From Gracilariopsis chorda (Eukaryota; Rhodophyta; Florideophyceae; Gracilariales; Gracilariaceae), in contig NBIV01000065.1 of the NCBI GenBank assembly GCA_003194525.1, forward strand, positions 124,001-188,000: DNA of 64,000 bases, read 5' to 3'. Positions within the stretch are counted from its first letter, which is position 1. The number at the start of each line of letters is the position of its first letter. The notes under the pieces were generated by a model. The model was given only the letters and a program-made list of their open reading frames with translations. It was not told the DNA's origin and searched no databases. The position numbers were made by a program, and so were the translations under genes. This document shows, piece by piece, positions 1-64,000 of this stretch.

Positions 1-11
1 AACCAAGTTGT

Positions 12-880
12 TGTTGTTGTTGTTCTTGTTCTTGTTCTTTATGGGCGCACATTGTCTAATTGCGACGCTGTGGTAGAACTTATCATAATTCCTTCTCAAT
101 CTCTCAACTAAGGTTAACCGCTAGCTACTCCTCGTGAATGACAAGTTCTCTCTACCCTGTTACATCATTCTTAACTTCCGACTCAAAATATTGTTGATAG
201 CTGTTGCGTGCTCCCACCCTGCAGCAGCCGTGTTACGCTCACCAACTGGTATTCCAAGACGTAGTAGAATGGTGCAAAACTTCTACGGGGAGACCCGAAT
301 ATATAATCCATTTCGTTCTGGCGCATTTCGCCTCTTCCAGACTTTGCTCTGCTAATCCTTCCTCAACTCGGGAGAACGCCAGGTAAGGGGTACACCACGA
401 CAAGGCGGATTCCATGTACCACGTTCGCGCCACCCAGAAGATCTGGTTACATCTTACCCTCCCTTTTCTCTTTATCCTTGGCGATAAAGGGCGGTAAGAT
501 CGGGTTGGGGCCCGTGTGTGCTGTAGATCTCAGCGTAAGTCCAGAAAAACCCTGTAAAACCATTCAGATCCTTGTACAGGCGGTGTTGCTGCTTCCTAAA
601 ATCCCTAGTTTCCGTTGGAGACCCACTGCGGTCCCGCCAGAGTTTCCGTGGGAACCTCCATGAACCTTCTGGGAAAAGTTAGGGAAAGGTTGATAAGATC
701 CGCAGGGTTGCACGTGCCTCGTCCCTTCTCTCTCGCACAGATAAGCGGGGGTCTTTTTCCGACGCTACCGCCCAGGTCTTCAGGCTGTCGGTGCGCCGAC
801 TGCCTGGGCGATTTTACGGACATCCCGGGTCCGTTGAGGCGATCAGTCCGCCGATCGCCTGGACGAGTTTAACGACCTCC
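12..880 (-). repeat. Simple-tail retroposon-like repeat, copy A (long)
   Basis: Read on the minus strand, this copy ends at the left in a (GTT)n/(AAC)n simple tail (12-38), preceded by a conserved end that on the plus strand reads TTTATGGGCGCACATTGTC. Bases 38-632 are nearly identical in inverse orientation to 2757-3350. Bases 600-780 also match 37150-37335. The part near 800-880 repeats the motif GGACCCGGGATGT. Variable 5' truncation with a constant 3' tail is typical of non-LTR retroposons, but no reverse transcriptase is visible, so the class is inferred. A 64-residue ORF at 239-433 is identical in both arms and may be a coding remnant. Confidence 0.6.
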
Positions 881-1119
881 CGGGTCCCAGAAACCAAGGG
901 ATAGATAGGAAGAACGCACTTTTTCACTGGATACGTAACTGAGCTACATCTTGTGACAACGTGCCCAGAAGAGAACCGCGATTTGTGTGGCTGCCCAAGC
1001 AATACAAAGAAGGATGTAGACTACTATGTGATACCATGTCAGTTGATCAGTCAAGCTAGAACGAAGGGGTTATCGGGCCTCCCCGTAGAAGCTTGGTGCT
1101 GACCTTTTCATGTTCCGAG

Positions 1120-1470
1120 ATAGCGTAACACGGACAAAGCCAAACTCCGACTTCGACGTACTAGCTCTCGAATAAGCTATAGTCTCTGCTCCGAAAGCTA
1201 AGCTCTTGAGGCAGACCCAGTTGTGGATCCGTTTTGCTTCCTCCTGATTCGATTCGCATCAGCAGAAAGGTCGGCACTTTTTGGCGGGCGGACTAACGTA
1301 TTGCTCCCCAATGCGGGGCCACCAGCGGGTCCCGCGCGAACCGTCAGCGCAGTACGAATCCAGCAAAAACCACCTGGCGCCGCAGCTCCAGAGATGAGCT
1401 ACGACCGCTTCAACTTCGACCCATTTCTCCTGGACGAGTTTAGCGACATCCCAGTTCGAGTACGGACAAT
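1120..1470 (-). repeat. Simple-tail repeat, copy B (related subtype, no tail)
   Basis: This segment aligns by eye with 10110-10505 (same orientation) and with 36766-37108 (opposite orientation). Shared landmarks are the string GAGGCAGACCCAGTTGTGGA, the CTTCCTCCTG block and the AACTTCGACC block. On the minus strand the 1259-1492 ORF carries a Trp/Glu-rich stretch (KWVEVEAVVAHLW) whose DNA counterpart recurs in the other copies. No simple tail is left on this copy. Confidence 0.55.
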
Positions 1471-1499
1471 GTTCGTGCACTATGTGTCTCATTCACGGG

Positions 1500-1838
1500 C
1501 GTCAAAGTTGTCGTAGCGCATATGGAACCACGATACTAAATCGCTTTACGCTGGATGCCTGCTGTGGTGAGGGATCACTGCAAGATTGCAAGGTACTGGC
1601 GAGTCCTGCTAAGGGCACATGCACACATGCAGTTCCGCCCGTCGAGGTGTGTGCCGACCTTCCGAAAAGGCTACAAAAGACTATGAAGTTCGCCGGATGA
1701 GGAAGCCAAATGGATATGCAATTGGGTCTATTACCGGAATTTAGCCGTCGAATAGATGATTAGCCTTCTACTTCTTCTAGAAAGGTAATACCGCTGCCTC
1801 GGAATTAGATGCACATGCCCGTAAACACACACACACAT
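1500..1838 (+). repeat. Simple-tail repeat, (CA)n-tailed subtype, copy C
   Basis: This copy aligns with 37768-38002 in the same orientation, including GTCAAAGTTGTCGTAGC at the start, CGAAAAGGCTACA in the middle and a terminal (CA)n tract. It contains a coding-like tract reading EEAKWICNWVYYRNLA (near 1700-1750) that resembles EEVKWIRNWVCRENLA in the AAC-tailed copy at 36766-37108. That makes the two subtypes relatives with different simple tails. Confidence 0.5.
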
Positions 1839-2756
1839 GTCTCATTCAGACGCGACGGTAGTCTTCGCTGTGGAACTCCGCAACTCAGGAAATGAGTTCG
1901 ACCATAAGTTTTCAAATGATTCTCCTTCAACTGTTTCTCCCTTCGCAGTGGATATGGCACTGTATTGTCATGCTCGGTTGGGCGATCACATCGCACTCGA
2001 AAAACGTACAACGGCATCTATTCAACGCAGTTTATTCTGAAGCCTCTCCTTGAAATGTGAGTGCGCACAATAAAGTAGAGCGAACATCAAAATGCACTCC
2101 CTGTGATGCTCCGCCAAGCCACACAGATGGCGATTGGGACTACTTCGGAACCTGGGGTACGTTGGTAGAGAGACTAGTTGTTCCAGTTTGTACGGCGCTT
2201 TCGGAATTAGTGATATGGCCTGTGTACTCACACGCATACTGATTCGGACCAAGTCTTTCTACCATGAAGTCGACAGAAGATGTCTCTCTCTTTTACAGGC
2301 ACACTAGTCTAATTCCTACGTAGTGTAGAGAAGATGTCATGAGCGTGAAGAACAGAACAGCATAGACAAGCGCCTGAGAAATAGATACAACTTTTGTGAA
2401 CTTATATCTTAAAGGATGTTTCGTTCCTGAGTAGAGTTACGGTGTAACACGTTACGAGAGATAGCCATCTCACCTACATAACGTTCGCTTAACTTTGCAC
2501 TGCAACATAGAACCGGAAACAAAAGACATTATGCTCAGGGACGCGACGGAGATTGGTAACCGCGAATCTTCAGGAATCCAGGAACATCCAAAATGCCGTA
2601 TTGAAGCCATGATGCTTCAAGGCACCTACGGGGCCCAATACTTTCTTCGTATCATATGTGGCCCAGTGAGTGTAGCACGGCTGCTGGTTTGTAGTTCGAG
2701 GCTACGATATAAGAGAAAGTATTACAGCATGCTGGGGTTCTTAGCAAACCCCCGCC
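1839..2756. other. No recognisable gene
   Basis: Only short ORFs of under 100 codons are present in all frames, and none has recognisable domains. The stretch separates the two inverted 600-bp arms. Near 2760 the right arm begins abruptly after a CCCCCGCCCGC stretch. Confidence 0.5.
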
Positions 2757-3367
2757 CGCAGTGGGTCTCCAACGGAGACCAGGGATTTTAGGAAGCGGCA
2801 ACACCGCCTGTACAAGGATCTGAATGGTTTTACAGGGTTTTTCTGGACTTACGCTGAGATCTACAGCACACACGGGCCCCAACCCGATCTTACCGCCCTT
2901 TATCGCCAAGGATAAAGAGAAAAGGGAGGGTAAGATGTAACCAGATCTTCTGGGTGGCGCGAACGTGGTACATGGAATCCGCCTTGTCGTGGTGTACCCC
3001 TTACCTGGCGTTCTCCCGAGTTGAGGAAGGATTAGCAGAGCAAAGTCTGGAAGAGGCGAAATGCGCCAGAACGAAATGGATTATATATTCGGGTCTCCCC
3101 GTAGAAGTTTTGCACCATTCTACTACGTCTTGGAATACCAGTTGGTGAGCGTAACACGGCTGCTGCAGGGTGGGAGCACGCAACAGTTATCAACAATATT
3201 TTGAGTCGGAAGTTAAGAATGGTGTAACGGGGTAGAGAGAACTTGTCATTCACGAGGAGTAGCTAGCGGTTAACCATAGTTGAGAGATTGAAAAGGAATT
3301 ATGATAAGTTCTACCACAGCGTCGCAATTAGACAATGTGCGCCCATAAAGAACAACAACAACAACAA
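2757..3367 (+). repeat. Simple-tail repeat, copy D (right arm of the inverted pair)
   Basis: This is the inverted near-identical partner of 12-632, with about ten mismatches by eye. It ends in GCGCCCATAAAGAACAACAAC, a conserved 3' end followed by (AAC)n at 3350-3367. The left boundary is the GCAGTGGGTCTCCAACGGAG block that is also found at 37300-37330. The high identity implies either recent insertion of two copies in opposite orientation or recent formation of an inverted duplication. Confidence 0.65.
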
Positions 3368-4359
3368 ACTCCCGCGCTACGAGGAATGAATGTATGCGTG
3401 TTCGTAAAAGAGAAAGAGAGAGAGCCGTGATGCGTTTCCAACATCCCTTCTCGCGATTTAAATATTTAACTGCAGACTACTTTTCTGCGGAGAGAGAAGT
3501 ATCTCTATGCGGATACTTCTACACCAATCCCACAACTGAGTATCAAGGGCCCGCAATTACAATGCAATGCAAACGGGTTTTCTCTTCTTCTTCTTCTTCT
3601 TTATTGTGGTCAACATCTTTCTATTACAAAGTTGGAGGAGAGCTTGCAGTAAAAGCTTTCTCTCTTCAGCAAGGCCAAGAACTTCTGTGGCGGGTCTTCT
3701 CTATTCGTGCGGGAGTAGCCACCAAAGTTTCAGCACAGATAGTCTGCACCCGTCCTTGCCTGTGATTTATGTACCAAAGGTACACGTGCTTTGAAACTGA
3801 CTGAAGAATTGTGCATACTGCCGCCTTTGTCGCTTCTATGACTAGCATTTTAGCCTAAGGCTACCGCTGTTAGACCTTTCGTGAGTGCAGTCAAGCCTAC
3901 TAAAAAAGTGATTGTTTGGAATGAAGGAGAGGAGTAACATTAAAGTAGACAATACCCAAGTAAGTCTTTAGTCTTTCTTTGCGGAAAGGATTGTATTATA
4001 TTGTATGTTATGGGAGAATATCACCTTCTTCCGACGACACAGTAGAGCTTTCTGCTACGAATAAGCTCTTTTTCCCCGGGAAAGCTAAAAGCTTTGATGG
4101 CCACTGTCTATGTAGAAAGGATAAGAATCCCCCAAAACGCTCCCTTTCATGGCTTCGTAAATGAAGAGTTGTGATGCCTAGACAGAAGAACCTCTGAAAC
4201 AGCTGTGCGCAGGCATTGAAGAAGCCGATATTGAGTACTTCATCACAGCAATAGACTTTCAAAAAAGGAGACCTTGTGAAGAAACCCTATCATTTTCATC
4301 GCGTTTAATATACACACGGACTAACAATAAAGAAGGCGTGAAGGTTTTGCATTTATCAT
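3368..4359. other. Intergenic, no recognisable gene; (TTC)n microsatellite
   Basis: There is a (TCT)n run near 3582-3602 inside a 123-codon ORF (3394-3765). The ORF begins with an Arg/Glu simple run and has no domain resemblance, so I do not call it a gene. Nothing else is recognised. Confidence 0.45.
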
Positions 4360-4466
4360 CTGCCTCTCGGACATGGGATTTCGGGGCAGAGACCATATAG
4401 CTTGTAGAGAGTTCGCATGTCGAAGTCGGAATTAGGTTTCGTTCGCCCACAAACAACAATAATGTG
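4360..4466 (+). repeat. Simple-tail repeat, fragment E (3' end only)
   Basis: A strongly 5'-truncated copy. The tract GGGGCAGAGACCATATAGCT to CGTTCGCCCACAAACAACAA aligns with the 3' end of the copy at 36766-37108 (GCAGAGACTAG to CGCCCATGACCAACAAC). It shows the same conserved end and an AAC-like tail. Confidence 0.5.
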
Positions 4467-4611
4467 GTGGGGCAAATGGTTATAGCGTACTGTAATCGTA
4501 GCAAACCAATACTGTGCCTCAGATTCTTTTTAGTGCGTAATTAAAGCTCGGATTGGTCATCAAAGGGGGGATTTCTAATGAATTGGTAGGGCAAGACGCA
4601 CCCACATGGTA

Positions 4612-4715
4612 GGAATGTGATTCCAACAATCTCATATCCAGATCTCCAACATCCTTCAAGCAAGGAATGTGATTCCAACAATCTCAGGTCCAGATCTCCA
4701 ACATCATTCAAGCAA
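4612..4715. repeat. Tandem duplication, 52 bp x 2
   Basis: Two adjacent 52-bp units (4612-4663 and 4664-4715) start with GGAATGTGATTCCAACAATC and differ at about three positions. Each unit contains the short palindrome GGAATGTGATTCC. No function is visible. Confidence 0.85.
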
Positions 4716-5331
4716 TGGCTTGAAGACGGCGCATAGCGCTGAATCTCTGCAGACAACCATGCAAGGTTTTAAAGAAATTGGTCATTTTTTCAGTTTCGCA
4801 GCTTTCATATTGCTGATGCCCTTCTGGGAGGAGCGGGGGGGAGCGGGGAGGGGGTGGGGGGCGCTTTTTCCAGCAAGCCCTCTTCACGGTTTCATTATCA
4901 AGATGTCCGCTGTATCCTTGGAGAGCGGCATCAGGAATAAATAGAGAATTGGCGACAAAAAGGATCGTGTGCATGTGTCGCGTGAGGCTTTTCTAAATGC
5001 AACGCTAGTGCTACACGTAGAAGGCTAGCAATCACCCCAAGTGTTGTCCCAGTACCAAAGGGTACTGTAACTTACCAGACAGCATGACGATCAGGATTCC
5101 ACCTCAACACTGCAATGACAACAACAATGCTTGCCACACCCAAGGGATGCAAAGTTGAATGAACCACCTTTCGACAGCGCGAAGATAGAGCGCACGATCA
5201 ACCCTTCACGTACTCCGTTTCAAACGTCGCGGTGGGTATTTTCTTGTTCGGTGAGCGACGCCTGTGGAGGTTGTGGAGTAAGAACACAGGAAAAGCGCGT
5301 TATAGGATTAACGACCGAAAACAATCCTATC
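4716..5331. promoter_or_regulatory. Upstream region of the CHMP6-like gene
   Basis: There is no recognisable gene here. A poly-G-rich tract (4830-4862) is present. The reading frame of the following gene is open back to 5131, but the conserved protein starts at 5332, so this stretch is taken as promoter and leader. A GTGAGC (about 5251) and an AACACAG (about 5284) could be a leader intron, which is speculative. Confidence 0.35.
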
Positions 5332-6141
5332 ATGGGTTGCTTCGAATCCAAACCGTATGAACCGATCGTTGCTCATGAAACCGTTACGAAAGATGCAGTC
5401 GCGCCAATTAGCGAGATTCAAAAGCCTTTGCAACGAAATGTAGAAGCAACAGCAATCAAGGCGCGGGGCGCGGTACGCTCCGAACAGCGGCCAGAAGAAA
5501 CAATAGTGTCGGTTCTGCGCCCCGAAATGCGGGTCGGAGAACAGGAACGAGCAGAACTGAAGGTGAAGAACTTGCGCGATAAACTGCAATCTCAGATCTC
5601 TCTTTCGGAGGAGGTGCTGAAAAAGGACGGCGTTCTCGCACTCCGAATGAAACAAGATGGCAAATTGGCGTCTGCAAGAATGCTGATCCGCAAACGAAAG
5701 TTAACGCAATCGCGAATTGCAAACTGTGAAGTTATGTTGTCGAAAGTTATGGATACGATTGATACGATGGAAACAGCAAAAGATAACGTAAAGTTTGTGA
5801 ACGCTTTGGAACAGGGTACGACTGCAATTAATGAGATTACAAAGGATCTCAGTGCAGAACGGGTGCAAAGCGCTTTGGACAGTAACGATGAGGCGTTGGA
5901 ATATGTAAAGTACATCGGAAGCGTTATTGGAGATGGTGCGGATACGATGACGGATGAGCAGGTCGAAGATGAATTGCAGTTGCTTGCACAGGAGTTTGAA
6001 TCGCAAGAGGTTGTGCAGAGTGGAATTGAGAAGGTGGCAAAGATCCCTGAAGTGCCGACTGAAGTACCCAAAGAGCCCGTTGTTCAAGTAGAAGAGACAA
6101 AAGAAGAGAAGCAAGAAGAGGAGGAGTTGGTTCCGGCATAG
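5332..6141 (+). CDS. CHMP6: ESCRT-III subunit CHMP6/VPS20-like protein, 269 aa
   Basis: Predicted ESCRT-III nucleator that links ESCRT-II to the membrane-scission polymer at endosomes and other membranes. The frame is open from 5131, but I chose the ATG at 5332 because it yields MGCFESKP, an N-terminal glycine-2 myristoylation signal as in known VPS20/CHMP6 proteins. Residues about 70-225 form the basic-then-acidic helical Snf7 core, with KNLRDKLQSQISLSEEV, the basic LIRKRKLTQSR helix and the EQVEDELQLLAQE helix all recognisable. The tail IPEVPTEVPKEP resembles the CHMP6 MIM2 motif (human LPEVPSEPLPEKIP), which binds VPS4 MIT domains. An acidic KEEKQEEEE end follows. The N-terminal linker (about residues 10-70) is longer than usual for the family. 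It is a single exon, convergent with SSR2. The family assignment is by pattern recognition and is fairly secure. Confidence 0.85.
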   Translation: MGCFESKPYEPIVAHETVTKDAVAPISEIQKPLQRNVEATAIKARGAVRSEQRPEETIVSVLRPEMRVGEQERAELKVKNLRDKLQSQISLSEEVLKKDGVLALRMKQDGKLASARMLIRKRKLTQSRIANCEVMLSKVMDTIDTMETAKDNVKFVNALEQGTTAINEITKDLSAERVQSALDSNDEALEYVKYIGSVIGDGADTMTDEQVEDELQLLAQEFESQEVVQSGIEKVAKIPEVPTEVPKEPVVQVEETKEEKQEEEELVPA

Positions 6142-6154
6142 ATTTGTGATGATC

Positions 6155-6316
6155 GGACTTGGTGAACACGACCAAGCGGTGGTTTCTCCTCGTTTGCGGG
6201 TTAGTGGTATGCTTTTTCGCGCTAGTGAACTTCTCGGACTTGGTGAACACGACCAAGCGGTGGTTTCTCTTCGTTTGCAAGTTAGTGGTATGGTTTTTCA
6301 CGCTAGTGAGCTTCTC
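6155..6316. repeat. Tandem duplication, 81 bp x 2
   Basis: Two adjacent 81-bp units (6155-6235 and 6236-6316) lie directly after the CHMP6 stop codon. Each begins GGACTTGGTGAACACGACCA. Because 81 is a multiple of three, the duplication keeps a plus-strand ORF open (6159-6395), which would encode a repeated hydrophobic segment (FLLVCGLVVCFF, then FLFVCKLVVWFF). I read this as a 3'-UTR or intergenic repeat, since nothing else supports a protein. Confidence 0.85.
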
Positions 6317-6648
6317 AGATAGCGCACTCATTTCGCGAGCTTGGCGTATGTTTGTGTTAGTTAGGATAGAGATGTTAGTTGCAGTGAGCAAGTAGTGTGC
6401 CTTTTCAGGCGTTAAGATAGACACAGGTAGTCTGCGATGAGAGGAAAAGGTAGATGCACGACTATCCACGACGGATTGCAAAGTCAGGGCTGAGCAAATT
6501 GGATACCAGGCGAGAGTGAAGTACAACGTAAGCATGCGAAGGAGGAATACACAGGGCAGGAGAAACAAATCGAGAGCAGATGCAACAAGCCAAGAGCAAA
6601 AGACAAGCAACAAGCAACAAGAGGAGCATATTGTTTATGTGACATAAG

Positions 6649-7319
6649 TTAGTTCTTCTTCTTTGAAGAAGATTGCGAAACTCCTCTTTCCAACACAACA
6701 CTAATCACATAAGGCGCAACACAAAGCAGTACAAACGAAAGAGCATACAAGCTCCACTCCAAACCATGGCGATCAGTGCGTCGTTTGTACGAGGTCAAAT
6801 CCTCCACTTTCAAAGTATCATCTGTAGCCAATCGAGTGGTTCGTTGCGCACCGTCATCCGTATAACTGACACTGGCAGGAGCGACAATAAGTTCACCCGC
6901 TTTCAAAGGCGACACCACGAGTTGAAGAACCCGAGAGTCCGCCGGTGAAATCAAGGGCCATGTGCGTCGTGGCTTCGCTCCAAAGGTTAGAAAGCGGGAC
7001 GCGGGGAAGGAAAGGTCCTTGAGTGCAACGTTTTCAGCGGTGCTGCAGTTGCAATCAAAATTGTCAGTCGCTGTTTGATGGTGTGTTTCCGTTTGTGGAG
7101 GGGGACGGGGGAGGGTTGCACTTACGTTAGACCGACATTGTGGATATGATACGTGACGGTGACGTTTCTCGACGCCACCAAATCGCCATCCATTTCGCGA
7201 TGCAAAGCGAGCAAGGCGCGCACCGGACGCGAATGCTCAGCGGCCACGACAGGGACACCGCAGAAAATCACGGCGATCACGACGACAACAAGCGTCCAAA
7301 GCGACGACATGGACGCCAT
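6649..7319 (-). CDS. SSR2: Translocon-associated protein subunit beta (TRAP-beta/SSR2), two exons, 195 aa
   Basis: ER-membrane subunit of the TRAP complex that assists Sec61-dependent translocation. Exon 1 is 7319-7126 and exon 2 is 7042-6649, joined in frame across an 83-bp intron (588 coding bases). I chose the ATG at 7319 (MASMSSLWTL) because it places the signal peptide (LVVVVIAVIFCGVPVVAA) at the N-terminus; an upstream in-frame ATG at 7376 exists. Key features are NVTVTYHIHNVG, matching the family's YNIYNVG strand, then LSFPASRF, the SPLKAGEL motif (family RPLKAGY), a membrane anchor ALSFVLLCVAPYVISVVL near residues 160-180, and a lysine-rich cytosolic end in KKKN like the human KTKKN tail. 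The length is close to the usual 183 aa. It is divergent from the RBM26-like gene with 416 bp between start codons. Confidence 0.88.
7043..7125 (-). other. Spliceosomal intron of the TRAP-beta gene (83 bp)
   Basis: On the minus strand the donor is AAC|GTAAGTGC (GT at 7125-7124) and the acceptor is AACTGCAG|CACC (AG at 7044-7043). A CTGAC branch-site-like motif lies upstream of the acceptor. Removal joins the strand HNVGLT to TAENVALKDLSFP in one frame, which restores the expected TRAP-beta sequence. This is the only intron in the window that protein homology supports directly. Confidence 0.85.
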
Positions 7320-7735
7320 CTCCGCCAAAACTTTGCCCGTTGCGTGTTGAGTACGCCTCTCCGTGAAGAAATGCAAGTTGCGTAGAAGCAGGCGGCGGGG
7401 AAAACAATCGTTTTGGAATGCATTCGTTGCTCGCAGCGTATTTCGCAGGCACTCACCTCACACCCAAAAAATGACGACGTGTGTCACACGCGCCCACGCG
7501 GACGCTTGTCGTCGCCACCCGCTCATTACGAAGCCGTACAATTTCGGCGCGCATAAAACGCACGCCTTCGTATTTCACGTGCCGCTTCGCTTCGCATCCA
7601 ACTCCCATCCCGACCGCCCTTCCCTTTCCACCCCCCCTCCCTCCCCCGCACTCTTTCCCCTCCCAACCGCCCTCAAATCCATTTTCCCTCCTTCCCCCTC
7701 CTTCCCCCCCTCCCCACCCCCCAACCAAACCAAAG
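7320..7735. promoter_or_regulatory. Bidirectional promoter, TRAP-beta / RBM26-like
   Basis: 416 bp separate the two divergent start codons. The RBM26-like side has a long C/T-rich tract (about 7610-7730, mostly CCC and CCTT) directly before the ATG at 7736. That tract keeps an upstream in-frame reading open from 7481 but encodes only low-complexity Pro/Ser, so it is read as a pyrimidine-rich leader. Confidence 0.5.
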
Positions 7736-9928
7736 ATGGCTGCCTCCGCCCGCGCCTGGTCCGTCGCAAAGCTCAGAGAGCTCAATTTCGAAGGCGATGC
7801 AGAAGCGCTCGGTCAGTACATTGACGCCGTGATTGAGAACAACCGTGATGCAGAGAACGGCGATCCCGACCTTCTGCGCTCTCAAGTGACACGCGACCTG
7901 CAAGACTTCTTGGCAGAATCCGCAGCAGGAAGTTTCGTCGACGCCCTCATGCGTCATCTTTCACCAAATTCCACATCCGTCAAACCGCCGCAAACCGCGG
8001 CCGAACCCAAACCGGAACCATCACGTCCCTCTCACGTGGACGAAAAACTTCGGCAACCGCTTTCGTCTTCCGAGCCGCGTCGTCGTTCCCCTCGTCGGGA
8101 TCGAGCTGAAAAGCAACGACTTGACAATGACTCGCGCGACCGTTCTGACCCCGCCCATCGACGAGTGGATCGCGTTGACAGACGTCCCAATAGACAAACC
8201 GTCATGCAACGTCTCGGCGACCGCGTTGAAGACCTCCGCGAACATAAGCGTCAACGAACATGGGATCCCAAATCACCCCGTGAGCCGCGCGAATCGCGAC
8301 AACCCAACCGCTTGGTGCGCGAAAGGCAGCCCGTGCAAGGACCCCGTCCCAATCGCCTCAATTCGGGCGATATTCGAGATCGACTGGGCTCTAGGAACCC
8401 CAAACGTCCTAGAGAAGATCCGAATGACAACCGTGACAGACGGGATCTAGACGAACGGGACTCTAAGCACCGTCGTCAAACAGACTCTGCCCGTCGTCGT
8501 TCCGATAACTATGACAGACAACGTCTTCCGGATGACCGCCCTCGAAGGGACGATCGACCCGGTCATATCACCCCACCCAGATATGATCAAAACGGAAAGG
8601 CACCCCCACCATGGCCTCCCGGAATAGTTGCTCAGATGGGTTTGATGCCCCCTCCATTCCCTCCGCCGCACGGAATCCTCCCGCCAGTTCCGCCACTCAT
8701 ACCCGGCATGGGCACAAGGGGCCGCGGAGGGTTTAGATCGCGCGAATCCGGCCGAGCAGCAATGTCTCATACCGCTGGCAACAACCCTTCTGCTGCAAAC
8801 TCGAAATACAGACATTTCATTCTTGTGGCAAAGGCTATTCCGGAGGATAAGATGATGATTGGTCCCATTTATGCATTCTTTCAACGCTTTGGAATGCTCA
8901 AGGATGTGGTGCGATTCCCACCGGACAAAGCTTTTATTTTGTTTGACAGACGGGATTCGGCACAACACGCACTTTCTTCGGTAGATGCTGTCATGGGCAA
9001 TCGACATATCAAGCTTTCTTGGGCGCGCGATTCCGACTTTGCGGAGGCCGGCTTACGGTTGACTGATGAGGGTACCTTGGTGGAAGATGAACATCCCAAG
9101 AAGCCCGCCAACCAGCATCACCACCATAATCATCACCCGCACGCCTCCGCCGCCGCGGCAAGGACAGACCCGAGGCCCACTCCGTCCGAACAGAAACTGC
9201 GTGCAGAAAGCGGCGAAAAGAAAGTCCGCCAAGTCGCGGAAGAAAAGGAGCGCAAAATTAAGGAAGCCGAAGAAGACCTCAAGCGCAAGAAGGAGCAAAT
9301 CGCAGAGCTCCGTCGACAACAGGACGAGCGTATCGCCGAACTTACCGCCCGCAAGCAACAACTTTTGGCACGTCAACATGAAATATTTGCCAAAATCTCT
9401 TCCGCAAACGATGAAGAGAAGCTGCGGATGAAGAATGAGCTTGTTGCCGTTCAGGAGGAAACCATCCAGGTGCAACAGCAACTTAAACCTAAACCTGTTG
9501 CAGCTCCGAAGCCTGACACCGCGAAACGATTCACTCACAGTCCTAGTGCCTATCGCGTGGATAATCGCCCCAAGCAGGTTCTGGTTCGAGGCGCTAAGAA
9601 TGACGTGTTGGCTGACGGCGCCGCCTCAGCATTTCATGACACGGAACGCGCGGAATCGTTTGGAAAGAATGAGTGGCTGTTGACCTTCTTGAGTAGACGC
9701 GCAGCAGAGTCTGCTATCCGTGCTCAAAAAGTATTGAAACGAACGTTTGGAACGGATGCCACGGCGGTGATCATCAGCCCGGCCATGCTTGAAGCAGCAC
9801 AATCGACGGCTTCTGTCGCTGACACTGACGCGACTAAGAATGTGTCTCCTCCAGCCGTTGTAAAGGCGGATATGAAAATGATGGAGGTTAGTGACAAAGC
9901 TCAAAACGCCTCTGCGGTTGCCAAATGA
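7736..9928 (+). CDS. RBM26/RBM27-like RNA-binding protein (PWI-like, RRM, coiled coil), 730 aa
   Basis: Likely nuclear RNA-binding protein of the RBM26/27 (Swm) type, a family linked to nuclear RNA decay and polyadenylated RNA handling. Residues 1-80 (WSVAKLRELNFEGDAEALGQ to FVDALMRHL) look like the family's PWI-like helical fold. About 120-290 is an Arg/Asp-rich RS-like stretch. About 285-330 is Pro/Gly-rich. RRM1 is about 354-435 (FILVAKAIPED, and KAFILFDRRDSAQHAL as the RNP1-like strand). A long charged coiled coil spans about 485-585. A second degenerate RRM follows at about 607-680 (KQVLVRGAKNDVL, then NEWLLTFLSRRAAESAI). The CCCH zinc finger found in animal members is not seen. I placed the start at AAAGATGGCT (7736) after the pyrimidine tract. 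It is a single exon. Confidence 0.75.
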   Translation: MAASARAWSVAKLRELNFEGDAEALGQYIDAVIENNRDAENGDPDLLRSQVTRDLQDFLAESAAGSFVDALMRHLSPNSTSVKPPQTAAEPKPEPSRPSHVDEKLRQPLSSSEPRRRSPRRDRAEKQRLDNDSRDRSDPAHRRVDRVDRRPNRQTVMQRLGDRVEDLREHKRQRTWDPKSPREPRESRQPNRLVRERQPVQGPRPNRLNSGDIRDRLGSRNPKRPREDPNDNRDRRDLDERDSKHRRQTDSARRRSDNYDRQRLPDDRPRRDDRPGHITPPRYDQNGKAPPPWPPGIVAQMGLMPPPFPPPHGILPPVPPLIPGMGTRGRGGFRSRESGRAAMSHTAGNNPSAANSKYRHFILVAKAIPEDKMMIGPIYAFFQRFGMLKDVVRFPPDKAFILFDRRDSAQHALSSVDAVMGNRHIKLSWARDSDFAEAGLRLTDEGTLVEDEHPKKPANQHHHHNHHPHASAAAARTDPRPTPSEQKLRAESGEKKVRQVAEEKERKIKEAEEDLKRKKEQIAELRRQQDERIAELTARKQQLLARQHEIFAKISSANDEEKLRMKNELVAVQEETIQVQQQLKPKPVAAPKPDTAKRFTHSPSAYRVDNRPKQVLVRGAKNDVLADGAASAFHDTERAESFGKNEWLLTFLSRRAAESAIRAQKVLKRTFGTDATAVIISPAMLEAAQSTASVADTDATKNVSPPAVVKADMKMMEVSDKAQNASAVAK

Positions 9929-9983
9929 GTGCGTTCTTTTTTTTGCCCTTGGAAACGATGAACACATTGTGTGAATGAGAATG

Positions 9984-9989
9984 AATAAA
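9984..9989 (+). promoter_or_regulatory. Polyadenylation signal AATAAA
   Basis: A canonical AATAAA 56 bp after the stop of the RBM26-like gene, followed by a GT-rich stretch (GAGTGGGGTCGTCG). This placement is normal for a 3'-processing signal. Confidence 0.6.
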
Positions 9990-10109
9990 GAGTGGGGTCG
10001 TCGAGGACGCTGGAGGATACAATGATATAGGAGGAGGTTCAAGAAGTGGATGTTGGGGTTTCCTTGTGCAAAACTTTGTAGCCGTGCTTTTTGAGTTCCT
10101 TCTATTCTG

Positions 10110-10505
10110 TTTTGTTGCGTGTTTATGGGCGGAACAAGCTTAATTCCGACTTCGACGCACTACCTACTAGAGGTAGTACCTTTGGTACCGTTGGTACCTA
10201 GGCTCCGCGGTGGCCATGCTCTAACTCTCTAATAAGCCTAATGAGCTACCCGGCCCCGAGAGTCAATCCCTCGAGGCAGACCCAGTTGTGGATCCATTTT
10301 GCTTCCTCCTGATTCGCGCGCGCAGGAAGGTCAGCACACCATGACGGGCAGATTGATGCTTTGCGTCCAAAGCGGGGCCATTGGCGGTTCCCGCGTGATC
10401 CCCCAGCGCAGTAGTAATCCAGCAAATACTTGGCACCGCAGTCCTAGAGATGATCTACCATCGCTTCAGCTTCGACCAGTTTGACGATATCCCCGGGTGT
10501 TTTGT
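10110..10505 (-). repeat. Simple-tail repeat, copy F
   Basis: It sits between the convergent RBM26-like and SET genes. The conserved end TTTATGGGCGGAACAAGCTT lies next to a degenerate TTTTGTTGCGTG tail at the left. The body aligns with 1120-1470 and with the inverse of 36766-37108. An internal short palindromic run, GTACCTTTGGTACCGTTGGTAC, interrupts it near 10170-10200. Confidence 0.55.
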
Positions 10506-11194
10506 TGTTTGTCGTCCAACTTCAAGCCTTGGCGGCCCCGCTCTTTCTTATCCTTGAATGAAACAGACAAGGCCTCACGCTTGCGCAATCATGAGTACTG
10601 TGCAGATGCGTTAAAAGGTTATAAACAGAACTAAGGCCCTTGCTTTTGCATTCACCTCAAAAGGGAAACACTTGATCTTACGTAGAACAATACATACCGA
10701 AAAATGTGTCAGGGCGACAAAGATACAGCTAATCCGCGCCACTTTGTCGTCATTCCTACTCTTGTGCGCTCTAGGTGCAGAACCACTGAGCCGCATCAGG
10801 TTTTGTGCCGGCGAATCTGGAGAGGGCTTCTTCTAGGTTAGCAATTGCTAGCCCCTACCGTAGTCTTGGAACTAGGGACACGAGCCCATATATACACACA
10901 CATGTCTGCGAAAGAGGGGTCTCACCTCTTGATTGCGAAGAGGGTTATCTACCTAAGGATATACTGCGGCTTTTCTTTTCTTTTACGCCGTAATGCGTTC
11001 TCTTCCTCCCGGAGACGATGGGACGCAACGTTATGGGTAACGCGTGGGTTCAGCTCCCAAGTATATTACACTCTCCAGAAGACAAGTCTGTACCTCGACT
11101 CGATTTGCAGACCTACGGCGAACAAGCGATGCGTGCAAAAGCAAAACAGCGGGAGGAAGATTTGATGAGGGAGGGGATAAAATTGTTCCACTTT
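10506..11194. other. Intergenic between convergent genes, nothing recognised
   Basis: Only short overlapping ORFs (10805-10993, 10845-11165 and 11018-11260) are present. None has a domain or a credible start. The last overlaps the 3' end of the SET gene on the opposite strand. Confidence 0.4.
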
Positions 11195-13915
11195 CTAATC
11201 CGCCTCTTTCGATTTCCGGCTTCCCCTGCTGCTTTTGCTATGCTCGCCACTATCCTCTGATGGCGGGTGAATCAGCCGAAACTTGACATTATCGTCCGTA
11301 ACTGTCTTGAGACCCAACGTCAAGTCCTCGCAATCGCCGTCATCATATTGGACGCGGAATCTCTTCTTCTTGAGGCTATAAGATTCCACTACACCCGGGT
11401 ACCAACCATCATCCCAACGAACTTCCAGCCGCTTGCCGATTAACAACTTCATTTGCTTCTTCTCCTCGGGATCGAGCATGCAGCACGAGCTGGTGCCACA
11501 CTGGCACATGAACGATCGTTTCTGACTCTTTCCAAGAAGTCCGAAGTCCTCAAAGCAGTAGTTATACGTTAGTTCGGTTCCGGCCGGGATATCCTGTTTG
11601 GCAAAGATGCCGACATGCGTTTGGCCGGTTATCGAGTCAGTCCACTTCTGAGTGGCGCAGTTAGGATCACAACTAGAGTTGATAAACCGCGAGAGATTTC
11701 CTTTGAACTTGGCATCAACGAACAGGTCATTGGTAAGATCCATGATGTAATACTCATGACTTCCCTGTTTTTGCGCTTCACCCAGTCTCCGTTCCAACGT
11801 GTCCCGATCAATGATTTCGCCGATATACTCTATAACAAACGATCCCTTCTTGATGGCTTCCTCCACCCGCAGTCCCCACCCGCGTTGATCAGCCGTGAAA
11901 AACGGTCTCAATAGTGGCAGCTTTCGATTGTGAAAGCCGGTATTCGCACAACGCGGACCCCCCCTACACGTGACGGGGTTGCACAAGAAGCGCGACGCAA
12001 AATTGAGGCAAGCAGAGTCCGTACAAGACGGCTCACCATGGTCGGAGGGCTTGCAGTCACAGCATGCGACGTCCGATCGTCGAGGTTTTTGGGGCGGTTC
12101 AATTCCGTCGCCCCATACGGACTTTTTGATATGCTCATAGTGTGGAAGATGCGGCACAAAAAAATCGCCCGAATCACTCGGACTAGGCGCAGAAACCATA
12201 TCTTCATAGTTCCACCACGGCTGCTTACTGAGATAGCCCGACGGCCAAATACGCGGGTCCTGAAGATAACCCCAAAGCTCTCCAAGCGCGACGCAAAAAT
12301 CGTGGCGGTCACTACTGACAACATATCCGCGGGTAAGGCCCGCGCCAAAAGGCGCAAAGTTCTTCTCATTGATAAGCGCCACTTCCCCAGTTCCGAAGAA
12401 CATGCATGGCATGGTATTGGTAGTTGAGCTACTATCCGGGGAGAGTTTAAGCTGTGGATATCGCTCAGCAGCCATGTTTCTAGGCAGCACCTGCACGGGC
12501 CACGGCGGAAAGCCGCGGATCTTTGCCCAGAAGATGAGTTCACTTTCGGCACGACGGATGAATTCGCGCAGACGCATGTTGAGGTTTGAGTTAAGACACT
12601 CGTCGTAAAACTGGTTGTACAGCACAAATATGTCCGGTTCGTTCCACCAGCCGCGGGGAAAACGCTGAACGCGGTGACAAAACGCCTTGACTTCACTGAG
12701 CGCGCGTTGAAAGACGGCGCGCCCCTTGAGGGTGAGATGCATGCTCTTGCGCACTCCCTCTTCCCATGAAATGCAAGACTTGCGCATGTTGACGTATGCA
12801 ACCTCACATGTTCCAAAGTACATGACACAAGTATCCTCAAAGCGACGGCGAAACTTGGAAGCATGTTTGAAACGTTGCTGTTGTTCAAGCTCCGGTGTCA
12901 TGGGCACACACTGCGCAGGCCAATACGGATGCCCCTTAATCTTTGTCCACACGATGCGATGTTGCGTTGCAGCTGCAACGATCTTCATCAACGCCTCTGT
13001 GGAAAGGTCGTTATTGGCGCCCATGGTGGAGGAGTCGAGCGAATCGCCCGAGTCCGGGGTAGCAGACTTGTTGGACACAAGCTGTTGAGAGTGCGGCGCG
13101 GAAGGATGTTGCTTTGAAATGCGCGTCTTATCCTTATACTTGTCGCGAGGTTTAGGTCTGGCAGCCTTTTGAGCGCGCGCTTTATCAGCGTCTCTGAAGG
13201 TGTTGTTGACGGCTGGTAGAGGATGTTGTTTCTGCTGCGCAATTGCACACGGCTGCTGTGTGGCCGGCGTGACAGCTGTGGAAACGGCTCGCACAGAGGC
13301 TGCAGAAGCGGCCACGGCAAGCGCGGCAGCCTTTGCAGCGGCGCGAGTTGGCGTGCGTGCAGGCGGAGGTACAGTGGAAAGCGGGGCCGGAATTTGGAGA
13401 AGTGGCGGTGGCGGAGGTGAAACTGGCGGTGCTGCAGGCGGCGGTTGTTGCGGGAGCAACGTTGCGCTGTACGGCTGAGGGGCGGCGGGAGTTGCTACAG
13501 CCGCCGTCGCGAGCAGCTGCAAGGACGGTTTGGGGTTTTCTACGGGGGCGGGGACGTCGGCGGGGGTGGCGGCGGCGGTGACGGGGGGGGAGGGGGATAC
13601 GACGACGGCGTCGGAAACGGCTCGTCTGAGCTTTTTGACGGGCCGCTTTGGGCGCGCGTTGGGGGGGGGGGGGGAGGGGGAGGGGGAGGAAGAAAGGGGC
13701 GCGGAGGAGACACGTCTGGAAACGAGTGGATGAGAATTGTGTTGCATCTGTTGAGAGCCGGCGGCGGCGGCAGCGGCGGCAGCGGCGGCGCGAAGTCGCT
13801 TGTTCTTGCGCAGCGGGAGAGCGGGCGCGGCGGGCGGGTTGGGCGATATCGGCTCGTCCGTAACGGAGGCGATTTCGTGCATGGGCACGATCCACGGCAC
13901 CAGTTTGCGGAACAT
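11195..13915 (-). CDS. NSD-like SET-domain histone methyltransferase with two PWWP domains, 906 aa
   Basis: Predicted nuclear H3K36-type lysine methyltransferase. The N-terminal 300 residues are low-complexity (poly-Ala, Pro and Ser/Pro). PWWP 1 is at about 315-410 (IVWTKIKGHPYWPAQ) and PWWP 2 at about 455-560 (LIFWAKIRGFPPWPVQV). An AWS Cys cluster follows at about 615-655 (CCDCKPSD to CRGGPRCAN), then SET at about 660-790 (RGWGLRVEE; GSFVIEYIGEIID; ELTYNY), post-SET CQCGTSSCC, and a Tudor-like C-terminal fold at about 825-870 (GKRLEVRWDDGWYPGVVESY). Two PWWPs plus AWS-SET-postSET match NSD architecture, but no PHD fingers are seen. The usual NHSC substrate/SAM motif reads NSSC here (FINSSCDPNC), so activity needs testing. 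It is a single exon, and the start codon abuts a GC-rich microsatellite leader. Confidence 0.85.
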   Translation of the reverse strand: MFRKLVPWIVPMHEIASVTDEPISPNPPAAPALPLRKNKRLRAAAAAAAAAAGSQQMQHNSHPLVSRRVSSAPLSSSPSPSPPPPNARPKRPVKKLRRAVSDAVVVSPSPPVTAAATPADVPAPVENPKPSLQLLATAAVATPAAPQPYSATLLPQQPPPAAPPVSPPPPPLLQIPAPLSTVPPPARTPTRAAAKAAALAVAASAASVRAVSTAVTPATQQPCAIAQQKQHPLPAVNNTFRDADKARAQKAARPKPRDKYKDKTRISKQHPSAPHSQQLVSNKSATPDSGDSLDSSTMGANNDLSTEALMKIVAAATQHRIVWTKIKGHPYWPAQCVPMTPELEQQQRFKHASKFRRRFEDTCVMYFGTCEVAYVNMRKSCISWEEGVRKSMHLTLKGRAVFQRALSEVKAFCHRVQRFPRGWWNEPDIFVLYNQFYDECLNSNLNMRLREFIRRAESELIFWAKIRGFPPWPVQVLPRNMAAERYPQLKLSPDSSSTTNTMPCMFFGTGEVALINEKNFAPFGAGLTRGYVVSSDRHDFCVALGELWGYLQDPRIWPSGYLSKQPWWNYEDMVSAPSPSDSGDFFVPHLPHYEHIKKSVWGDGIEPPQKPRRSDVACCDCKPSDHGEPSCTDSACLNFASRFLCNPVTCRGGPRCANTGFHNRKLPLLRPFFTADQRGWGLRVEEAIKKGSFVIEYIGEIIDRDTLERRLGEAQKQGSHEYYIMDLTNDLFVDAKFKGNLSRFINSSCDPNCATQKWTDSITGQTHVGIFAKQDIPAGTELTYNYCFEDFGLLGKSQKRSFMCQCGTSSCCMLDPEEKKQMKLLIGKRLEVRWDDGWYPGVVESYSLKKKRFRVQYDDGDCEDLTLGLKTVTDDNVKFRLIHPPSEDSGEHSKSSRGSRKSKEAD

Positions 13916-13921
13916 ATTTGT

Positions 13922-13978
13922 GGGCGGGGCGGGGGCGGGGGCGGGGGCGGGGGCGGGGGCGGGGGCGGGGGCGGGGGC
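13922..13978. repeat. (GGGGGC)n microsatellite in the SET gene leader
   Basis: About nine and a half perfect hexamers end 6 bp before the SET start codon (which lies on the minus strand at 13915). On the transcript strand this is (GCCCCC)n. On the plus strand it is G-quadruplex-prone. Confidence 0.85.
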
Positions 13979-14059
13979 GTGGAATTTGGAGGGGAGGGGG
14001 GGGAAGGGGAGGGGGGGAGGGGAGGGGGAAAGGGGGTGCGTGGGAGTTGGGTGCGCGGA

Positions 14060-14118
14060 GGTGGCGAAGGCGGAGGCGGAGGCGGAGGCGGAGGCGGAGG
14101 CGGAGGCGGAGGCGGAGG
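14060..14118. repeat. (GGCGGA)n microsatellite
   Basis: About nine hexamers of GGCGGA lie upstream of the SET gene, separated from the (GGGGGC)n run by an impure G-rich tract (13979-14059). A large plus-strand ORF through this stretch (13445-14506) encodes only Gly/Arg simple sequence and is a shadow. Confidence 0.85.
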
Positions 14119-15549
14119 GCGGGTGCGGTCGGAACGGGACGACTGGAGCGGCGCGGGCGCGGCTGGCGCGGTTAAGAGGCGGCGCATGTGCGGAGGCGCG
14201 TTTTTAGCGCCGTTTTGCGCGCAGCAAGCGTTCGTATGCGCGCATTTGCGCGCTGCTCCCTCGCTGTTCCGGTCTTGGCGCGCTTTGACCGCCCGCCCAG
14301 CGCGCCGAGCGGCCCGCTTGGCGCCCACCCACCGCCGAAAGCGGTGCCGTCAGAAAAGAAGCGTCGCTTCTGAGCCCAGCGCCGCCGAACAGGCGACGGA
14401 AACGCTCTGCTTGCTTCTTCTCCAGGTGCCGTGTGGCGCCCATCTCCGCGCTTGCGACTCGGCTTTACCCCCTCCCCCTTGCCCACGTGATGCAGTTCTT
14501 GTATGAGCAATACGTGCAGCCCCGATTTAAACCGACGGTACCCCCTTCTCGCCTGCAATCCGCTCAGCTGGCCCTCGTCGGCAGCACTTGCTTGCGGCCC
14601 ACCTGCACCAAACCTGTCCTTCTCCTTCGCCTCTTCGATACACGTACGTAATGGGTGCGCCCCATTGTGTTGCCTTCTCACCTTTGCATCGCTCCTTGCA
14701 ACACCCAGAACAAAACCGCCCTTTTATAAAAAACTTGCTATATGCACAGAACGCATCCTCTTTCCTTTTCGCCCTCCCTTCTACTTGTTCTACGTGCGCA
14801 CAATCTCTCACACTGCTGTCGCCCCCCTTCCTTGTATTACATCCATTCTTCTCCATTCATCGCTCATGAAAAATACTTTTCTACCAAACCAACCGTCAAC
14901 CCATGTGTAAAATGCTTTACGTGGGTTCCCCTTCACGTTTCCACTACCCCAATCGAAACAAAATCCCTAAAAAAAAAGCATGCGCGCGATTCATTTCCAT
15001 GTCCAAAAAGAGAAAACTCCCTTCTTTCAACTTCAAGTTTTATATCCATCAACATCCCGCTAAAGCGTCTTCCTCTTCACTTTTGTACAACCTCAAGCAT
15101 CACCATACTATGCTTGTAACTATTTTGCGGAAAGAATCGGCATGCAAACTCCCAATTTTCTCTGCCCGCCTTCCGGAAATAAAAATATACTCATTCAATC
15201 AATTCGCGCAGTGTCGCAGTATCCCACGTTCCACCTTCATCACGGACAACAACTTTGCATTCCATGTTTTAAACAGTACAAACAGTATACAACACATGAG
15301 CACTCTGCGTACCTGCACGTTTTGTAGTATGTGTTATCGCACTGGTTCACCATCGCACGGAAAGCCGCCCAACTTGGCTATACCTCCATTTCCAAAAAAT
15401 AGATTATGTTTACACTCACCGGCTATGTTCCACATGCATCGTCACCCGCAGTTTATAGCAGTATTCTCTTTTCGCCGCTCCACTTTCTTGTAATACTACA
15501 TCGCAGTGATGTGCCCTACTGTGGTCATCAGTGATTTGCCAGCAAGTCG
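14119..15549. other. Intergenic upstream of the SET gene, unassigned
   Basis: No domain is recognised. The longest ORF is 14903-15493 (+, 196 codons), with a mixed Ser/His/Cys composition and no repeats or motifs. I do not call it. On the minus strand a GTGAGT (15421-15416) and scattered short open stretches hint at exons, but no protein family supports them. Confidence 0.3.
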
Positions 15550-16079
15550 CTACAAACTATTCCTCGTGGAGTTAGAACTCCCTATCTGTTCCTCTGCTGC
15601 ATCAAATTGCGTGTCTTGAAAGCTGAATGGCGTAGCTAGCTGCTTCAACTGGCCTGCAAAGCTCAGCCTTTCATCCGCGAATCCCATTCACGCCCGAACA
15701 ATCAGCCAAACGCGCACCCAAACACAATTCCGTTTACAAACATGCAAGCTGTAGCCCTTCGAAACAAGTGTGTGATACCAATCACCTCTTACGTCTTTCT
15801 CAAGTTAGCGAGGGTATTGGCGGTCATGGTTCGTACGGAACAGTTTTTTTTTTTGTTAAATTCCACCACCACTTTTCAACGCATTCATGGCCATACATGT
15901 GCAACCTGTGGCCGTGCGCGTTTTGTATAAACTCCAACGTCATCACTTACGCTTCGTTGTTGCGCGCTTCTCTTTTCTTCAAACTTTTCCTTGTCGATAT
16001 CAACGATGGTTGGACGAAACATCATTGCACAGTCAGCGATCCTTTTCGTAGCCAAGCGAGTCCTTTCAGCTTTGTTCAT
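15550..16079 (-). CDS. Tentative small two-exon ORF, hypothetical
   Basis: Exon 1 would start with MNKAERTRLATKRIADC at 16079, a helical charged stretch that runs to a strong donor GTAAGT at 15950. A good acceptor (TTTGCAG at 15656-15654) precedes an open stretch with FSFQDTQFDAAEEQIG that ends at 15550. The phases agree only if a nearby weaker GTGATG donor is used, and the same DNA carries kinase-like plus-strand remnants. At most one reading can be real. Low confidence; no function is suggested. Confidence 0.15.
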
Positions 16080-16500
16080 GGAACTACATAACCCTCGACC
16101 CTCCGAAGGTGTGTTAAAGGGAAAGAAGGTGCGTCACCATAAGCTGCAAAGCAAGTTGATTAGATAGTGCTGTTTATCCATACTCCACGGGATGAAACAT
16201 CTTCAAAGCACACCCCCATCACGCACATGCCGTCAGAGGAAGGCCTCCTACAATCTCACTACTATTAACCATATTGGATGCAAAGTCTTGACTTCGGTGA
16301 GTATACTGGTGCGAGATCACCAGAAAAGAACCTTAGTCCCAACCGACAAAACAACTTTGTGCTACTCCCAGTTAACGTTAGCAGCCCTGCCTTCACCAAT
16401 GTTCACAAAAATCGAAAGGACGGGCATGGGATCGGTGATTGGAAGTGCGATGCAGACTAGACTTCCCGAGTTAGTATTTTTTTCGAGATCGCAAGACATG
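15735..16500 (+). pseudogene. Protein-kinase-like remnant
   Basis: At 15813-15845 the plus strand encodes GIGGHGSYGTV, matching the glycine-rich loop of protein kinases. At 16287-16301 it encodes LDFGE, resembling the DFG magnesium-binding motif, 159 codons downstream, which is close to the usual spacing. Coding-like stretches in between change frame (for example a basic stretch ending KVRHHKLQSKLIR near 16160). The VAIK lysine and the HRD catalytic loop were not identified. It could be a decayed gene or an intron-bearing gene, and chance matches to two short motifs are possible. Confidence 0.25.
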
Positions 16501-16533
16501 TATTCTTGAATATAATCACAAATGAATAGTTAA

Positions 16534-16785
16534 GTGGTCAGTCTAGGGTACTTGAGTTTCTTAATAGCAGCCGATACAGCACACCAAGGAGTTGAGCGGA
16601 GGCCACGAGCACGTGTGCTCGTTTTAATCACCTGTACACTAACATTTGTATACGCAACATTCCTGTCCGACGAGCTTTTGCCAGCCCCTTACCCTATCCA
16701 TGTCCAGATGGAGTCGTATAACATGAAGGCTCTCGGCGAAAATCCTTCCCAAATTGATCGGATTCCAACTGGGTTGAGAAACTGA
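16534..16785 (+). CDS. Hypothetical ORF, 83 aa, one hydrophobic segment
   Basis: A small ORF with a hydrophobic stretch, VLVLITCTLTFVYATFL, at about residues 29-45, followed by a soluble tail SDELLPAPYPIHVQMESYNM. It could be a single-pass or secreted small protein. No family is recognised and no neighbour gives context. It lies in a region of gene debris, so it may be a relic. Confidence 0.22.
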   Translation: MVSLGYLSFLIAADTAHQGVERRPRARVLVLITCTLTFVYATFLSDELLPAPYPIHVQMESYNMKALGENPSQIDRIPTGLRN

Positions 16786-16945
16786 TCGGCAATGCGATTG
16801 TTAGAATCCCGGGCGAGTGGCCGAATTAACGGGATGTTGAAGCAATGGAATTTTGAGAAAACACGATCGTTTCACGCTATTGTCTACGTTTGGTGACTCA
16901 AACAAGTAGCTATCGTCATACATGGCCACAGCCTGCGGCATCGTT

Positions 16946-17218
16946 CTAGTAGACTAAAACTCTATCCTTACCCCTACCACTTGCACCGTCGCCACTGTAA
17001 CGCTCATCCGCCTCGCCTGCTCCCGTGAAGCCGTTTTTTAGCAACACTCGCTCATCCAACCACTCGGATTCCACCACGTGTTGTGGTTGCACTGTCCCAA
17101 AAGGCACACGAGCTCTTGTCGAGCTCTCTCCCACCTTGGACTCCTGAATGTAATACACCCCAGCACCATGCACAACAGAGTCCGTCATCTGCCGTTTGTT
17201 GGCGAATGCGGCGTTCAT
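16946..17218 (-). CDS. Hypothetical ORF, 90 aa
   Basis: The composition is protein-like (VVHGAGVYYIQESKVGE, then a Gly-rich end GDGASGRGKDRVLVY) and it has its own start and stop. It lies 101 bp downstream of another minus-strand ORF (17320-17661). I looked for splice sites joining them and found no convincing donor. The function is unknown. Confidence 0.28.
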   Translation of the reverse strand: MNAAFANKRQMTDSVVHGAGVYYIQESKVGESSTRARVPFGTVQPQHVVESEWLDERVLLKNGFTGAGEADERYSGDGASGRGKDRVLVY

Positions 17219-17319
17219 TTAGCAGGAGCACTAGTGATGAAATGATTCAAGCCTTTATGGGGTATGACCTTGAAAGGCATTTCCCGTTTTCGTTTTGTTC
17301 TTGCATGTGGCCCCTTATC

Positions 17320-17661
17320 CTATTTCTGAAAATGTTGTAGGGCGTCAATCCAAAAGAAGTCGTCTCTTTCTATCAAGGCCAGCACGTCTTCCTTCGGCCA
17401 CTTCAGTATTTCCTCTGCCACTCTTAGCCACTGTCGATCTTTGAGCGAAGACGGCTCACTGCGTTTAGACTGAGCACGTTTGCAGCGCTGTACCATAGAA
17501 TGACCAAACTTGTTTTCTATTCTCGAGCTGCCATGTGGCGACAGGTGAATCTGGAGAGAGCATCTGACAGCGAACTGTGACAAAGCAATATATGCGCGGC
17601 GTACCAGCAGCTCCTGCGCTATTGATTGAAGTAGACTGTCTGCAGGCGGTGCTACAAACAC
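17320..17661 (-). CDS. Hypothetical ORF, 113 aa, helical C-terminus
   Basis: The frame starts at MFVAPPADSL. It has a basic middle (QRCKRAQSKRSEPSS) and a C-terminal amphipathic stretch, RQWLRVAEEILKWPKEDVLA, that looks coding. There are no recognised domains. It may be the C-terminal part of a lost gene. Confidence 0.28.
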   Translation of the reverse strand: MFVAPPADSLLQSIAQELLVRRAYIALSQFAVRCSLQIHLSPHGSSRIENKFGHSMVQRCKRAQSKRSEPSSLKDRQWLRVAEEILKWPKEDVLALIERDDFFWIDALQHFQK

Positions 17662-17683
17662 TGCCGAAGCCTATGACTCTGCA

Positions 17684-19510
17684 ATGTCAGTTGGCACTGC
17701 AATATGTCTTTTGACCGCGGTAGCAAAGCTTGCCCTGCGAAATTGTCCGTGGACACTTTCTGATTTGCTTTGCCCTACAATGAGCTGGAAGCCATGGGAA
17801 GCCATGGGACACGCGCCTAACAAGCGACAGCGAGGCTACCTAAAATGCTTGAGATATCATGACCCATGGGAGCCTGCGGACGCTGTGGGAGCTGCAAGAT
17901 ATCTAACTAGTTTGGAGTCTGTAAAAATTCGAAAGAGTCCCTTCCAGCCATTAGACATCGTTGTTTTTCTTGTTAATGGGAGTCAAACGAGTTGCCGCAT
18001 GAATGCGGCACTGTTTTGTTTCACGCTGTATCCCCATCACCCTTTATTATGAAATCTCATTTGAGAGCTCGTACTCGATTTACATTGCATCTGCAAAAGA
18101 CAAATTGAGCACTATTAAGATTAGGGAAACGGAGGTTAGTCACTCAGCCCTCGTTCCCCAGTTGCAGACAGTTCACTGTCGTTTCCCACGCAGTGCGCTA
18201 TCAGAAAAACTGTCACTCATGATCCTGACAATCTCCTGCCTTTGAAACTACAAGCTGGAAATCACGAATACCACTGGTTTTCTCTTCGTGTGCAGTATAA
18301 CATATCTATACCCGGTGATTTCAACCTCCTCCATCCAGATAGGGCTGCGTTAAAATAAGTTCTTTGTTGCTGTTGTTTATGAGCTGTGTTTCTAATCCTG
18401 AAAGCCCCATCAAACTTCTACAGAAGGAAACCCTCTCTATCATGAAAGTTCAGCACTACTCCATTCACTTTGAATAACCTCTAAAACACCCATATGAAGT
18501 CTCTCGCCTAGAGGGGGCTAGCTCAATTCTTCTCGATGGTGCTCGCAAGCAGTAATGAACCTGAAAATGTTTCTGCCGTATCAAATACATTTCACAGTCA
18601 CCTAAACTGGCGCAGAGCTCTTGGCCATTGAGGGAAGTTTGAAACGAGATGAATTCAGCGCGCGTCCGACTGCACGCTGCTCAGCCTTGGCGCGAATCGA
18701 TCCTTCCATGTGGAAGAAATAATTTCCTGGTTCTTGCAGGACTGGCACCATAAAGGAGATTCCCATTTTCTGCTTGCAGTTTCTATGTTTATGTTCTGAG
18801 TCACTTTGCCTTGTTATGAAATAATCACAAGACTTCTTTGCGTCTCAAGCATCTTTGTCACGTTTCAAACTGCTTTCTTGTGCAGTCGAGGATCAGTTCT
18901 TTTTCAGTCTCACATGAGCTGAAGTCCCACGACATCAATGCGTCTATTTCAAGATTTGATGATATTGGTCACAACTTTCTGACGCGGCACGAGTTGGCGC
19001 AGTTGGCCAGCAGTCCTGTGTTTGAGGTCTTCGTGCGGAGCGAAATTGCCCTACGATTACATCTCTCGTGTAGCCACGCAATTCTAGTCGCCGCATTCCA
19101 GACAACAATTATCTACAAAAAAGGCAAGAGGCTCAGGGCCCTATTCATTCCTTCAAGAATAGCCTGCTCATTGGTCTAGACCTTCGTCAGTGATATGTGA
19201 TTTGAACCGGTCCTATGGAGTATTGCGGGAGGAGATGTGCTGGACAAATTGCTTCATCGTTCTGTAAACAAGTTGTCAGCTTATCTTGGGTTTGAACCGC
19301 TCACAACAATGCATAAATAACGACTGACTTCTTACGCAGGGGGTCCGCTGTTCCATTAGACATTCGTTGTCACCGTGACATGTTTTCTGATTCAGTTGTA
19401 CAGGTACCTCTTTCAATGGCATTCCCATCTATGTTACTGACGATGGCATGCACATCCTTTTTCTCTCTAACGTGCTTGCAGACAGAGCTTCAAGAAGGTT
19501 AGCAAGACCG
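17684..19510 (+). pseudogene. Unassigned coding-like segments in shifting frames (decayed or intron-bearing gene)
   Basis: Several stretches have protein-like composition on the plus strand without forming one frame: 17684-18052 (for example YHDPWEPADAVGAARYL), near 18230-18350 (GNHEYHWFSLRVQ), near 18530-18720, 18838-19179 (FDDIGHNFLTRHELAQLASS) and near 19400-19500 (FNGIPIYVTDDGMHILF). Some are preceded by acceptor-like tracts (TTTCTTGTGCAG at about 18880, TTCAGTTGTACAG at about 19405). The family is not recognised, so I treat it as a fossil of unknown origin and do not assemble it. Alternatively it is a real multi-intron gene. Confidence 0.3.
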
Positions 19511-20504
19511 CTAAATCTTTGTAATTTTCAAGGGCTGAGGAATCAGTGCTGGTGGCACACAGCCCCCACTTTGACAATCGTGGCCATTCTGATCAAATCG
19601 TCTCGTGGCATTAAATGCGTCGCTGTCCATCTTGTCCTGCAAAGACCAGTTTCCCTTCTTTTGCGTTGGCAAGACATCAACACCGAGAAAAGAAGCACAT
19701 GTACTGAAGCATGACAATCATGTTTGTGATTAGATATGCCCTGGGAACTCTAAGAAAACTGCTTGGAGATGATGAAAGCATCATCTGACATGCAGAGAGG
19801 AGCCAAAATGGCACAGCTAATCTTCTACAACTTCTACCTGAATACTTCTAATACCGTTCCATCCACTCGATTCAAGAGTTTCCCACAAGTGCGTGGTACC
19901 GAAGCGCGATTCTCCATGATACTGTGCATGGTGAGTCAAGACACAATATCCTAATGTCAAGCTAGAACTATCCTGAAAATAGATAGAGTATGTTCACGAG
20001 ACTTTTGTTTTGTGAGAAACGCCAAAAACTCCATCCGGCGAGAAGATAACCGGTCGAGTTTGTGCAAAACTGCAGTAAATAGAGAGCCTTTTCCTCAGTA
20101 GCATAGGATAACAGGGGTTTATGGAAAAAGGATTACTGACTGGGGTTCTTAGTAGGCAAGCAAGAGCATGCAATACGACGAAAACCACCGTCCGAGCCGG
20201 GTTTTGACCTGAACCAATTTCTATAAGCTGCCGCTTTCGCCTGTTATGATGTCATCGAGAGTAGCATCAAACAGTTAGTCGTTATCGCCGTCATCCCGTA
20301 TTGTGATCGGATGACTTTAGCATGCATTCTTCATCAAGAAAAGAAAAAACAGCACACACTGTTTATCGGTAAAAGCAATACAGACCTTGATGCGCGGAAA
20401 TAGGAGCTTATTTCCGCAGAACCATCAACAAGAATACTCTTAGTTAAGACGCTTGTTTGAAACGTATATCTAGGCAGTCATCGCATGCGTGCGTACACGT
20501 TCTT

Positions 20505-20621
20505 ATGAACATGGGACTATTGCTTCGAATCTTTGGCTTTGTCACGTTTTGTGGTGCACTCCTGGCGTTGCCCAGTTACAGGGTATGCTTAACAAAAACG
20601 GTTCAGGCTTCGTGGACATGA
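20505..20621 (+). CDS. Short ORF with signal peptide, possibly exon 1 of a secreted protein
   Basis: The 38-residue frame begins MNMGLLLRIFGFVTFCGALL and ends in an Ala-Leu-Pro stretch typical of a cleaved signal peptide. Directly after it, CCCAGTTACAG|GTATGC (junction near 20582) is a good donor. Downstream open stretches (for example FVLGAADVPATEMISC near 20696-20744) could be further exons. No homologue is recognised and the exon structure is unproven. Confidence 0.28.
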   Translation: MNMGLLLRIFGFVTFCGALLALPSYRVCLTKTVQASWT

Positions 20622-20974
20622 AGCGCTGTTTGCGCGATGCGAAAGTTCCGTGAAAGGTATCCTGGATAGGCACAAGCTCCGAGATCCCACCAGTTTCGTT
20701 CTGGGAGCTGCAGATGTGCCTGCTACAGAGATGATCTCCTGCTCTAAAACACAATGATACGGTGGCCTGCCTGATGAGAATAGCAACTTGCCATAGAGCG
20801 GTTGCCGACACGGGTTCAACTAATACCCTACTGCAGTTGGTCGAAGCAGAAACCAGACTGGTCTTGAACATGAAGACTAGTTTGGTTTTTGCTTAGATCA
20901 CGGGTATCATGACACAAGACAACCAGCGTCCTTCTCGACGAGGCAGCATCATGGCCATGGTGGCTGTTCGTGAA

Positions 20975-21047
20975 GGATGGCGTTTGCCTTGTGGCGTGAT
21001 AACCTTGGTAGTACCCAGTTTATCACGCCACAAGGCAAACGCCGTCC
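20975..21047. repeat. Long hairpin, 28-bp arms
   Basis: Arms 20975-21002 and 21020-21047 are inverse complements with one mismatch, separated by 17 bp. The outer flanks also show weak inverse similarity, which suggests a once-longer inverted repeat. It is not part of any gene seen. Confidence 0.85.
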
Positions 21048-21104
21048 GTTTCGTTCCCTCGTTTCTCCTAAAAGAAAGCACAGTGCCAACTTGGATACCA
21101 ACCT

Positions 21105-21176
21105 GTGCATGAGTTGAGAAAGGCAAAGCACTAAGTCGGTGGAGCTTAGAGCTTTGCGTTTTCTCAACTCACGCAC
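21105..21176. repeat. Second hairpin, about 31-bp imperfect arms
   Basis: Arms about 21105-21134 and 21145-21176 pair around a short loop (GTGCATGAGTTGAGAAAGGC with the inverse of ACGCAAAGC...GAGTTGAGAAAA). It lies 58 bp from the hairpin at 20975-21047, and the two together may be the core of a foldback or MITE-like element. Confidence 0.75.
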
Positions 21177-21179
21177 GTG

Positions 21180-22582
21180 GGGGGAGAGGGAAGGTGCAAG
21201 CAGACGTGTGCTAGCGGGAACGATCAGATTCGTCCAGACTTTTCATGACGACGTACGGGCGTCATCGTCAACGTGCATCATCGTGGGAGCCAGCGGTTAT
21301 CCTCAGCCTTCTCCCAAAGGGTTTTTGAATCGTTGACCAATTCACAAGGAATCACCAACGCGGGTGCGACGGATTTGTTTTGAAAATAAAGAGATCATTC
21401 GCTTCTCGGCTCCAAATCCCTCTCCCAGAGGGCGATGTGTTAGATGAATCTAGTTCAGGACTCGCGCCACGGCTGATGATGCAGACGTTCACACACTTAA
21501 AGAGCAGAATGCTGCACACGCGCTGCGCTTGCAGATACGTCGGAAACCTTCGCGAGGGAGGCATTTGCTGTTGTTGCTGGAACGTGCTCCTAATTCCGAA
21601 TACACGGTAGGGTTTCTCAGTAGTTGTATCCATCTTTTATCTGGAACTTACTATAGCTGTGATTGTTCACCACACTTGTGTAATTGAATGGCAACCGTCC
21701 ATGTAATGGCCTCCGTTTGTGGTTAACGAAACCATAGTGCCTGAGATAGTACATATAGACACACTAGTAGAAGATTAGCTATGTTCTAGTTCAGCAATGG
21801 GCAGGGTCCACTGCACCTCTGAGGCAAAAACTTGTAAAAAAGCTTCTAGCATTCATTCTCTTGCAACCTACAGTTCGGTATCTCAACTTAACGTCTGGTT
21901 CCGAAGTTTCAAGAAGGCTTCCAAAGAACCGGCACATTCTTGTAACACTGTTCTAAGCTCCCATCGTCCGGTTGCAGCCAATGACTACTCCATCCTTCAT
22001 ACACCCATCTGCAGCAGCAGTGGTGCGCTCGCCGGCTAGTATATTATGACAGAGCCAAACCAGAATCAAACCTCAGCAGAAAGTTCCGACTCTGCACCCA
22101 TTTTGCTACCGGGGCTTGTTTTTTCTCCTTCCTTTTTTCCAGTTCTTCATTCTGTGCTGCATTCAGAGGATACCAGCAGAGTGGCACACCCCGACATGGC
22201 GGGATGCACTGTATTACGTTTCTGCCACCCAGAAGCATTGGCAACATCCTACACAGCTTTTTTTCTGAACACCCGGCAAAAACATGATTGTACAATAGGC
22301 TAGCATCGCGTTCGGTTGTTAGATCTCGGCAGAGTGTCTACAAAAGCCCCCAATACCTCGGAATCTTTGGCTCGTACGAGTAATAATTGAGGGGAGGTGG
22401 CAAGAATACTCTGTTGCATTCATTACTAGCGCGAAGTACAGAGAGGAAAAGCAAATATATTTATTACCCAACAGCAGAGACGTCTACCCTTGGTACAGTA
22501 CTGACGGAATTTCTCCAGCTGCTCTGAAATATGCCAATCTTCTTCACAGCTGAAGAATGCTTCGCATCTTCTTCGTACGCCC
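21180..22582. other. No recognisable gene
   Basis: There are only short ORFs (21139-21336, 21352-21633, 21797-22039 and 22044-22303), none with domains. The segment 22426-22674 on the minus strand is discussed with the Cys-rich gene. Confidence 0.4.
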
Positions 22583-22620
22583 TCAACGCAGTATCTTAGC
22601 ACATTCTCTCTCACATGACA
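22426..22620 (-). pseudogene. Out-of-frame C-terminal continuation of the Cys-rich gene
   Basis: In the next frame, overlapping the end of the 313-aa ORF, the sequence reads RYCVEGVRRRCEAFFSC, later FRQYCTKGRRLCC, and stops at 22426. It continues the CER[DE]C repeat pattern of the upstream module. A single frame change near 22590-22620, or a small intron, would explain the arrangement. Confidence 0.4.
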
Positions 22621-23524
22621 GATCGTAGTTGTATCCATCCTGACGCTCAGTCGTGTTCTGCAATTCATCTTCACCTTTTGCTCTCAGGGTCTGTGTCAAG
22701 GGTGGCTCTACACTTCTCGCTGTGCTACTGAGGTGCCCTGCAACAGGATATCCGTACTTCGGACACCATAAGACTAAATGTATGTTGCACACGCACTTGC
22801 TGATGCACTGGCCGTATTGAACTCGTTTCGAAAGAGATGGTGCATCTGAGCATGAAATGCGACACCCCAGCCATTCTTCCAAACAATCACGTTCGCATCC
22901 CCGGGTCTCCGAGCTTCCTTCGTTAATCCTGTTCCAGTACCTTTCATTTCTGGGGATCGTGAAGTGTGGCGAAGGGCAGTGGAAGGGACTATAAGCATTG
23001 CAAAAGCATCGGTTGATACATGCAGCTCGGTTGTAGTCACAATTTTGACAGCTCCACGTGCTGCATGTCCCTACAACTTGTTGAGTAAGGCCCGGCGCTT
23101 GGTATCGGTACTTTCCATTCTGCTGCTCATAAACGTAGCAGTCACGACGAGTAAGTCCCTGGATCCCGGCCATTTGTATGCACGCATCCATATCCGTGTC
23201 GGTAAAGTGGCAAGGAGTACTTGTATGTCCACTGGATTTTATGGAAGCGGACATCGCTGAGTGACATGTACTGGTATATTCTCTTCTCAGACATTCCTGG
23301 TATCCTGGGTTGAGATGTGATCCGCATTTATCATGCTTCTGCAAACATGCGGTCTTGGCACTCTCTCTTGAGGGGTAGATATAGTCGCTGTATTCCGTAT
23401 TCCCGTCTGTAGAGATGTAGCAGTGTCCGCATTCTCTGCTATAGAAGCAGTCTGCTTTCAAGACGAAAGTGCATATCGCAAGGAAGACCAAGTAGAGAGG
23501 GTTATGAAGACGAACGTAATGCAT
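22583..23524 (-). CDS. Secreted cysteine-rich repeat protein, 313 aa, novel
   Basis: The N-terminus MHYVRLHNPLYLVFLAICTF continues into LKADC and is a clear signal peptide. The rest holds about 27 cysteines. An internal repeat is visible: CINRCFCNAYSPFHCP (middle) matches CISKCVCNIHLVLWCP (C-terminal third) with spacing C-x3-C-x-C-N-x6-CP. A CERDCLEEWLGC motif before the second unit recurs as SCEREC at the C-terminus. That points to extracellular disulfide-bonded modules. I know of no family with this pattern. The frame closes at 22583, but the overlapping frame at 22426-22620 continues with regularly spaced cysteines (YCVEGVRRRCEAFFSC), suggesting a frame break or a missed intron that removes a third module. 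It is an isolated gene flanked by debris. Confidence 0.6.
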   Translation of the reverse strand: MHYVRLHNPLYLVFLAICTFVLKADCFYSRECGHCYISTDGNTEYSDYIYPSRESAKTACLQKHDKCGSHLNPGYQECLRREYTSTCHSAMSASIKSSGHTSTPCHFTDTDMDACIQMAGIQGLTRRDCYVYEQQNGKYRYQAPGLTQQVVGTCSTWSCQNCDYNRAACINRCFCNAYSPFHCPSPHFTIPRNERYWNRINEGSSETRGCERDCLEEWLGCRISCSDAPSLSKRVQYGQCISKCVCNIHLVLWCPKYGYPVAGHLSSTARSVEPPLTQTLRAKGEDELQNTTERQDGYNYDLSCERECAKILR

Positions 23525-23793
23525 CTTGCTCGTGTATTGAGTAATGGACAGAGAGCAGAATCGTTGGGGAAACGGTTTACCGCTTCCGACAGCGGTTCAC
23601 GCCTACCGACTATATATACAAAACTACTAGGTCAGTTGAAAACCACGGATCTATGACGGGTTGCAGCTAATCATATAAACCGCTAGGTTCGTGGGGATTG
23701 CCAAAGTGTCACGGTGGTACAAAGGCCCTAAACAGCGCGGCAGGTCTGTGCCCAGAGCAGGTGCAACAGGGACACGGTGAAAATGCAAGAGTT

Positions 23794-23825
23794 ACGACGG
23801 GTACGACGGGTACGACGGGTACGAA
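23794..23825. repeat. 9-bp minisatellite (TACGACGGG)
   Basis: Three perfect units and a diverged fourth (TACGAAGGG) in tandem. No associated gene. Confidence 0.8.
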
Positions 23826-24346
23826 GGGCACTGCTAACCCTTGGGAGTTAACCAGGGTTGGATTGCTACCGTCATAGCTTTCCGTCTAGAAGGGTCATAA
23901 GGACAACCCTTACAACTATTTGCCACTGGCAAACTGCCAGCTGAACTTCGGCGACGATGGTGTCTCCCCTTGCCCGAATTTGCTTTGTGTGGAGAGTCAG
24001 TTTGCGCAGAACCATTTTAGGGTTCTTGCGCCTTAAGTGGAAGCGCTTGCAATCTAACCCCGATCTTCTATACATTCCTTATGTATTGCGCAACACTGAG
24101 TTGTGCATCTTGTCCAGCGGCGAGTGTAACGAAGCTGCGTATGGATTGTTGGCACTGTAACACATGAACACGCCCGCTTCGGCGCTTTGAACCAACTCGT
24201 GTGTGATGAGGCAAACTTGGGGTTTTGCGGAACGAAGAGGTTTTATCCGAACAGAGGCGTGTGCCCATAAGCAGAAATAGACACATTCGAATGCGGGTGA
24301 CACGTTTCAGCCCTGAAAAAGGGCGAGTCGTGCCTAGCCTGCCGCC

Positions 24347-24402
24347 GGCCTTTAGCCTTGGCTTCGACCTCTGCCGAGTTGGCGAAGACAAGGCTAAAGG
24401 CC
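24347..24402. repeat. Hairpin, 20-bp arms
   Basis: Arms 24347-24366 and 24383-24402 pair with one mismatch across a 16-bp loop. The stem core is GGCCTTTAGCCTTG. There is no T-run after it and no adjacent gene end, so a terminator role is not supported. Confidence 0.8.
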
Positions 24403-25096
24403 CACCCCAACTCCGTCGCGTGCAACTACGATTGCTCTTGTTGCAATTTGAGCTGACGAGAGGTGAGAGATAGCCTTCCTAATCACCGTAGACGGCCTTC
24501 TCTCCTGGAAGTGGAGACAAAGCTCTTTCGTAGGATCGTAAATCTCTGTCCACGTGTGTTCTTCAAAACGCTAGAGCGAATGTTTATTATTACGGACGTT
24601 TTAAGTTAAGACAAAAGGGTTACAAAAAGCCCTTTTGTAAGCTTTGCTCCTGTATACAGAAGGGAAAGGCATTATTACCGGAGTTGAAGGGATGTTGAGA
24701 GAGGGGCTAAGGGCTAAAAAGTTAGCAATGCTAACCCATTAGTGGCCCTGTGGCATTCTTTTCAAAAGCATCGACCTCTTGATATTCGCCGCACACCCAA
24801 CCACCTAGTCCAGCTATCTATGCAAGGGTGACAACAGCTGTTTTGAAACTTTGATGTTTTAAAAACTCTTTCTTCGGAAGATGTTTCGCGTTTTAATTAG
24901 AAAGCTGTCAAGTAGCAATGGTTATTTTTATGTTCAGTGTACAAAGGTTGGCCTGAGAACAAAAAGTGATGCCAAAAGAGCTGCGCAGACAAGAACATGG
25001 CTGTAGTGCCAGACAAAGAGCGTGGTGAAGAAGGGCTCATCAATAAACTGCTAAGAATCCAACTACTCATCACACATAGTGCTAATAATTCATCAC

Positions 25097-26569
25097 TTAG
25101 GATGAATCGTTCTTCTTTGACTTGTTGTTGTTATTGTTGTTGCCCTTAGTCCTTCCAAAAATCCAGCGTCGACGCTGTTCAACTTTTTTCTTAGCGTCTT
25201 TGGAAGCGCTTCGAGACCTCTGAAGCAAGGACTTGGCTTTCTGTTTTCCCTTGTCAAGAACGCTGGGCTCGGCGCCGAAACGCGTTTCGTACAGGGCCAT
25301 GTTACGTTCATGTTCGCCGTCCAACTCGCGTTTGAGCTTGAGAATAACGCCCAGCAAACGCTCATTCTCCGACTGCATTTCGGCCGTACGCTGTTTCTCC
25401 TCCATAAGCTCCATGCGAATACGGTCGTCCTCCCGGGCATTGCGCCTTTTCTTCATGCTTGCTCGTCTGGGAGAACGTTCTTCGGAGGGGCTATCAGACG
25501 TACGCGGCGGCGCGCTTTGGTTGGAGTTTTCCGTTGCTTTTGCGGCACTCAGTTGTTGTTCAACGTTGGCTTTGTCCTTTCTACAGTCGGAAAGCTGCTG
25601 CTGCAAATGGGTGTTAAGAGCGAGTAGTTGCTCAACTCGCGCGGTGAGGTTATCGATTTGGGCTTGCGCCTGCGGGGAGGGCACGTGGAGCGGGCCGCCC
25701 AGATCGCGATGAGCGGGAGAGGTGGGCGCGGGCGCCTTTGCGGGCAAAGAAGGAATGTTGGAGTCGGACAGGTCGGATTCAGAATGGTGATCATCCGAAC
25801 TGGAGTCGAGACGAAAGTTGATGACGGAGGAATGTTCATCGGAGAGTTGCTCATACGGGGAGTCTGTTTGGTGGGTAGAGTGACTGCTTTCGGAAAGTGC
25901 AGGCGGATCAGGCACGGTGCGACCGTGCGTATTAATCATGCCGCTGACGCTGACAACGCACGAGCGCGACAAACTGAGCGGGTTTCCCAGCGGAATGACG
26001 GCGTGATTAAACGGTTTCACGGGGTGTGCAACGGAGATTTGGAACTTTTGTAGCGGGGACAACTTGCCAACCGACGCTGGCGGACCCGGTCGTTGGTTGA
26101 GAATTTCCCACTGCGCCCTCAACATTTGAATGTTCTTGGTGTACACGAGCACATTGTCGTCCATGTAGACGATTTGCTGCTCTTCGTCGTCGTCGCGGGA
26201 CTCGTCGGGCCCGTTGATGGTCCACAGGCGCAGCGGCTGGGGGCTGTGCAAGTGGGTGATTCGCGGCTTCTCGGTCCAGATTCCCTTGGAGTAGCGGGTG
26301 GAATGCGGCGCTCCGTACACAGTTTCGCAGGGCAGATTGGCGAATGGATTGGGGGCTGGTTGTGCTGGCGGGTGGTGTTCGTCGTCTTCTTCATCGGAGG
26401 TGACGTAGTTTGCGGACGGGCGGTAATCAGTGACGGATAGCAGCGGCTGTTGTTCCGGGGTGGGGGGGTCGGGCGACGGAGGCGCGGCCGGTTCGGCTTG
26501 GGTGGGGGGTTGGGGGGTTTCGGAAGGGGTGACGCTGACATTTTGGTTTGACGAGGAGCAGGGAGACAT
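25097..26569 (-). CDS. Coiled-coil protein of unknown function, 490 aa
   Basis: I chose the start at 26569 (MSPCSSSNQNVSVTP). The frame is open further upstream, but only through low-complexity promoter DNA and the tandem repeats. The N-terminal 60 residues are Pro-rich. About 60-210 is a folded-looking segment with KGIWTEKPRITHLHSPQPLR and QQIVYMDDNVLVYTKNIQML. About 230-300 is Ser/Asp-rich. Coiled coils lie at about 300-345 (IDNLTARVEQLLALNTHLQQ) and about 380-435 (RIRMELMEEKQRTAEMQSEN). The C-terminus is very basic with an Asn run (NNNNNN). No family is recognised. The basic tail and coils suggest a scaffold, possibly nuclear or cytoskeletal, which is inference only. It is divergent from the gene at 27698 across tandem repeats. 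Confidence 0.7.
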   Translation of the reverse strand: MSPCSSSNQNVSVTPSETPQPPTQAEPAAPPSPDPPTPEQQPLLSVTDYRPSANYVTSDEEDDEHHPPAQPAPNPFANLPCETVYGAPHSTRYSKGIWTEKPRITHLHSPQPLRLWTINGPDESRDDDEEQQIVYMDDNVLVYTKNIQMLRAQWEILNQRPGPPASVGKLSPLQKFQISVAHPVKPFNHAVIPLGNPLSLSRSCVVSVSGMINTHGRTVPDPPALSESSHSTHQTDSPYEQLSDEHSSVINFRLDSSSDDHHSESDLSDSNIPSLPAKAPAPTSPAHRDLGGPLHVPSPQAQAQIDNLTARVEQLLALNTHLQQQLSDCRKDKANVEQQLSAAKATENSNQSAPPRTSDSPSEERSPRRASMKKRRNAREDDRIRMELMEEKQRTAEMQSENERLLGVILKLKRELDGEHERNMALYETRFGAEPSVLDKGKQKAKSLLQRSRSASKDAKKKVEQRRRWIFGRTKGNNNNNNKSKKNDSS

Positions 26570-27697
26570 AGTGGTTTTGAGCGCAGAGCTTGGGGCGAGG
26601 GAGCAGAGCGTGAAGTGGGGGGAGGGGGGGGAGAAGAAGTAGTGAAGGTGGGTGTGGTTTAACGGCGCGGGGGCGCGCGGAGGACACGCGCGGGCGGAAA
26701 GCTTCTGTGTCCGCCTCTCTGTGCGCGTGCAGCGCATTACGTGTGCAGGCGCGCCGATGACGTGTCGCGCGGAGCAAGCGGCCAATAAGGGGGCGGCACA
26801 CGTGTGCAGCGCGGGGAGGGGGGAGTAGTAGTTGAGGTTAAAAGTTATGATATGCAAAAGCACTAGAGAGGCCACAAGTCGGGTGTGAACTGTGATGACC
26901 AAAAGAACTCACTACTAACTTAGGCCACAAGTGCGGTGTGAAGCATGGCAGTGACCCCCTACGACGACGCACATATACACCACAGAAGGTATAACTTGCA
27001 TGCGCCAAGAGCGCGAGCCGCTTTGTCATAGGTTAAAAGTTATGACATGCAAAAGCACTAGGCCACAAGTAGCGTGTGAACTGTGATGACCAAAAGCACT
27101 CACTACTAACTTAGGCCACAAGTGCGGTGTGAAGCATGGCAGTGACCCCCTACGACGACGCACATATACACCACAGAAGGTATAACTTGCATGCGCCAAG
27201 AGCGCGAGCCGCTTTGTCATAGGTTAAAAGTTATGACATGCAAAAGCACTAGGCCACAAGTAGCGTGTGAACTGTGATGACCAAAAGCACTCACTACTAA
27301 CTTAGGCCACAAGTGCGGTGTGAAGCATGGCAGTGACCCGCTACGACAACGCACATATACACCACAGAAGGTATAACTTGCATGCGCCAAGAGCGCGAGC
27401 CGCTTTGTCATAAGTCAAAAACGGTGTCAACTGATGATAGTCGCAGCCGGTACACGTATATCGTGCACCACACGGCTGTGCTGGTGCGCGCGCGCGAATG
27501 CAACGCGCACTCGCCGTAGATGGCGGCGGCGCTGGCTCCGCCGCGCGCGCGCGCTTGTGTTGCATTCGGCACGGCCTCCCTTCGCTGTTATTACGCGCAC
27601 CAGGCGGCAGTGGCCACGCCCGTTTCGGCGCCCACTGCCAAAGCGCTCCTTCCCCCTCCTTCCCCCCCCCTCCTTCCCTCCCGCTCACACCGTCCTC
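26570..27697. promoter_or_regulatory. Divergent intergenic region (coiled-coil gene / 27698 gene)
   Basis: 1,128 bp separate the two start codons and include the three 191-bp repeats and GC-rich flanks on both sides (26640-26820 and 27440-27690). A C/T-rich leader (CCTTCCCCCCC) precedes the ATG at 27698, as it does before the RBM26-like gene. Confidence 0.45.
26835..27411. repeat. Three tandem repeats of about 191 bp between divergent genes
   Basis: Units are 26835-27029 (195 bp), 27030-27220 (191 bp) and 27221-27411 (191 bp), nearly identical. Each contains two related sub-blocks starting AGGCCACAAGT. On the minus strand each unit holds a 63-64 codon ORF beginning MTKRLALLAHASYTF, and adjacent ORFs overlap stop-to-start as ATGA. 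They lie between the start codons of two divergent genes, so promoter or spacer repeats are likelier than coding. Confidence 0.9.
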
Positions 27698-28597
27698 ATG
27701 CCACTTGCTCGCATTCACGCACTTGTGCTACTCGCCGCGCTGGCGCTGTTGCTACGTCATTCCACGCCCAACGCCGCCGCCCGTCGCAACCCCCCCCCGT
27801 CGCTTTCGCCGCGGCCGCGGCCGCAATCCGCCGCCGCCCCGCACGCAGTGAGCGCGTCGGACGCGCTGATCGTTCAAACAGAGCGTGAAGAGGCGCTTCA
27901 AAGCCCGCCGCAGCTCGCGCTGTCGCCCTTATCCCCCCCCCAAATGCAGCGCGTGCGCGCGCTGCCGCCGCCGCCGCAGTACAACCGAACGCGCGTGGCG
28001 CACGCTCTCTACAAGATCGTCAAGCTGTTCGGCGTCAAGTCGGTGTGCGACATGCCGGCCGCGGCGCACCACCCGTGGTTGCAGCCGACGCTCAGTCAGC
28101 TGGCGTTCGAAACGCCCTCCTTCGAGTACACCGCCATCGAGCGCAACCGCTCGCAACTGGCGCGCATCCGCGCCGCGCTGCAGCCCGTGCTGGACGTGAA
28201 CGGCGCTTCGCAGCTGGCCGCCAACGCCAACGGCAGCGGCGGCGCGCAGTGCGAGCTGCTGTTTTACTGGCCGCCCGCGCTGCACGACGGCAGCGGCGGC
28301 GCGGCGCGGCTCGAGGCGGCGGCCATGCTCAACAACGCGCTGGGCGCCATCCGGAGCGCCAAGGCGGCGCGACTGACGCACGTCATTGTGGCGCAGAGCG
28401 CGAGCAAGTGGGCGCGCGCCACGCTGTTGTTCCGCGCCGGGCGGTGGAGCGTGCTTGAAGACGGCGTGGGGACGGCGCCGTTCGCGCTCAACGAGCACGT
28501 CAAGGGCGCCATTCCAATCGGCTGCTCGCCGCACCGCGACGCCGTGTACATGACGCTGTACGCGCTACGCTCCATACCGAGCAGCGCGCTGCAGTGA
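27698..28597 (+). CDS. Signal-peptide protein with weak methyltransferase-like core, 299 aa
   Basis: The chosen ATG (27698) follows a pyrimidine-rich leader and gives MPLARIHALVLLAALALLL, a signal peptide or membrane anchor. Residues about 25-90 are Pro/Ala/Ser-rich. The core (about 95-299) contains FGVKSVCDMPAAAHHPWLQP and FEYTAIERNRSQLARI, then THVIVAQSASKW and FRAGRWSVLEDGVG. The SVCD(M/V)P...W...Y...IERN layout resembles motifs I and II of class I SAM-dependent methyltransferases, as in secreted or Golgi sugar and small-molecule methyltransferases, but the Gly-rich loop is absent. The function is therefore unproven. GC content is very high. It is tandem with ferlin, with 400 bp to its start. 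Confidence 0.6.
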   Translation: MPLARIHALVLLAALALLLRHSTPNAAARRNPPPSLSPRPRPQSAAAPHAVSASDALIVQTEREEALQSPPQLALSPLSPPQMQRVRALPPPPQYNRTRVAHALYKIVKLFGVKSVCDMPAAAHHPWLQPTLSQLAFETPSFEYTAIERNRSQLARIRAALQPVLDVNGASQLAANANGSGGAQCELLFYWPPALHDGSGGAARLEAAAMLNNALGAIRSAKAARLTHVIVAQSASKWARATLLFRAGRWSVLEDGVGTAPFALNEHVKGAIPIGCSPHRDAVYMTLYALRSIPSSALQ

Positions 28598-28996
28598 TGA
28601 TGATGGCGAAGGGGCGCGACGGTTGGCGCCGAGTGCTGGAGCGCGCGCCTGCTTACATGGTGTGTACTTAGATGCGCGTTTTTAAAACGAATTGCGGCGC
28701 ATCTCGCGAGCGCGTGATCACACATGATGTGTGCGCTTGTGTCAGTCGCCGTCGCGCTGACGCGCGTAACGTTCGGCCCTGGCTGGCGCCACGCGGCAAG
28801 CAGCTGCGCCCTGCAACGCCGTCCACCTGGCGCCTGCTCTCGCCCGTTACGAACCTTTATCATCTTCCAGTTGCATCCCCAAAGCCCCCAGCACCCCCAA
28901 CACCCCCACACCCCCACACCCCCTCGTCCATCTCTGTCAGCACACTCCCCGCAAAACCAGTTACTCTCTCCACTCCCGCCCCTACTCCACCCCCCA

Positions 28997-31900
28997 ATGC
29001 ATCCCGTCCACCAAGACGATGAGCCCCAGACACCCCTGCTCCCCGGAGAGAATCTCCTCCCGTCCCTAATCCCCATCTCAACAACCTCCTCCGACCCAGA
29101 ACATCAAAACCAACCCGCCATGTCCTCCCGACCAACCGCCCCCCCCGCCCGCCCCACCCCCGGCCCCGCCGCCAAGTACCGAGCAAAACTGCGCGCAAAC
29201 CCCTCCGTCCGCTTCGCCAAGCGCCTCGCGCACAACGCCGTCAACAAGGCCGAAGACGTCGGCATCGGCCTGCTAGGCGTCACAGACGCCGCCCTGGCCG
29301 CCGGCGAGGGCGTCGGCCGCACCGCCGCCTCCGGCGTCGGCGCCGTTGGCAGCGTCGTCGAAGACAGCGTGGCGGGCGTTTTCACCGCCTCCAAATCCGC
29401 AAACGTGCTCGTCCCGAGAATCGTCGACACCGTCAAGGAGGTCGACATCTCAGGCACCATTTTGAAAGACCTCAACCGCGCCATCGAAGTGGAGCACATG
29501 AAGGGAACCTCCAACGCCGAGTCCCCTCTCAACACGCCCTGGATTCTGTTGATTTTCCCCATTCTGCCCATCGCCTTCATGTATACAAAGACCGCGCTTT
29601 CCATTTTTGTTCCACCCTTTCTCAGCGTGCTCGTCTCCGTGTGGACCTTCTTCGGGTGGCGCTTCTGGTTTTGTCTCGCCATTGCTTGCATGCTTGCGCT
29701 TGTGCTGGCGTGGAACTCCGTCAAGAACATTGAGCCCCTGCGACCGATCACCATGCAGGTGGACGTGGCCGTCATCAAGTTGCAAACAAACGCTCGTGCG
29801 CAATTGCACAAACAAATGCCCAAGGTATACAAGGCCTTGGATAAAATCCTTCCCCCGGTCACCGCCGCCCTCGTTGCTCTTGATCGTTTGGCCACTCCCA
29901 ACCTTGGCTACTCCCCCCTTCTGGCTATTAATGCAAAGCTTAACGGCTGGATATACGACCCTAAGATTCGAGAAATTCGAGTTACTGACGACGACCAAGT
30001 CACTGTTACGCATCCTGCATCCCCTTCCTCTGCTGCGGAGCGCTCGCTACCCCACTCTGAGTCTGAATCGCCTGCTGGCACTGCTGCTTCTCCCGCGCCC
30101 AAACGCACTGCCGACGGCAACAACCACAATACTCCTATCGTCCAGAAGCGTGATCGTGGACAGGCATTTGTCCTGTCCGAAGGCAACGGGTTCGTTTCCC
30201 AACCCAAGGGCGACGGGCTTGAATTCGACGCCGAGCGAATTACCGAACGACTCGTGCCGCACTCCGAAGGCGGCGGTGAAATGTTTGAACAATACTTTCA
30301 CGTTGAAATCTGCCTTCGACATCTATCCGAACTGCACGCCAACTACACCAGCGTGTGGGTTGAATGGCTTTACAACGACGTGGTCATTGATCGTTCCGTC
30401 ATTCGAGACATCACCTCAAGCAATGACTGGAAGGGATTCGGAGCGTCGTTTGATAATTATACGTTGCAAGGTGAGGTTCGTTTACCGATGCGCGCCGATA
30501 CTACTGTTGTGAAAGGTGGCTTTGTTGATGTTCCTGTTCGCCTTGTTCTTCGCGGCCGACATGGTTTGCCGCTTTATGGAAATGACGGCGCTCGTCGATA
30601 TATGCGCGATTCTCCGCATGCCTCCGTTATAGGCGAAATTCAGTTGAGCGCACTTCGCATTGGCATTGGCACGGATATTGACGGTATCACCCGGTCTGAA
30701 CTGCGTATCCCTCTTCATGCACTCGGTTGTGAACAGTACCGTGCGGCCGTCTTGCGCGCGTCTGCTCGAATCACCCCGGTTGATAGTAGCAGTTACTCGT
30801 ATCGGCAAATGCTTAGTCAGCTTCCAAATGGGGAATGGACGGTGCGTGTGAACGTCTTCGAGTTGAGAAACCTGCGAGGCGTGGACAATTCTGGAAGTTC
30901 TGATCCGTTTGTTTCTGCCACGGTGATGGGAATCACCAAGAAGACGGGCCGTCAGAAGCAAACGCTCAGTTGCATGGTCAATCAATTGCTCTTCTTCTCC
31001 AGCGTGCGCACCGGACTGGAGTTTGAAGATGAGAAAATTGTTATTGACGTTATGGACTGGAGTCGCACCGGCGCACCAAAGCAAATTGGCGTGTACACAG
31101 TTGATGCAAAGCGTATGCTAGAGCTCCCTGCTCACGAAATGTACAGAAAGTGGTTTGCGCTGCAAGACCCCAGAGGAGGTAAGCGTCCTGCCGGTTTCAT
31201 CAAGATGTCTATCACCGTCGTTCCCCCTGGAGGTTCACCCCCTTTCCATGACGACACTGAGGACACTGAAGAACTATCGGCCGGTAACTTGTTGAAGAGC
31301 AGCGTTCTTAAGACCCCAAAGATTTCATACCAGAACTGGGCTGTACATATCACCGTTGGGTGGGCCGACATGCTTCCTAACATGGTCGGTCCTGGGTACC
31401 GCGATGCTATTCGTGGGTATGTGACTTTTAACTACTCGGGATGGAAGGATCATGAAACAAGAGTATTCATTGCTGAAGCGAAGGACGTGATTGACCCTAA
31501 CGTTGGGACGGCGTGTTGGGTATCACCGCAAAGACGCTTGATATGGAATGAGGAGTATGTGCTACCGCTTACTGTTATTAACGAGCGTGTGGCCCAAGAG
31601 GGAATCAGTTTGAAGTTGTATCACAAGGTCATGCCTCGTCTTCAAGATCCATTTAGAACTGACAAGCTGATAGGGCAGGTGAACGTTTCCTTCGAAGAGC
31701 TGTTCAAGAACATGACGACTGCAGTTGTCCGAGGGGATCCTGCGGATGGCGAAGATGAAGGTGATCGCGTGAGGACCGTTGCACTGATGAAACCGCGTTA
31801 CTACAACTTTTACGGCAAGCCCCAGGGTGAGGCTGATCCGTACGACAAGGGCGTTGCATTCCGCGGCAGAGTGCTTATCGGAGTTGGTGCAAAACCCGGA

Positions 31901-34900
31901 GAAGTTGCCGAGCCTTTTGTCAGGCCATGCCCTCCCCCGCCGCGACCCACTTTGCAGTTTTACAAACTTGACTTTTGTGTTCTTCGCGCTACAGAACTGC
32001 CCCTCAAGGACGGGTGGTCTGTCCGCATCGATGGCCGCATCGGGCTTTATCACTTCGGCGAAACCCTCGAGAAGCCTACGATACAGAGCATGTGTGTCGA
32101 GTGGAAGGAACGGTCGGCCATTTTTATTCCGAACCTACAGTTCCCGGAAGATGTTGAGCAGGTCCCGGACTTGTTCATCACTCTTTCTGCGAGAAAACCA
32201 TCTACTGTTCCGGAGCTTGAGGAGCGTCTAGCAGAAAATCAAGAAGCGGTCCCTGAAGGAACTGGTAGCGGTGAAAATGATTCAGAATGGCAACCTAAAG
32301 CGTTCGTAAGACTTCCTGCAAAGCACCTCATCTGCGGCCAACGAGATCCTAGGTGGATGTTTATGGATTACCCTGGAAACAATGTTCTTGATGCAACTGA
32401 CAACAGCGTCCCCGGCAGCATTCTTATGGTAGCCTCACTGGCGCGTTACGATCCGACGAAGACTGGTTCCTACGTCTCCGACGCTGATGAAAAGTCTGTG
32501 CAACGTGATCTTATCCCAGGGCCCGCCTCAAAGGGAAACAACAATGATGATGAGATCCGGCCTGTACATGAACCTGTGACGACGCTCGATGCTACAAAGA
32601 AGGAAACAGACCCAGACCTCTATCGCATTGCCACCGTTCCTAAGACATACACGTATTCTATTCCGCTCGGTGCCCAAAGATCCTATACACTCCGCGCGCT
32701 CATCCTTCAAGGACGGAATCTACCTGCAGCTGATGATGACGGTCTGTCAGACCCTCGATTCATGGTGGCGATGGGAGACAAGAGCAGGACCGGGTCAGTG
32801 CTTTGCCGTAGAACTGTATCTCCCCTATGGGAAGAAGCGGTAGAGATCCGAGATATCAACATGCGAGAGGGCCAGCGGAAACCGAATGTGAATGTACTGA
32901 TATACGATGACGATGACGGAGAGCCTATGCAGTACCTTGGCAGGTCAATCATTCCATGCGCAGAGCTTGATACCGCGGAGCCATCTTTGCAGTTTGCGAA
33001 ATGGTACCCCGTCTTCTCTGTGAATCCGGGTGTCGTTGTTGGAGAGATTCTTGCAGATTTCCAACTCATTCCGACTCCAGTCGCCATTGAACGCCCTATG
33101 CCTGAGCCTCCGACCCCCATTCGCTCTGATTCTGTGATGAGGATATCACTTGTTGGTCTCCGCGATATCAAGTTTTTGAGATACGCCGTTGGTAAGTTGT
33201 GGGTGGAATGCGCCGTATCGGCGGTGTCCATGAAACCTGAGAGGTCGAAGAAAGGTACTATTCTCCAACAACGCGCTTATGAAGGGAACTGCAACATTTT
33301 GGATGTTCTAGTCCTAGATATACGGATTCCAGAAGACATTCGGCTTGCTCCTGCATTGAACATATACGTTTATGCGGATTATGATCACTCGGAAAGCACC
33401 GATGTCGTTGCTACAGCATGTGTCCCGCTTGAGAAGTGGCTGTCTGAGCATCATCGAAGGCTATTGACGGGCGAAACTCTTATTGATGATTCCTTTGGTA
33501 CAGACGCCCCAGTGCCTGAGCGCTTGTATGCCAGTGATCGCAGATACCACTTCAGACGAAATGCGAAACTCGCAGGAGAAGAACCGATTGGGACAAAATC
33601 TTTGAGGCTCCATGAAGTGAAGTATCATGAACGCCGTGAAAGGAAGAACATGCTAGTGCTGCATGAGAACAGAGATATTCTTCAAGTAGGATTTCTGAAG
33701 AAGGATAAACCATTGACAACGGCTGAAGAGCGGAAAGAACAAAAGAAGAAGGGATCTAGTGTTGCAGATAAGCTATCTGCCGCTCTGGCTCCTATTCGCG
33801 CGATTAAGTACCAGGTTGCCGATGTTCTTGCTGACCTAATGCCTGACATAGCCCAGGCACTTGGAATAGAAGTGGACGAAGACGTGCCTTTGTCTTCCTT
33901 CCTCGGTGTCGATGATGCCAAAATTGACTACGACGGGACAAAACAGCTCAAGAAGAGTCGAGGATATTGCCCGGTGGAGTTGGAATCTGATTTCAGTGAA
34001 CCTGCATATGGAGAGTTTCTTCTATTCCGCGGTGACAACCGTTCATTGGGGAATACCATAGGTAGGCTTCAGTATACTGATCAAGGTCAAAGAAATGGAG
34101 CTAGCTTCCCCCCGATCCTGCCAGTTGATGAGATCCAAAGCACGAGAACGCTTGTAAACAGAGAGAAGAAACGAGCAGCCTTGGAAGGAGCCCGCCCGGC
34201 AGTCGGAAAAGTAAAGGCGCGACTTGATGTAGTGGAAGTTGGGAAGAAGGACGATGAACAAAGCCGAAAGGTACGAATGACGTCGCTTCGTTCATTTGGA
34301 CGTGTATTCGTACCAACCGAAGTTGTGGTTCGAGTTTACGTGCTTCGTGGGATCAATCTACAGCAAATCGGGGCGCAATGCAACCCATACTTAACAGCTC
34401 GGTTTTACGGTGGATACCCAGACTTTTACACTCAGAAGCATCACCCGATCATCGACGACGACAGCCCGAATTTCTTTGAGATGTTTGAAAGCCGCGTCAA
34501 GATGCCAGGAGGATCTGTTCGTATTGAGGTGAAGGATCGCATGCTTCCAGAGGCTGTGTTGCCAATTAGCTATCCTATGATGACAAAGACCGAAGAGGGT
34601 AATCCACGAATTGGATGGGTGCAACGAGAGCTTCCCGTAAACATCGGGAAACTGGGCTTTGGATGGTCGGAAACCATTGGAGAAACTGTTATAGATCTGG
34701 ATGCTCGGTGGTACAACTCGGCATGGAGATCGCTAGCAAGAACGCCGGTAGAGACTAGATCGCTCTACTCCGAAGAATCCGTGAATTTGAAAGGGCAGCT
34801 CGAAATGTTCATAGACATATTTGACGCTAGCGAAGTTGACAAAAGACCGAAGATGTTCCGAGCGATTTCCATCTCGAAGCCTCCGCAGCAGAAGTACGAA

Positions 34901-35716
34901 ATGAGAGTTGTGATTTACAAGATTATGGATTGTATGCTCCCGTATACGCTCCAGCCAAACGACCCGAATAAGTTGGCGGCGTTCTACATTCAAGCGCGTC
35001 TGGGTAACCGACCAGAAGATGAGAAGAGCACAGATACTTGTAAATATGTTGCGGACGGGTTAGCCGAGTTCAATTGGAGAATGAAATGGGCATTACAACT
35101 GCCGTCGCTTGATGTGAAGCCCAGACTGAAACTTCAGGTCTTTGATGATACAAGTCTTGGATTGGGATCAGACCAGCTTTGTGCTCTTGCCGATATTAAG
35201 TTACGATCCCTATTCGATGAGATTGTGACGACGCAGCAACCCATTATCAAAAAGAAGCAATGGATAAACATGGAACATCCAAACTACCCCGGCGTTCAAG
35301 CTCGGATTCAGATATCACTAGAACTGACGACAGCAGAGCTCGCTGCGAAGAAGAAGTGTTTTGAAGCCAAAGGTGGATATAAGGAGTCACAGCATGAGGA
35401 TTACGTTCTACCAGTTCCTTTCCGACCGGCTGCGTTTTCTCTATACAATCCAGTCCCGTATTTCAACTACTTGATCATCAGCACGGTGAAGAACTTGCAA
35501 TGGACGCTAGCCACAGTGTTGCTGATCTTCCCGTTTCTTCCGATGGTTGTGCAGTTCGTGTTCATGATTACCCCCTGGCAATGGTATGCTGCTGGCGGAG
35601 TATGTGGACTAGGTGTACTTATTCGAATGTCCTTAGTGAGTGCGGCTAAAGCTGCACGAATGCAAGCGGAGCAAGAGGCAGCGACGGTTGTAGTAGAGGA
35701 AGAAGACACCGAATAG
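28997..35716 (+). CDS. Ferlin-family multi-C2 membrane protein, 2,239 aa
   Basis: Predicted tail-anchored ferlin acting in Ca2+-linked membrane traffic or repair. C2-like domains appear near residues 430-575, 612-740 (LRGVDNSGSSDPFV), 775-900, 986-1100, 1227-1340 (LPAADDDGLSDPRFMV), 1378-1480, 1775-1900 (VVRVYVLRGINLQQ, then ETVIDLDARWYN) and 1965-2090 (YEMRVVIYKIMDCMLP, FNWRMKWALQLP). The last pair with the ETxIDLxxRWY and FNWR signatures is diagnostic of ferlin C2E/C2F. A C-terminal anchor lies at about 2165-2215. Unusually, a second hydrophobic region of about 60 residues (WILLIFPILPIAFMYTKTAL to LACMLALVLAW-like) is near residues 180-240. The loop aspartates of at least two C2 domains are kept. 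I chose the start at 28997; 29120 is an alternative. It is one uninterrupted exon. Confidence 0.88.
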   Translation: MHPVHQDDEPQTPLLPGENLLPSLIPISTTSSDPEHQNQPAMSSRPTAPPARPTPGPAAKYRAKLRANPSVRFAKRLAHNAVNKAEDVGIGLLGVTDAALAAGEGVGRTAASGVGAVGSVVEDSVAGVFTASKSANVLVPRIVDTVKEVDISGTILKDLNRAIEVEHMKGTSNAESPLNTPWILLIFPILPIAFMYTKTALSIFVPPFLSVLVSVWTFFGWRFWFCLAIACMLALVLAWNSVKNIEPLRPITMQVDVAVIKLQTNARAQLHKQMPKVYKALDKILPPVTAALVALDRLATPNLGYSPLLAINAKLNGWIYDPKIREIRVTDDDQVTVTHPASPSSAAERSLPHSESESPAGTAASPAPKRTADGNNHNTPIVQKRDRGQAFVLSEGNGFVSQPKGDGLEFDAERITERLVPHSEGGGEMFEQYFHVEICLRHLSELHANYTSVWVEWLYNDVVIDRSVIRDITSSNDWKGFGASFDNYTLQGEVRLPMRADTTVVKGGFVDVPVRLVLRGRHGLPLYGNDGARRYMRDSPHASVIGEIQLSALRIGIGTDIDGITRSELRIPLHALGCEQYRAAVLRASARITPVDSSSYSYRQMLSQLPNGEWTVRVNVFELRNLRGVDNSGSSDPFVSATVMGITKKTGRQKQTLSCMVNQLLFFSSVRTGLEFEDEKIVIDVMDWSRTGAPKQIGVYTVDAKRMLELPAHEMYRKWFALQDPRGGKRPAGFIKMSITVVPPGGSPPFHDDTEDTEELSAGNLLKSSVLKTPKISYQNWAVHITVGWADMLPNMVGPGYRDAIRGYVTFNYSGWKDHETRVFIAEAKDVIDPNVGTACWVSPQRRLIWNEEYVLPLTVINERVAQEGISLKLYHKVMPRLQDPFRTDKLIGQVNVSFEELFKNMTTAVVRGDPADGEDEGDRVRTVALMKPRYYNFYGKPQGEADPYDKGVAFRGRVLIGVGAKPGEVAEPFVRPCPPPPRPTLQFYKLDFCVLRATELPLKDGWSVRIDGRIGLYHFGETLEKPTIQSMCVEWKERSAIFIPNLQFPEDVEQVPDLFITLSARKPSTVPELEERLAENQEAVPEGTGSGENDSEWQPKAFVRLPAKHLICGQRDPRWMFMDYPGNNVLDATDNSVPGSILMVASLARYDPTKTGSYVSDADEKSVQRDLIPGPASKGNNNDDEIRPVHEPVTTLDATKKETDPDLYRIATVPKTYTYSIPLGAQRSYTLRALILQGRNLPAADDDGLSDPRFMVAMGDKSRTGSVLCRRTVSPLWEEAVEIRDINMREGQRKPNVNVLIYDDDDGEPMQYLGRSIIPCAELDTAEPSLQFAKWYPVFSVNPGVVVGEILADFQLIPTPVAIERPMPEPPTPIRSDSVMRISLVGLRDIKFLRYAVGKLWVECAVSAVSMKPERSKKGTILQQRAYEGNCNILDVLVLDIRIPEDIRLAPALNIYVYADYDHSESTDVVATACVPLEKWLSEHHRRLLTGETLIDDSFGTDAPVPERLYASDRRYHFRRNAKLAGEEPIGTKSLRLHEVKYHERRERKNMLVLHENRDILQVGFLKKDKPLTTAEERKEQKKKGSSVADKLSAALAPIRAIKYQVADVLADLMPDIAQALGIEVDEDVPLSSFLGVDDAKIDYDGTKQLKKSRGYCPVELESDFSEPAYGEFLLFRGDNRSLGNTIGRLQYTDQGQRNGASFPPILPVDEIQSTRTLVNREKKRAALEGARPAVGKVKARLDVVEVGKKDDEQSRKVRMTSLRSFGRVFVPTEVVVRVYVLRGINLQQIGAQCNPYLTARFYGGYPDFYTQKHHPIIDDDSPNFFEMFESRVKMPGGSVRIEVKDRMLPEAVLPISYPMMTKTEEGNPRIGWVQRELPVNIGKLGFGWSETIGETVIDLDARWYNSAWRSLARTPVETRSLYSEESVNLKGQLEMFIDIFDASEVDKRPKMFRAISISKPPQQKYEMRVVIYKIMDCMLPYTLQPNDPNKLAAFYIQARLGNRPEDEKSTDTCKYVADGLAEFNWRMKWALQLPSLDVKPRLKLQVFDDTSLGLGSDQLCALADIKLRSLFDEIVTTQQPIIKKKQWINMEHPNYPGVQARIQISLELTTAELAAKKKCFEAKGGYKESQHEDYVLPVPFRPAAFSLYNPVPYFNYLIISTVKNLQWTLATVLLIFPFLPMVVQFVFMITPWQWYAAGGVCGLGVLIRMSLVSAAKAARMQAEQEAATVVVEEEDTE

Positions 35717-36765
35717 TACCAGATATCAGTGATCTGATGGCGTTTTGTTTCTTTCCTTGTTTGTATGTCTTTATTGTTACTGAATCGGGTTATGTGGTTT
35801 TGATTCTGTTTCGTTACTACGCGCAACGAAGGGCTATTTCTGTGGTCTCTGTACTCTGGATATACCTTCGTGTTGTGAACATAAACACTTTGTGATAAAT
35901 CTATATGGTTCCTTGTGTGTGAGGGCTCGTGTCCTTAAGACGAGTCCACAACGAATGGACGACGAAAGGAGTGGGTTTATGAACGTGAGTTCCAAGAAGG
36001 GCCCAGGTTGCTGAAGAATTGTCTGCTGTGATACTGCTCTCCTCACTATAATGAGGTCCCAAAGATCTGCTTGAAAGCCCAGTAGAGCCGAGAATTGTCT
36101 ATACCACGAAGGTTATGATTGTGGTAGATAGCCGATTAATACCTGATCACCCAGGCTCTGTTTCTAGAAGGGAATACCCATTACAGGTCTCTGCTACAAC
36201 AGGTGTTCGAAAAGTTCTTGGATCGACGCCTTCTCTCAGCAAGATAGAAGAATCTATCACTGAATCACTAGCTTGCTTACGTACACAAGAGCTGTAGAAG
36301 GTTCAGGAATCAGCGTGAAGCTTAAGCGACAGGGAAGAATATGCAAAACAATATCATCAAACCATGTACCGGTAATACAGCGGGGTGTTGGGGATTCCTC
36401 GAAGTTGCATCTTCAAGCAACGTACTTAAACGAAAACGAAACGTTCTGCCCAATGAACTGCATGGCTTTCGTTGCTCTGTAGATCATTCTATTCTGCAGT
36501 TTCGCTTGAATTGAATTCTCGACGACGTAAGCTGACGCACTTTAGCGAAAGGAGGGAGTGCACAGTTTTGGAAGTGTTCCAAAATCCAATCCAGAACCAC
36601 TGCTATCCCACTTGAGACATGCGCAGAAAGCTCTACTGTTCACCCTGAATTGGCTAGGCAGGAAAAGGAACACCTCATAAGACAATAACAGCAGCATCAA
36701 GTATCGTATATCGTATTTTATTGTATTGTATTGCACTGTGTGAGCTCTCCATACCTCATTGGCAT
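35717..36765. other. Ferlin 3' flank, weak coding-like debris only
   Basis: Two short plus-strand ORFs (36115-36297 and 36273-36482) contain stretches such as LSKIEESITESLACLRTQEL but no recognised domain. An AT-rich (GTATC/TTGTA) tract lies at 36698-36738. Confidence 0.35.
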
Positions 36766-37108
36766 GGCGGAAGGACCCGGGATGTTGTTAAACCCGTCCA
36801 GGCGAAATAGGTCGAAGTTGAAGCTTTCGGTGGTCAGCACTGGAGCTGTGGTGCTAAGTCGCTTTTGCAAGATTAGTACTGCGCTGAGGGATCACGTGGA
36901 AACCGCCAGTCGCCCTCGCGTTTGGTACAATACATTAATCCTCCCGCCGTGGTGTGCCGACCTTCCTGCTGATGCGAACCAGGAGGAAGTGAAATGGATC
37001 CGCAACTGGGTCTGCCGCGAGAACTTGGCCTTCGCGGCAGAGACTAGCTTCATAGAGAGCTGGTACGTGAAGCCCGAATTAGGCTTCGACCGCCCATGAC
37101 CAACAACG
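36766..37108 (+). repeat. Simple-tail repeat, copy G with best-preserved coding end
   Basis: This copy ends GACCGCCCATGACCAACAAC followed by an AAC-like tail. The plus-strand ORF (36731-37099) ends exactly at that 3' end. It includes WCADLPADANQEEVKWIRNW and FIESWYVKPELGFDRP before the stop, so the family appears to carry the C-terminus of a protein just before its tail, as non-LTR elements do. The protein family is not recognised. Confidence 0.55.
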
Positions 37109-37149
37109 ACAACACACTGCGGTCTATCGGCGCCACTTGCCTTTCACAC

Positions 37150-37396
37150 ATGATCAAGACCTGGACGGTAGCGTCGGAAAAAGACCCCCGCTTATCTGTG
37201 CGAAACAGAAGGGACGAGGCACGTGCAACCCTGCGGATCTTACCAACCTTTCCCTAACTTTTCCCACAAGGATCATGGAGGTTCCCACGGAAACTCTGGC
37301 GGGACCGCAGTGGGTCTCCAACGGAGACCAGGTAAGTTCTACCACAGCGTCGCAATTAGACAATGTGCGCCTATAAAGAACAACAACAACAACACA
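37150..37396 (+). repeat. Simple-tail repeat, copy H (internally deleted)
   Basis: The 5' part (37150-37335) matches the inverse of 600-780. The 3' part (37331-37396), with (AAC)n, matches the end of copies A and D. The about 550 bp that lie between these blocks in copies A and D are missing here, with the junction GGAGACCAG|GTAAGTTCTACC. Confidence 0.6.
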
Positions 37397-37767
37397 TGAT
37401 CACTCATCTAACCCAGTAGAAGCAGGTGAGCATCGCAAGTCCAGATCAGCTGCGCGAGCTATAAATTGACACAATTTCTAACGTTCTACGGCACATGAAA
37501 CTCGCCTTCTGGTGGCGTGCCTATATCGGTCTAAAGACTTCTGAGCGGAGCAAAACGAGTTCGCCGCCGTGTTTCCGATGGAGACGAAAAGAAAACTATG
37601 TAAGACCAAGAAAGTCGTTAAACTAGTCCAAGTGATAGACAAAGTGACCTCCTTTACAAACCCAGGACGTCATTAGTCTCAGCCGGGCGGTCGGGCAGGT
37701 CGACAGCGGCAATACCATTGCCACTAACAGCGTAGCCCTAAAACACATGCACACATACCGAAGGGGT

Positions 37768-38002
37768 GTCAAAGTTGTCGTAGCCCATATGGAATCACGA
37801 TGCTAAATCGCTTTGCTCTGGTTGCCTGGGTGTGCCGAACTTACGAAAAGGCTACAGAAGACTATGAAGTTACGCCGGATGATGAAGCCAAATGGATATG
37901 CGATTGGGTCTATTAGGGGAATTTAGCCTTCTACTTCTAGAAAGTTAATACCGTTGCCTCGGAATTAGAGGCACGTGCCCGTGAACACACACGCACACAC
38001 AT
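37768..38002 (+). repeat. Simple-tail repeat, (CA)n-tailed subtype, copy I
   Basis: Aligns with 1500-1838 (shared GTCAAAGTTGTCGTAGC, GAAAAGGCTACAGAAGACTA and a terminal (CA)n), with internal deletions relative to it. Confidence 0.5.
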
Positions 38003-38339
38003 ACAGAACATAGCAAATATACAAGGTGTCCAGATATCTAAGATCTGTCACGAATATGGGTTCGGGAGGGGAACTTTTCACATCCGTCCTTGGCCTCCGT
38101 TGGAAATCCGTCTGCGTTCTCATTTCGCTCCACCCCGGTGAAAAGGGATCGAAGTCAGGCACAACACGTGAAGGCGAGATGCACGTCCTCGGATGAGTAC
38201 CAATCGACACAGGCCGTCCTCCTTTTTCGTGGTGTCTAAATCCCAGACGCAACAACCTAACAGCAGGTCGAGAACATGGTTGATCATTTCTTAGTATGGA
38301 GCGGCCAACGTGCCCGATCTCGACGCAGTGAGCTCCGGT

Positions 38340-38960
38340 GGCTTAAAGAACGCAGGGGCTTACAGCGACGGAGATAATACAAAAGTGGTCAAAAGAGATG
38401 CATTGGCCTTCATAGAAAGAGGTTTCTTTGAAAAAGAACCCCTTCCGCTTGTTCGGAATTAAGACCGCGGCCCACATATAAGCAACAACTGAGCAAAAGC
38501 GAGATGGGGTCGAGCGGGTTTTCAAAGAAAACCAGGAATTCCAAGGTCTGATCAGGCACTAACTGCAAGTTCAGCAAGTCACAACTTGTGAAATACTTCA
38601 CAGAGTCGAAGATAGAGAAGAATGCGTTTCTTTGGGAGCACTAACCGTAGCACATTCGAGTTCGAATGCTCTACCCTCGCATGCCCCGCCGTTTAGACCG
38701 TCGATTTGTGGGTGCTTGCGTATGTGCGCCCGTGCGCTTGCTTTCGACACTGCAGTAACAGACGTTCACCCTTCCTGACGGTATTGCCAACACGCAGCTC
38801 TTGTATCTAGCACCCTTTCCCATTGATCGAACGTTATTTTCCAAAGACAGTAGATATCTTCGGATGAAATATTTCACTCTACCCTTGTAGTTTCGATTGG
38901 TCTGCGTTTGAGCTGTTCTACGTTTTAGCTTCTTTTGCTCGGAGCATGGCAAGGGATCTT
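38340..38960 (-). pseudogene. Unassigned minus-strand coding-like fragments
   Basis: Overlapping minus-strand ORFs at 38343-38601 and 38671-38952 have protein-like composition (for example DLLNLQLVPDQTLEFLVFF, and a basic stretch NYKGRVKYFIRRYLLSLENN). No family is recognised. Probably debris of an old gene or element. Confidence 0.25.
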
Positions 38961-39236
38961 CTTGCTTGAATATATGACTGCATTATTCTGATGGAGACCA
39001 TGCTTCAACTTAGATCGAAACTCGTGTGACCATTATATTGTTCCGACGTTGATAGAGAACAGAGCCCACTTGAGCTCCACAAGCAAAAGTAGCTTCTTGC
39101 CTGGCAGGCATATGGCGCACTTCGTCTGCTGCTTTTAACTTGCTGAAGTAGCCGCGCTCTAACACTGTCGCTCTACTCGGTGCTCCTGTCGCATGAAGCC
39201 TACCATTGTTAACAGAATGCTTTTATACTATTCTTC

Positions 39237-39300
39237 GTTTATTTATGCGCACGCTTTGCCTTATTCCAATTATGTGGTAGAACCAAATTCTACGAGCAAG
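39237..39300 (-). repeat. Simple-tail repeat, fragment J
   Basis: A short diverged copy of the conserved end (TTATGCGCACGC... GTGGTAGAA) in the same orientation as copy A. Confidence 0.35.
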
Positions 39301-39547
39301 CATTCTATTGTTAAAGGCGCACGGAGAACATTTGCATAGCTACACTACATCTTGCATGACGGTCACGTAGTTAGTGAACAGCAAGACTCCTTACGCTGGT
39401 TCTCACCGCGCTCCAATATCTATAGTCTAGCGCTACAACCCATTACGCAAAGCCCGAGAATAGCTGCAGACACGAAGAACCGCAAGGTGAACGGTGTTTA
39501 GCACGCTATTTGTGACACATAACCACGTTAAGAAGGAGTATCCTGCA

Positions 39548-39960
39548 CAAGATCCTTCTTCTTCTTCTTTTTTATGGGCACACATTACCTGATTACGGCA
39601 TTGTGGTAGAATCTAACTCTACAGGGGAGCTTTTCTTCGTCTAGCATGCTAAACTCTATGTACGTAAAGCTCCTCGGAAAGAAAGATTTTCTCTGTCCCG
39701 TAGTACCAATCTCTATTCATGTCCCCGGAATGTAGCCGATGACTGCTGCTTGCTCTCACGTTGCAGCAGCCGTGTTGCGCTCACTAGCTACTATCTCGGA
39801 ACATGGAAAGATTAGTACCAAGCTTCTACGGGAAGACCCGAGATCGGATCCATTTCGTTCTGACGCGACTCGCCTTTTCCATTCTTTTCTCTGCTATTCC
39901 TTTCCTTTCCACCAGAGGACGTCAGCTAAGGGGCACACCACGACAAGGCGGGCACAAGAT
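39548..39960 (-). repeat. Simple-tail repeat, copy K
   Basis: The conserved end TTTTTATGGGCACACATTACC, preceded by a (CTT)n tract, then a body that aligns with bases 100-400 of copy A (GCAGCAGCCGTGTT, CTTCTACGGG and CACCACGACAAGGCGG blocks). It is clearly diverged, so it is an older insertion than copies A and D. Confidence 0.55.
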
Positions 39961-40006
39961 CCATCCTTCAAGATCCATCCTTCAATAAAGAAAAGCGAGC
40001 AATTTC

Positions 40007-40862
40007 CATGTTCGGCAGATGTACATTGTACGCAGTTCTTTACTCTGCATTACAAGAACACATACGCCCATACAGTTTCTCACGCAAATGCTGCCTCGCT
40101 CAGCGAATCTTTAGTGAGTCGGTACCAAGTGTTGTATTTTGTGATTGAGACCTTAGGATTTCTTACACTTTTTCACACCGGCAGCATACAGACAGGTCGT
40201 GAAAGGGAAGGTATTCTCAACCTGTTTGATTTCTTGAGATGGAAGTGGTAACGGTCTTGGCAGTTTACTGTCAAAAATAGCTTCAGACTGGGCCCGTCTC
40301 GTCTAAATCTATGAAAGTATAGGCGTCTGTTTCTATTTCAAATAGAAAATCATGCCCCCTAAGGGTGTCGTAAGAGGTATCAGATAACCCTTCAGCATTT
40401 TGATGGATAGTGGGAAATCTTTTCGACTAGGGCTTTTATGCTGTTGGTAAGTGCTTCCAACATCAAAGCAGCAATATTCAACTTCTTGATTAATGATGAA
40501 TAGAACATTCTCCGGGTCTCTAAGGCAGTGGTTGGTTTTTTCTATTGTATTAGAACAGCCTGCAAGCCTAGGGTTTGTAAAAACCTTTTTAAGTTCAGAT
40601 GACGATTTCGTTCGGAGTCTCCGAAACGCCCAAGAATTCAGACCATTGCCCATGCCTTCCAGTTGTCTTGCAGCTCATGTTTATATTGACACCGGATCTG
40701 ACTAAATCTAGGCGAATTTCTGACTGGCTGTGGAAAGAGTGTAACCCTCTCAAGGGGGAAATTATGCAAAAGGAGAAAATATACAGAACATCAGAGCCAC
40801 ACATTGTTTACTTCCCACTAGTCCACAAGCTGTAGTAAACAAGGTGTTCATCTTCCTGTCCA
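40007..40862 (+). pseudogene. Coding-like debris directly left of the MULE
   Basis: Plus-strand open stretches (ending near 40251 with NLFDFLRWKW; 40493-40705; and 40599-40835 with DLTKSRRISDWLWKECNPLK) look protein-like but change frame. If the MULE is removed, this sequence joins the DNA just before the pogo-like transposase ORF, so part of it may be the 5' side of that element or its former host locus. The family is unrecognised. Confidence 0.25.
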
Positions 40863-40871
40863 CTCTCAAAC
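40863..40871. repeat. MULE target-site duplication, left (CTCTCAAAC)
   Basis: The 9-bp CTCTCAAAC is repeated exactly at 48423-48431, immediately outside both terminal inverted repeats. Nine base pairs is the hallmark MULE duplication length. Confidence 0.88.
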
Positions 40872-41170
40872 CGGAAAGGGCTAAACTACACGACGTAGCC
40901 TACGTCGTGTAGTTTAGCCCTTTCCGCTGACTCGCCTACACTACCTACGTCACGTAGGTAGTGTAGGCGAGTCAGCGCGCATTTGCACCAATAAAAAGAG
41001 AGAGTCAGCGGGCACGTGCCACGGCGAGCTGCACGAGTGCCCCTGCCACTTCAGATCTTACTGTAGCCAATAATACGCCCCTATTCCGGATTTCAACCAG
41101 TAGATGCGCAGAGTGAGGGCATTCCCTCTATCCTTGCTCTCTCCGGCTGCCAAGTCAGCACAACGTAAAT
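40872..41170 (+). repeat. MULE left terminal inverted repeat (299 bp)
   Basis: It pairs with 48183-48422. It begins CGGAAAGGGCTAAAC, against GGGGAAGGGCTAAAC read inward at the right end. It is about 59 bp longer than the right TIR, because of a terminal palindrome cluster at 40873-40976. Confidence 0.88.
40873..40976. repeat. Two abutting perfect palindromes at the MULE left end
   Basis: Palindrome 1 has arms 40873-40897 and 40901-40925 (25 bp, 3-bp spacer). Palindrome 2 has arms 40926-40950 and 40952-40976 (25 bp, 1-bp spacer). The right end has only one linear copy of the same about 45 bp. The left end therefore contains an inverted extra copy of its own terminus. Confidence 0.9.
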
Positions 41171-41250
41171 ATCATAATTGCTATTTGGCGCCCTCTTTGT
41201 GCAAAAGGGTGAGCGTAGCAGAGGGAGAAGAGGCATAGGGAGTCGTGATC

Positions 41251-42110
41251 ATGCTCCGCAAGCTTGATCTACGTCTGTTCAAACTCGACTGGATAGAATT
41301 CTACAAAAACATCTCAGCCGGCTTCTCTCCGGTATTTGTGGCAGGTTTTCGGTGAGCCTTCCGCCCTCGACATGAACTTCTCAGATACGATCTCTGAGAT
41401 CAGTAGCCTCGTCACTGGACCGTTCCGGAAATTCTTGGAAGGCTTTGTGCATGAGGAACTAATGGCGACGTTCAGTTCTTAAATCGATCACACACCAGGA
41501 AAAGAGTATCGAGTTATTTGAAGGTCTAGTAGACTCTCATCAATTGAGCGATCTATTTTCAGCAAATGCTTTTCCTAACTTGTTCGTAACTTTTTGATAT
41601 GCAGATTGATAACGCACGCTCTGGTGAGTTTATGGGGAGATTTATTGGCGCTACAACCGCCAATACCAAGCTAGATCCGAGTGATAGGAAAGAATATGGG
41701 TTGAAGTTCTTGGGATGTGATCTGGAGGAAGTTTAAGACCCAAAGCGGCGAGCAAACTTGGCTGTACATATTTTTGCCGAGTTCTTCAGAAGACTAACTG
41801 CTTCGCTACCAGATGAAAAGAAGAGGGAAAACATGGTGAGAAGATTGAGAACCTTCTTCGGTCTAAGTCTAAGACTGCGGATACGCGTTTGATGCGGCTT
41901 ATGGTGCGTGTGGGATTGGATTGTTTGTTCATGAGTTCCTGTGATACTATTGTTTAGTCTTTTCAGAGATACGTTGGCTCTTCAGTGATCGAGGTGCATG
42001 GAACACTTCCAACTGGGCTTCAATTTAGGGGTTTTCAGATGCAAGGAAAGTCTGTTCACACGTTCTTTGACGGGGTTTTACAATACGCGACGACATCTAG
42101 AAGTTGAATA
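41251..42110 (+). CDS. MULE passenger coding region, convergent to the transposase, novel
   Basis: It begins just inside the left TIR with MLRKLDLRLFKLDWIEFYKN (41251) and a stretch to SPVFVAGFR. Further coding-like stretches on the same strand are 41372-41482 (ISEISSLVTGPFRKFLEGF), 41605-41893 (FMGRFIGATTANTKLDPSDR; VHIFAEFFRRLTASLPDE) and about 41967-42105 (VIEVHGTLPTGLQFRGFQMQ). GTGAGC at about 41352 and acceptors TTTTTGATATGCAG (ending 41604) and GTCTTTTCAG (about 41966) suggest introns; at least one in-frame stop also occurs (41734). No family is recognised. By position it corresponds to mudrB of MuDR, but sequence homology to it is not claimed. Confidence 0.45.
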
Positions 42111-42233
42111 AAGAAGTAAAGTGAAGCAGAAGGCGAAAGAAGCAAGAAGTCAAGGCTTTTATGAAGAACAGAAAGAGCTCAAAGAGATTATGAAAGAAGG
42201 AAACGGATCAAACGCCTGTGGTCAATGCTACAG

Positions 42234-44615
42234 CTAGTGGATGTGTCCGAGAGACTTTGACATAATTCGAAGTGCTTTGTCTTGCACGTCTTGGGCTACG
42301 GAATTTGAGGGTGCCACAGCTGGTTCTGAGGATATTGAAGGTGGGTGACAGTCTTTCTGAGACACTTTCTGGGATGAATGTGGGCTTGTCCTTGCTCGCT
42401 TTCTCGTGCGCTCCAAGGAGCTTTTCTTTCTCCGTTGTGCCCTGTGTTGTCCATTGTTTGGCGCACGGATCCCTGATGAACTGAAATCTTTTGTAGAAGA
42501 AGATGGATGCAGTAAAGTGACAGTGTTCTCTGTTTCTTCCGCGTGTTCTGTTAATGAAGCCAGCCTTGTTTTACAGGTACCTCTAGCTTCGAAGTGTGTC
42601 GCTTTTCCTTGCTGAATGTCCGCGATGGCATCCCTTAAAAGACGTAGAACAACACTCACCTCAACACGTCCAATTCCAGTAGCTTGTCGATTTAAAGCAT
42701 CGTAGAGGTTTTTTCCTTCCATGTACGTATTGTACCCATCTACTTCCGAGTCTTCTCTACTGGTTCTAAGTATATCTGAGTCAACGGGGATAAACTTTTT
42801 CTCCGTCGACTCATCAAAACGGCGTAGTCGGTAATCCATCTCCTCGTTATTGAATTATCGGGTCTCTGACCTGAGTTTCGCCAAGTATGGGACTGTCATA
42901 GCAGAAGTATCTTTTCTCCAGTACGTAGAGAAAAGCGCTTCAAGAGGTATGAAGTATCCTAGTATGTTTCGTAGTTCAGGGAACCGCAGACGTTCTTCCT
43001 GATAAACCACAGCACATCGAACCATGTGACGACAAGCGAAACCAACGGACCAGGGCTGCCCACAGGAACAGACACCAATAAACTCTGCCTTAACGTCATC
43101 CCCCGACCCCGTATACCTTTTTGAGAATTGTACAACAGTCTCCTGTGATGAGCGCTCTTCATCCACCGACGCATTCCGGCTCTGACTCAGATGGCTTCCC
43201 CATTTCAACTTAAAGCGAGCTACAGGTCCAATTGCTGGGGTTGAACTACTTCCCAGGTTTCTGATTTCTTCCGGCCACGCTTTCTGTGAATAATCCAAAA
43301 CCTCTGTGCTGGAAAGAATGTAGTTCTTCGAGGGCTTAAAGCTCAAATCTATGAAGTGCGCCAAGGCGTAGTTCGTGTACTCAGCCACCAGGCTGTCTAC
43401 AACTTCTACAGGTAGAAAGTGCTCAAGCTCTCTTGTCTTCCGATATCTCCCACTTTTAGAAGATAAGGTTCGTACAAGCTCCAAGTTCCGGGTATCAGCC
43501 CGTTCTTGGGATATACGCCGAACTTCCAAAGGAACCTTGCACAAGGGAATCTTCTTCGATATAATGATCTTCTTGTATGCAGAGTTAGAATATTCGGTGT
43601 AGCCAGTTCCTCGGAACATGTAACGGGTAGGTATAGCCGCATTTCGGAAGCAAGACACCAGCATATGCGGCTTATAGTGGTACAAGTACTTGTACCACAC
43701 AGGGAGACGATCGTCAAAAGCATCAAAGTACTTGGATTCTAGCATTCTTCTCCTTTCGGAAAACGTTTCCGACGTATATGACTTTCTGATGTTGAACAGG
43801 TCTTTCTTCATGTCGTGCATCCACTCCATCTTACCAATCTTTCTACACCAATTGGCCACATTCGTCTTCTGATTCTCGTTCAGATGCCATTCGTCGAGGC
43901 TTATATAGGACGAATTGAACACCTTCTCAGCTGCATTTATACAGGCAGTGTTCTGGTCCATCACTACCATCGCCGGTGAGACCGCGAATATACACTTGAA
44001 GTAGGACAGAATTCGTACGAAGTCCCCTTCTGTTTCGGAGCACATGTACCCCATGAAAAATGTCAACACATGACCATCATTGGCTCTTCCATTAATGGTG
44101 ACCAGAGGGAAACCTTATCTATTGGCTATGGCTTTACAATCAATAGATAACTCCGGATCAATGCCGAACTTCTGGTAGTCTTCCATCCACTCTCGAAACG
44201 ACCAACCAGCGTACTTCATCCTACCCGAATCATCCGCAGCGAAGAATCCCTTATTCCCTGCATCCTCCTGGCTCAACGTAAAAAGCAGGTCACACAACCC
44301 TACACATTCCAAATCGCAGGGATTGCTTGTGGAGGAAGCATACCTCAACTTCTTCCTCGCCGACACCTGATTTATCTTTTGATTGTACTTGTCTTCCAGG
44401 TAACGTATCGTATCTCTAAAGCTCATATGCAAATCTTTCGTCATATGTATCGCTTCAGAACGCATCTGCGGCTTGAGATGTCTAATACCAAAGCTCCCAG
44501 AGGTACCATGTCCATGTTTACAACCATTCAAATTAGCCACGTAGATCATTCCACCATCTTCCTCCTGCCCAGAATCTTCCGTCTTAATCGTTATCGAGAA
44601 GAGGCATCGCCTCAT
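42234..44615 (-). pseudogene. MULE transposase (MULE DDE core and SWIM zinc finger), interrupted
   Basis: One minus-strand frame runs 44615 to 42234, interrupted by in-frame stops at about 44112-44114 and 42855-42857. N-terminally, NGCKHGHGTSG looks like the H-x-H end of a FAR1/WRKY-GCM1 zinc finger, followed by MSFRDTIRYLEDKYNQK, a MULE helical region. The core holds VVMDQNTACINAAEKVFN and LDEWHLNENQKTN, the second catalytic Asp and the WHL/N signature of MULEs. The SWIM finger CSCGQPWSVGFACRH is near 43010-43060. The C-terminal 200 residues are basic, with RTRKRARTSPHSS. The neighbouring ORFs at 44654-45781 and 45831-46628 are probably its displaced N-terminal portion. Confidence 0.82.
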
Positions 44616-44653
44616 CTTCTTATTGTATTAATCGCACCTCAAGATTCCCTTCT

Positions 44654-46628
44654 TCAGCACCCTTCTATTCCCGCGTTCAGCACCACACTCTTTGGAGACT
44701 TTGCCTTATGCGGAGATCGCTTTCGTTCTCCAAAGTATATTGAAGTCCTTACGAATAAGCTGTACCCGAAGCAGTCCACGATAAATTGAACTTCCTTCAG
44801 AACCGTTACAACAGGAGCATTGAGAGGAAGGTTTTCCAGATAGGCTAAGACAGCTGCTTTAAAACACTCCTCAATTCTCTTATTTGGTATCGTGTTCTGT
44901 ACGGATTCCGTGCCCAGTTCTTCATCACCATCTTCTGTCCAGTACTGTTCGTCCTTCTCTCCAAGGCCATCCTTCTCCTTTGATTCTGATTCTTCTTCAT
45001 TCAGGATGCCACCATCAGAGTCTTCGAAGAGGCATGAAGGACCCTCCTCTTCGTCATCTAAGAATCGATCAATGAGCAGCGCCTCCTCTTCTTCAACGGA
45101 TTGCTCATCTGAAACCTGCTGCGCATATGCAACGTTTGCGTTGAGAGTTTCACTCTCCTCACTCATTTTTGAGCCTAACTCGGCGCCCACAGCGCTTTGG
45201 GGTGCACGCTCGCATTTCGCGTCCACTGTTTGTGTTGAGGAGTTCGAAGAAGCAGCAGGGGGGTCAGCTTCAAAAGAGCTAATGCCAAAATCGCCTCTTA
45301 CGCTACTCTCGACGTTAAACGCGTTATCCAGAGGTCCATCCGAGCATTTTACATCGTTTATGCCACCTTTCCCGATGCCTTCCCCTGAAAGAGGTCCTTG
45401 CTGCGGCCTCTTCGGTAGATTGGAAACCGGCCTACCTCCTTCCTGTGAATCCGAGGAGTGTTGCTTCCAAAGCTCGGTTTTGGGTTCGTGAACTCTTCTT
45501 TGCGAAGCACGGCCATCAAAAACACCTCCCCTCTCAGGGCATTTCGTGCTATGCAACACGCAAGAGAAGGGATAAAAGTCCTCAGCCCCACTGGAGTCGC
45601 CATACGCCATATCTTCTTCGCTTCCTGTTTCTGCATCGCTTTGAGATAAAGGACCATGTGAATGCTCTAGGAGGTAGCATGATGAGCTGTTGTAGAACTC
45701 TGCTCCCTGGAAGGGGGTATGGTTCGAAATATGCATGAACGACGTACATATTCTCCATTTTTCCGTATGTGCTCTTCCCATTCTTGTAGACGGGAGGCTA
45801 AAGAGGAGCGAATGCCCTCAAACCCCCTTCTTACAACATCATCGGGGCATGGAAGTTGTTGGGGGTGTGCGTGTGTATCAGATCCTGTTCAATTACCCAA
45901 CATCTCGCCATGGGATAGAACTTTTCCCGAATGTTGGAGTGGCACTGCGACTTGTGCCGCAGACACCGCAACTTTCCGGTGAGCAGCGCAGACGACCTCA
46001 AAATCCTCGTCTGCAACACTGAGAAGTATTGTACACCATAAAGGTAGCCAAAGTTCTTAGCGATGTAGGCAACCAGTGCAGGGAGGTCAAAGACCTCCTT
46101 TAAACCTTTCAGAGCTGAGACAAGCCTCTCGTTTGACATCGCAAGTTCTTTCTTACATTCACCACCGTCCTGAAGTTTTATATCAACCCATAAACGCCTT
46201 CCATTGTTTTCAAATGTCTCTTGGACGTCTGCGTGAACCTCAGTGCATGACCCGGTCTTCGTAGTGCGTCCTTCACACATAGTCATTGATGGTAGCTCCA
46301 TGTGCGGCTTCTCCTGTATCTGAGCGTCAGAACAGGCTGCCAGCTCTTCATTGAGCCCTTGAGCTTGACCACCATTCTCAGAAGCCTGCTTCTTCTCTTC
46401 AATATTTTTTTCAGTTTCTGCCTTCAGCTCGGAAGGCGCGGCGGTATCCTTCGCTCCTTCTTCAGCTTCAACTTCTACCTGTGTCTGTGTCCGACTGATC
46501 ATCTTTGCTGGTGAATGTCCGTCAATTTCCATGTCTACTTCACTACCTTCTCCATTCTGAATCCTTTTCTGCTCCTGTTCTACACCTGATACTCCAATTA
46601 CTTCAGAACTTTTTTCCAGTTTTCTCAC
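44654..46628 (-). pseudogene. MULE-encoded acidic regions upstream of the transposase core
   Basis: Two minus-strand ORFs (45831-46628 and 44654-45781), in different frames from each other and from the transposase core, encode Glu/Ser-rich sequence. Each ends in a similar block: LPALVAYIAKNFGYLYGVQY in the first and VLKEVQFIVDCFGYSLFV in the second. The second block leads into the FAR1-like finger (the N-terminal half is typically GFSVR...). The resemblance suggests an internal duplication. The frame breaks are decay or introns; no clear splice sites decide this. Confidence 0.5.
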
Positions 46629-48027
46629 CTAGTGCTTTGTGCACCATCTCGGGGCGCTGTGATACACATATCTCAATCAATTTGTTCACAATTTCTGCTA
46701 CAACCGGAGCAGAATCAGAAAACTGCACTCGTCGCTTCATGCGAATCTTCAGGGGTAGAAACATCCCACTGCTCTGAACAGAACTTTGGTTCAGCTCATG
46801 AACACGCTTTGTTCGCTGACTTTTCCGTATAGCACGCGTCTCAGAGTCCCACGTACCCAACGGCATTGGCTGAAGATTCTTATCTCTACAGGGGTCGTTT
46901 AAAACATCCACAACCTTTCCTTCTCCTGCTTTTCGTTCTCCCAGAACTGTATTCACATCCATTCTCTCTTCCTTTCCAGGTTCTTCCTTTCCATTCTGCA
47001 TCCCAATGCTCCGCTCCACGCTTCGTTTCGTACGCTGCCGTTGTTTACCTTCCTTCTTCATGCGAAGGAGTTCTAAACGATGCTCTGACTGGAGCCGTAT
47101 GACCATTGTTTCAGTAACAATGTCGGTTTGAAAGAATTCCTTCGCCATGAGTAGGTGTAGAATCCGGATTCTAATGGACATCCATCGAATCCTTTCAGTC
47201 AATGCTCGGCCGTACCCAGAGGCATAGGTTCGCTTCGGGATACAGCCGTGGTCCACACTGAACATGGTGAAAAGGGAAACAACAAAGCAACCACAGCTGT
47301 GCGAGTCGTTTTGTCGCTTAAAACCTTTTATCTGTAGCATGTAGTTCCGCTCCGATATCACTGCACGTAGCGCTTCATCTTCTGTGAGGCAAAAGGGAAA
47401 CAATAAATAGAACAGTTTCAGAATCCTTCGATCAACAGACATTCGAAGACTGTCTCCAAACCAAACCGTCCATCGTTGCGTTCCTCACGCCGCATTGATA
47501 ATTTTCTTCCCTACCAAAACACTCCAATGGCTGTTAGACATGTTCAATGGGACTACAACGGTGCTTATCTCTGTATCACCATTACCTTTAAAGGTAAACC
47601 ACTTCTTGAACACTTCCAAATCCTCTTCCGGTATGTTTCCCTTCTATCCCTTGAATGACTTCGATAGTCTTGTCAGCATCACTCCAATAGAACATGAGGC
47701 AAAAGCCACACCAACAGAAGGTACCATGTTCAAAACAGCTGTTGAGATCAAATTGCTACACATTTCCGAATCAGGTTTCGAACTGTGTACCAAAAAAACT
47801 GGTGATGTTTCTTTGCCTTCTGCGATCAGAATTCTGGCTACATGGTACTTCACAACCGCAAAAAGAACTTCAGAACTCGCAGAGCCATCACTGATGCGCA
47901 TTTGCGTACGCTTTTCAAAATTCTCCCAGAACGACGTAAAGGTTTCATAAAGTTCATGTTCTGGGAGAATATCAACATAATCAGACGCTTTCTTTGCTCC
48001 ATTGCTCAAAGCAATAAAACAGTACAC
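46603..48027 (-). pseudogene. Ulp1-like (C48) cysteine protease carried by the MULE, interrupted
   Basis: One minus-strand frame from 48027 (MYCFIALSNGAKKASDY) to 46603, with in-frame stops near 47644 and 47490. The protease core is recognisable by its catalytic set: VVPLNMSNSHWSVL (His), WFGDSLRM (Asp) and FKRQNDSHSCGCFVVSLF (Gln and Cys). A basic, Lys/Arg-rich tail follows (QRQRTKRSVERSI). Ulp1-type proteases cleave SUMO or ubiquitin-like conjugates, and capture of such genes by MULEs is known in plants and fungi. About 475 codons. It overlaps the next ORF by 26 bp in another frame. Confidence 0.75.
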
Positions 48028-48182
48028 GAGAGCGGTAAGAGAAGTAGATTGGGACGTAGAGAGAGTCAGCAGTCTTTGAAAGGGTCGTCGAAGATGTGAA
48101 GGAGGACGTAGTACCTGACGTATCTGTCATTCCCACACATTTTGACGACGCCGCGCAGTAACCTCGACTGCATCTATATCTC

Positions 48183-48422
48183 ATTTACATTGTGCTGACT
48201 TGGTGGCCGGAGAGAGCAAGGATAGAGGGAATGCCCTGACTCTGCGCATCTACTGGTTGAAATCCAAAATAGGGGCGTATTATTGGCTACAGTAAGATCT
48301 GAAGTGGCACAGGCACTCGTGCAGCTCGCCGTGGCACGTGCCCGCTGACTCTCTCTTTTTATTGGCGCAAATGCGCGCTGACTCGCCTACACTATCTACG
48401 TCGTGTAGTTTAGCCCTTCCCC
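48183..48422 (-). repeat. MULE right terminal inverted repeat (240 bp)
   Basis: The inverse partner of 40872-41170 with few mismatches. It lacks the palindrome cluster. The Ulp1/transposase transcription unit would start in or just inside it. Confidence 0.88.
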
Positions 48423-48431
48423 CTCTCAAAC
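48423..48431. repeat. MULE target-site duplication, right (CTCTCAAAC)
   Basis: Exact copy of 40863-40871 directly outside the right TIR. Confidence 0.88.
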
Positions 48432-48474
48432 ATACTACAAGTCATTCCACTCCCACTTTCGGGCTGTCTCCAGA

Positions 48475-50334
48475 ATGCCCGACTCGATGTGGAAGCAAAC
48501 ATCCCGCCTAAAGAAAAGCAGAGCCAAAAGAGAGCAAACAAAAGCTGCTGACAATCGTGCTCTGGAGCTATTGAAGCAAAACCACAAAGTTGCCAACATA
48601 GCAACGACATGCAGCTTGTCCGTATCCATTGTGTATCTTATTCGACGCGCTTGGAAAACAAATAATCAAAAATGGCTTAAAAATTTACCCAACCCTGTCT
48701 TCCATCATCCTGGACGACCCCCATTTCTTAATGCAATGGAGCAAAAACTAGTAGTCAGGCGCATAGAACATGCGGCTGAAAGGGAATTTGCGTTAGATGT
48801 GAAGCATGAAAGGCAGTATATGGGACAAATCGCAAGTGATGGGCGCAAAACGTACAAACACAAGCTTCCCAGCATGGAAGCCGTTCGCTCCTTTCGGGAG
48901 AAGAACCGCGAAGTAACTGTTCGCAGAGCCGAGAACCATAACCACAAGTATTTCTCGGGAGAGAATACGGACCACGTTGGTACTTTGGTAGACCATCTTA
49001 AGCTCCTGAAGAAGCGCCATCAAGACATGTTTAACGACCCAAATCGGATTTGGAATGTAGACGAAACCGCAATTAACGCCCCATACGGAAAACGAGTAAG
49101 AGTATTTTCCAGTGCACGGACAAACTTGGGAGGAAGACGCCACAATATGAAAGACAATGGAGCCTACGTCACTGCTGTAATATCAGCTTCAGCTTCAGGG
49201 TTGGTTGCTCCTCCCTTCTTTATGGTTGCAGGAAAGAAAATAATGCCTAGTTGGAAGAAGGCAATCGAAGCAACCAGCGAAACCAAACTATCCCTAGAGC
49301 TGCATTGGATGACGGAAGACGATTGGATACCCGGGAAGACGCAAATCTTCGCAACTGCGAAAGGCTCTATGACAATGGACCTAATGCCAAAACTTGTGCA
49401 ACACATTAACATTTTCGATCGAAGATCGGTTCCGCCGCATCGCACAGTTCTACTTATGCTTGATGGACACAGTTCTCGAAGAGAGGAAGAGTTGATCATG
49501 TACTGCCAAGTTTCAAATATCATCTTTGTTCAACTGCCGGCCAATACCTCCCATTTCCTTCATCCATGCGATTCATCTATAAATAAGACATTCAAGGAGA
49601 GAAAAAGAGAGGTGAGAGATATGCTGTTGCACACTGGAATGTATAGAAACTCAAACATTGCATTCAAGATCAAGCTGGGCGTCGCCGGGTTTCATGCCAT
49701 TACTCCATAAATCGCCAAGCAAAGTTTAATTAACACGGGAATGTGGCCCATGGATTTCCAGTTTGTCGAAAACTTACGTCGGAGACTTGACGATCGAGCA
49801 CGCTTATCTGAAAGCACAAGGAGCGAAATGGGATTGGGTTGGCAGATGACATTGCGCACAAGCAATCGCGTTGTGTATTCAAGAATCAAAGCGATTGTTA
49901 ACCGTGAGCCCTGTCCAACGCAAGGTCTTTGTCTTATTGAACAAACGTTACAAGAGAATCGCCCTTCTCCTCGCATTCTTTGGGAATCTGCTCCGCTGCG
50001 ATCACCAGTGCGGAGTATTAGGGACAAGAATGGAAATGCTTGCGGGGCGCCAGCTGCAGTTTTGACAAACCGCGTTTTTATGACAGACATTACGAACAGG
50101 AATAACCTTCTGAGGGTCAGCAACAATAGGAAAACTTTGAATGAAGCTTCAACGAGACACACAAAACGGAAGAAAGGCACCCTGTTAGATTATGCACTGC
50201 AGGATATGGATGACGATATTCCACTTATGGAGGTTTGGAGGTGTCGTCAAAAGTTGTGGGGGGATGGTGGCAAAGAAAATGGCGCGGCGGCGAGCGCCGC
50301 CGACGCCCTCTTGGGCTTGGCGCACAGGCGGTGA
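48475..50334 (+). pseudogene. Pogo-like (DDE_1) transposase with one in-frame stop
   Basis: One frame spans 48475-50334 (about 619 codons), broken only by a TAA at 49708-49710. An N-terminal psq/HTH-like region (about residues 20-60, LELLKQNHKVANIATTCSLS) is followed by RPPFLNAMEQKLVVRRIEHA. The DDE triad is visible as NVDET (D196), MLDGHSS (D330) and HPCDSSINKTFK (D366), giving a 35-residue second spacing typical of the pogo/Tc1-mariner group. The part after the stop (FQFVENLRRRLDDRARLS) is the family's C-terminal region, and the protein ends in Ala-rich GAAASAADALLGLAHRR. The MULE lies 43 bp upstream of its ATG. Terminal inverted repeats were not found. Confidence 0.82.
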
Positions 50335-50746
50335 GCTCTGAAGCCAAGACTCCGTATTTGTAGAATTGGCCCCTGTGCCCAATCTCTAGAGCTTGGTGGA
50401 AAATGCGATAAGTAAAAGTTGTTTCTATTGTGGCTGGAAGCCAGAATACTGTGCTCCAGAATTTTTTCATAATTTATCCCTTGGGAGGGTTACCCTTGGT
50501 ACAAAGTTGGTTTCATTAGAAATGCAAGAAAGCATGCGAAAACAAGAAACGCTGATTTCGTGGCTAATGGTAGATATAGCTACAGAATATGGAGATACAA
50601 AACGAATCATTCTTGTTTGACTTATATCAATTGCTGACTGGCGTATTGTTTATCTCCTGTAAACTCTCCTGAACCCTGCCATTCCTCTGCAGCTCTGAAT
50701 GCATGTCGATCACAAAAGTTTGGAATATACCCGACCTATCGGTTCT
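50335..50746. other. Pogo-like element 3' flank, unassigned
   Basis: A 75-codon ORF (50393-50620) is present without domains. I searched by eye for an inverted terminus matching sequence left of the MULE or left of 48475 and found none. Confidence 0.35.
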
Positions 50747-50886
50747 TAGTGTAACACAGACGTACCTGTAGGGCCACGGAGCTCAGTCGAAGACAGACCA
50801 CAAGCTCTGTCTCCGACGTTAGTGTCCCGTAATTTAGTGTCAGGATCTTCTAGATGTATCGATTGTAGCCATTAGACTCTATTAAA
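50747..50886 (+). repeat. 140-bp direct repeat, copy 1
   Basis: About 90% identical by eye to 51381-51519. It starts AGTGTAACACAGACGTACCT and ends CATTAGACTCTATTAAA. Spacing and size would suit a miniature element with terminal direct repeats, but TG...CA ends and a tRNA-primer site are not evident. Confidence 0.8.
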
Positions 50887-51380
50887 TGATCTTATTACGC
50901 AAAGGAAACTCAAATTTACGCTTATCGCTGCTCATCACCGATGTTGAGTAGCCACCTTGACATGGACTTCGACACTTTACTGGTGGGTTATGCCCTCATG
51001 TATTATGAGATGCATAGAGTACGAAGTTGGTCTCAGTCTGGGTTCTACTTCTGGACTTTAAACTGTTTCTTGCGCTATCTACCGCCATATTTCAACTCCC
51101 ATGATTGGTGCAAACAACGCTAACTACTGCAAGTGGATTCACTCTCGCTGTGTAATACGAATTGGTCAATGCAGCAAGTCTCCGCCCTCCATCCCCGCCT
51201 ACCCACTTCAGAGTGGTACTGCTACGGTGGCAGTATAAACAATACCCGCAATGCAAAAAGCCGCACATTTGCAATCCACACAGAATGTTATTGCGACTGC
51301 AAGCAGTATAAACAACCCGCTAACCATCACACATCCTAACAATGACCCAACGAGGACGTCGGCTTCTCGAAAAGAGGGTG

Positions 51381-51519
51381 AGTGTAACACAGATGTACCT
51401 GTAGGGCCACGGAGCTCAGTCGAAGACAGACTACAAGCTCTGTGTACGATGTTAGTGTCCTGTAAGGTAGTGTCAGGATCTTCTAGATGTATCGATTTTA
51501 GCCATTAGACTCTATTAAA
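51381..51519 (+). repeat. 140-bp direct repeat, copy 2
   Basis: The partner of 50747-50886. It is followed at once by an imperfect palindrome (about 51530-51562, GTCTGGC ... GCCAGAC). Confidence 0.8.
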
Positions 51520-51562
51520 GGAGATGAAGTCTGGCGTTCTCTCGTCAGAACGAGCCAGACCT

Positions 51563-52499
51563 TCCATCATGCCGCCTGTCCAGTTTCAGTGTTACACTTA
51601 GCTGAAACACAGACTAGAGAAAAGAGCAAAGTATGTGTATTTGGCACCTTCTGCGGTGGTGTTAGATGCATCTGAATGCCATACACGAAAGCGGCTGCAT
51701 GTAGAATGTGTAGATCTATATCCAGGTACAATATGCATATTATGTAGACCGCATTCGAAGCACTGCGTCGGAGGTACCAAAGGAATCTAGAAAATCATCG
51801 CTATTCCGTTTCAAAAACCTACATAAGCATTCACCCTGTAAAGACTTCACGAATTTTGACTTCTGGTAAGGAAGGTAAACAAGACGTTGACACTGTAATA
51901 GTGTAGATGTGGCGCTGTATTTCATTCTGCGAACATACTTCTATATATACTTGTATACTGAGTGTACATGTGTAGTGTAGCTTTATATTATATCCTTAAT
52001 GCCGTTATTTGAGGATCAATATAGTGATCCCAATGTTAGGGCGTGCAATAGTCCGGCGAACGGCAACATTCCAAAATCTCGAAGACAAAGAGGCATAAAA
52101 GATGTTTATCCGCTTTTATAAACGAAGTGTAACCGCAGGATATGCATTGAAAATCGCCCGGAAAGCTTTCAAACTTCAACAGCTATACATATTCTGCAAA
52201 ACTCTAAGAAGACGTTTTGATAACTATATTGATCAATAATGGCATTTTCTAAATACCCGCAGCACTAAATATGCATTATTTGGAACATTTCAACACATCA
52301 ATGAACCAGTCACAACTGGTTTACTTTTGCAGCTCTTTTTGCCTTAAAAGTACATCAGTTGCAGCTATACAGCTTCCACTGTCATGAACTGGGGGTTGCC
52401 TTACCATACCTTCCCACAATCTCTTTGAAACGCATCTTTGATTCACTATCTCCTCTGTTAGCGTAATCGGCACATTTTAAGAGTTATTAGTTTCCAATA
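51563..52499. other. AT-rich, no gene recognised
   Basis: Short ORFs only, with many TATA-rich stretches (51940-52010). No repeat matching other parts of the window was seen. Confidence 0.4.
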
Positions 52500-53640
52500 A
52501 CTCTCTTTCTGCTCTTTCGTCAATATCATAAAAGCTTTTTCCATAGTAGAATTGCAAACAAGACTTGGCGTATCCTTCAGCTTCAAAACCTTGGAAGAAT
52601 ACCGTACGCTCCAACAACTCTTTTCAAAGGCTGGTTATGTCCCTGTATACAACTGGAAGTTGCAAATAGGAAAGAAATAGGAAGAAAGATTTTCCCTCCA
52701 TTTGTTTTTGTGTTGGGCGTACACCACAAAATATTAACTTCCTGCTTGCTTTGGAAGATGACCATAAATATCACAAAACACATTTAAAACATCTGAAATA
52801 TTGAAAAGCAGCTCTAATTTTCTTTACCGTGCTCGTGCAATAGGAATTTGTCTCAGAACTTCTGTCTTGGGAACGAACTCGTGGTCAATATTGATTTCGT
52901 GCCCTCTTTTAACTGCCAATGAATCAGCATAGCATAAAAGCTCTTTCGACAAATCTTACATGAAATCAGAAGTATCCTGAACCTTTATTTCTGAAGTGGT
53001 CAATAGCTTTAAAATTTTCTTCAGAGTCCAATAAATTTTGCCCTTCAAACATCCGCCAGGCAAAGAAGGCGTTGATGGCAATCGTTTCAAGATTCTCCAA
53101 CACTATCTTCTATTTTCACTTAAAATGGGAAAACGAGCTGCGTAGAATCGCCCTCTGCTGTATGGCTCCATCCACTTCCTCCTTTTTTTAAGAGAAAAAA
53201 AGACTGGCAGCATGCCTCTACAATTTGAGCAGCAAAAACGCGCCATTCATTTTGACATGCCCATCGATTATGCGCCAAAACTTGAGCCGTGTCGTAAGTG
53301 CAGAGTGCAGTGTTGTAGAAACAATGGGCGAAATACATCCACCTTCTTCGTAAGCCCAGGAAACATGTGATGCATCTAAAGAATTACTAGTCTCATAGCA
53401 ATGCATTTGAACTACGGTAGGGTACATAATCACAACGAAGTTAAGAATACCAGTCTCGGCGGCGGGAACGTAAACAGAAAAAGTGAGGCAAGGCCCAAAA
53501 GCTGGTGCAAAATTAGAGCCATGTGCTCTTTAGGAACCAAGGTCTGAAACTGGGCATCTTCAGCTTCGCACTGGACCAGTTGCAATGTCGATAACGTGAC
53601 GCTCCGACCAAGCAATGATGCAGCCACACGCTTCTTGATT
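52500..53640 (-). pseudogene. Decayed minus-strand gene, probably a DNA-transposon transposase
   Basis: Minus-strand coding-like stretches at 53430-53627 (EAEDAQFQTLVPKEHM), 53218-53433 (NSLDASHVSWAYEEGGCISP) and near 52985-53100 (ETIAINAFFAWRMFEGQN) are in different frames. The NAFFAWR type of motif near the end recalls C-terminal parts of some DDE transposases. The family is not certain, so it is recorded as a fossil. Confidence 0.35.
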
Positions 53641-53875
53641 TCAACTGTCGCAAATATATAAGTATTATCTAAACTATGGACTGGACCTGCATCAGAACTA
53701 GCAGCAGAACTGAAGTATCACAAAGCCTCCTTCTTGAGGAGCGTTATGCCGTCCGGAGAGCAGGAGAGGTAAGGGGCGTCTTTCTGAGACAGCAAACTGG
53801 CCTCGAAATTGTCTTCCAAAAATGTAAGGTCACGCAATGCGGCCAGCATTGCGTCCTCGGTCGCTGTGCTGTGCA

Positions 53876-55700
53876 TCATAGCCTATTTAAACCTCTCAGA
53901 TGAAAACCATCCGTCATAAAAAGCTTAAACCAATCTTCCAAAGTCTTCTCTTGACGCGAACCAGCAATCCCCAGCGCAGACTGTGCCATCTCACTGCTAA
54001 GCAGCATCAAGCCAAATTCAGTGCCCACCACTCTAAACTGACGGAGCACAAACCAATCTGCGCAGCGTTTTTCGACGGTGAGAGGCACGCAGATACTTCC
54101 AATCACCTGCTCCACATTTGTCCGCAGATTCGAGACTTGCTCTCCATCAATGCGTCGCCTGGTATAAAGAACATTTTGAAGCGAATAGCTTCGCTTGGCA
54201 ACAGCTATCCATTTGTTCAAACGTTCTTGTAAAGACGTGGGAAAAGTGTACATAAACCTCAGAATGTTCGCGAACTTCTCCGTTACCTGTTCGCAAACAT
54301 CCACTGCAGTATCTTTCTTCTGCCCAAGCACCGGAGGCTCCAACATTCTTCGTCGCGAAAAAAGGCTCCATTCCAAGCTGTGGGTTGTTGTTGAGAACAA
54401 AACCTCGCCTCCTGTCGAACTGAACGTTCGAAGCAATGCCACTATTCCCGTTTTCACTTGTATCCACAGCGAGAACATTCTCAGCCGCCTTACCCATTTC
54501 GTAACCTTCCTCCACATCACCCCTGCTGGGGTTGAGGCACGAAGAGGCAACAAATGGATGAACGGATGAACGCAGATTAGGTGGTCGGGCATTACAAATA
54601 CTGAGCTGAACCCAAATTCAGGCAACAGCTCCATAAAAGACGCCTTGCCGTAGCCTCTGTCCGCAGTGACTATGCAATTGTTGGTGGCCCTCCCCCCGCG
54701 ACCTTCCGTTAGCACCGTAAACAGGCGACGTACCAAATCAAGTTGAGATTCTCCTGGACGTCTAAAATGCAAGGCAAGCACCAGCCTTAACAGTGCATCA
54801 GCCACAGCATCTGCAGAGTGCCCCTCCTTGTCCACTTTCCTCACGCTCTGCATCTTCACTTGATTTTTATTTGCACGGGTAACGTAAAGATCGTCATCTA
54901 AAGTAGCAAGGAGATGAATCCGAACGAAAAACCTCTTCTTCGTGTCGCTAAAAGATAGCTGCTCAATTTCCTCAAGCTGTTGAGTCTGGTCTCGCTGCGA
55001 GTTCCATTCCATCTGCTCATCATGGCCACGGCCCGTAGCGGAAAATGTAAGGATGTTACTTGCAATAAACCGAATCCTCTCTAGAGAGGGTGTGGAATTA
55101 CCCGACTGTCGAAGTACATCAATGGTCTCGCAAATGCTAAACCGAGTTGTGTGCGACAACAGTAGAACTGCGACGTAGCGGTACATTTCAGAAACCTTGA
55201 TGGCGTCAATTCAACAGTTCTGCAGCCTGATGAGTTCACAGAGCCACTCTTTCAGCCGTTGTAGAACGCAATTAATGAACGAAATAACAAACCCACCCCT
55301 TGTCGGTGCAATGTCTGGAATGACGCACTCTAGTTCTATCTTTCTAACGTTTTTGCACAAAAGTCTTGCTCGCTCGTGTAGAACTTTCCGAGTGATTGAT
55401 TGCCCCAGCTTTACGGATATTCATTGAGAAAAACTAAGATTCCATCAATCTCTAGGATTATCTCAGTTTTCACGAGCAGTGCGGCCAGCACTCGTGCCTG
55501 GACTTCGTCCCCGTGCTCTGCCACGGTCTCTCCTCCTCGGAGTTTTGCGTCCCCTGCCCCATAATCTCACTGTTGCACGATCAATTCGAACAGGTTCAAG
55601 CCCCTCGTGTCCACTGCTTGGCTCCACGGGAAAAGAAATAGCCGTGTTTGTAGATTTGGTCACAGGCACATTCCTTTTGTTAGCATCACTAGCATTTTGA
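53876..55700 (-). pseudogene. DDE-type transposase gene (piggyBac-like?), interrupted
   Basis: The main frame is 55186-53876 (436 codons). It contains FFVRIHLLATLDDDLYVTRA, KVDKEGHSADAVADALLRLV, VTADRGYGKASFMELLPEFG and FVMPDHL. The DDDL, TADRGYG and late acidic positions suggest an RNase H-fold transposase. The overall plan (N-terminal KVSEMYRYVAVLLLSHTTRF, then DDxL and ADRGYG) is close to piggyBac-like proteins of protists, but I am not sure of the superfamily. The same frame continues upstream to about 55440 past one in-frame stop near 55208 (PDIAPTRGGFVISFI). A basic N-terminal ORF (55463-55669, RGRKTPRRRDRGRARGR) may be its start. Terminal repeats were not located. Confidence 0.6.
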
Positions 55701-56059
55701 GCTGTACCTGTGCGCTGTTTCTTCTTCGTGATGACACAAGAACAGTTTCTGCTTCATAAAAAGGCAGAAATGTAGAGGGAACGGTTATGTGGTTCATGGA
55801 AGTTGGTACTGACAAGCACTTGGCGCACAGCTGCTGTTAAAAGATGCAAACAAACACACAGTTGTATCTGCTATACGAACGATAAGAGGTTCTAACATGA
55901 ATTCAGAAGCTCGCAAGCGAGGTGGAGGGTGTCATGAATGGGGAAAAGAGTCTGAGGGAGTTGGACCGAAAGAATGCTGCATCTTTGCGAGAAGGTGTCG
56001 GATTCTCGATGTGGAACTTACAACCTCTCTAAAGGGAAAATATTCTTATTGAAATCGCA

Positions 56060-57230
56060 TCAATGGGGGTAGGAGGTGATGGAGGAGCCTTTGAGTGAGG
56101 TTACAGACGTATCGGAGTACAACTGGACGAGACCGACGAATGATTCCATACCGGTTGTTTCGGGGGTGTGCCAGACGATATCATTGATGTGGCACTGCGT
56201 GATGGCCTGTTTAAGGACAGGAACGACTTTTTTTCCAAAGGCTGTGACCATAGGATGGGCGGAGGGGGGTTGAAGAAGAGTAAGGTGAAGATTGGGACAC
56301 GCGTTGTAAGAAGATGTTGTTGAAGTGTGCGAGAGCAAGTTGTAGCTTCATGACGTCTATGGCGCCTTTTTGGAAGAGATTTGCGGAGAAGGAGCTGTGC
56401 TCGTCGGCGATTGTGAGAGGGAGAAAACTGGTGGAGTTGATACGTCCCTTGACGAGGTGTTCTTGGAGTGCGAGGCACTGCTTTGCGAAGGAGATGGATT
56501 TCTGGAGGGCTGGCTTGGAGAAGTCCGGGTGGTTGAGAAGGGAGATGAGTTCGTCGGCTTTGCGTGTGCTGAAGGAGGAAGCGATGGGGGAGATGCAGAG
56601 GACGAGTTGCTCAAGATGGGGGTTGTCGAGAAGAGGGGAGGGGATTCGGACGAGGTATGGGGAGGTGGGTTTGAGGAGCAGACTGAACAGAGGGCGTGAC
56701 TTGCCATGTGATGTGCGTCTTGTGTTTGGAGGGAAAGGGATGCCTGTTGGATGTGATAGTGTTCATCTTCGGCGAGGGGGACGTTGTCGGAGAGGCGGTG
56801 TGAGGGAGTGGGAGAAGGAATGTTGGAGAGGTTTGGAACGGATTTTCGTCGCTTGGTCCTTGGAGGGAACTGGACGGGAGCGTTGGCGGAGGAGGAAGGG
56901 CGTTTGTAAGGGGTGAGTCGATGAGGGTATCTGCATTAGTGACTCTGGAGAGAGAACGCGGTGCGGCCATAGAAGGTGCAACGGGGATGGCAACAGGGTA
57001 TCATGGCGGGGGAAGGAGAATGGAGAACAGGATGCTTGGAAACAGAGAAGGGAGGGTGGTGGTGGAGTGGGATATCGAGGAGCGTAATATTATGGCGCAC
57101 GTAGATGAGGTGGTGCAAGTGATGCAGATCGTCTTTTCGTAGGGCGTGGGATAGAGCATGCGATGCAGGGAGCAGGTCGGGCAACGGGTGATAGAAAGCC
57201 AAAGCTATTTGGTTATGTAAACGCTATGTA
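56060..57230 (-). pseudogene. Unrecognised minus-strand coding fossil with zinc-finger-like cluster
   Basis: The minus strand has long open, strongly protein-like stretches that lack ATG starts: 57202-56936 (KDDLHHLHHLIYVRHNITLL, then CCHPRCTFYGRTAFSLQSH, a C2H2-like cluster), then around 56800-56710, then an open stretch about 56700-56220 (ISPIASSFSTRKADELISLL; ADEHSSFSANLFQKGAIDVM). The opposite-strand ORF 56314-56916 is its shadow. The family is not recognised and could be an unlisted mobile-element protein. At least two breaks. Treated as a fossil. Confidence 0.45.
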
Positions 57231-57479
57231 TCTATTCTACATATTCTATCTATTCTATTTTGCTATTTGAAGGGGAACTTGCTCAGGACCAGTAAGATTT
57301 GGATTCCACGTGCACCTGAGAGGGTAGGTATTAGTGGAGTCTGGCGCTATTTTTACCTCCAAAGAAACTGAGAAATGCCTAGTATACTGCTAGTATTCTG
57401 TCCCAGGCAAACTAGCTCTGTGCTATGTATGGAATTATTTTGAGAAATTTGATTCATTCACAATTGGATTTGAAGAGTC

Positions 57480-60400
57480 GTTATTCGTTCATTTTAATTC
57501 TTTGCCTTTTGAATGCCAAAATAGCATAACAGGAACACTTAGTAGGTAAATATTCAACTTGTGCGTTCTGTAATCGGTTTCCCATGAGTTTACGCTGCGC
57601 GTGCTTACCATGAATAAGTCGGTGTATAGTGTATATCCATTTTCTTCTTGTGAGAAGAGTCACCGAATACGTGTTTACAAAGATATGTCAAATTCGGATG
57701 TAACTCTTTGCATTTCATTGGAAGTTGTAGTTTGTAATATGATCCTCATTTTGTATTGTCAATAATATTAAAAGCTCCAATGTATTTATAAGTTCATTTA
57801 CGATAATCAACTTTTGGCATTGGAAGCTTTTTCGTTGATAGTGGTACGAACTCTCCAATACTAAGAAATCTTTGGTTTCTTGTTTTGTTCACGTTATCAG
57901 TATTCTGATTATTGGCATGTTCTATGGCTACTTGAGCAAGTTCTTTAGCAAATCTGTATTGCTTTAAAAACTTCTTTGAAGCGTCATTCTTTGACGCAAG
58001 TTCTTGGTAAGGTATGTAAGATATACATAAGGGATTATGGCCGTATTCTAAATAGAAAGGTATATAGGTTGAACTATCATTCACATTACTGTTGTATGCA
58101 AACTCAGTTCTTAGTAGTTATTTCACCCAGTCATGTTGTGTAAAAGAAACGTAACATTGTAACATTTCTTGTAACTTTCTAAACCTTCGTTTAGACTGTC
58201 CATCTGTTTGCGTGTAGAAAGCTGTAGAAAGATTCAGTTTTATAAGGAGAAGCTATGTACAACAACTGCATAAAATGCTTGTAAATCCTGTGTCTCTATC
58301 TGATATGATTACTCTAGGCAATCCATGATGTTTGATGATTTCTCTGTAAAACACTTCTGCAATTAGAGGAGCTCTTGTACCTGGTAGTAAGGGTATGAAG
58401 TATACTCGCATGGATAACTTATGGACAACGGTCATAATTAGATTGTATCTATTACTCTCAGGTGTACGAAGTATGAATTATATAGATATTATTTCCCATT
58501 TCTTTTGAGCTGGGGGAAAGGGAAGTAATGTTCCCAGTGTAGCTTTGTTAGAAAATTTTGATTTCTTGCTCCGTTCACATTCTTTTCTGTAGGCTTTAAC
58601 ATCACTTTCCAGAGTGTCCCAGACGTAAGGCCGTCTTAATAAAGACAATGTCTTTTGATGTGCTCTGTGGCCACCCTGTACCGAAACATGATTGTCATAG
58701 AGTATGGTTTGTCTAATATCTCCTTCGGTATCCAAAATGTTTTTTCCAAGTAACGCATTTTTTCCCATTCGCTTTAATGGGATCTTTGGTTCCGTAAAAT
58801 GTATGGAGAACTAGAAATCTTCCTTAGTAGAGTCAATGAGGTTATTCAATGTGACTTCATATATTCTGATCGTTGCTATATTCAAGAGTCAATTTATGAC
58901 GTCTATCGATGTTTTTTACTTTATTCTCTTCTCTTGGCAGCTCTTCAGCTACTTGGTTATCTCTTCCTCGAATTTCTTGTATAGAATAGACAAACTCTTT
59001 CATATAATCGAACCACTAAGCCTGTTTTCCTGATATTTTCTTTTCATTTTCTAAATACTTAAATGGATGGTGACCTGTGTATACTGTAAACTTTGATCCA
59101 TGTAGGTAAGAATGCCATGTTCCAAGCGCAAATACTCTTGCAAACAGTTCTGTTCCACTGCTTTTAATTTTGTCCATAGAAATGCTACTAGGTTTCGTCC
59201 TGCTTCATCAGTTTGGGATAGCACAGCACCTATACTGGTTCCAGAAGCGTCTGTACTGACTTCATATCGTAGTTTTCGACTAGCACAACGACGAATAGCG
59301 GAATTTCGTAGTGTATTAAATAGTTGTTCGAAAGAATTCTCCTGTTGCTCTACCAATTTGAGTGGGACTGTATCTTTTATGATTTTCATGTGTTTGAGAT
59401 GTTATTCTTTTGCATTGCTGTATTTTAGTATATCAACTATCTATACCACGCCCAAATTGTCTAAATATCACCTAAAAACTGTATTCATTAAGTTTTGAAA
59501 GCATCCCGGGGCGCCAGTTAATCCAAACGATATAACTAAGTATCTAAATCGGCCATATCTTGTCCTAGAGGTAGTCTTTTCAATATCTCCATCCTAAATT
59601 TTTTATTTGATTGTAATCCGCTTGGAATTCAAGAGACGAAAAGTGTTTGGCTCCTCGCAATTGAACCCATATTTCGTCTGTTCGGAGTCAGGGTATTTCA
59701 TTCTTAGTTCTCTTCTTGTTTAGTGCTTTGTAATCAACACATGATCTCAGAACCGTCTTTCTTATGCTTAAATAGAACTGCGCTGCCGCAATGAGTTATA
59801 TTCGTTTTACATTCTTCACTTAGTAAGTGGTCTGGTTGTCATTTCATTTCTTTCAATTCGATGAGCGAAAGCTTATACTCGTAAGGTACGAACTATATTG
59901 TCGCTCCATCCCTATTTCCCCCGATGTCTTAGGTGGTAGTCCTCTTAGAAGATCTTCTAGAAAGATATGATGATATTTTTTAAATATTTCGTGCACTTTC
60001 ATGTCTTTCATATTTTCCCTTTTTTTCTTTATTTGTTTGATAATTACATTATCTCTTTGCGTTATTACTACTTATTATATTTCAATTTTGTTCTTTGCAA
60101 CAAGCTTTATAAATTTTCCTTGATTGGTATAAGATTCTTTTGAAAGTACTGCTTTCTCACAATATTGGCGTCCAAAGCGTAATTCTTTCCAAAAATCGTT
60201 AATTTCATGGAGTCCCTTCTCGAATCTATGTGGGGATTGTAATCCTTTAAGCAAGTCCGGCCATGGATGATATCATACCCTACTAAATCTGCTACATAGG
60301 GTGTCATATCAAACTTAGCATTCCCGATGAAAACGGATGAAACCTCTAAACAGTGCTTCAACGAAATTAATTTCCCATTTCAAAGGGTCGGCTTACACCT

Positions 60401-62400
60401 TAGTTCTCTGTCTTCAGAGACTACGTGCACCTGCAAACTATTTGGATATGCATATATCTTCACATCTTGAGTCAACCAATATGCTGCAAAGTTTTAGTAG
60501 CTTATTATGGGAGGCCTTTTGAATCATAAACTAATAACTTACTAGCATTATGTGTTTTTTAGGGATTTTTTATTTTCTTGTCTTTATCAGACGTTTTTTC
60601 ACTGTAGTATACATTGACCTCTTCACAAGTCACGGGTACCTGCCCGTTATCAGAGACCGTACAATCTAATGTCTTTGGGCATTAAATGTCTAAAGCCTCC
60701 AAGGTCTACATCCTTTATGATGGCACCTAAAGCATAAACTATCTTTTATTCCTCTGGCTTTCTACGGATCGTAAATTCCATTGATGCTTTGGGGGCAGGG
60801 TAAAGTACCTATTTCCAATGAACCAGTCCATTGGCATAATTCTGTTGATACTGGTTTGTGCTATTATTGTATGGTTTTCGGTATCCTCGATTGCTACGAT
60901 AAATGTGATCCATTCTATCTGCAAAGTTCATTACCTCATGTAGATTATTTTACTTCTGCTGTTTCGACTTCAATTCGAAGGTTATGTTGTAATCTTTTAC
61001 AATAATGAAATTTGTTTTCGTCTATGGTCATAGTTTGGTACTTGCAAAAGCCATTTCGTGAATTTTTAGTGCAATCAGAAACATATTCAGGTTTTTTAAA
61101 TTGCTATTATGTGGATAGCCATTTTCTTGCTTTTAATTCTCTACTAGAAGGCTCAGAATACTCTAGTAGTTTTTCTCTTGAATGCACCATTATTATTTCT
61201 TCTGAAGAACAATAATTATGTTTACTAGTTCCCACCCTTTTTACACAGGTCCTGTGACAATGCTATCGGCATAAGTTGCTTTCTTCTCATACTGTAAGTT
61301 ACGATTGATATTACAAAATTAATTCTCAATAGATTGTGTAAACGACCATACATATTTGACGTTAGAAAATTCTGTTTTGCCGATGTTTAGCGAGCTATTA
61401 TTATTCTCATAAATAATTACCATGTTTTATTTAGTTCCGTTACCTGCGTTAGTTGCTCTTCTAACACATTGACTCTACTTTGTATGTTAACGATATCACT
61501 GCCAATTTTCCTTAGGTTATTTTAGTGCTCTATCATATGTTGTACAGTTTAATAATTTACATTTTTAGTCTGAAGCCATTTGGTTCTCTAAGTAAATGCT
61601 TACTTTTCGAAAACCTCCTGTTATTACAGTACACTCGCTTGACCAAAAGTGTAAAACTTCTATTCTAAGCATACTAAAGACAGTATCTTCCAATGTGTTC
61701 TTCTTACATTTACTGTCAAATTTTTGCTATTGTGCAAGGATCTTTTTCATAGCATAAATAAAGCGTTGCTTTATTTTATGGTACGAGCAAATTATTTTTC
61801 TTCTGCTCAAGATTGTTGTTCACCTGTTCCAGAACTGGCACAATCTAATCTTTTTCAAATTTCTCCATGAATTTATAGTGCTTTTCTCTTTATAGATGGC
61901 GTTAGTTAACTTTCAACTTTTCTTGTGTACTTCAGTGGGAGTATGAAGGTAGAATTCAAACGTCGCTTTGTATTGGATGCGGAAAGGCACCCTGAATAAT
62001 TCGAAATCATATGTTTTTTATAAGCCACGTAGTGGTTATGTGTTTTGCTATGTTCCTCCCAGGAATGGACACATTTGGTGTGTTTACAATAGAAGCATTT
62101 TAAATCTGCTTTGTCTATTGGCGTTTCTCGTATCTAGCTTCCATTGCGTTAAGTCCTATATCCTCTTCAGAATCAATAAAGTCGTACATATTGGTGCTTC
62201 TTTATTTCGTTTATATTTATGTCGACGGTATTGCCTTCTTTTGCTTCTATATCGAGGACTGAGCCTCTTGCCGCAAGGGGTTTTTTGTGCTGTATTGGTC
62301 GATTTTGGGACAATTTGTGTTTATGGGCTACGCTCAGAGCTTGGAGTGACAGGATGGAAATTATTGACTTTTTAGAGCTGGTTCTACATCAAGGGACTGG
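57480..62400 (-). mobile_element. Ty3/gypsy LTR retrotransposon fossil, AT-rich
   Basis: Minus-strand order from right to left is: gag-like region with a Cys/His cluster (about 62400-60700), aspartic protease-like segment (about 60361-60107), reverse transcriptase region (about 59900-59450), RNase H (about 59389-59051, YEVSTDASGTSIGAVLSQ) and integrase (about 58768-57794, with the HHCC-type zinc region and the core SDRDTGF). The order protease-RT-RNase H-integrase is that of Ty3/gypsy. It is broken in many places (well over ten) and strongly AT-rich relative to the gene islands, so it is old. LTRs were not identified. Confidence 0.72.
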
Positions 62401-63496
62401 CAATAGATTTGATACGTTGATTGATTTAGTTGATGATTTATTCTGTTATTTAACAATGTGCCAGTCCAGATTGCGTGCCCTTTTCTTGTAGAACTGTACA
62501 TACGAAGAACGCGTAGTGTCAGGGTGCAAATGCCGTCATCGTTTGCTGCAAAGACGGTGAAGTGTGTGCAATAGGGTTTTTGCTGCTTGTGATTCCCTGC
62601 TCCCGAGAAAATTGGTCGATGAGGGCTGACAACTTTCCTTGTTTTTCTTTCTTGTTTGTTCTTCCTCTCTTCTATTCTTGCTTCTTTATTCCTAACCTCT
62701 GTGCGTCGCTTCAGTTTGTGCCCAGAACGTCTTTTCTTGCAGACTTCGTGGTCTACTACTATCTCTTTTGGATTCTACGACAACTTTGTTATATTTTGCG
62801 GAGGTATACAGTGAGCTACGAGCGAGCGAATCTTGTGGAAGCTGATTGGCAGCGGTAAAAGTAGGCAAAGCGTTCATGGACTCGTCCCTGATAAAACGAC
62901 CTGTGCCTGTTCCGATCCCTGCTTCTTTGCTTCAGTGCAAAAGGAAGTCCTCGCTGTTTTTGGGCAAGCGACTTGAAGGGGTTAAATGGTCAAAGCTTAT
63001 CGCGTTTGCTACTAGCCTCCTTTGGACATCTCGTACGGACTGTTAAGCCCCTCGCTCTGAAGTGCATAGTGTACTACAGGTTGCAAAAACCGCATATCAC
63101 CTGGAAAAAGTTACCAGGGACCAAAGGTTTCGGACTTCTGGGGTGGCAGGGATGGTATCCGTTGCCAGTGCGCCCGTTTCAAGAAGTTTTATTTGTTTCC
63201 AGGCTGGTATCACTGCAGCCTGTGAGTATACTTCGGGCATTGAGTACCGGAACTCCGCCTTTGATCGCGTACGATACGCGTCTCGATGAGTGTTATAGAC
63301 TTGGCTACACGGTCTGAGCTGGCGTCATGGCTGCTGAGTGTTTTATACTATTCTCCGATCCATTTCTTTGATTAATAGTGTAACTGAACCCTTGAAACCT
63401 TTCCGTTGTGTTCAATAAATTGTAAGGATATGGCAATATGTTTTATCTATGTATTTACTTTTGTTGTATTTCTTTGGTCCTAGTCCCGTACAAACC
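62401..63496. other. AT-rich leader; possibly the 5' LTR region of the copia fossil
   Basis: Small ORFs only (62562-62858, 62973-63317 and 63062-63289). A TGTCAGGGTGCAAATGCC near 62516 could be a 5' LTR start, but without a second LTR in the window this cannot be shown. Confidence 0.3.
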
Positions 63497-64000
63497 ATGT
63501 CGGACTCCGAGATTGAAACAGAATCCACCATTGGAGTGAAAATTCCTCGTTTCCATGGTACGCGTGACGACAGTTGTATGCTGTGGCGTCACTGTCTTCG
63601 TGCCCTGCGCCATGTTTATGGTAGGTAGAATGTTGCGAATGTCTCTGTGGTTCAATCTACTACAGGTAGTTCCACTCAAGACACAACTACAGCAGGTACT
63701 GGCCCTGAAGTAGTAACTGCTAGTATCATTGTGAAACGATAAAAGGCTTGTAGTACCATCATCTATGCTCTTGGCGATGCCCCACTACGCGTAATCATGG
63801 GTGTTGATGATGGTCCTGCACGTATGTTGCAACTCTTGGATGGACGTTATGCCTTCAATAGGACTGCATCTAGAATTGCAGTGCAGACCCGATTGTTCCG
63901 AATGTCGTACAGCGTTGAGAACATGTCCAGCTATGTGGATCAGTACACAGAATTGTTCGCCCACTTAGATCGTATGGGCAAGGATGCTGCTATACCGGAG
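63497..64000 (+). mobile_element. Ty1/copia retrotransposon fossil, gag start, cut by window end
   Basis: Starts MSDSEIETE and continues with KIPRFHGTRDDSCMLWRHCL, a typical copia gag start (the 'PRFHG...W' pattern), then later VQTRLFRMSYSVENMSSYVD, the gag helical region. Reading frame integrity is already lost within this part (at least two breaks). The rest lies beyond the window. Confidence 0.7.

What the first reader, a model, noticed from the sequence alone, without database searches (positions are those of the whole stretch)
40872..48422. Full-length MULE with 9-bp TSD, Ulp1-like protease and an unlabelled convergent passenger gene
Seen: exact CTCTCAAAC duplications, long TIRs, FAR1/SWIM transposase and Ulp1 catalytic set on the minus strand, and coding-like sequence on the plus strand from the left TIR. 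Known: MuDR has two convergent genes, and some MULEs carry Ulp1 genes. Inference: this is a three-component MULE family in which the left-TIR gene is new.
Basis: partly seen in the sequence, partly recalled or inferred. Interest (0 to 1): 0.78.

Follow-up and report, generated by a model that had tools for sequence, protein, structure and literature searches.

The report
Decayed Mutator transposon with SUMO-protease gene
This is a complete but mutated copy of a Mutator-type jumping gene that carries a transposase and a SUMO-protease-like gene; the claimed extra gene on the opposite strand does not look like a gene, so the find is largely ordinary.

Summary
The element is real and correctly bounded: 9-bp duplications CTCTCAAAC abut both ends (40863-40871, 48423-48431), and the terminal inverted repeats are 299 bp (left) and 240 bp (right), about 95% identical. 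The minus strand encodes a MULE transposase (PF10551, E 1.2e-6 on an intact ORF) and a Ulp1/C48 protease (PF02902, E 1.8e-5, only on a read-through of two stops). The minus-strand block has 9 frame breaks in 5.9 kb, so this copy is probably dead. SWIM rests on a motif; FAR1 has no profile support.

The novel part, a plus-strand passenger gene, is not supported: 41241-42260 needs 9 breaks, like random sequence, and a third of assumed-intergenic windows match its codon-phase score. One likelihood test favoured plus over minus. Selection between copies could not be tested: no host genome is held and no relatives were found.

Ulp1-bearing MULEs, including three-gene Arabidopsis elements, are published, as are red-algal MULEs with 9-bp duplications and 244-bp TIRs. 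Verdict: new member of a known kind.

The parts
40863..40871 (.). left target-site duplication CTCTCAAAC
   Evidence: exact match to 48423-48431; the only two occurrences in the window
40872..41170 (+). left terminal inverted repeat, 299 bp
   Evidence: blastn 95.4% over 219 bp to the right TIR; alignment
40872..40977 (.). two abutting near-perfect palindromes (40872-40926 and 40925-40977), including a 59-bp insert relative to the right TIR
   Evidence: self-blast 98%; alignment; DNA fold -60.3 kcal/mol, z -16.8
41171..42236 (.). spacer claimed to hold a plus-strand gene; no good coding evidence
   Evidence: 9 breaks against 8.3 in random sequence over 41241-42260; codon-phase score reached by 33% (41241-42260) and 39% (41171-42236) of assumed-intergenic windows
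42234..42854 (-). probable C-terminal tail of the transposase, same frame beyond a stop at 42855-42857
   Evidence: 206-aa ORF; codon-phase score reached by about 3% of 130 assumed-intergenic windows; no Pfam hit above cut-off
42855..44627 (-). MULE transposase core (PF10551 at about 43872-44123), SWIM-like motif 43026-43070; one in-frame stop at 44115-44117
44654..45817 (-). acidic ORF, probably the N-terminal part of the transposase gene, in another frame from the core
   Evidence: 387-aa ORF; codon-phase score +12.0; no Pfam hit
45831..46628 (-). 265-aa ORF directly after Ulp1, perhaps its C-terminal part; C..C..H.H pattern by eye only
   Evidence: codon-phase score +4.4; no Pfam hit
46603..48126 (-). 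Ulp1/C48 protease region with two in-frame stops (47644-47646, 47485-47487); H-W, D, Q, C-G set between 47529 and 47290
   Evidence: PF02902 E 1.8e-5 at about 47251-47691 on the read-through; motif
48183..48422 (-). right terminal inverted repeat, 240 bp
48423..48431 (.). right target-site duplication CTCTCAAAC

Best explanation
It is a full-length but inactivated copy of an autonomous-type Mutator-like element with two same-strand coding units: a Ulp1-like protease and, downstream, a MULE transposase with an acidic N-terminal region. Shown here: the ends, the target duplication, the two enzyme domains and the frame breaks. Inferred from known MULEs: the transposase bound the long inverted repeats, cut the element out and inserted it here with a 9-bp staggered cut; the Ulp1-like protease helped either by removing SUMO or another ubiquitin-like protein from repair or silencing factors, or by processing an element protein. 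After insertion, or shortly before, both genes decayed. The left 1.07 kb between TIR and transposase is non-coding spacer or an unrecognisable relic, not a working third gene.
For: TSD and TIRs. PF10551 and PF02902 above their cut-offs. In-frame stops in both coding units. Minus-strand block 42237-48126: 9 breaks in 5.9 kb against 38.4 (SD 4.0) in random sequence, 0 of 100 as low; 0 to 3 breaks in each of 15 overlapping 1020-bp windows. A codon-phase model trained without the element: 6 of 6 minus-strand segments score at a level that at most about 3% of assumed-intergenic windows reach. Plus strand of 41241-42260: 9 breaks, random 8.27 (SD 1.78; 382 of 500 at or below 9). Allowing GTR-AG introns of 45-120 bases: 8 breaks against 5.6 (SD 1.0), 150 of 150 random sequences at or below.
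Against: One likelihood test gave the plus strand of 41241-42260 a better score than minus (-2.5 against -28.1) and better than most dinucleotide shuffles (mean -21.5, SD 6.4, best of 200 -1.9); assumed-intergenic windows reach -0.7 at their 95th percentile in that test. An intron-like stretch at 41904-41966 exists there, but removing it lowers the breaks only from 9 to 8. In the N part of Ulp1 the plus strand scores above the minus (+6.2 against +1.1), and at 44277-45976 plus and minus are almost equally open. The C48 match needs a read-through of two stops. The role of Ulp1 in transposition is untested here, and a single-sequence fold of it failed (mean pLDDT 37.3).
Confidence: 0.85

Rival explanations
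1. One reading: a three-gene MULE in which a plus-strand gene starting at the left TIR and converging on the transposase is a functional partner, as mudrB is in MuDR or vanC in VANDAL elements, broken here only by decay.
For: Strand-biased likelihood over 41241-42260; an ATG about 80 bases inside the TIR end and an intron-like stretch 41904-41966; MULEs with antisense or several genes are known (PMC6446971, passages and section 6; PMC13317346, passages).
Against: Break count equal to random, 9 in 1.02 kb, against 0 to 3 per 1.02 kb for the minus-strand genes of the same copy; no codon periodicity; no Pfam hit above cut-off in five fragments, the best being Peptidase_A25 at E 0.09.
Confidence: 0.07
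2. The left spacer is an old captured host-gene fragment (Pack-MULE-like cargo) already broken before this copy inserted.
For: Red-algal Jittery-group MULEs are listed with various inserts, potentially host derived (PMC6446971 table); the likelihood bias.
Against: No significant similarity to a Pfam family in five fragments or to a solved protein chain for the one fragment tried; no second copy seen in the window.
Confidence: 0.12
3. Ulp1 and transposase are one decayed fusion gene rather than two genes.
For: Both on the same strand, with a nearly continuous coding-like block from 48126 to 42237.
Against: Stop at 45831 and a change of frame between the 265-aa and 387-aa ORFs; the frames of a decayed copy cannot settle it.
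Confidence: 0.2

Closest known systems
Ulp1-bearing MULEs of plants (Kaonashi/KI elements and KIU-carrying VANDALs of Arabidopsis; ULP1 MULEs of melon, rice and grapevine)
   Same: MULE transposase plus a Ulp1/C48 protease gene; in the Arabidopsis group the Ulp1 gene is one of three coding genes (PMC13317346 passages); same and opposite orientation to the transposase both occur (PMC2528002 passages)
   Different: KI elements are non-TIR MULEs with Ulp1 in reverse orientation to mudrA; here the TIRs are 240-299 bp and Ulp1 lies on the transposase strand
MULE-Cc groups 36 and 38 of red algae
   Same: Group 38: 9-bp TSD (in part not indicated), TIR 244 and 640 bp, SWIM; group 36: inserts, potentially host derived (PMC6446971 table)
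   Different: Both groups are listed with one ORF, and the main text has no mention of Ulp1; no sequence was available to compare, and the host of this window is unknown
Ulp1-domain Mutator elements of hydra and lancelet, and Ginger1 transposons
   Same: Ulp1 protease encoded by a DNA transposon (PMC2836005 passages)
   Different: Other hosts; Ginger1 has a Gypsy-integrase-like transposase, in some families with Ulp1 at its C terminus
MuDR of maize
   Same: Long TIRs and 9-bp TSD (recalled), transposase plus a second gene (passage)
   Different: The second gene mudrB is of unknown function and was not compared here; its convergent layout (recalled) is not reproduced, as no plus-strand gene is supported

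Membership tests
Mutator-like element (MULE) | 8-11 bp target-site duplication next to the termini | tested here: met
   9 bp exact
Mutator-like element (MULE) | terminal inverted repeats, often long | tested here: met
   240/299 bp, about 95% identical
Mutator-like element (MULE) | MULE-family DDE transposase domain | tested here: met
   PF10551 29.3 bits (cut-off 27.6) on the intact ORF; 31.2 bits on the read-through
Mutator-like element (MULE) | SWIM zinc finger C-terminal to the DDE domain | tested here: inconclusive
   motif CxC-x9-CxH found once in the window; no Pfam SWIM hit
Mutator-like element (MULE) | FAR1/WRKY-GCM1 DNA-binding domain in the transposase N terminus (present in some MULEs only, not required) | tested here: not met
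   no Pfam FAR1 hit in the pieces tried at E up to 10
Peptidase C48 (Ulp1) | C48 profile and H, D, Q, C catalytic-type residues | tested here: met
   PF02902 25.1 bits, cut-off 20.7, on the read-through of two stops; not hit by the two pieces apart; residue set 47529-47290
Three-gene MULE (VANDAL/KI-like or MuDR-like with convergent partner) | third or convergent protein-coding gene | tested here: not met
   no excess openness or periodicity on the plus strand of 41241-42260; weak contrary signal
MULE-Cc (red algae) group 38 | transposase clusters with that clade | not testable with these tools
   no reference sequences or host genome held

The most novel reading that the evidence does not exclude
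The Ulp1 gene and the 265-aa ORF after it encode one protein that joins a SUMO-type protease to a zinc-finger-like DNA-binding end, making a sequence-targeted anti-silencing factor outside land plants, analogous to Ulp1-bearing VANC proteins of Arabidopsis VANDALs.
Probability: 0.08. Interest if true: 0.5.

Novelty: new member of a known kind. Interest (0 to 1): 0.2.

Why it matters
It adds one more MULE that carries a Ulp1-like protease, in support of the published idea that desumoylating or deubiquitinating enzymes are repeatedly recruited by DNA transposons. The claimed new passenger gene would have mattered more, but the evidence is against it.

Tried and rejected
Search of the window's own genome: none held. 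Relatives by exact 8-residue peptide patterns (close relatives only): viral contigs with the transposase ORF, the Ulp1 read-through, the plus-strand fragments and, as a control, the neighbouring pogo-like transposase; 3, 7, 3 and 4 stretches matched a pattern, none encoded a relative. TIR 21-mer in viral contigs: 0. Transposase in prokaryote genomes: 43 pattern matches, no relative. tblastn of the transposase in plasmids and phages: no match. These collections hardly sample eukaryotes, so the absence says little. Solved structures: no meaningful match for Ulp1 (best a protoglobin at E 0.37), the transposase (E 1.1) or one plus-strand fragment (E 1.4). Structure prediction of the Ulp1 part without relatives: mean pLDDT 37.3, pTM 0.21, not searched further. 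Internal homology between the 265-aa ORF and the transposase N-terminal pieces, tested as a sign of a duplicated FAR1-like domain: none (scores 27 and 20; 151 and 469 of 500 shuffles as good). A first simple codon log-odds track separated strands poorly. Rfam at gathering thresholds and ARAGORN: nothing. Literature searches, seen as listings: Mutator/MULE/Ulp1/transposase, Chondrus/Mutator/MULE, Mutator-like/Ulp1/Kaonashi, red algae/Ulp1/transposon (0 papers), VANDAL/vanC, FAR1/Ulp1/MULE, Chondrus/MuDR, Rhodophyta/Mutator/C48. Papers of which only passages were seen and which did not decide anything: PMC6431247, PMC5735166, PMC10398659, PMC9569675.

Full report
Ends and target site. CTCTCAAAC is found at two places on the + strand of the window, 40863 and 48423, and not on the - strand; each copy lies directly outside an inverted repeat. 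The arms match over 226 nt at 94% without gaps and 219 bp at 95.4% by blastn. Aligned end to end the right arm is 240 bp and the left arm 299 bp; the difference is a 59-bp insert in the left arm. An exact 9-bp match at two fixed places has a chance of about 4e-6 (inference).

Left end. With the insert the left terminus forms two abutting palindromes, 40872-40926 and 40925-40977, each about 98% self-complementary. As single-stranded DNA they fold at -60.3 kcal/mol against -16.0 (SD 2.6) for shuffles. MULEs with several, mostly tandem TIRs are known (PMC3310237: abstract and section 4.2 read); the inverted arrangement here was not followed further.

Minus-strand genes. The 419-codon ORF 42855-44114 matches the MULE transposase family (PF10551, 29.3 bits, cut-off 27.6, E 1.2e-6); read through two stops it scores 31.2 bits, E 3e-7. 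A SWIM-type motif, CSCGQPWSVGFACRH, lies at 43026-43070 and is the only match to the pattern in stop-free stretches of 60 codons or more of the window, but Pfam's SWIM family is not hit, nor FAR1. The frame 46603-48126 is interrupted by two stops; read through, it matches Peptidase_C48 (PF02902, 25.1 bits, cut-off 20.7, E 1.8e-5), with an H-W, D, Q and C-G set between 47529 and 47290. The same loose residue pattern also occurs at two other places in the window, and the two pieces of the frame taken apart gave no C48 hit at E up to 1, so the identification rests on the read-through profile match. Further ORFs at 44654-45817 (acidic) and 45831-46628 have no Pfam hit but a coding-like codon-phase score. 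The frame of the transposase continues beyond a stop at 42855-42857 to 42234, with a score that about 3% of assumed-intergenic windows reach. The whole block 42237-48126 can be read on the minus strand with 9 breaks in 5.9 kb, against 38.4 (SD 4.0) for random sequence of like composition, 0 of 100 as low; 15 overlapping 1020-bp windows need 0 to 3 breaks each. Some of these breaks may be gene ends or introns. This copy carries disabling changes in both coding units and is probably inactive.

The claimed plus-strand gene. Four tests were made on 41241-42260. First, the smallest number of stops or frame changes needed to read it: plus 9, minus 10; sequences of the same composition (second-order Markov, 500) need 8.27 (SD 1.78), 382 of 500 at or below 9; 344 windows of assumed-intergenic sequence have a median of 7.5, 77% at or below 9. 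Second, allowing GTR-AG introns of 45-120 bases: plus 8, minus 6, random 5.6 (SD 1.0), with all 150 random sequences at or below the plus value. Third, three-base periodicity: plus -4.9, a value that 17 of 200 random sequences and 28% of 176 assumed-intergenic windows reach, while the six gene stretches tested scored +5.9 to +18.1 on their coding strand; those stretches overlap the training set of that model. Fourth, the same with a model trained only on ORFs outside the element: plus -6.9, reached by 33% of 116 assumed-intergenic windows, while 6 of 6 minus-strand segments from the transposase tail to the N part of Ulp1 have scores reached by at most about 3% of such windows. The assumed-intergenic stretches were chosen by eye from places without long ORFs and may hold relics.

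Results the other way. A likelihood test with an explicit non-coding model gave plus -2.5 and minus -28.1 for 41241-42260, and 200 dinucleotide shuffles averaged -21.5 (SD 6.4, best -1.9); its first half, 41241-41750, scored +1.7; assumed-intergenic 1020-bp windows reach -0.7 at the 95th percentile. An intron-like stretch, GTGCGT to TTTTCAG, lies at 41904-41966, but taking it out leaves 8 breaks. In the N part of Ulp1 (47485-48126) the plus strand scores above the minus (+6.2 against +1.1), and at 44277-45976 plus and minus are nearly equally open (2-3 breaks against 2). A relic of an old gene in the spacer is thus possible; a gene that decayed together with the other two is unlikely, because those have 0 to 3 breaks per 1020 bp and this has 9.

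Search for relatives. No genome is held for the window. Nothing related was found in viral contigs, prokaryote genomes, plasmids or phages; a control with the neighbouring pogo-like transposase also found none in viral contigs, so that collection does not seem to sample this host.

Comparison with the literature. Ulp1 domains in Mutator elements have been reported from hydra, lancelet, Arabidopsis, maize, rice and melon (PMC2836005, passages) and from grapevine in either orientation (PMC2528002, passages). In Arabidopsis the Ulp1 gene is one of three genes of non-TIR MULEs, and some VANC genes, which act against silencing, carry it (PMC13317346, passages). Red-algal MULE groups, one with 9-bp TSD and 244-bp TIR and one with inserts potentially host derived, are listed in PMC6446971 with one ORF each (passages and section 6); its main text does not mention Ulp1. 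That the host of this window is a red alga is only a guess from gene style; nothing here tests it. A search for red algae with Ulp1 and transposon gave 0 papers, so a Ulp1 MULE in such a host may be undescribed, which would be a new host for a known kind.

Mechanism. Most likely cut-and-paste transposition by the MULE transposase acting on the long TIRs, followed by decay; the protease's part is inferred only. In PMC2836005 the authors suggest that Ulp1 and OTU domains may activate repair factors during transposition (passage); relief of silencing is the other candidate.

Noticed in passing
40741-50493: The MULE seems to sit inside a pogo/Tigger-like element: 31-bp inverted repeats (87%) at 40741-40771 and 50463-50493, both beginning GTAACCC and so in keeping with a TA target duplication, around a DDE_1 transposase ORF (E 1.1e-15) at 48409-49710; without the MULE and one TSD it would be about 2.2 kb.
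   Followed up: partly
40872-40977: Double palindrome at the left terminus, as if a tandem copy of the terminus had its middle part inverted; absent from the right terminus.
   Followed up: partly
20-3367: 612-bp inverted repeats, 98% identical, at 20-631 and 2756-3367, with related pieces at 36779-37394; perhaps another long-TIR element. No 8-11 bp target duplication was found at the ends tried, next to the window's edge.
   Followed up: partly
53879-55210: 444-aa minus-strand ORF that looks like another DDE-type transposase by eye; no Pfam hit at E up to 0.01.
   Followed up: partly
11201-13300: Minus-strand ORF with PWWP, SET and Tudor domains, a likely histone methyltransferase.
   Followed up: no
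47411-47950: Plus-strand 179-aa ORF antisense to the Ulp1 N part, where the plus strand has a higher codon-phase score than the minus; no Pfam hit at E up to 1.
   Followed up: no
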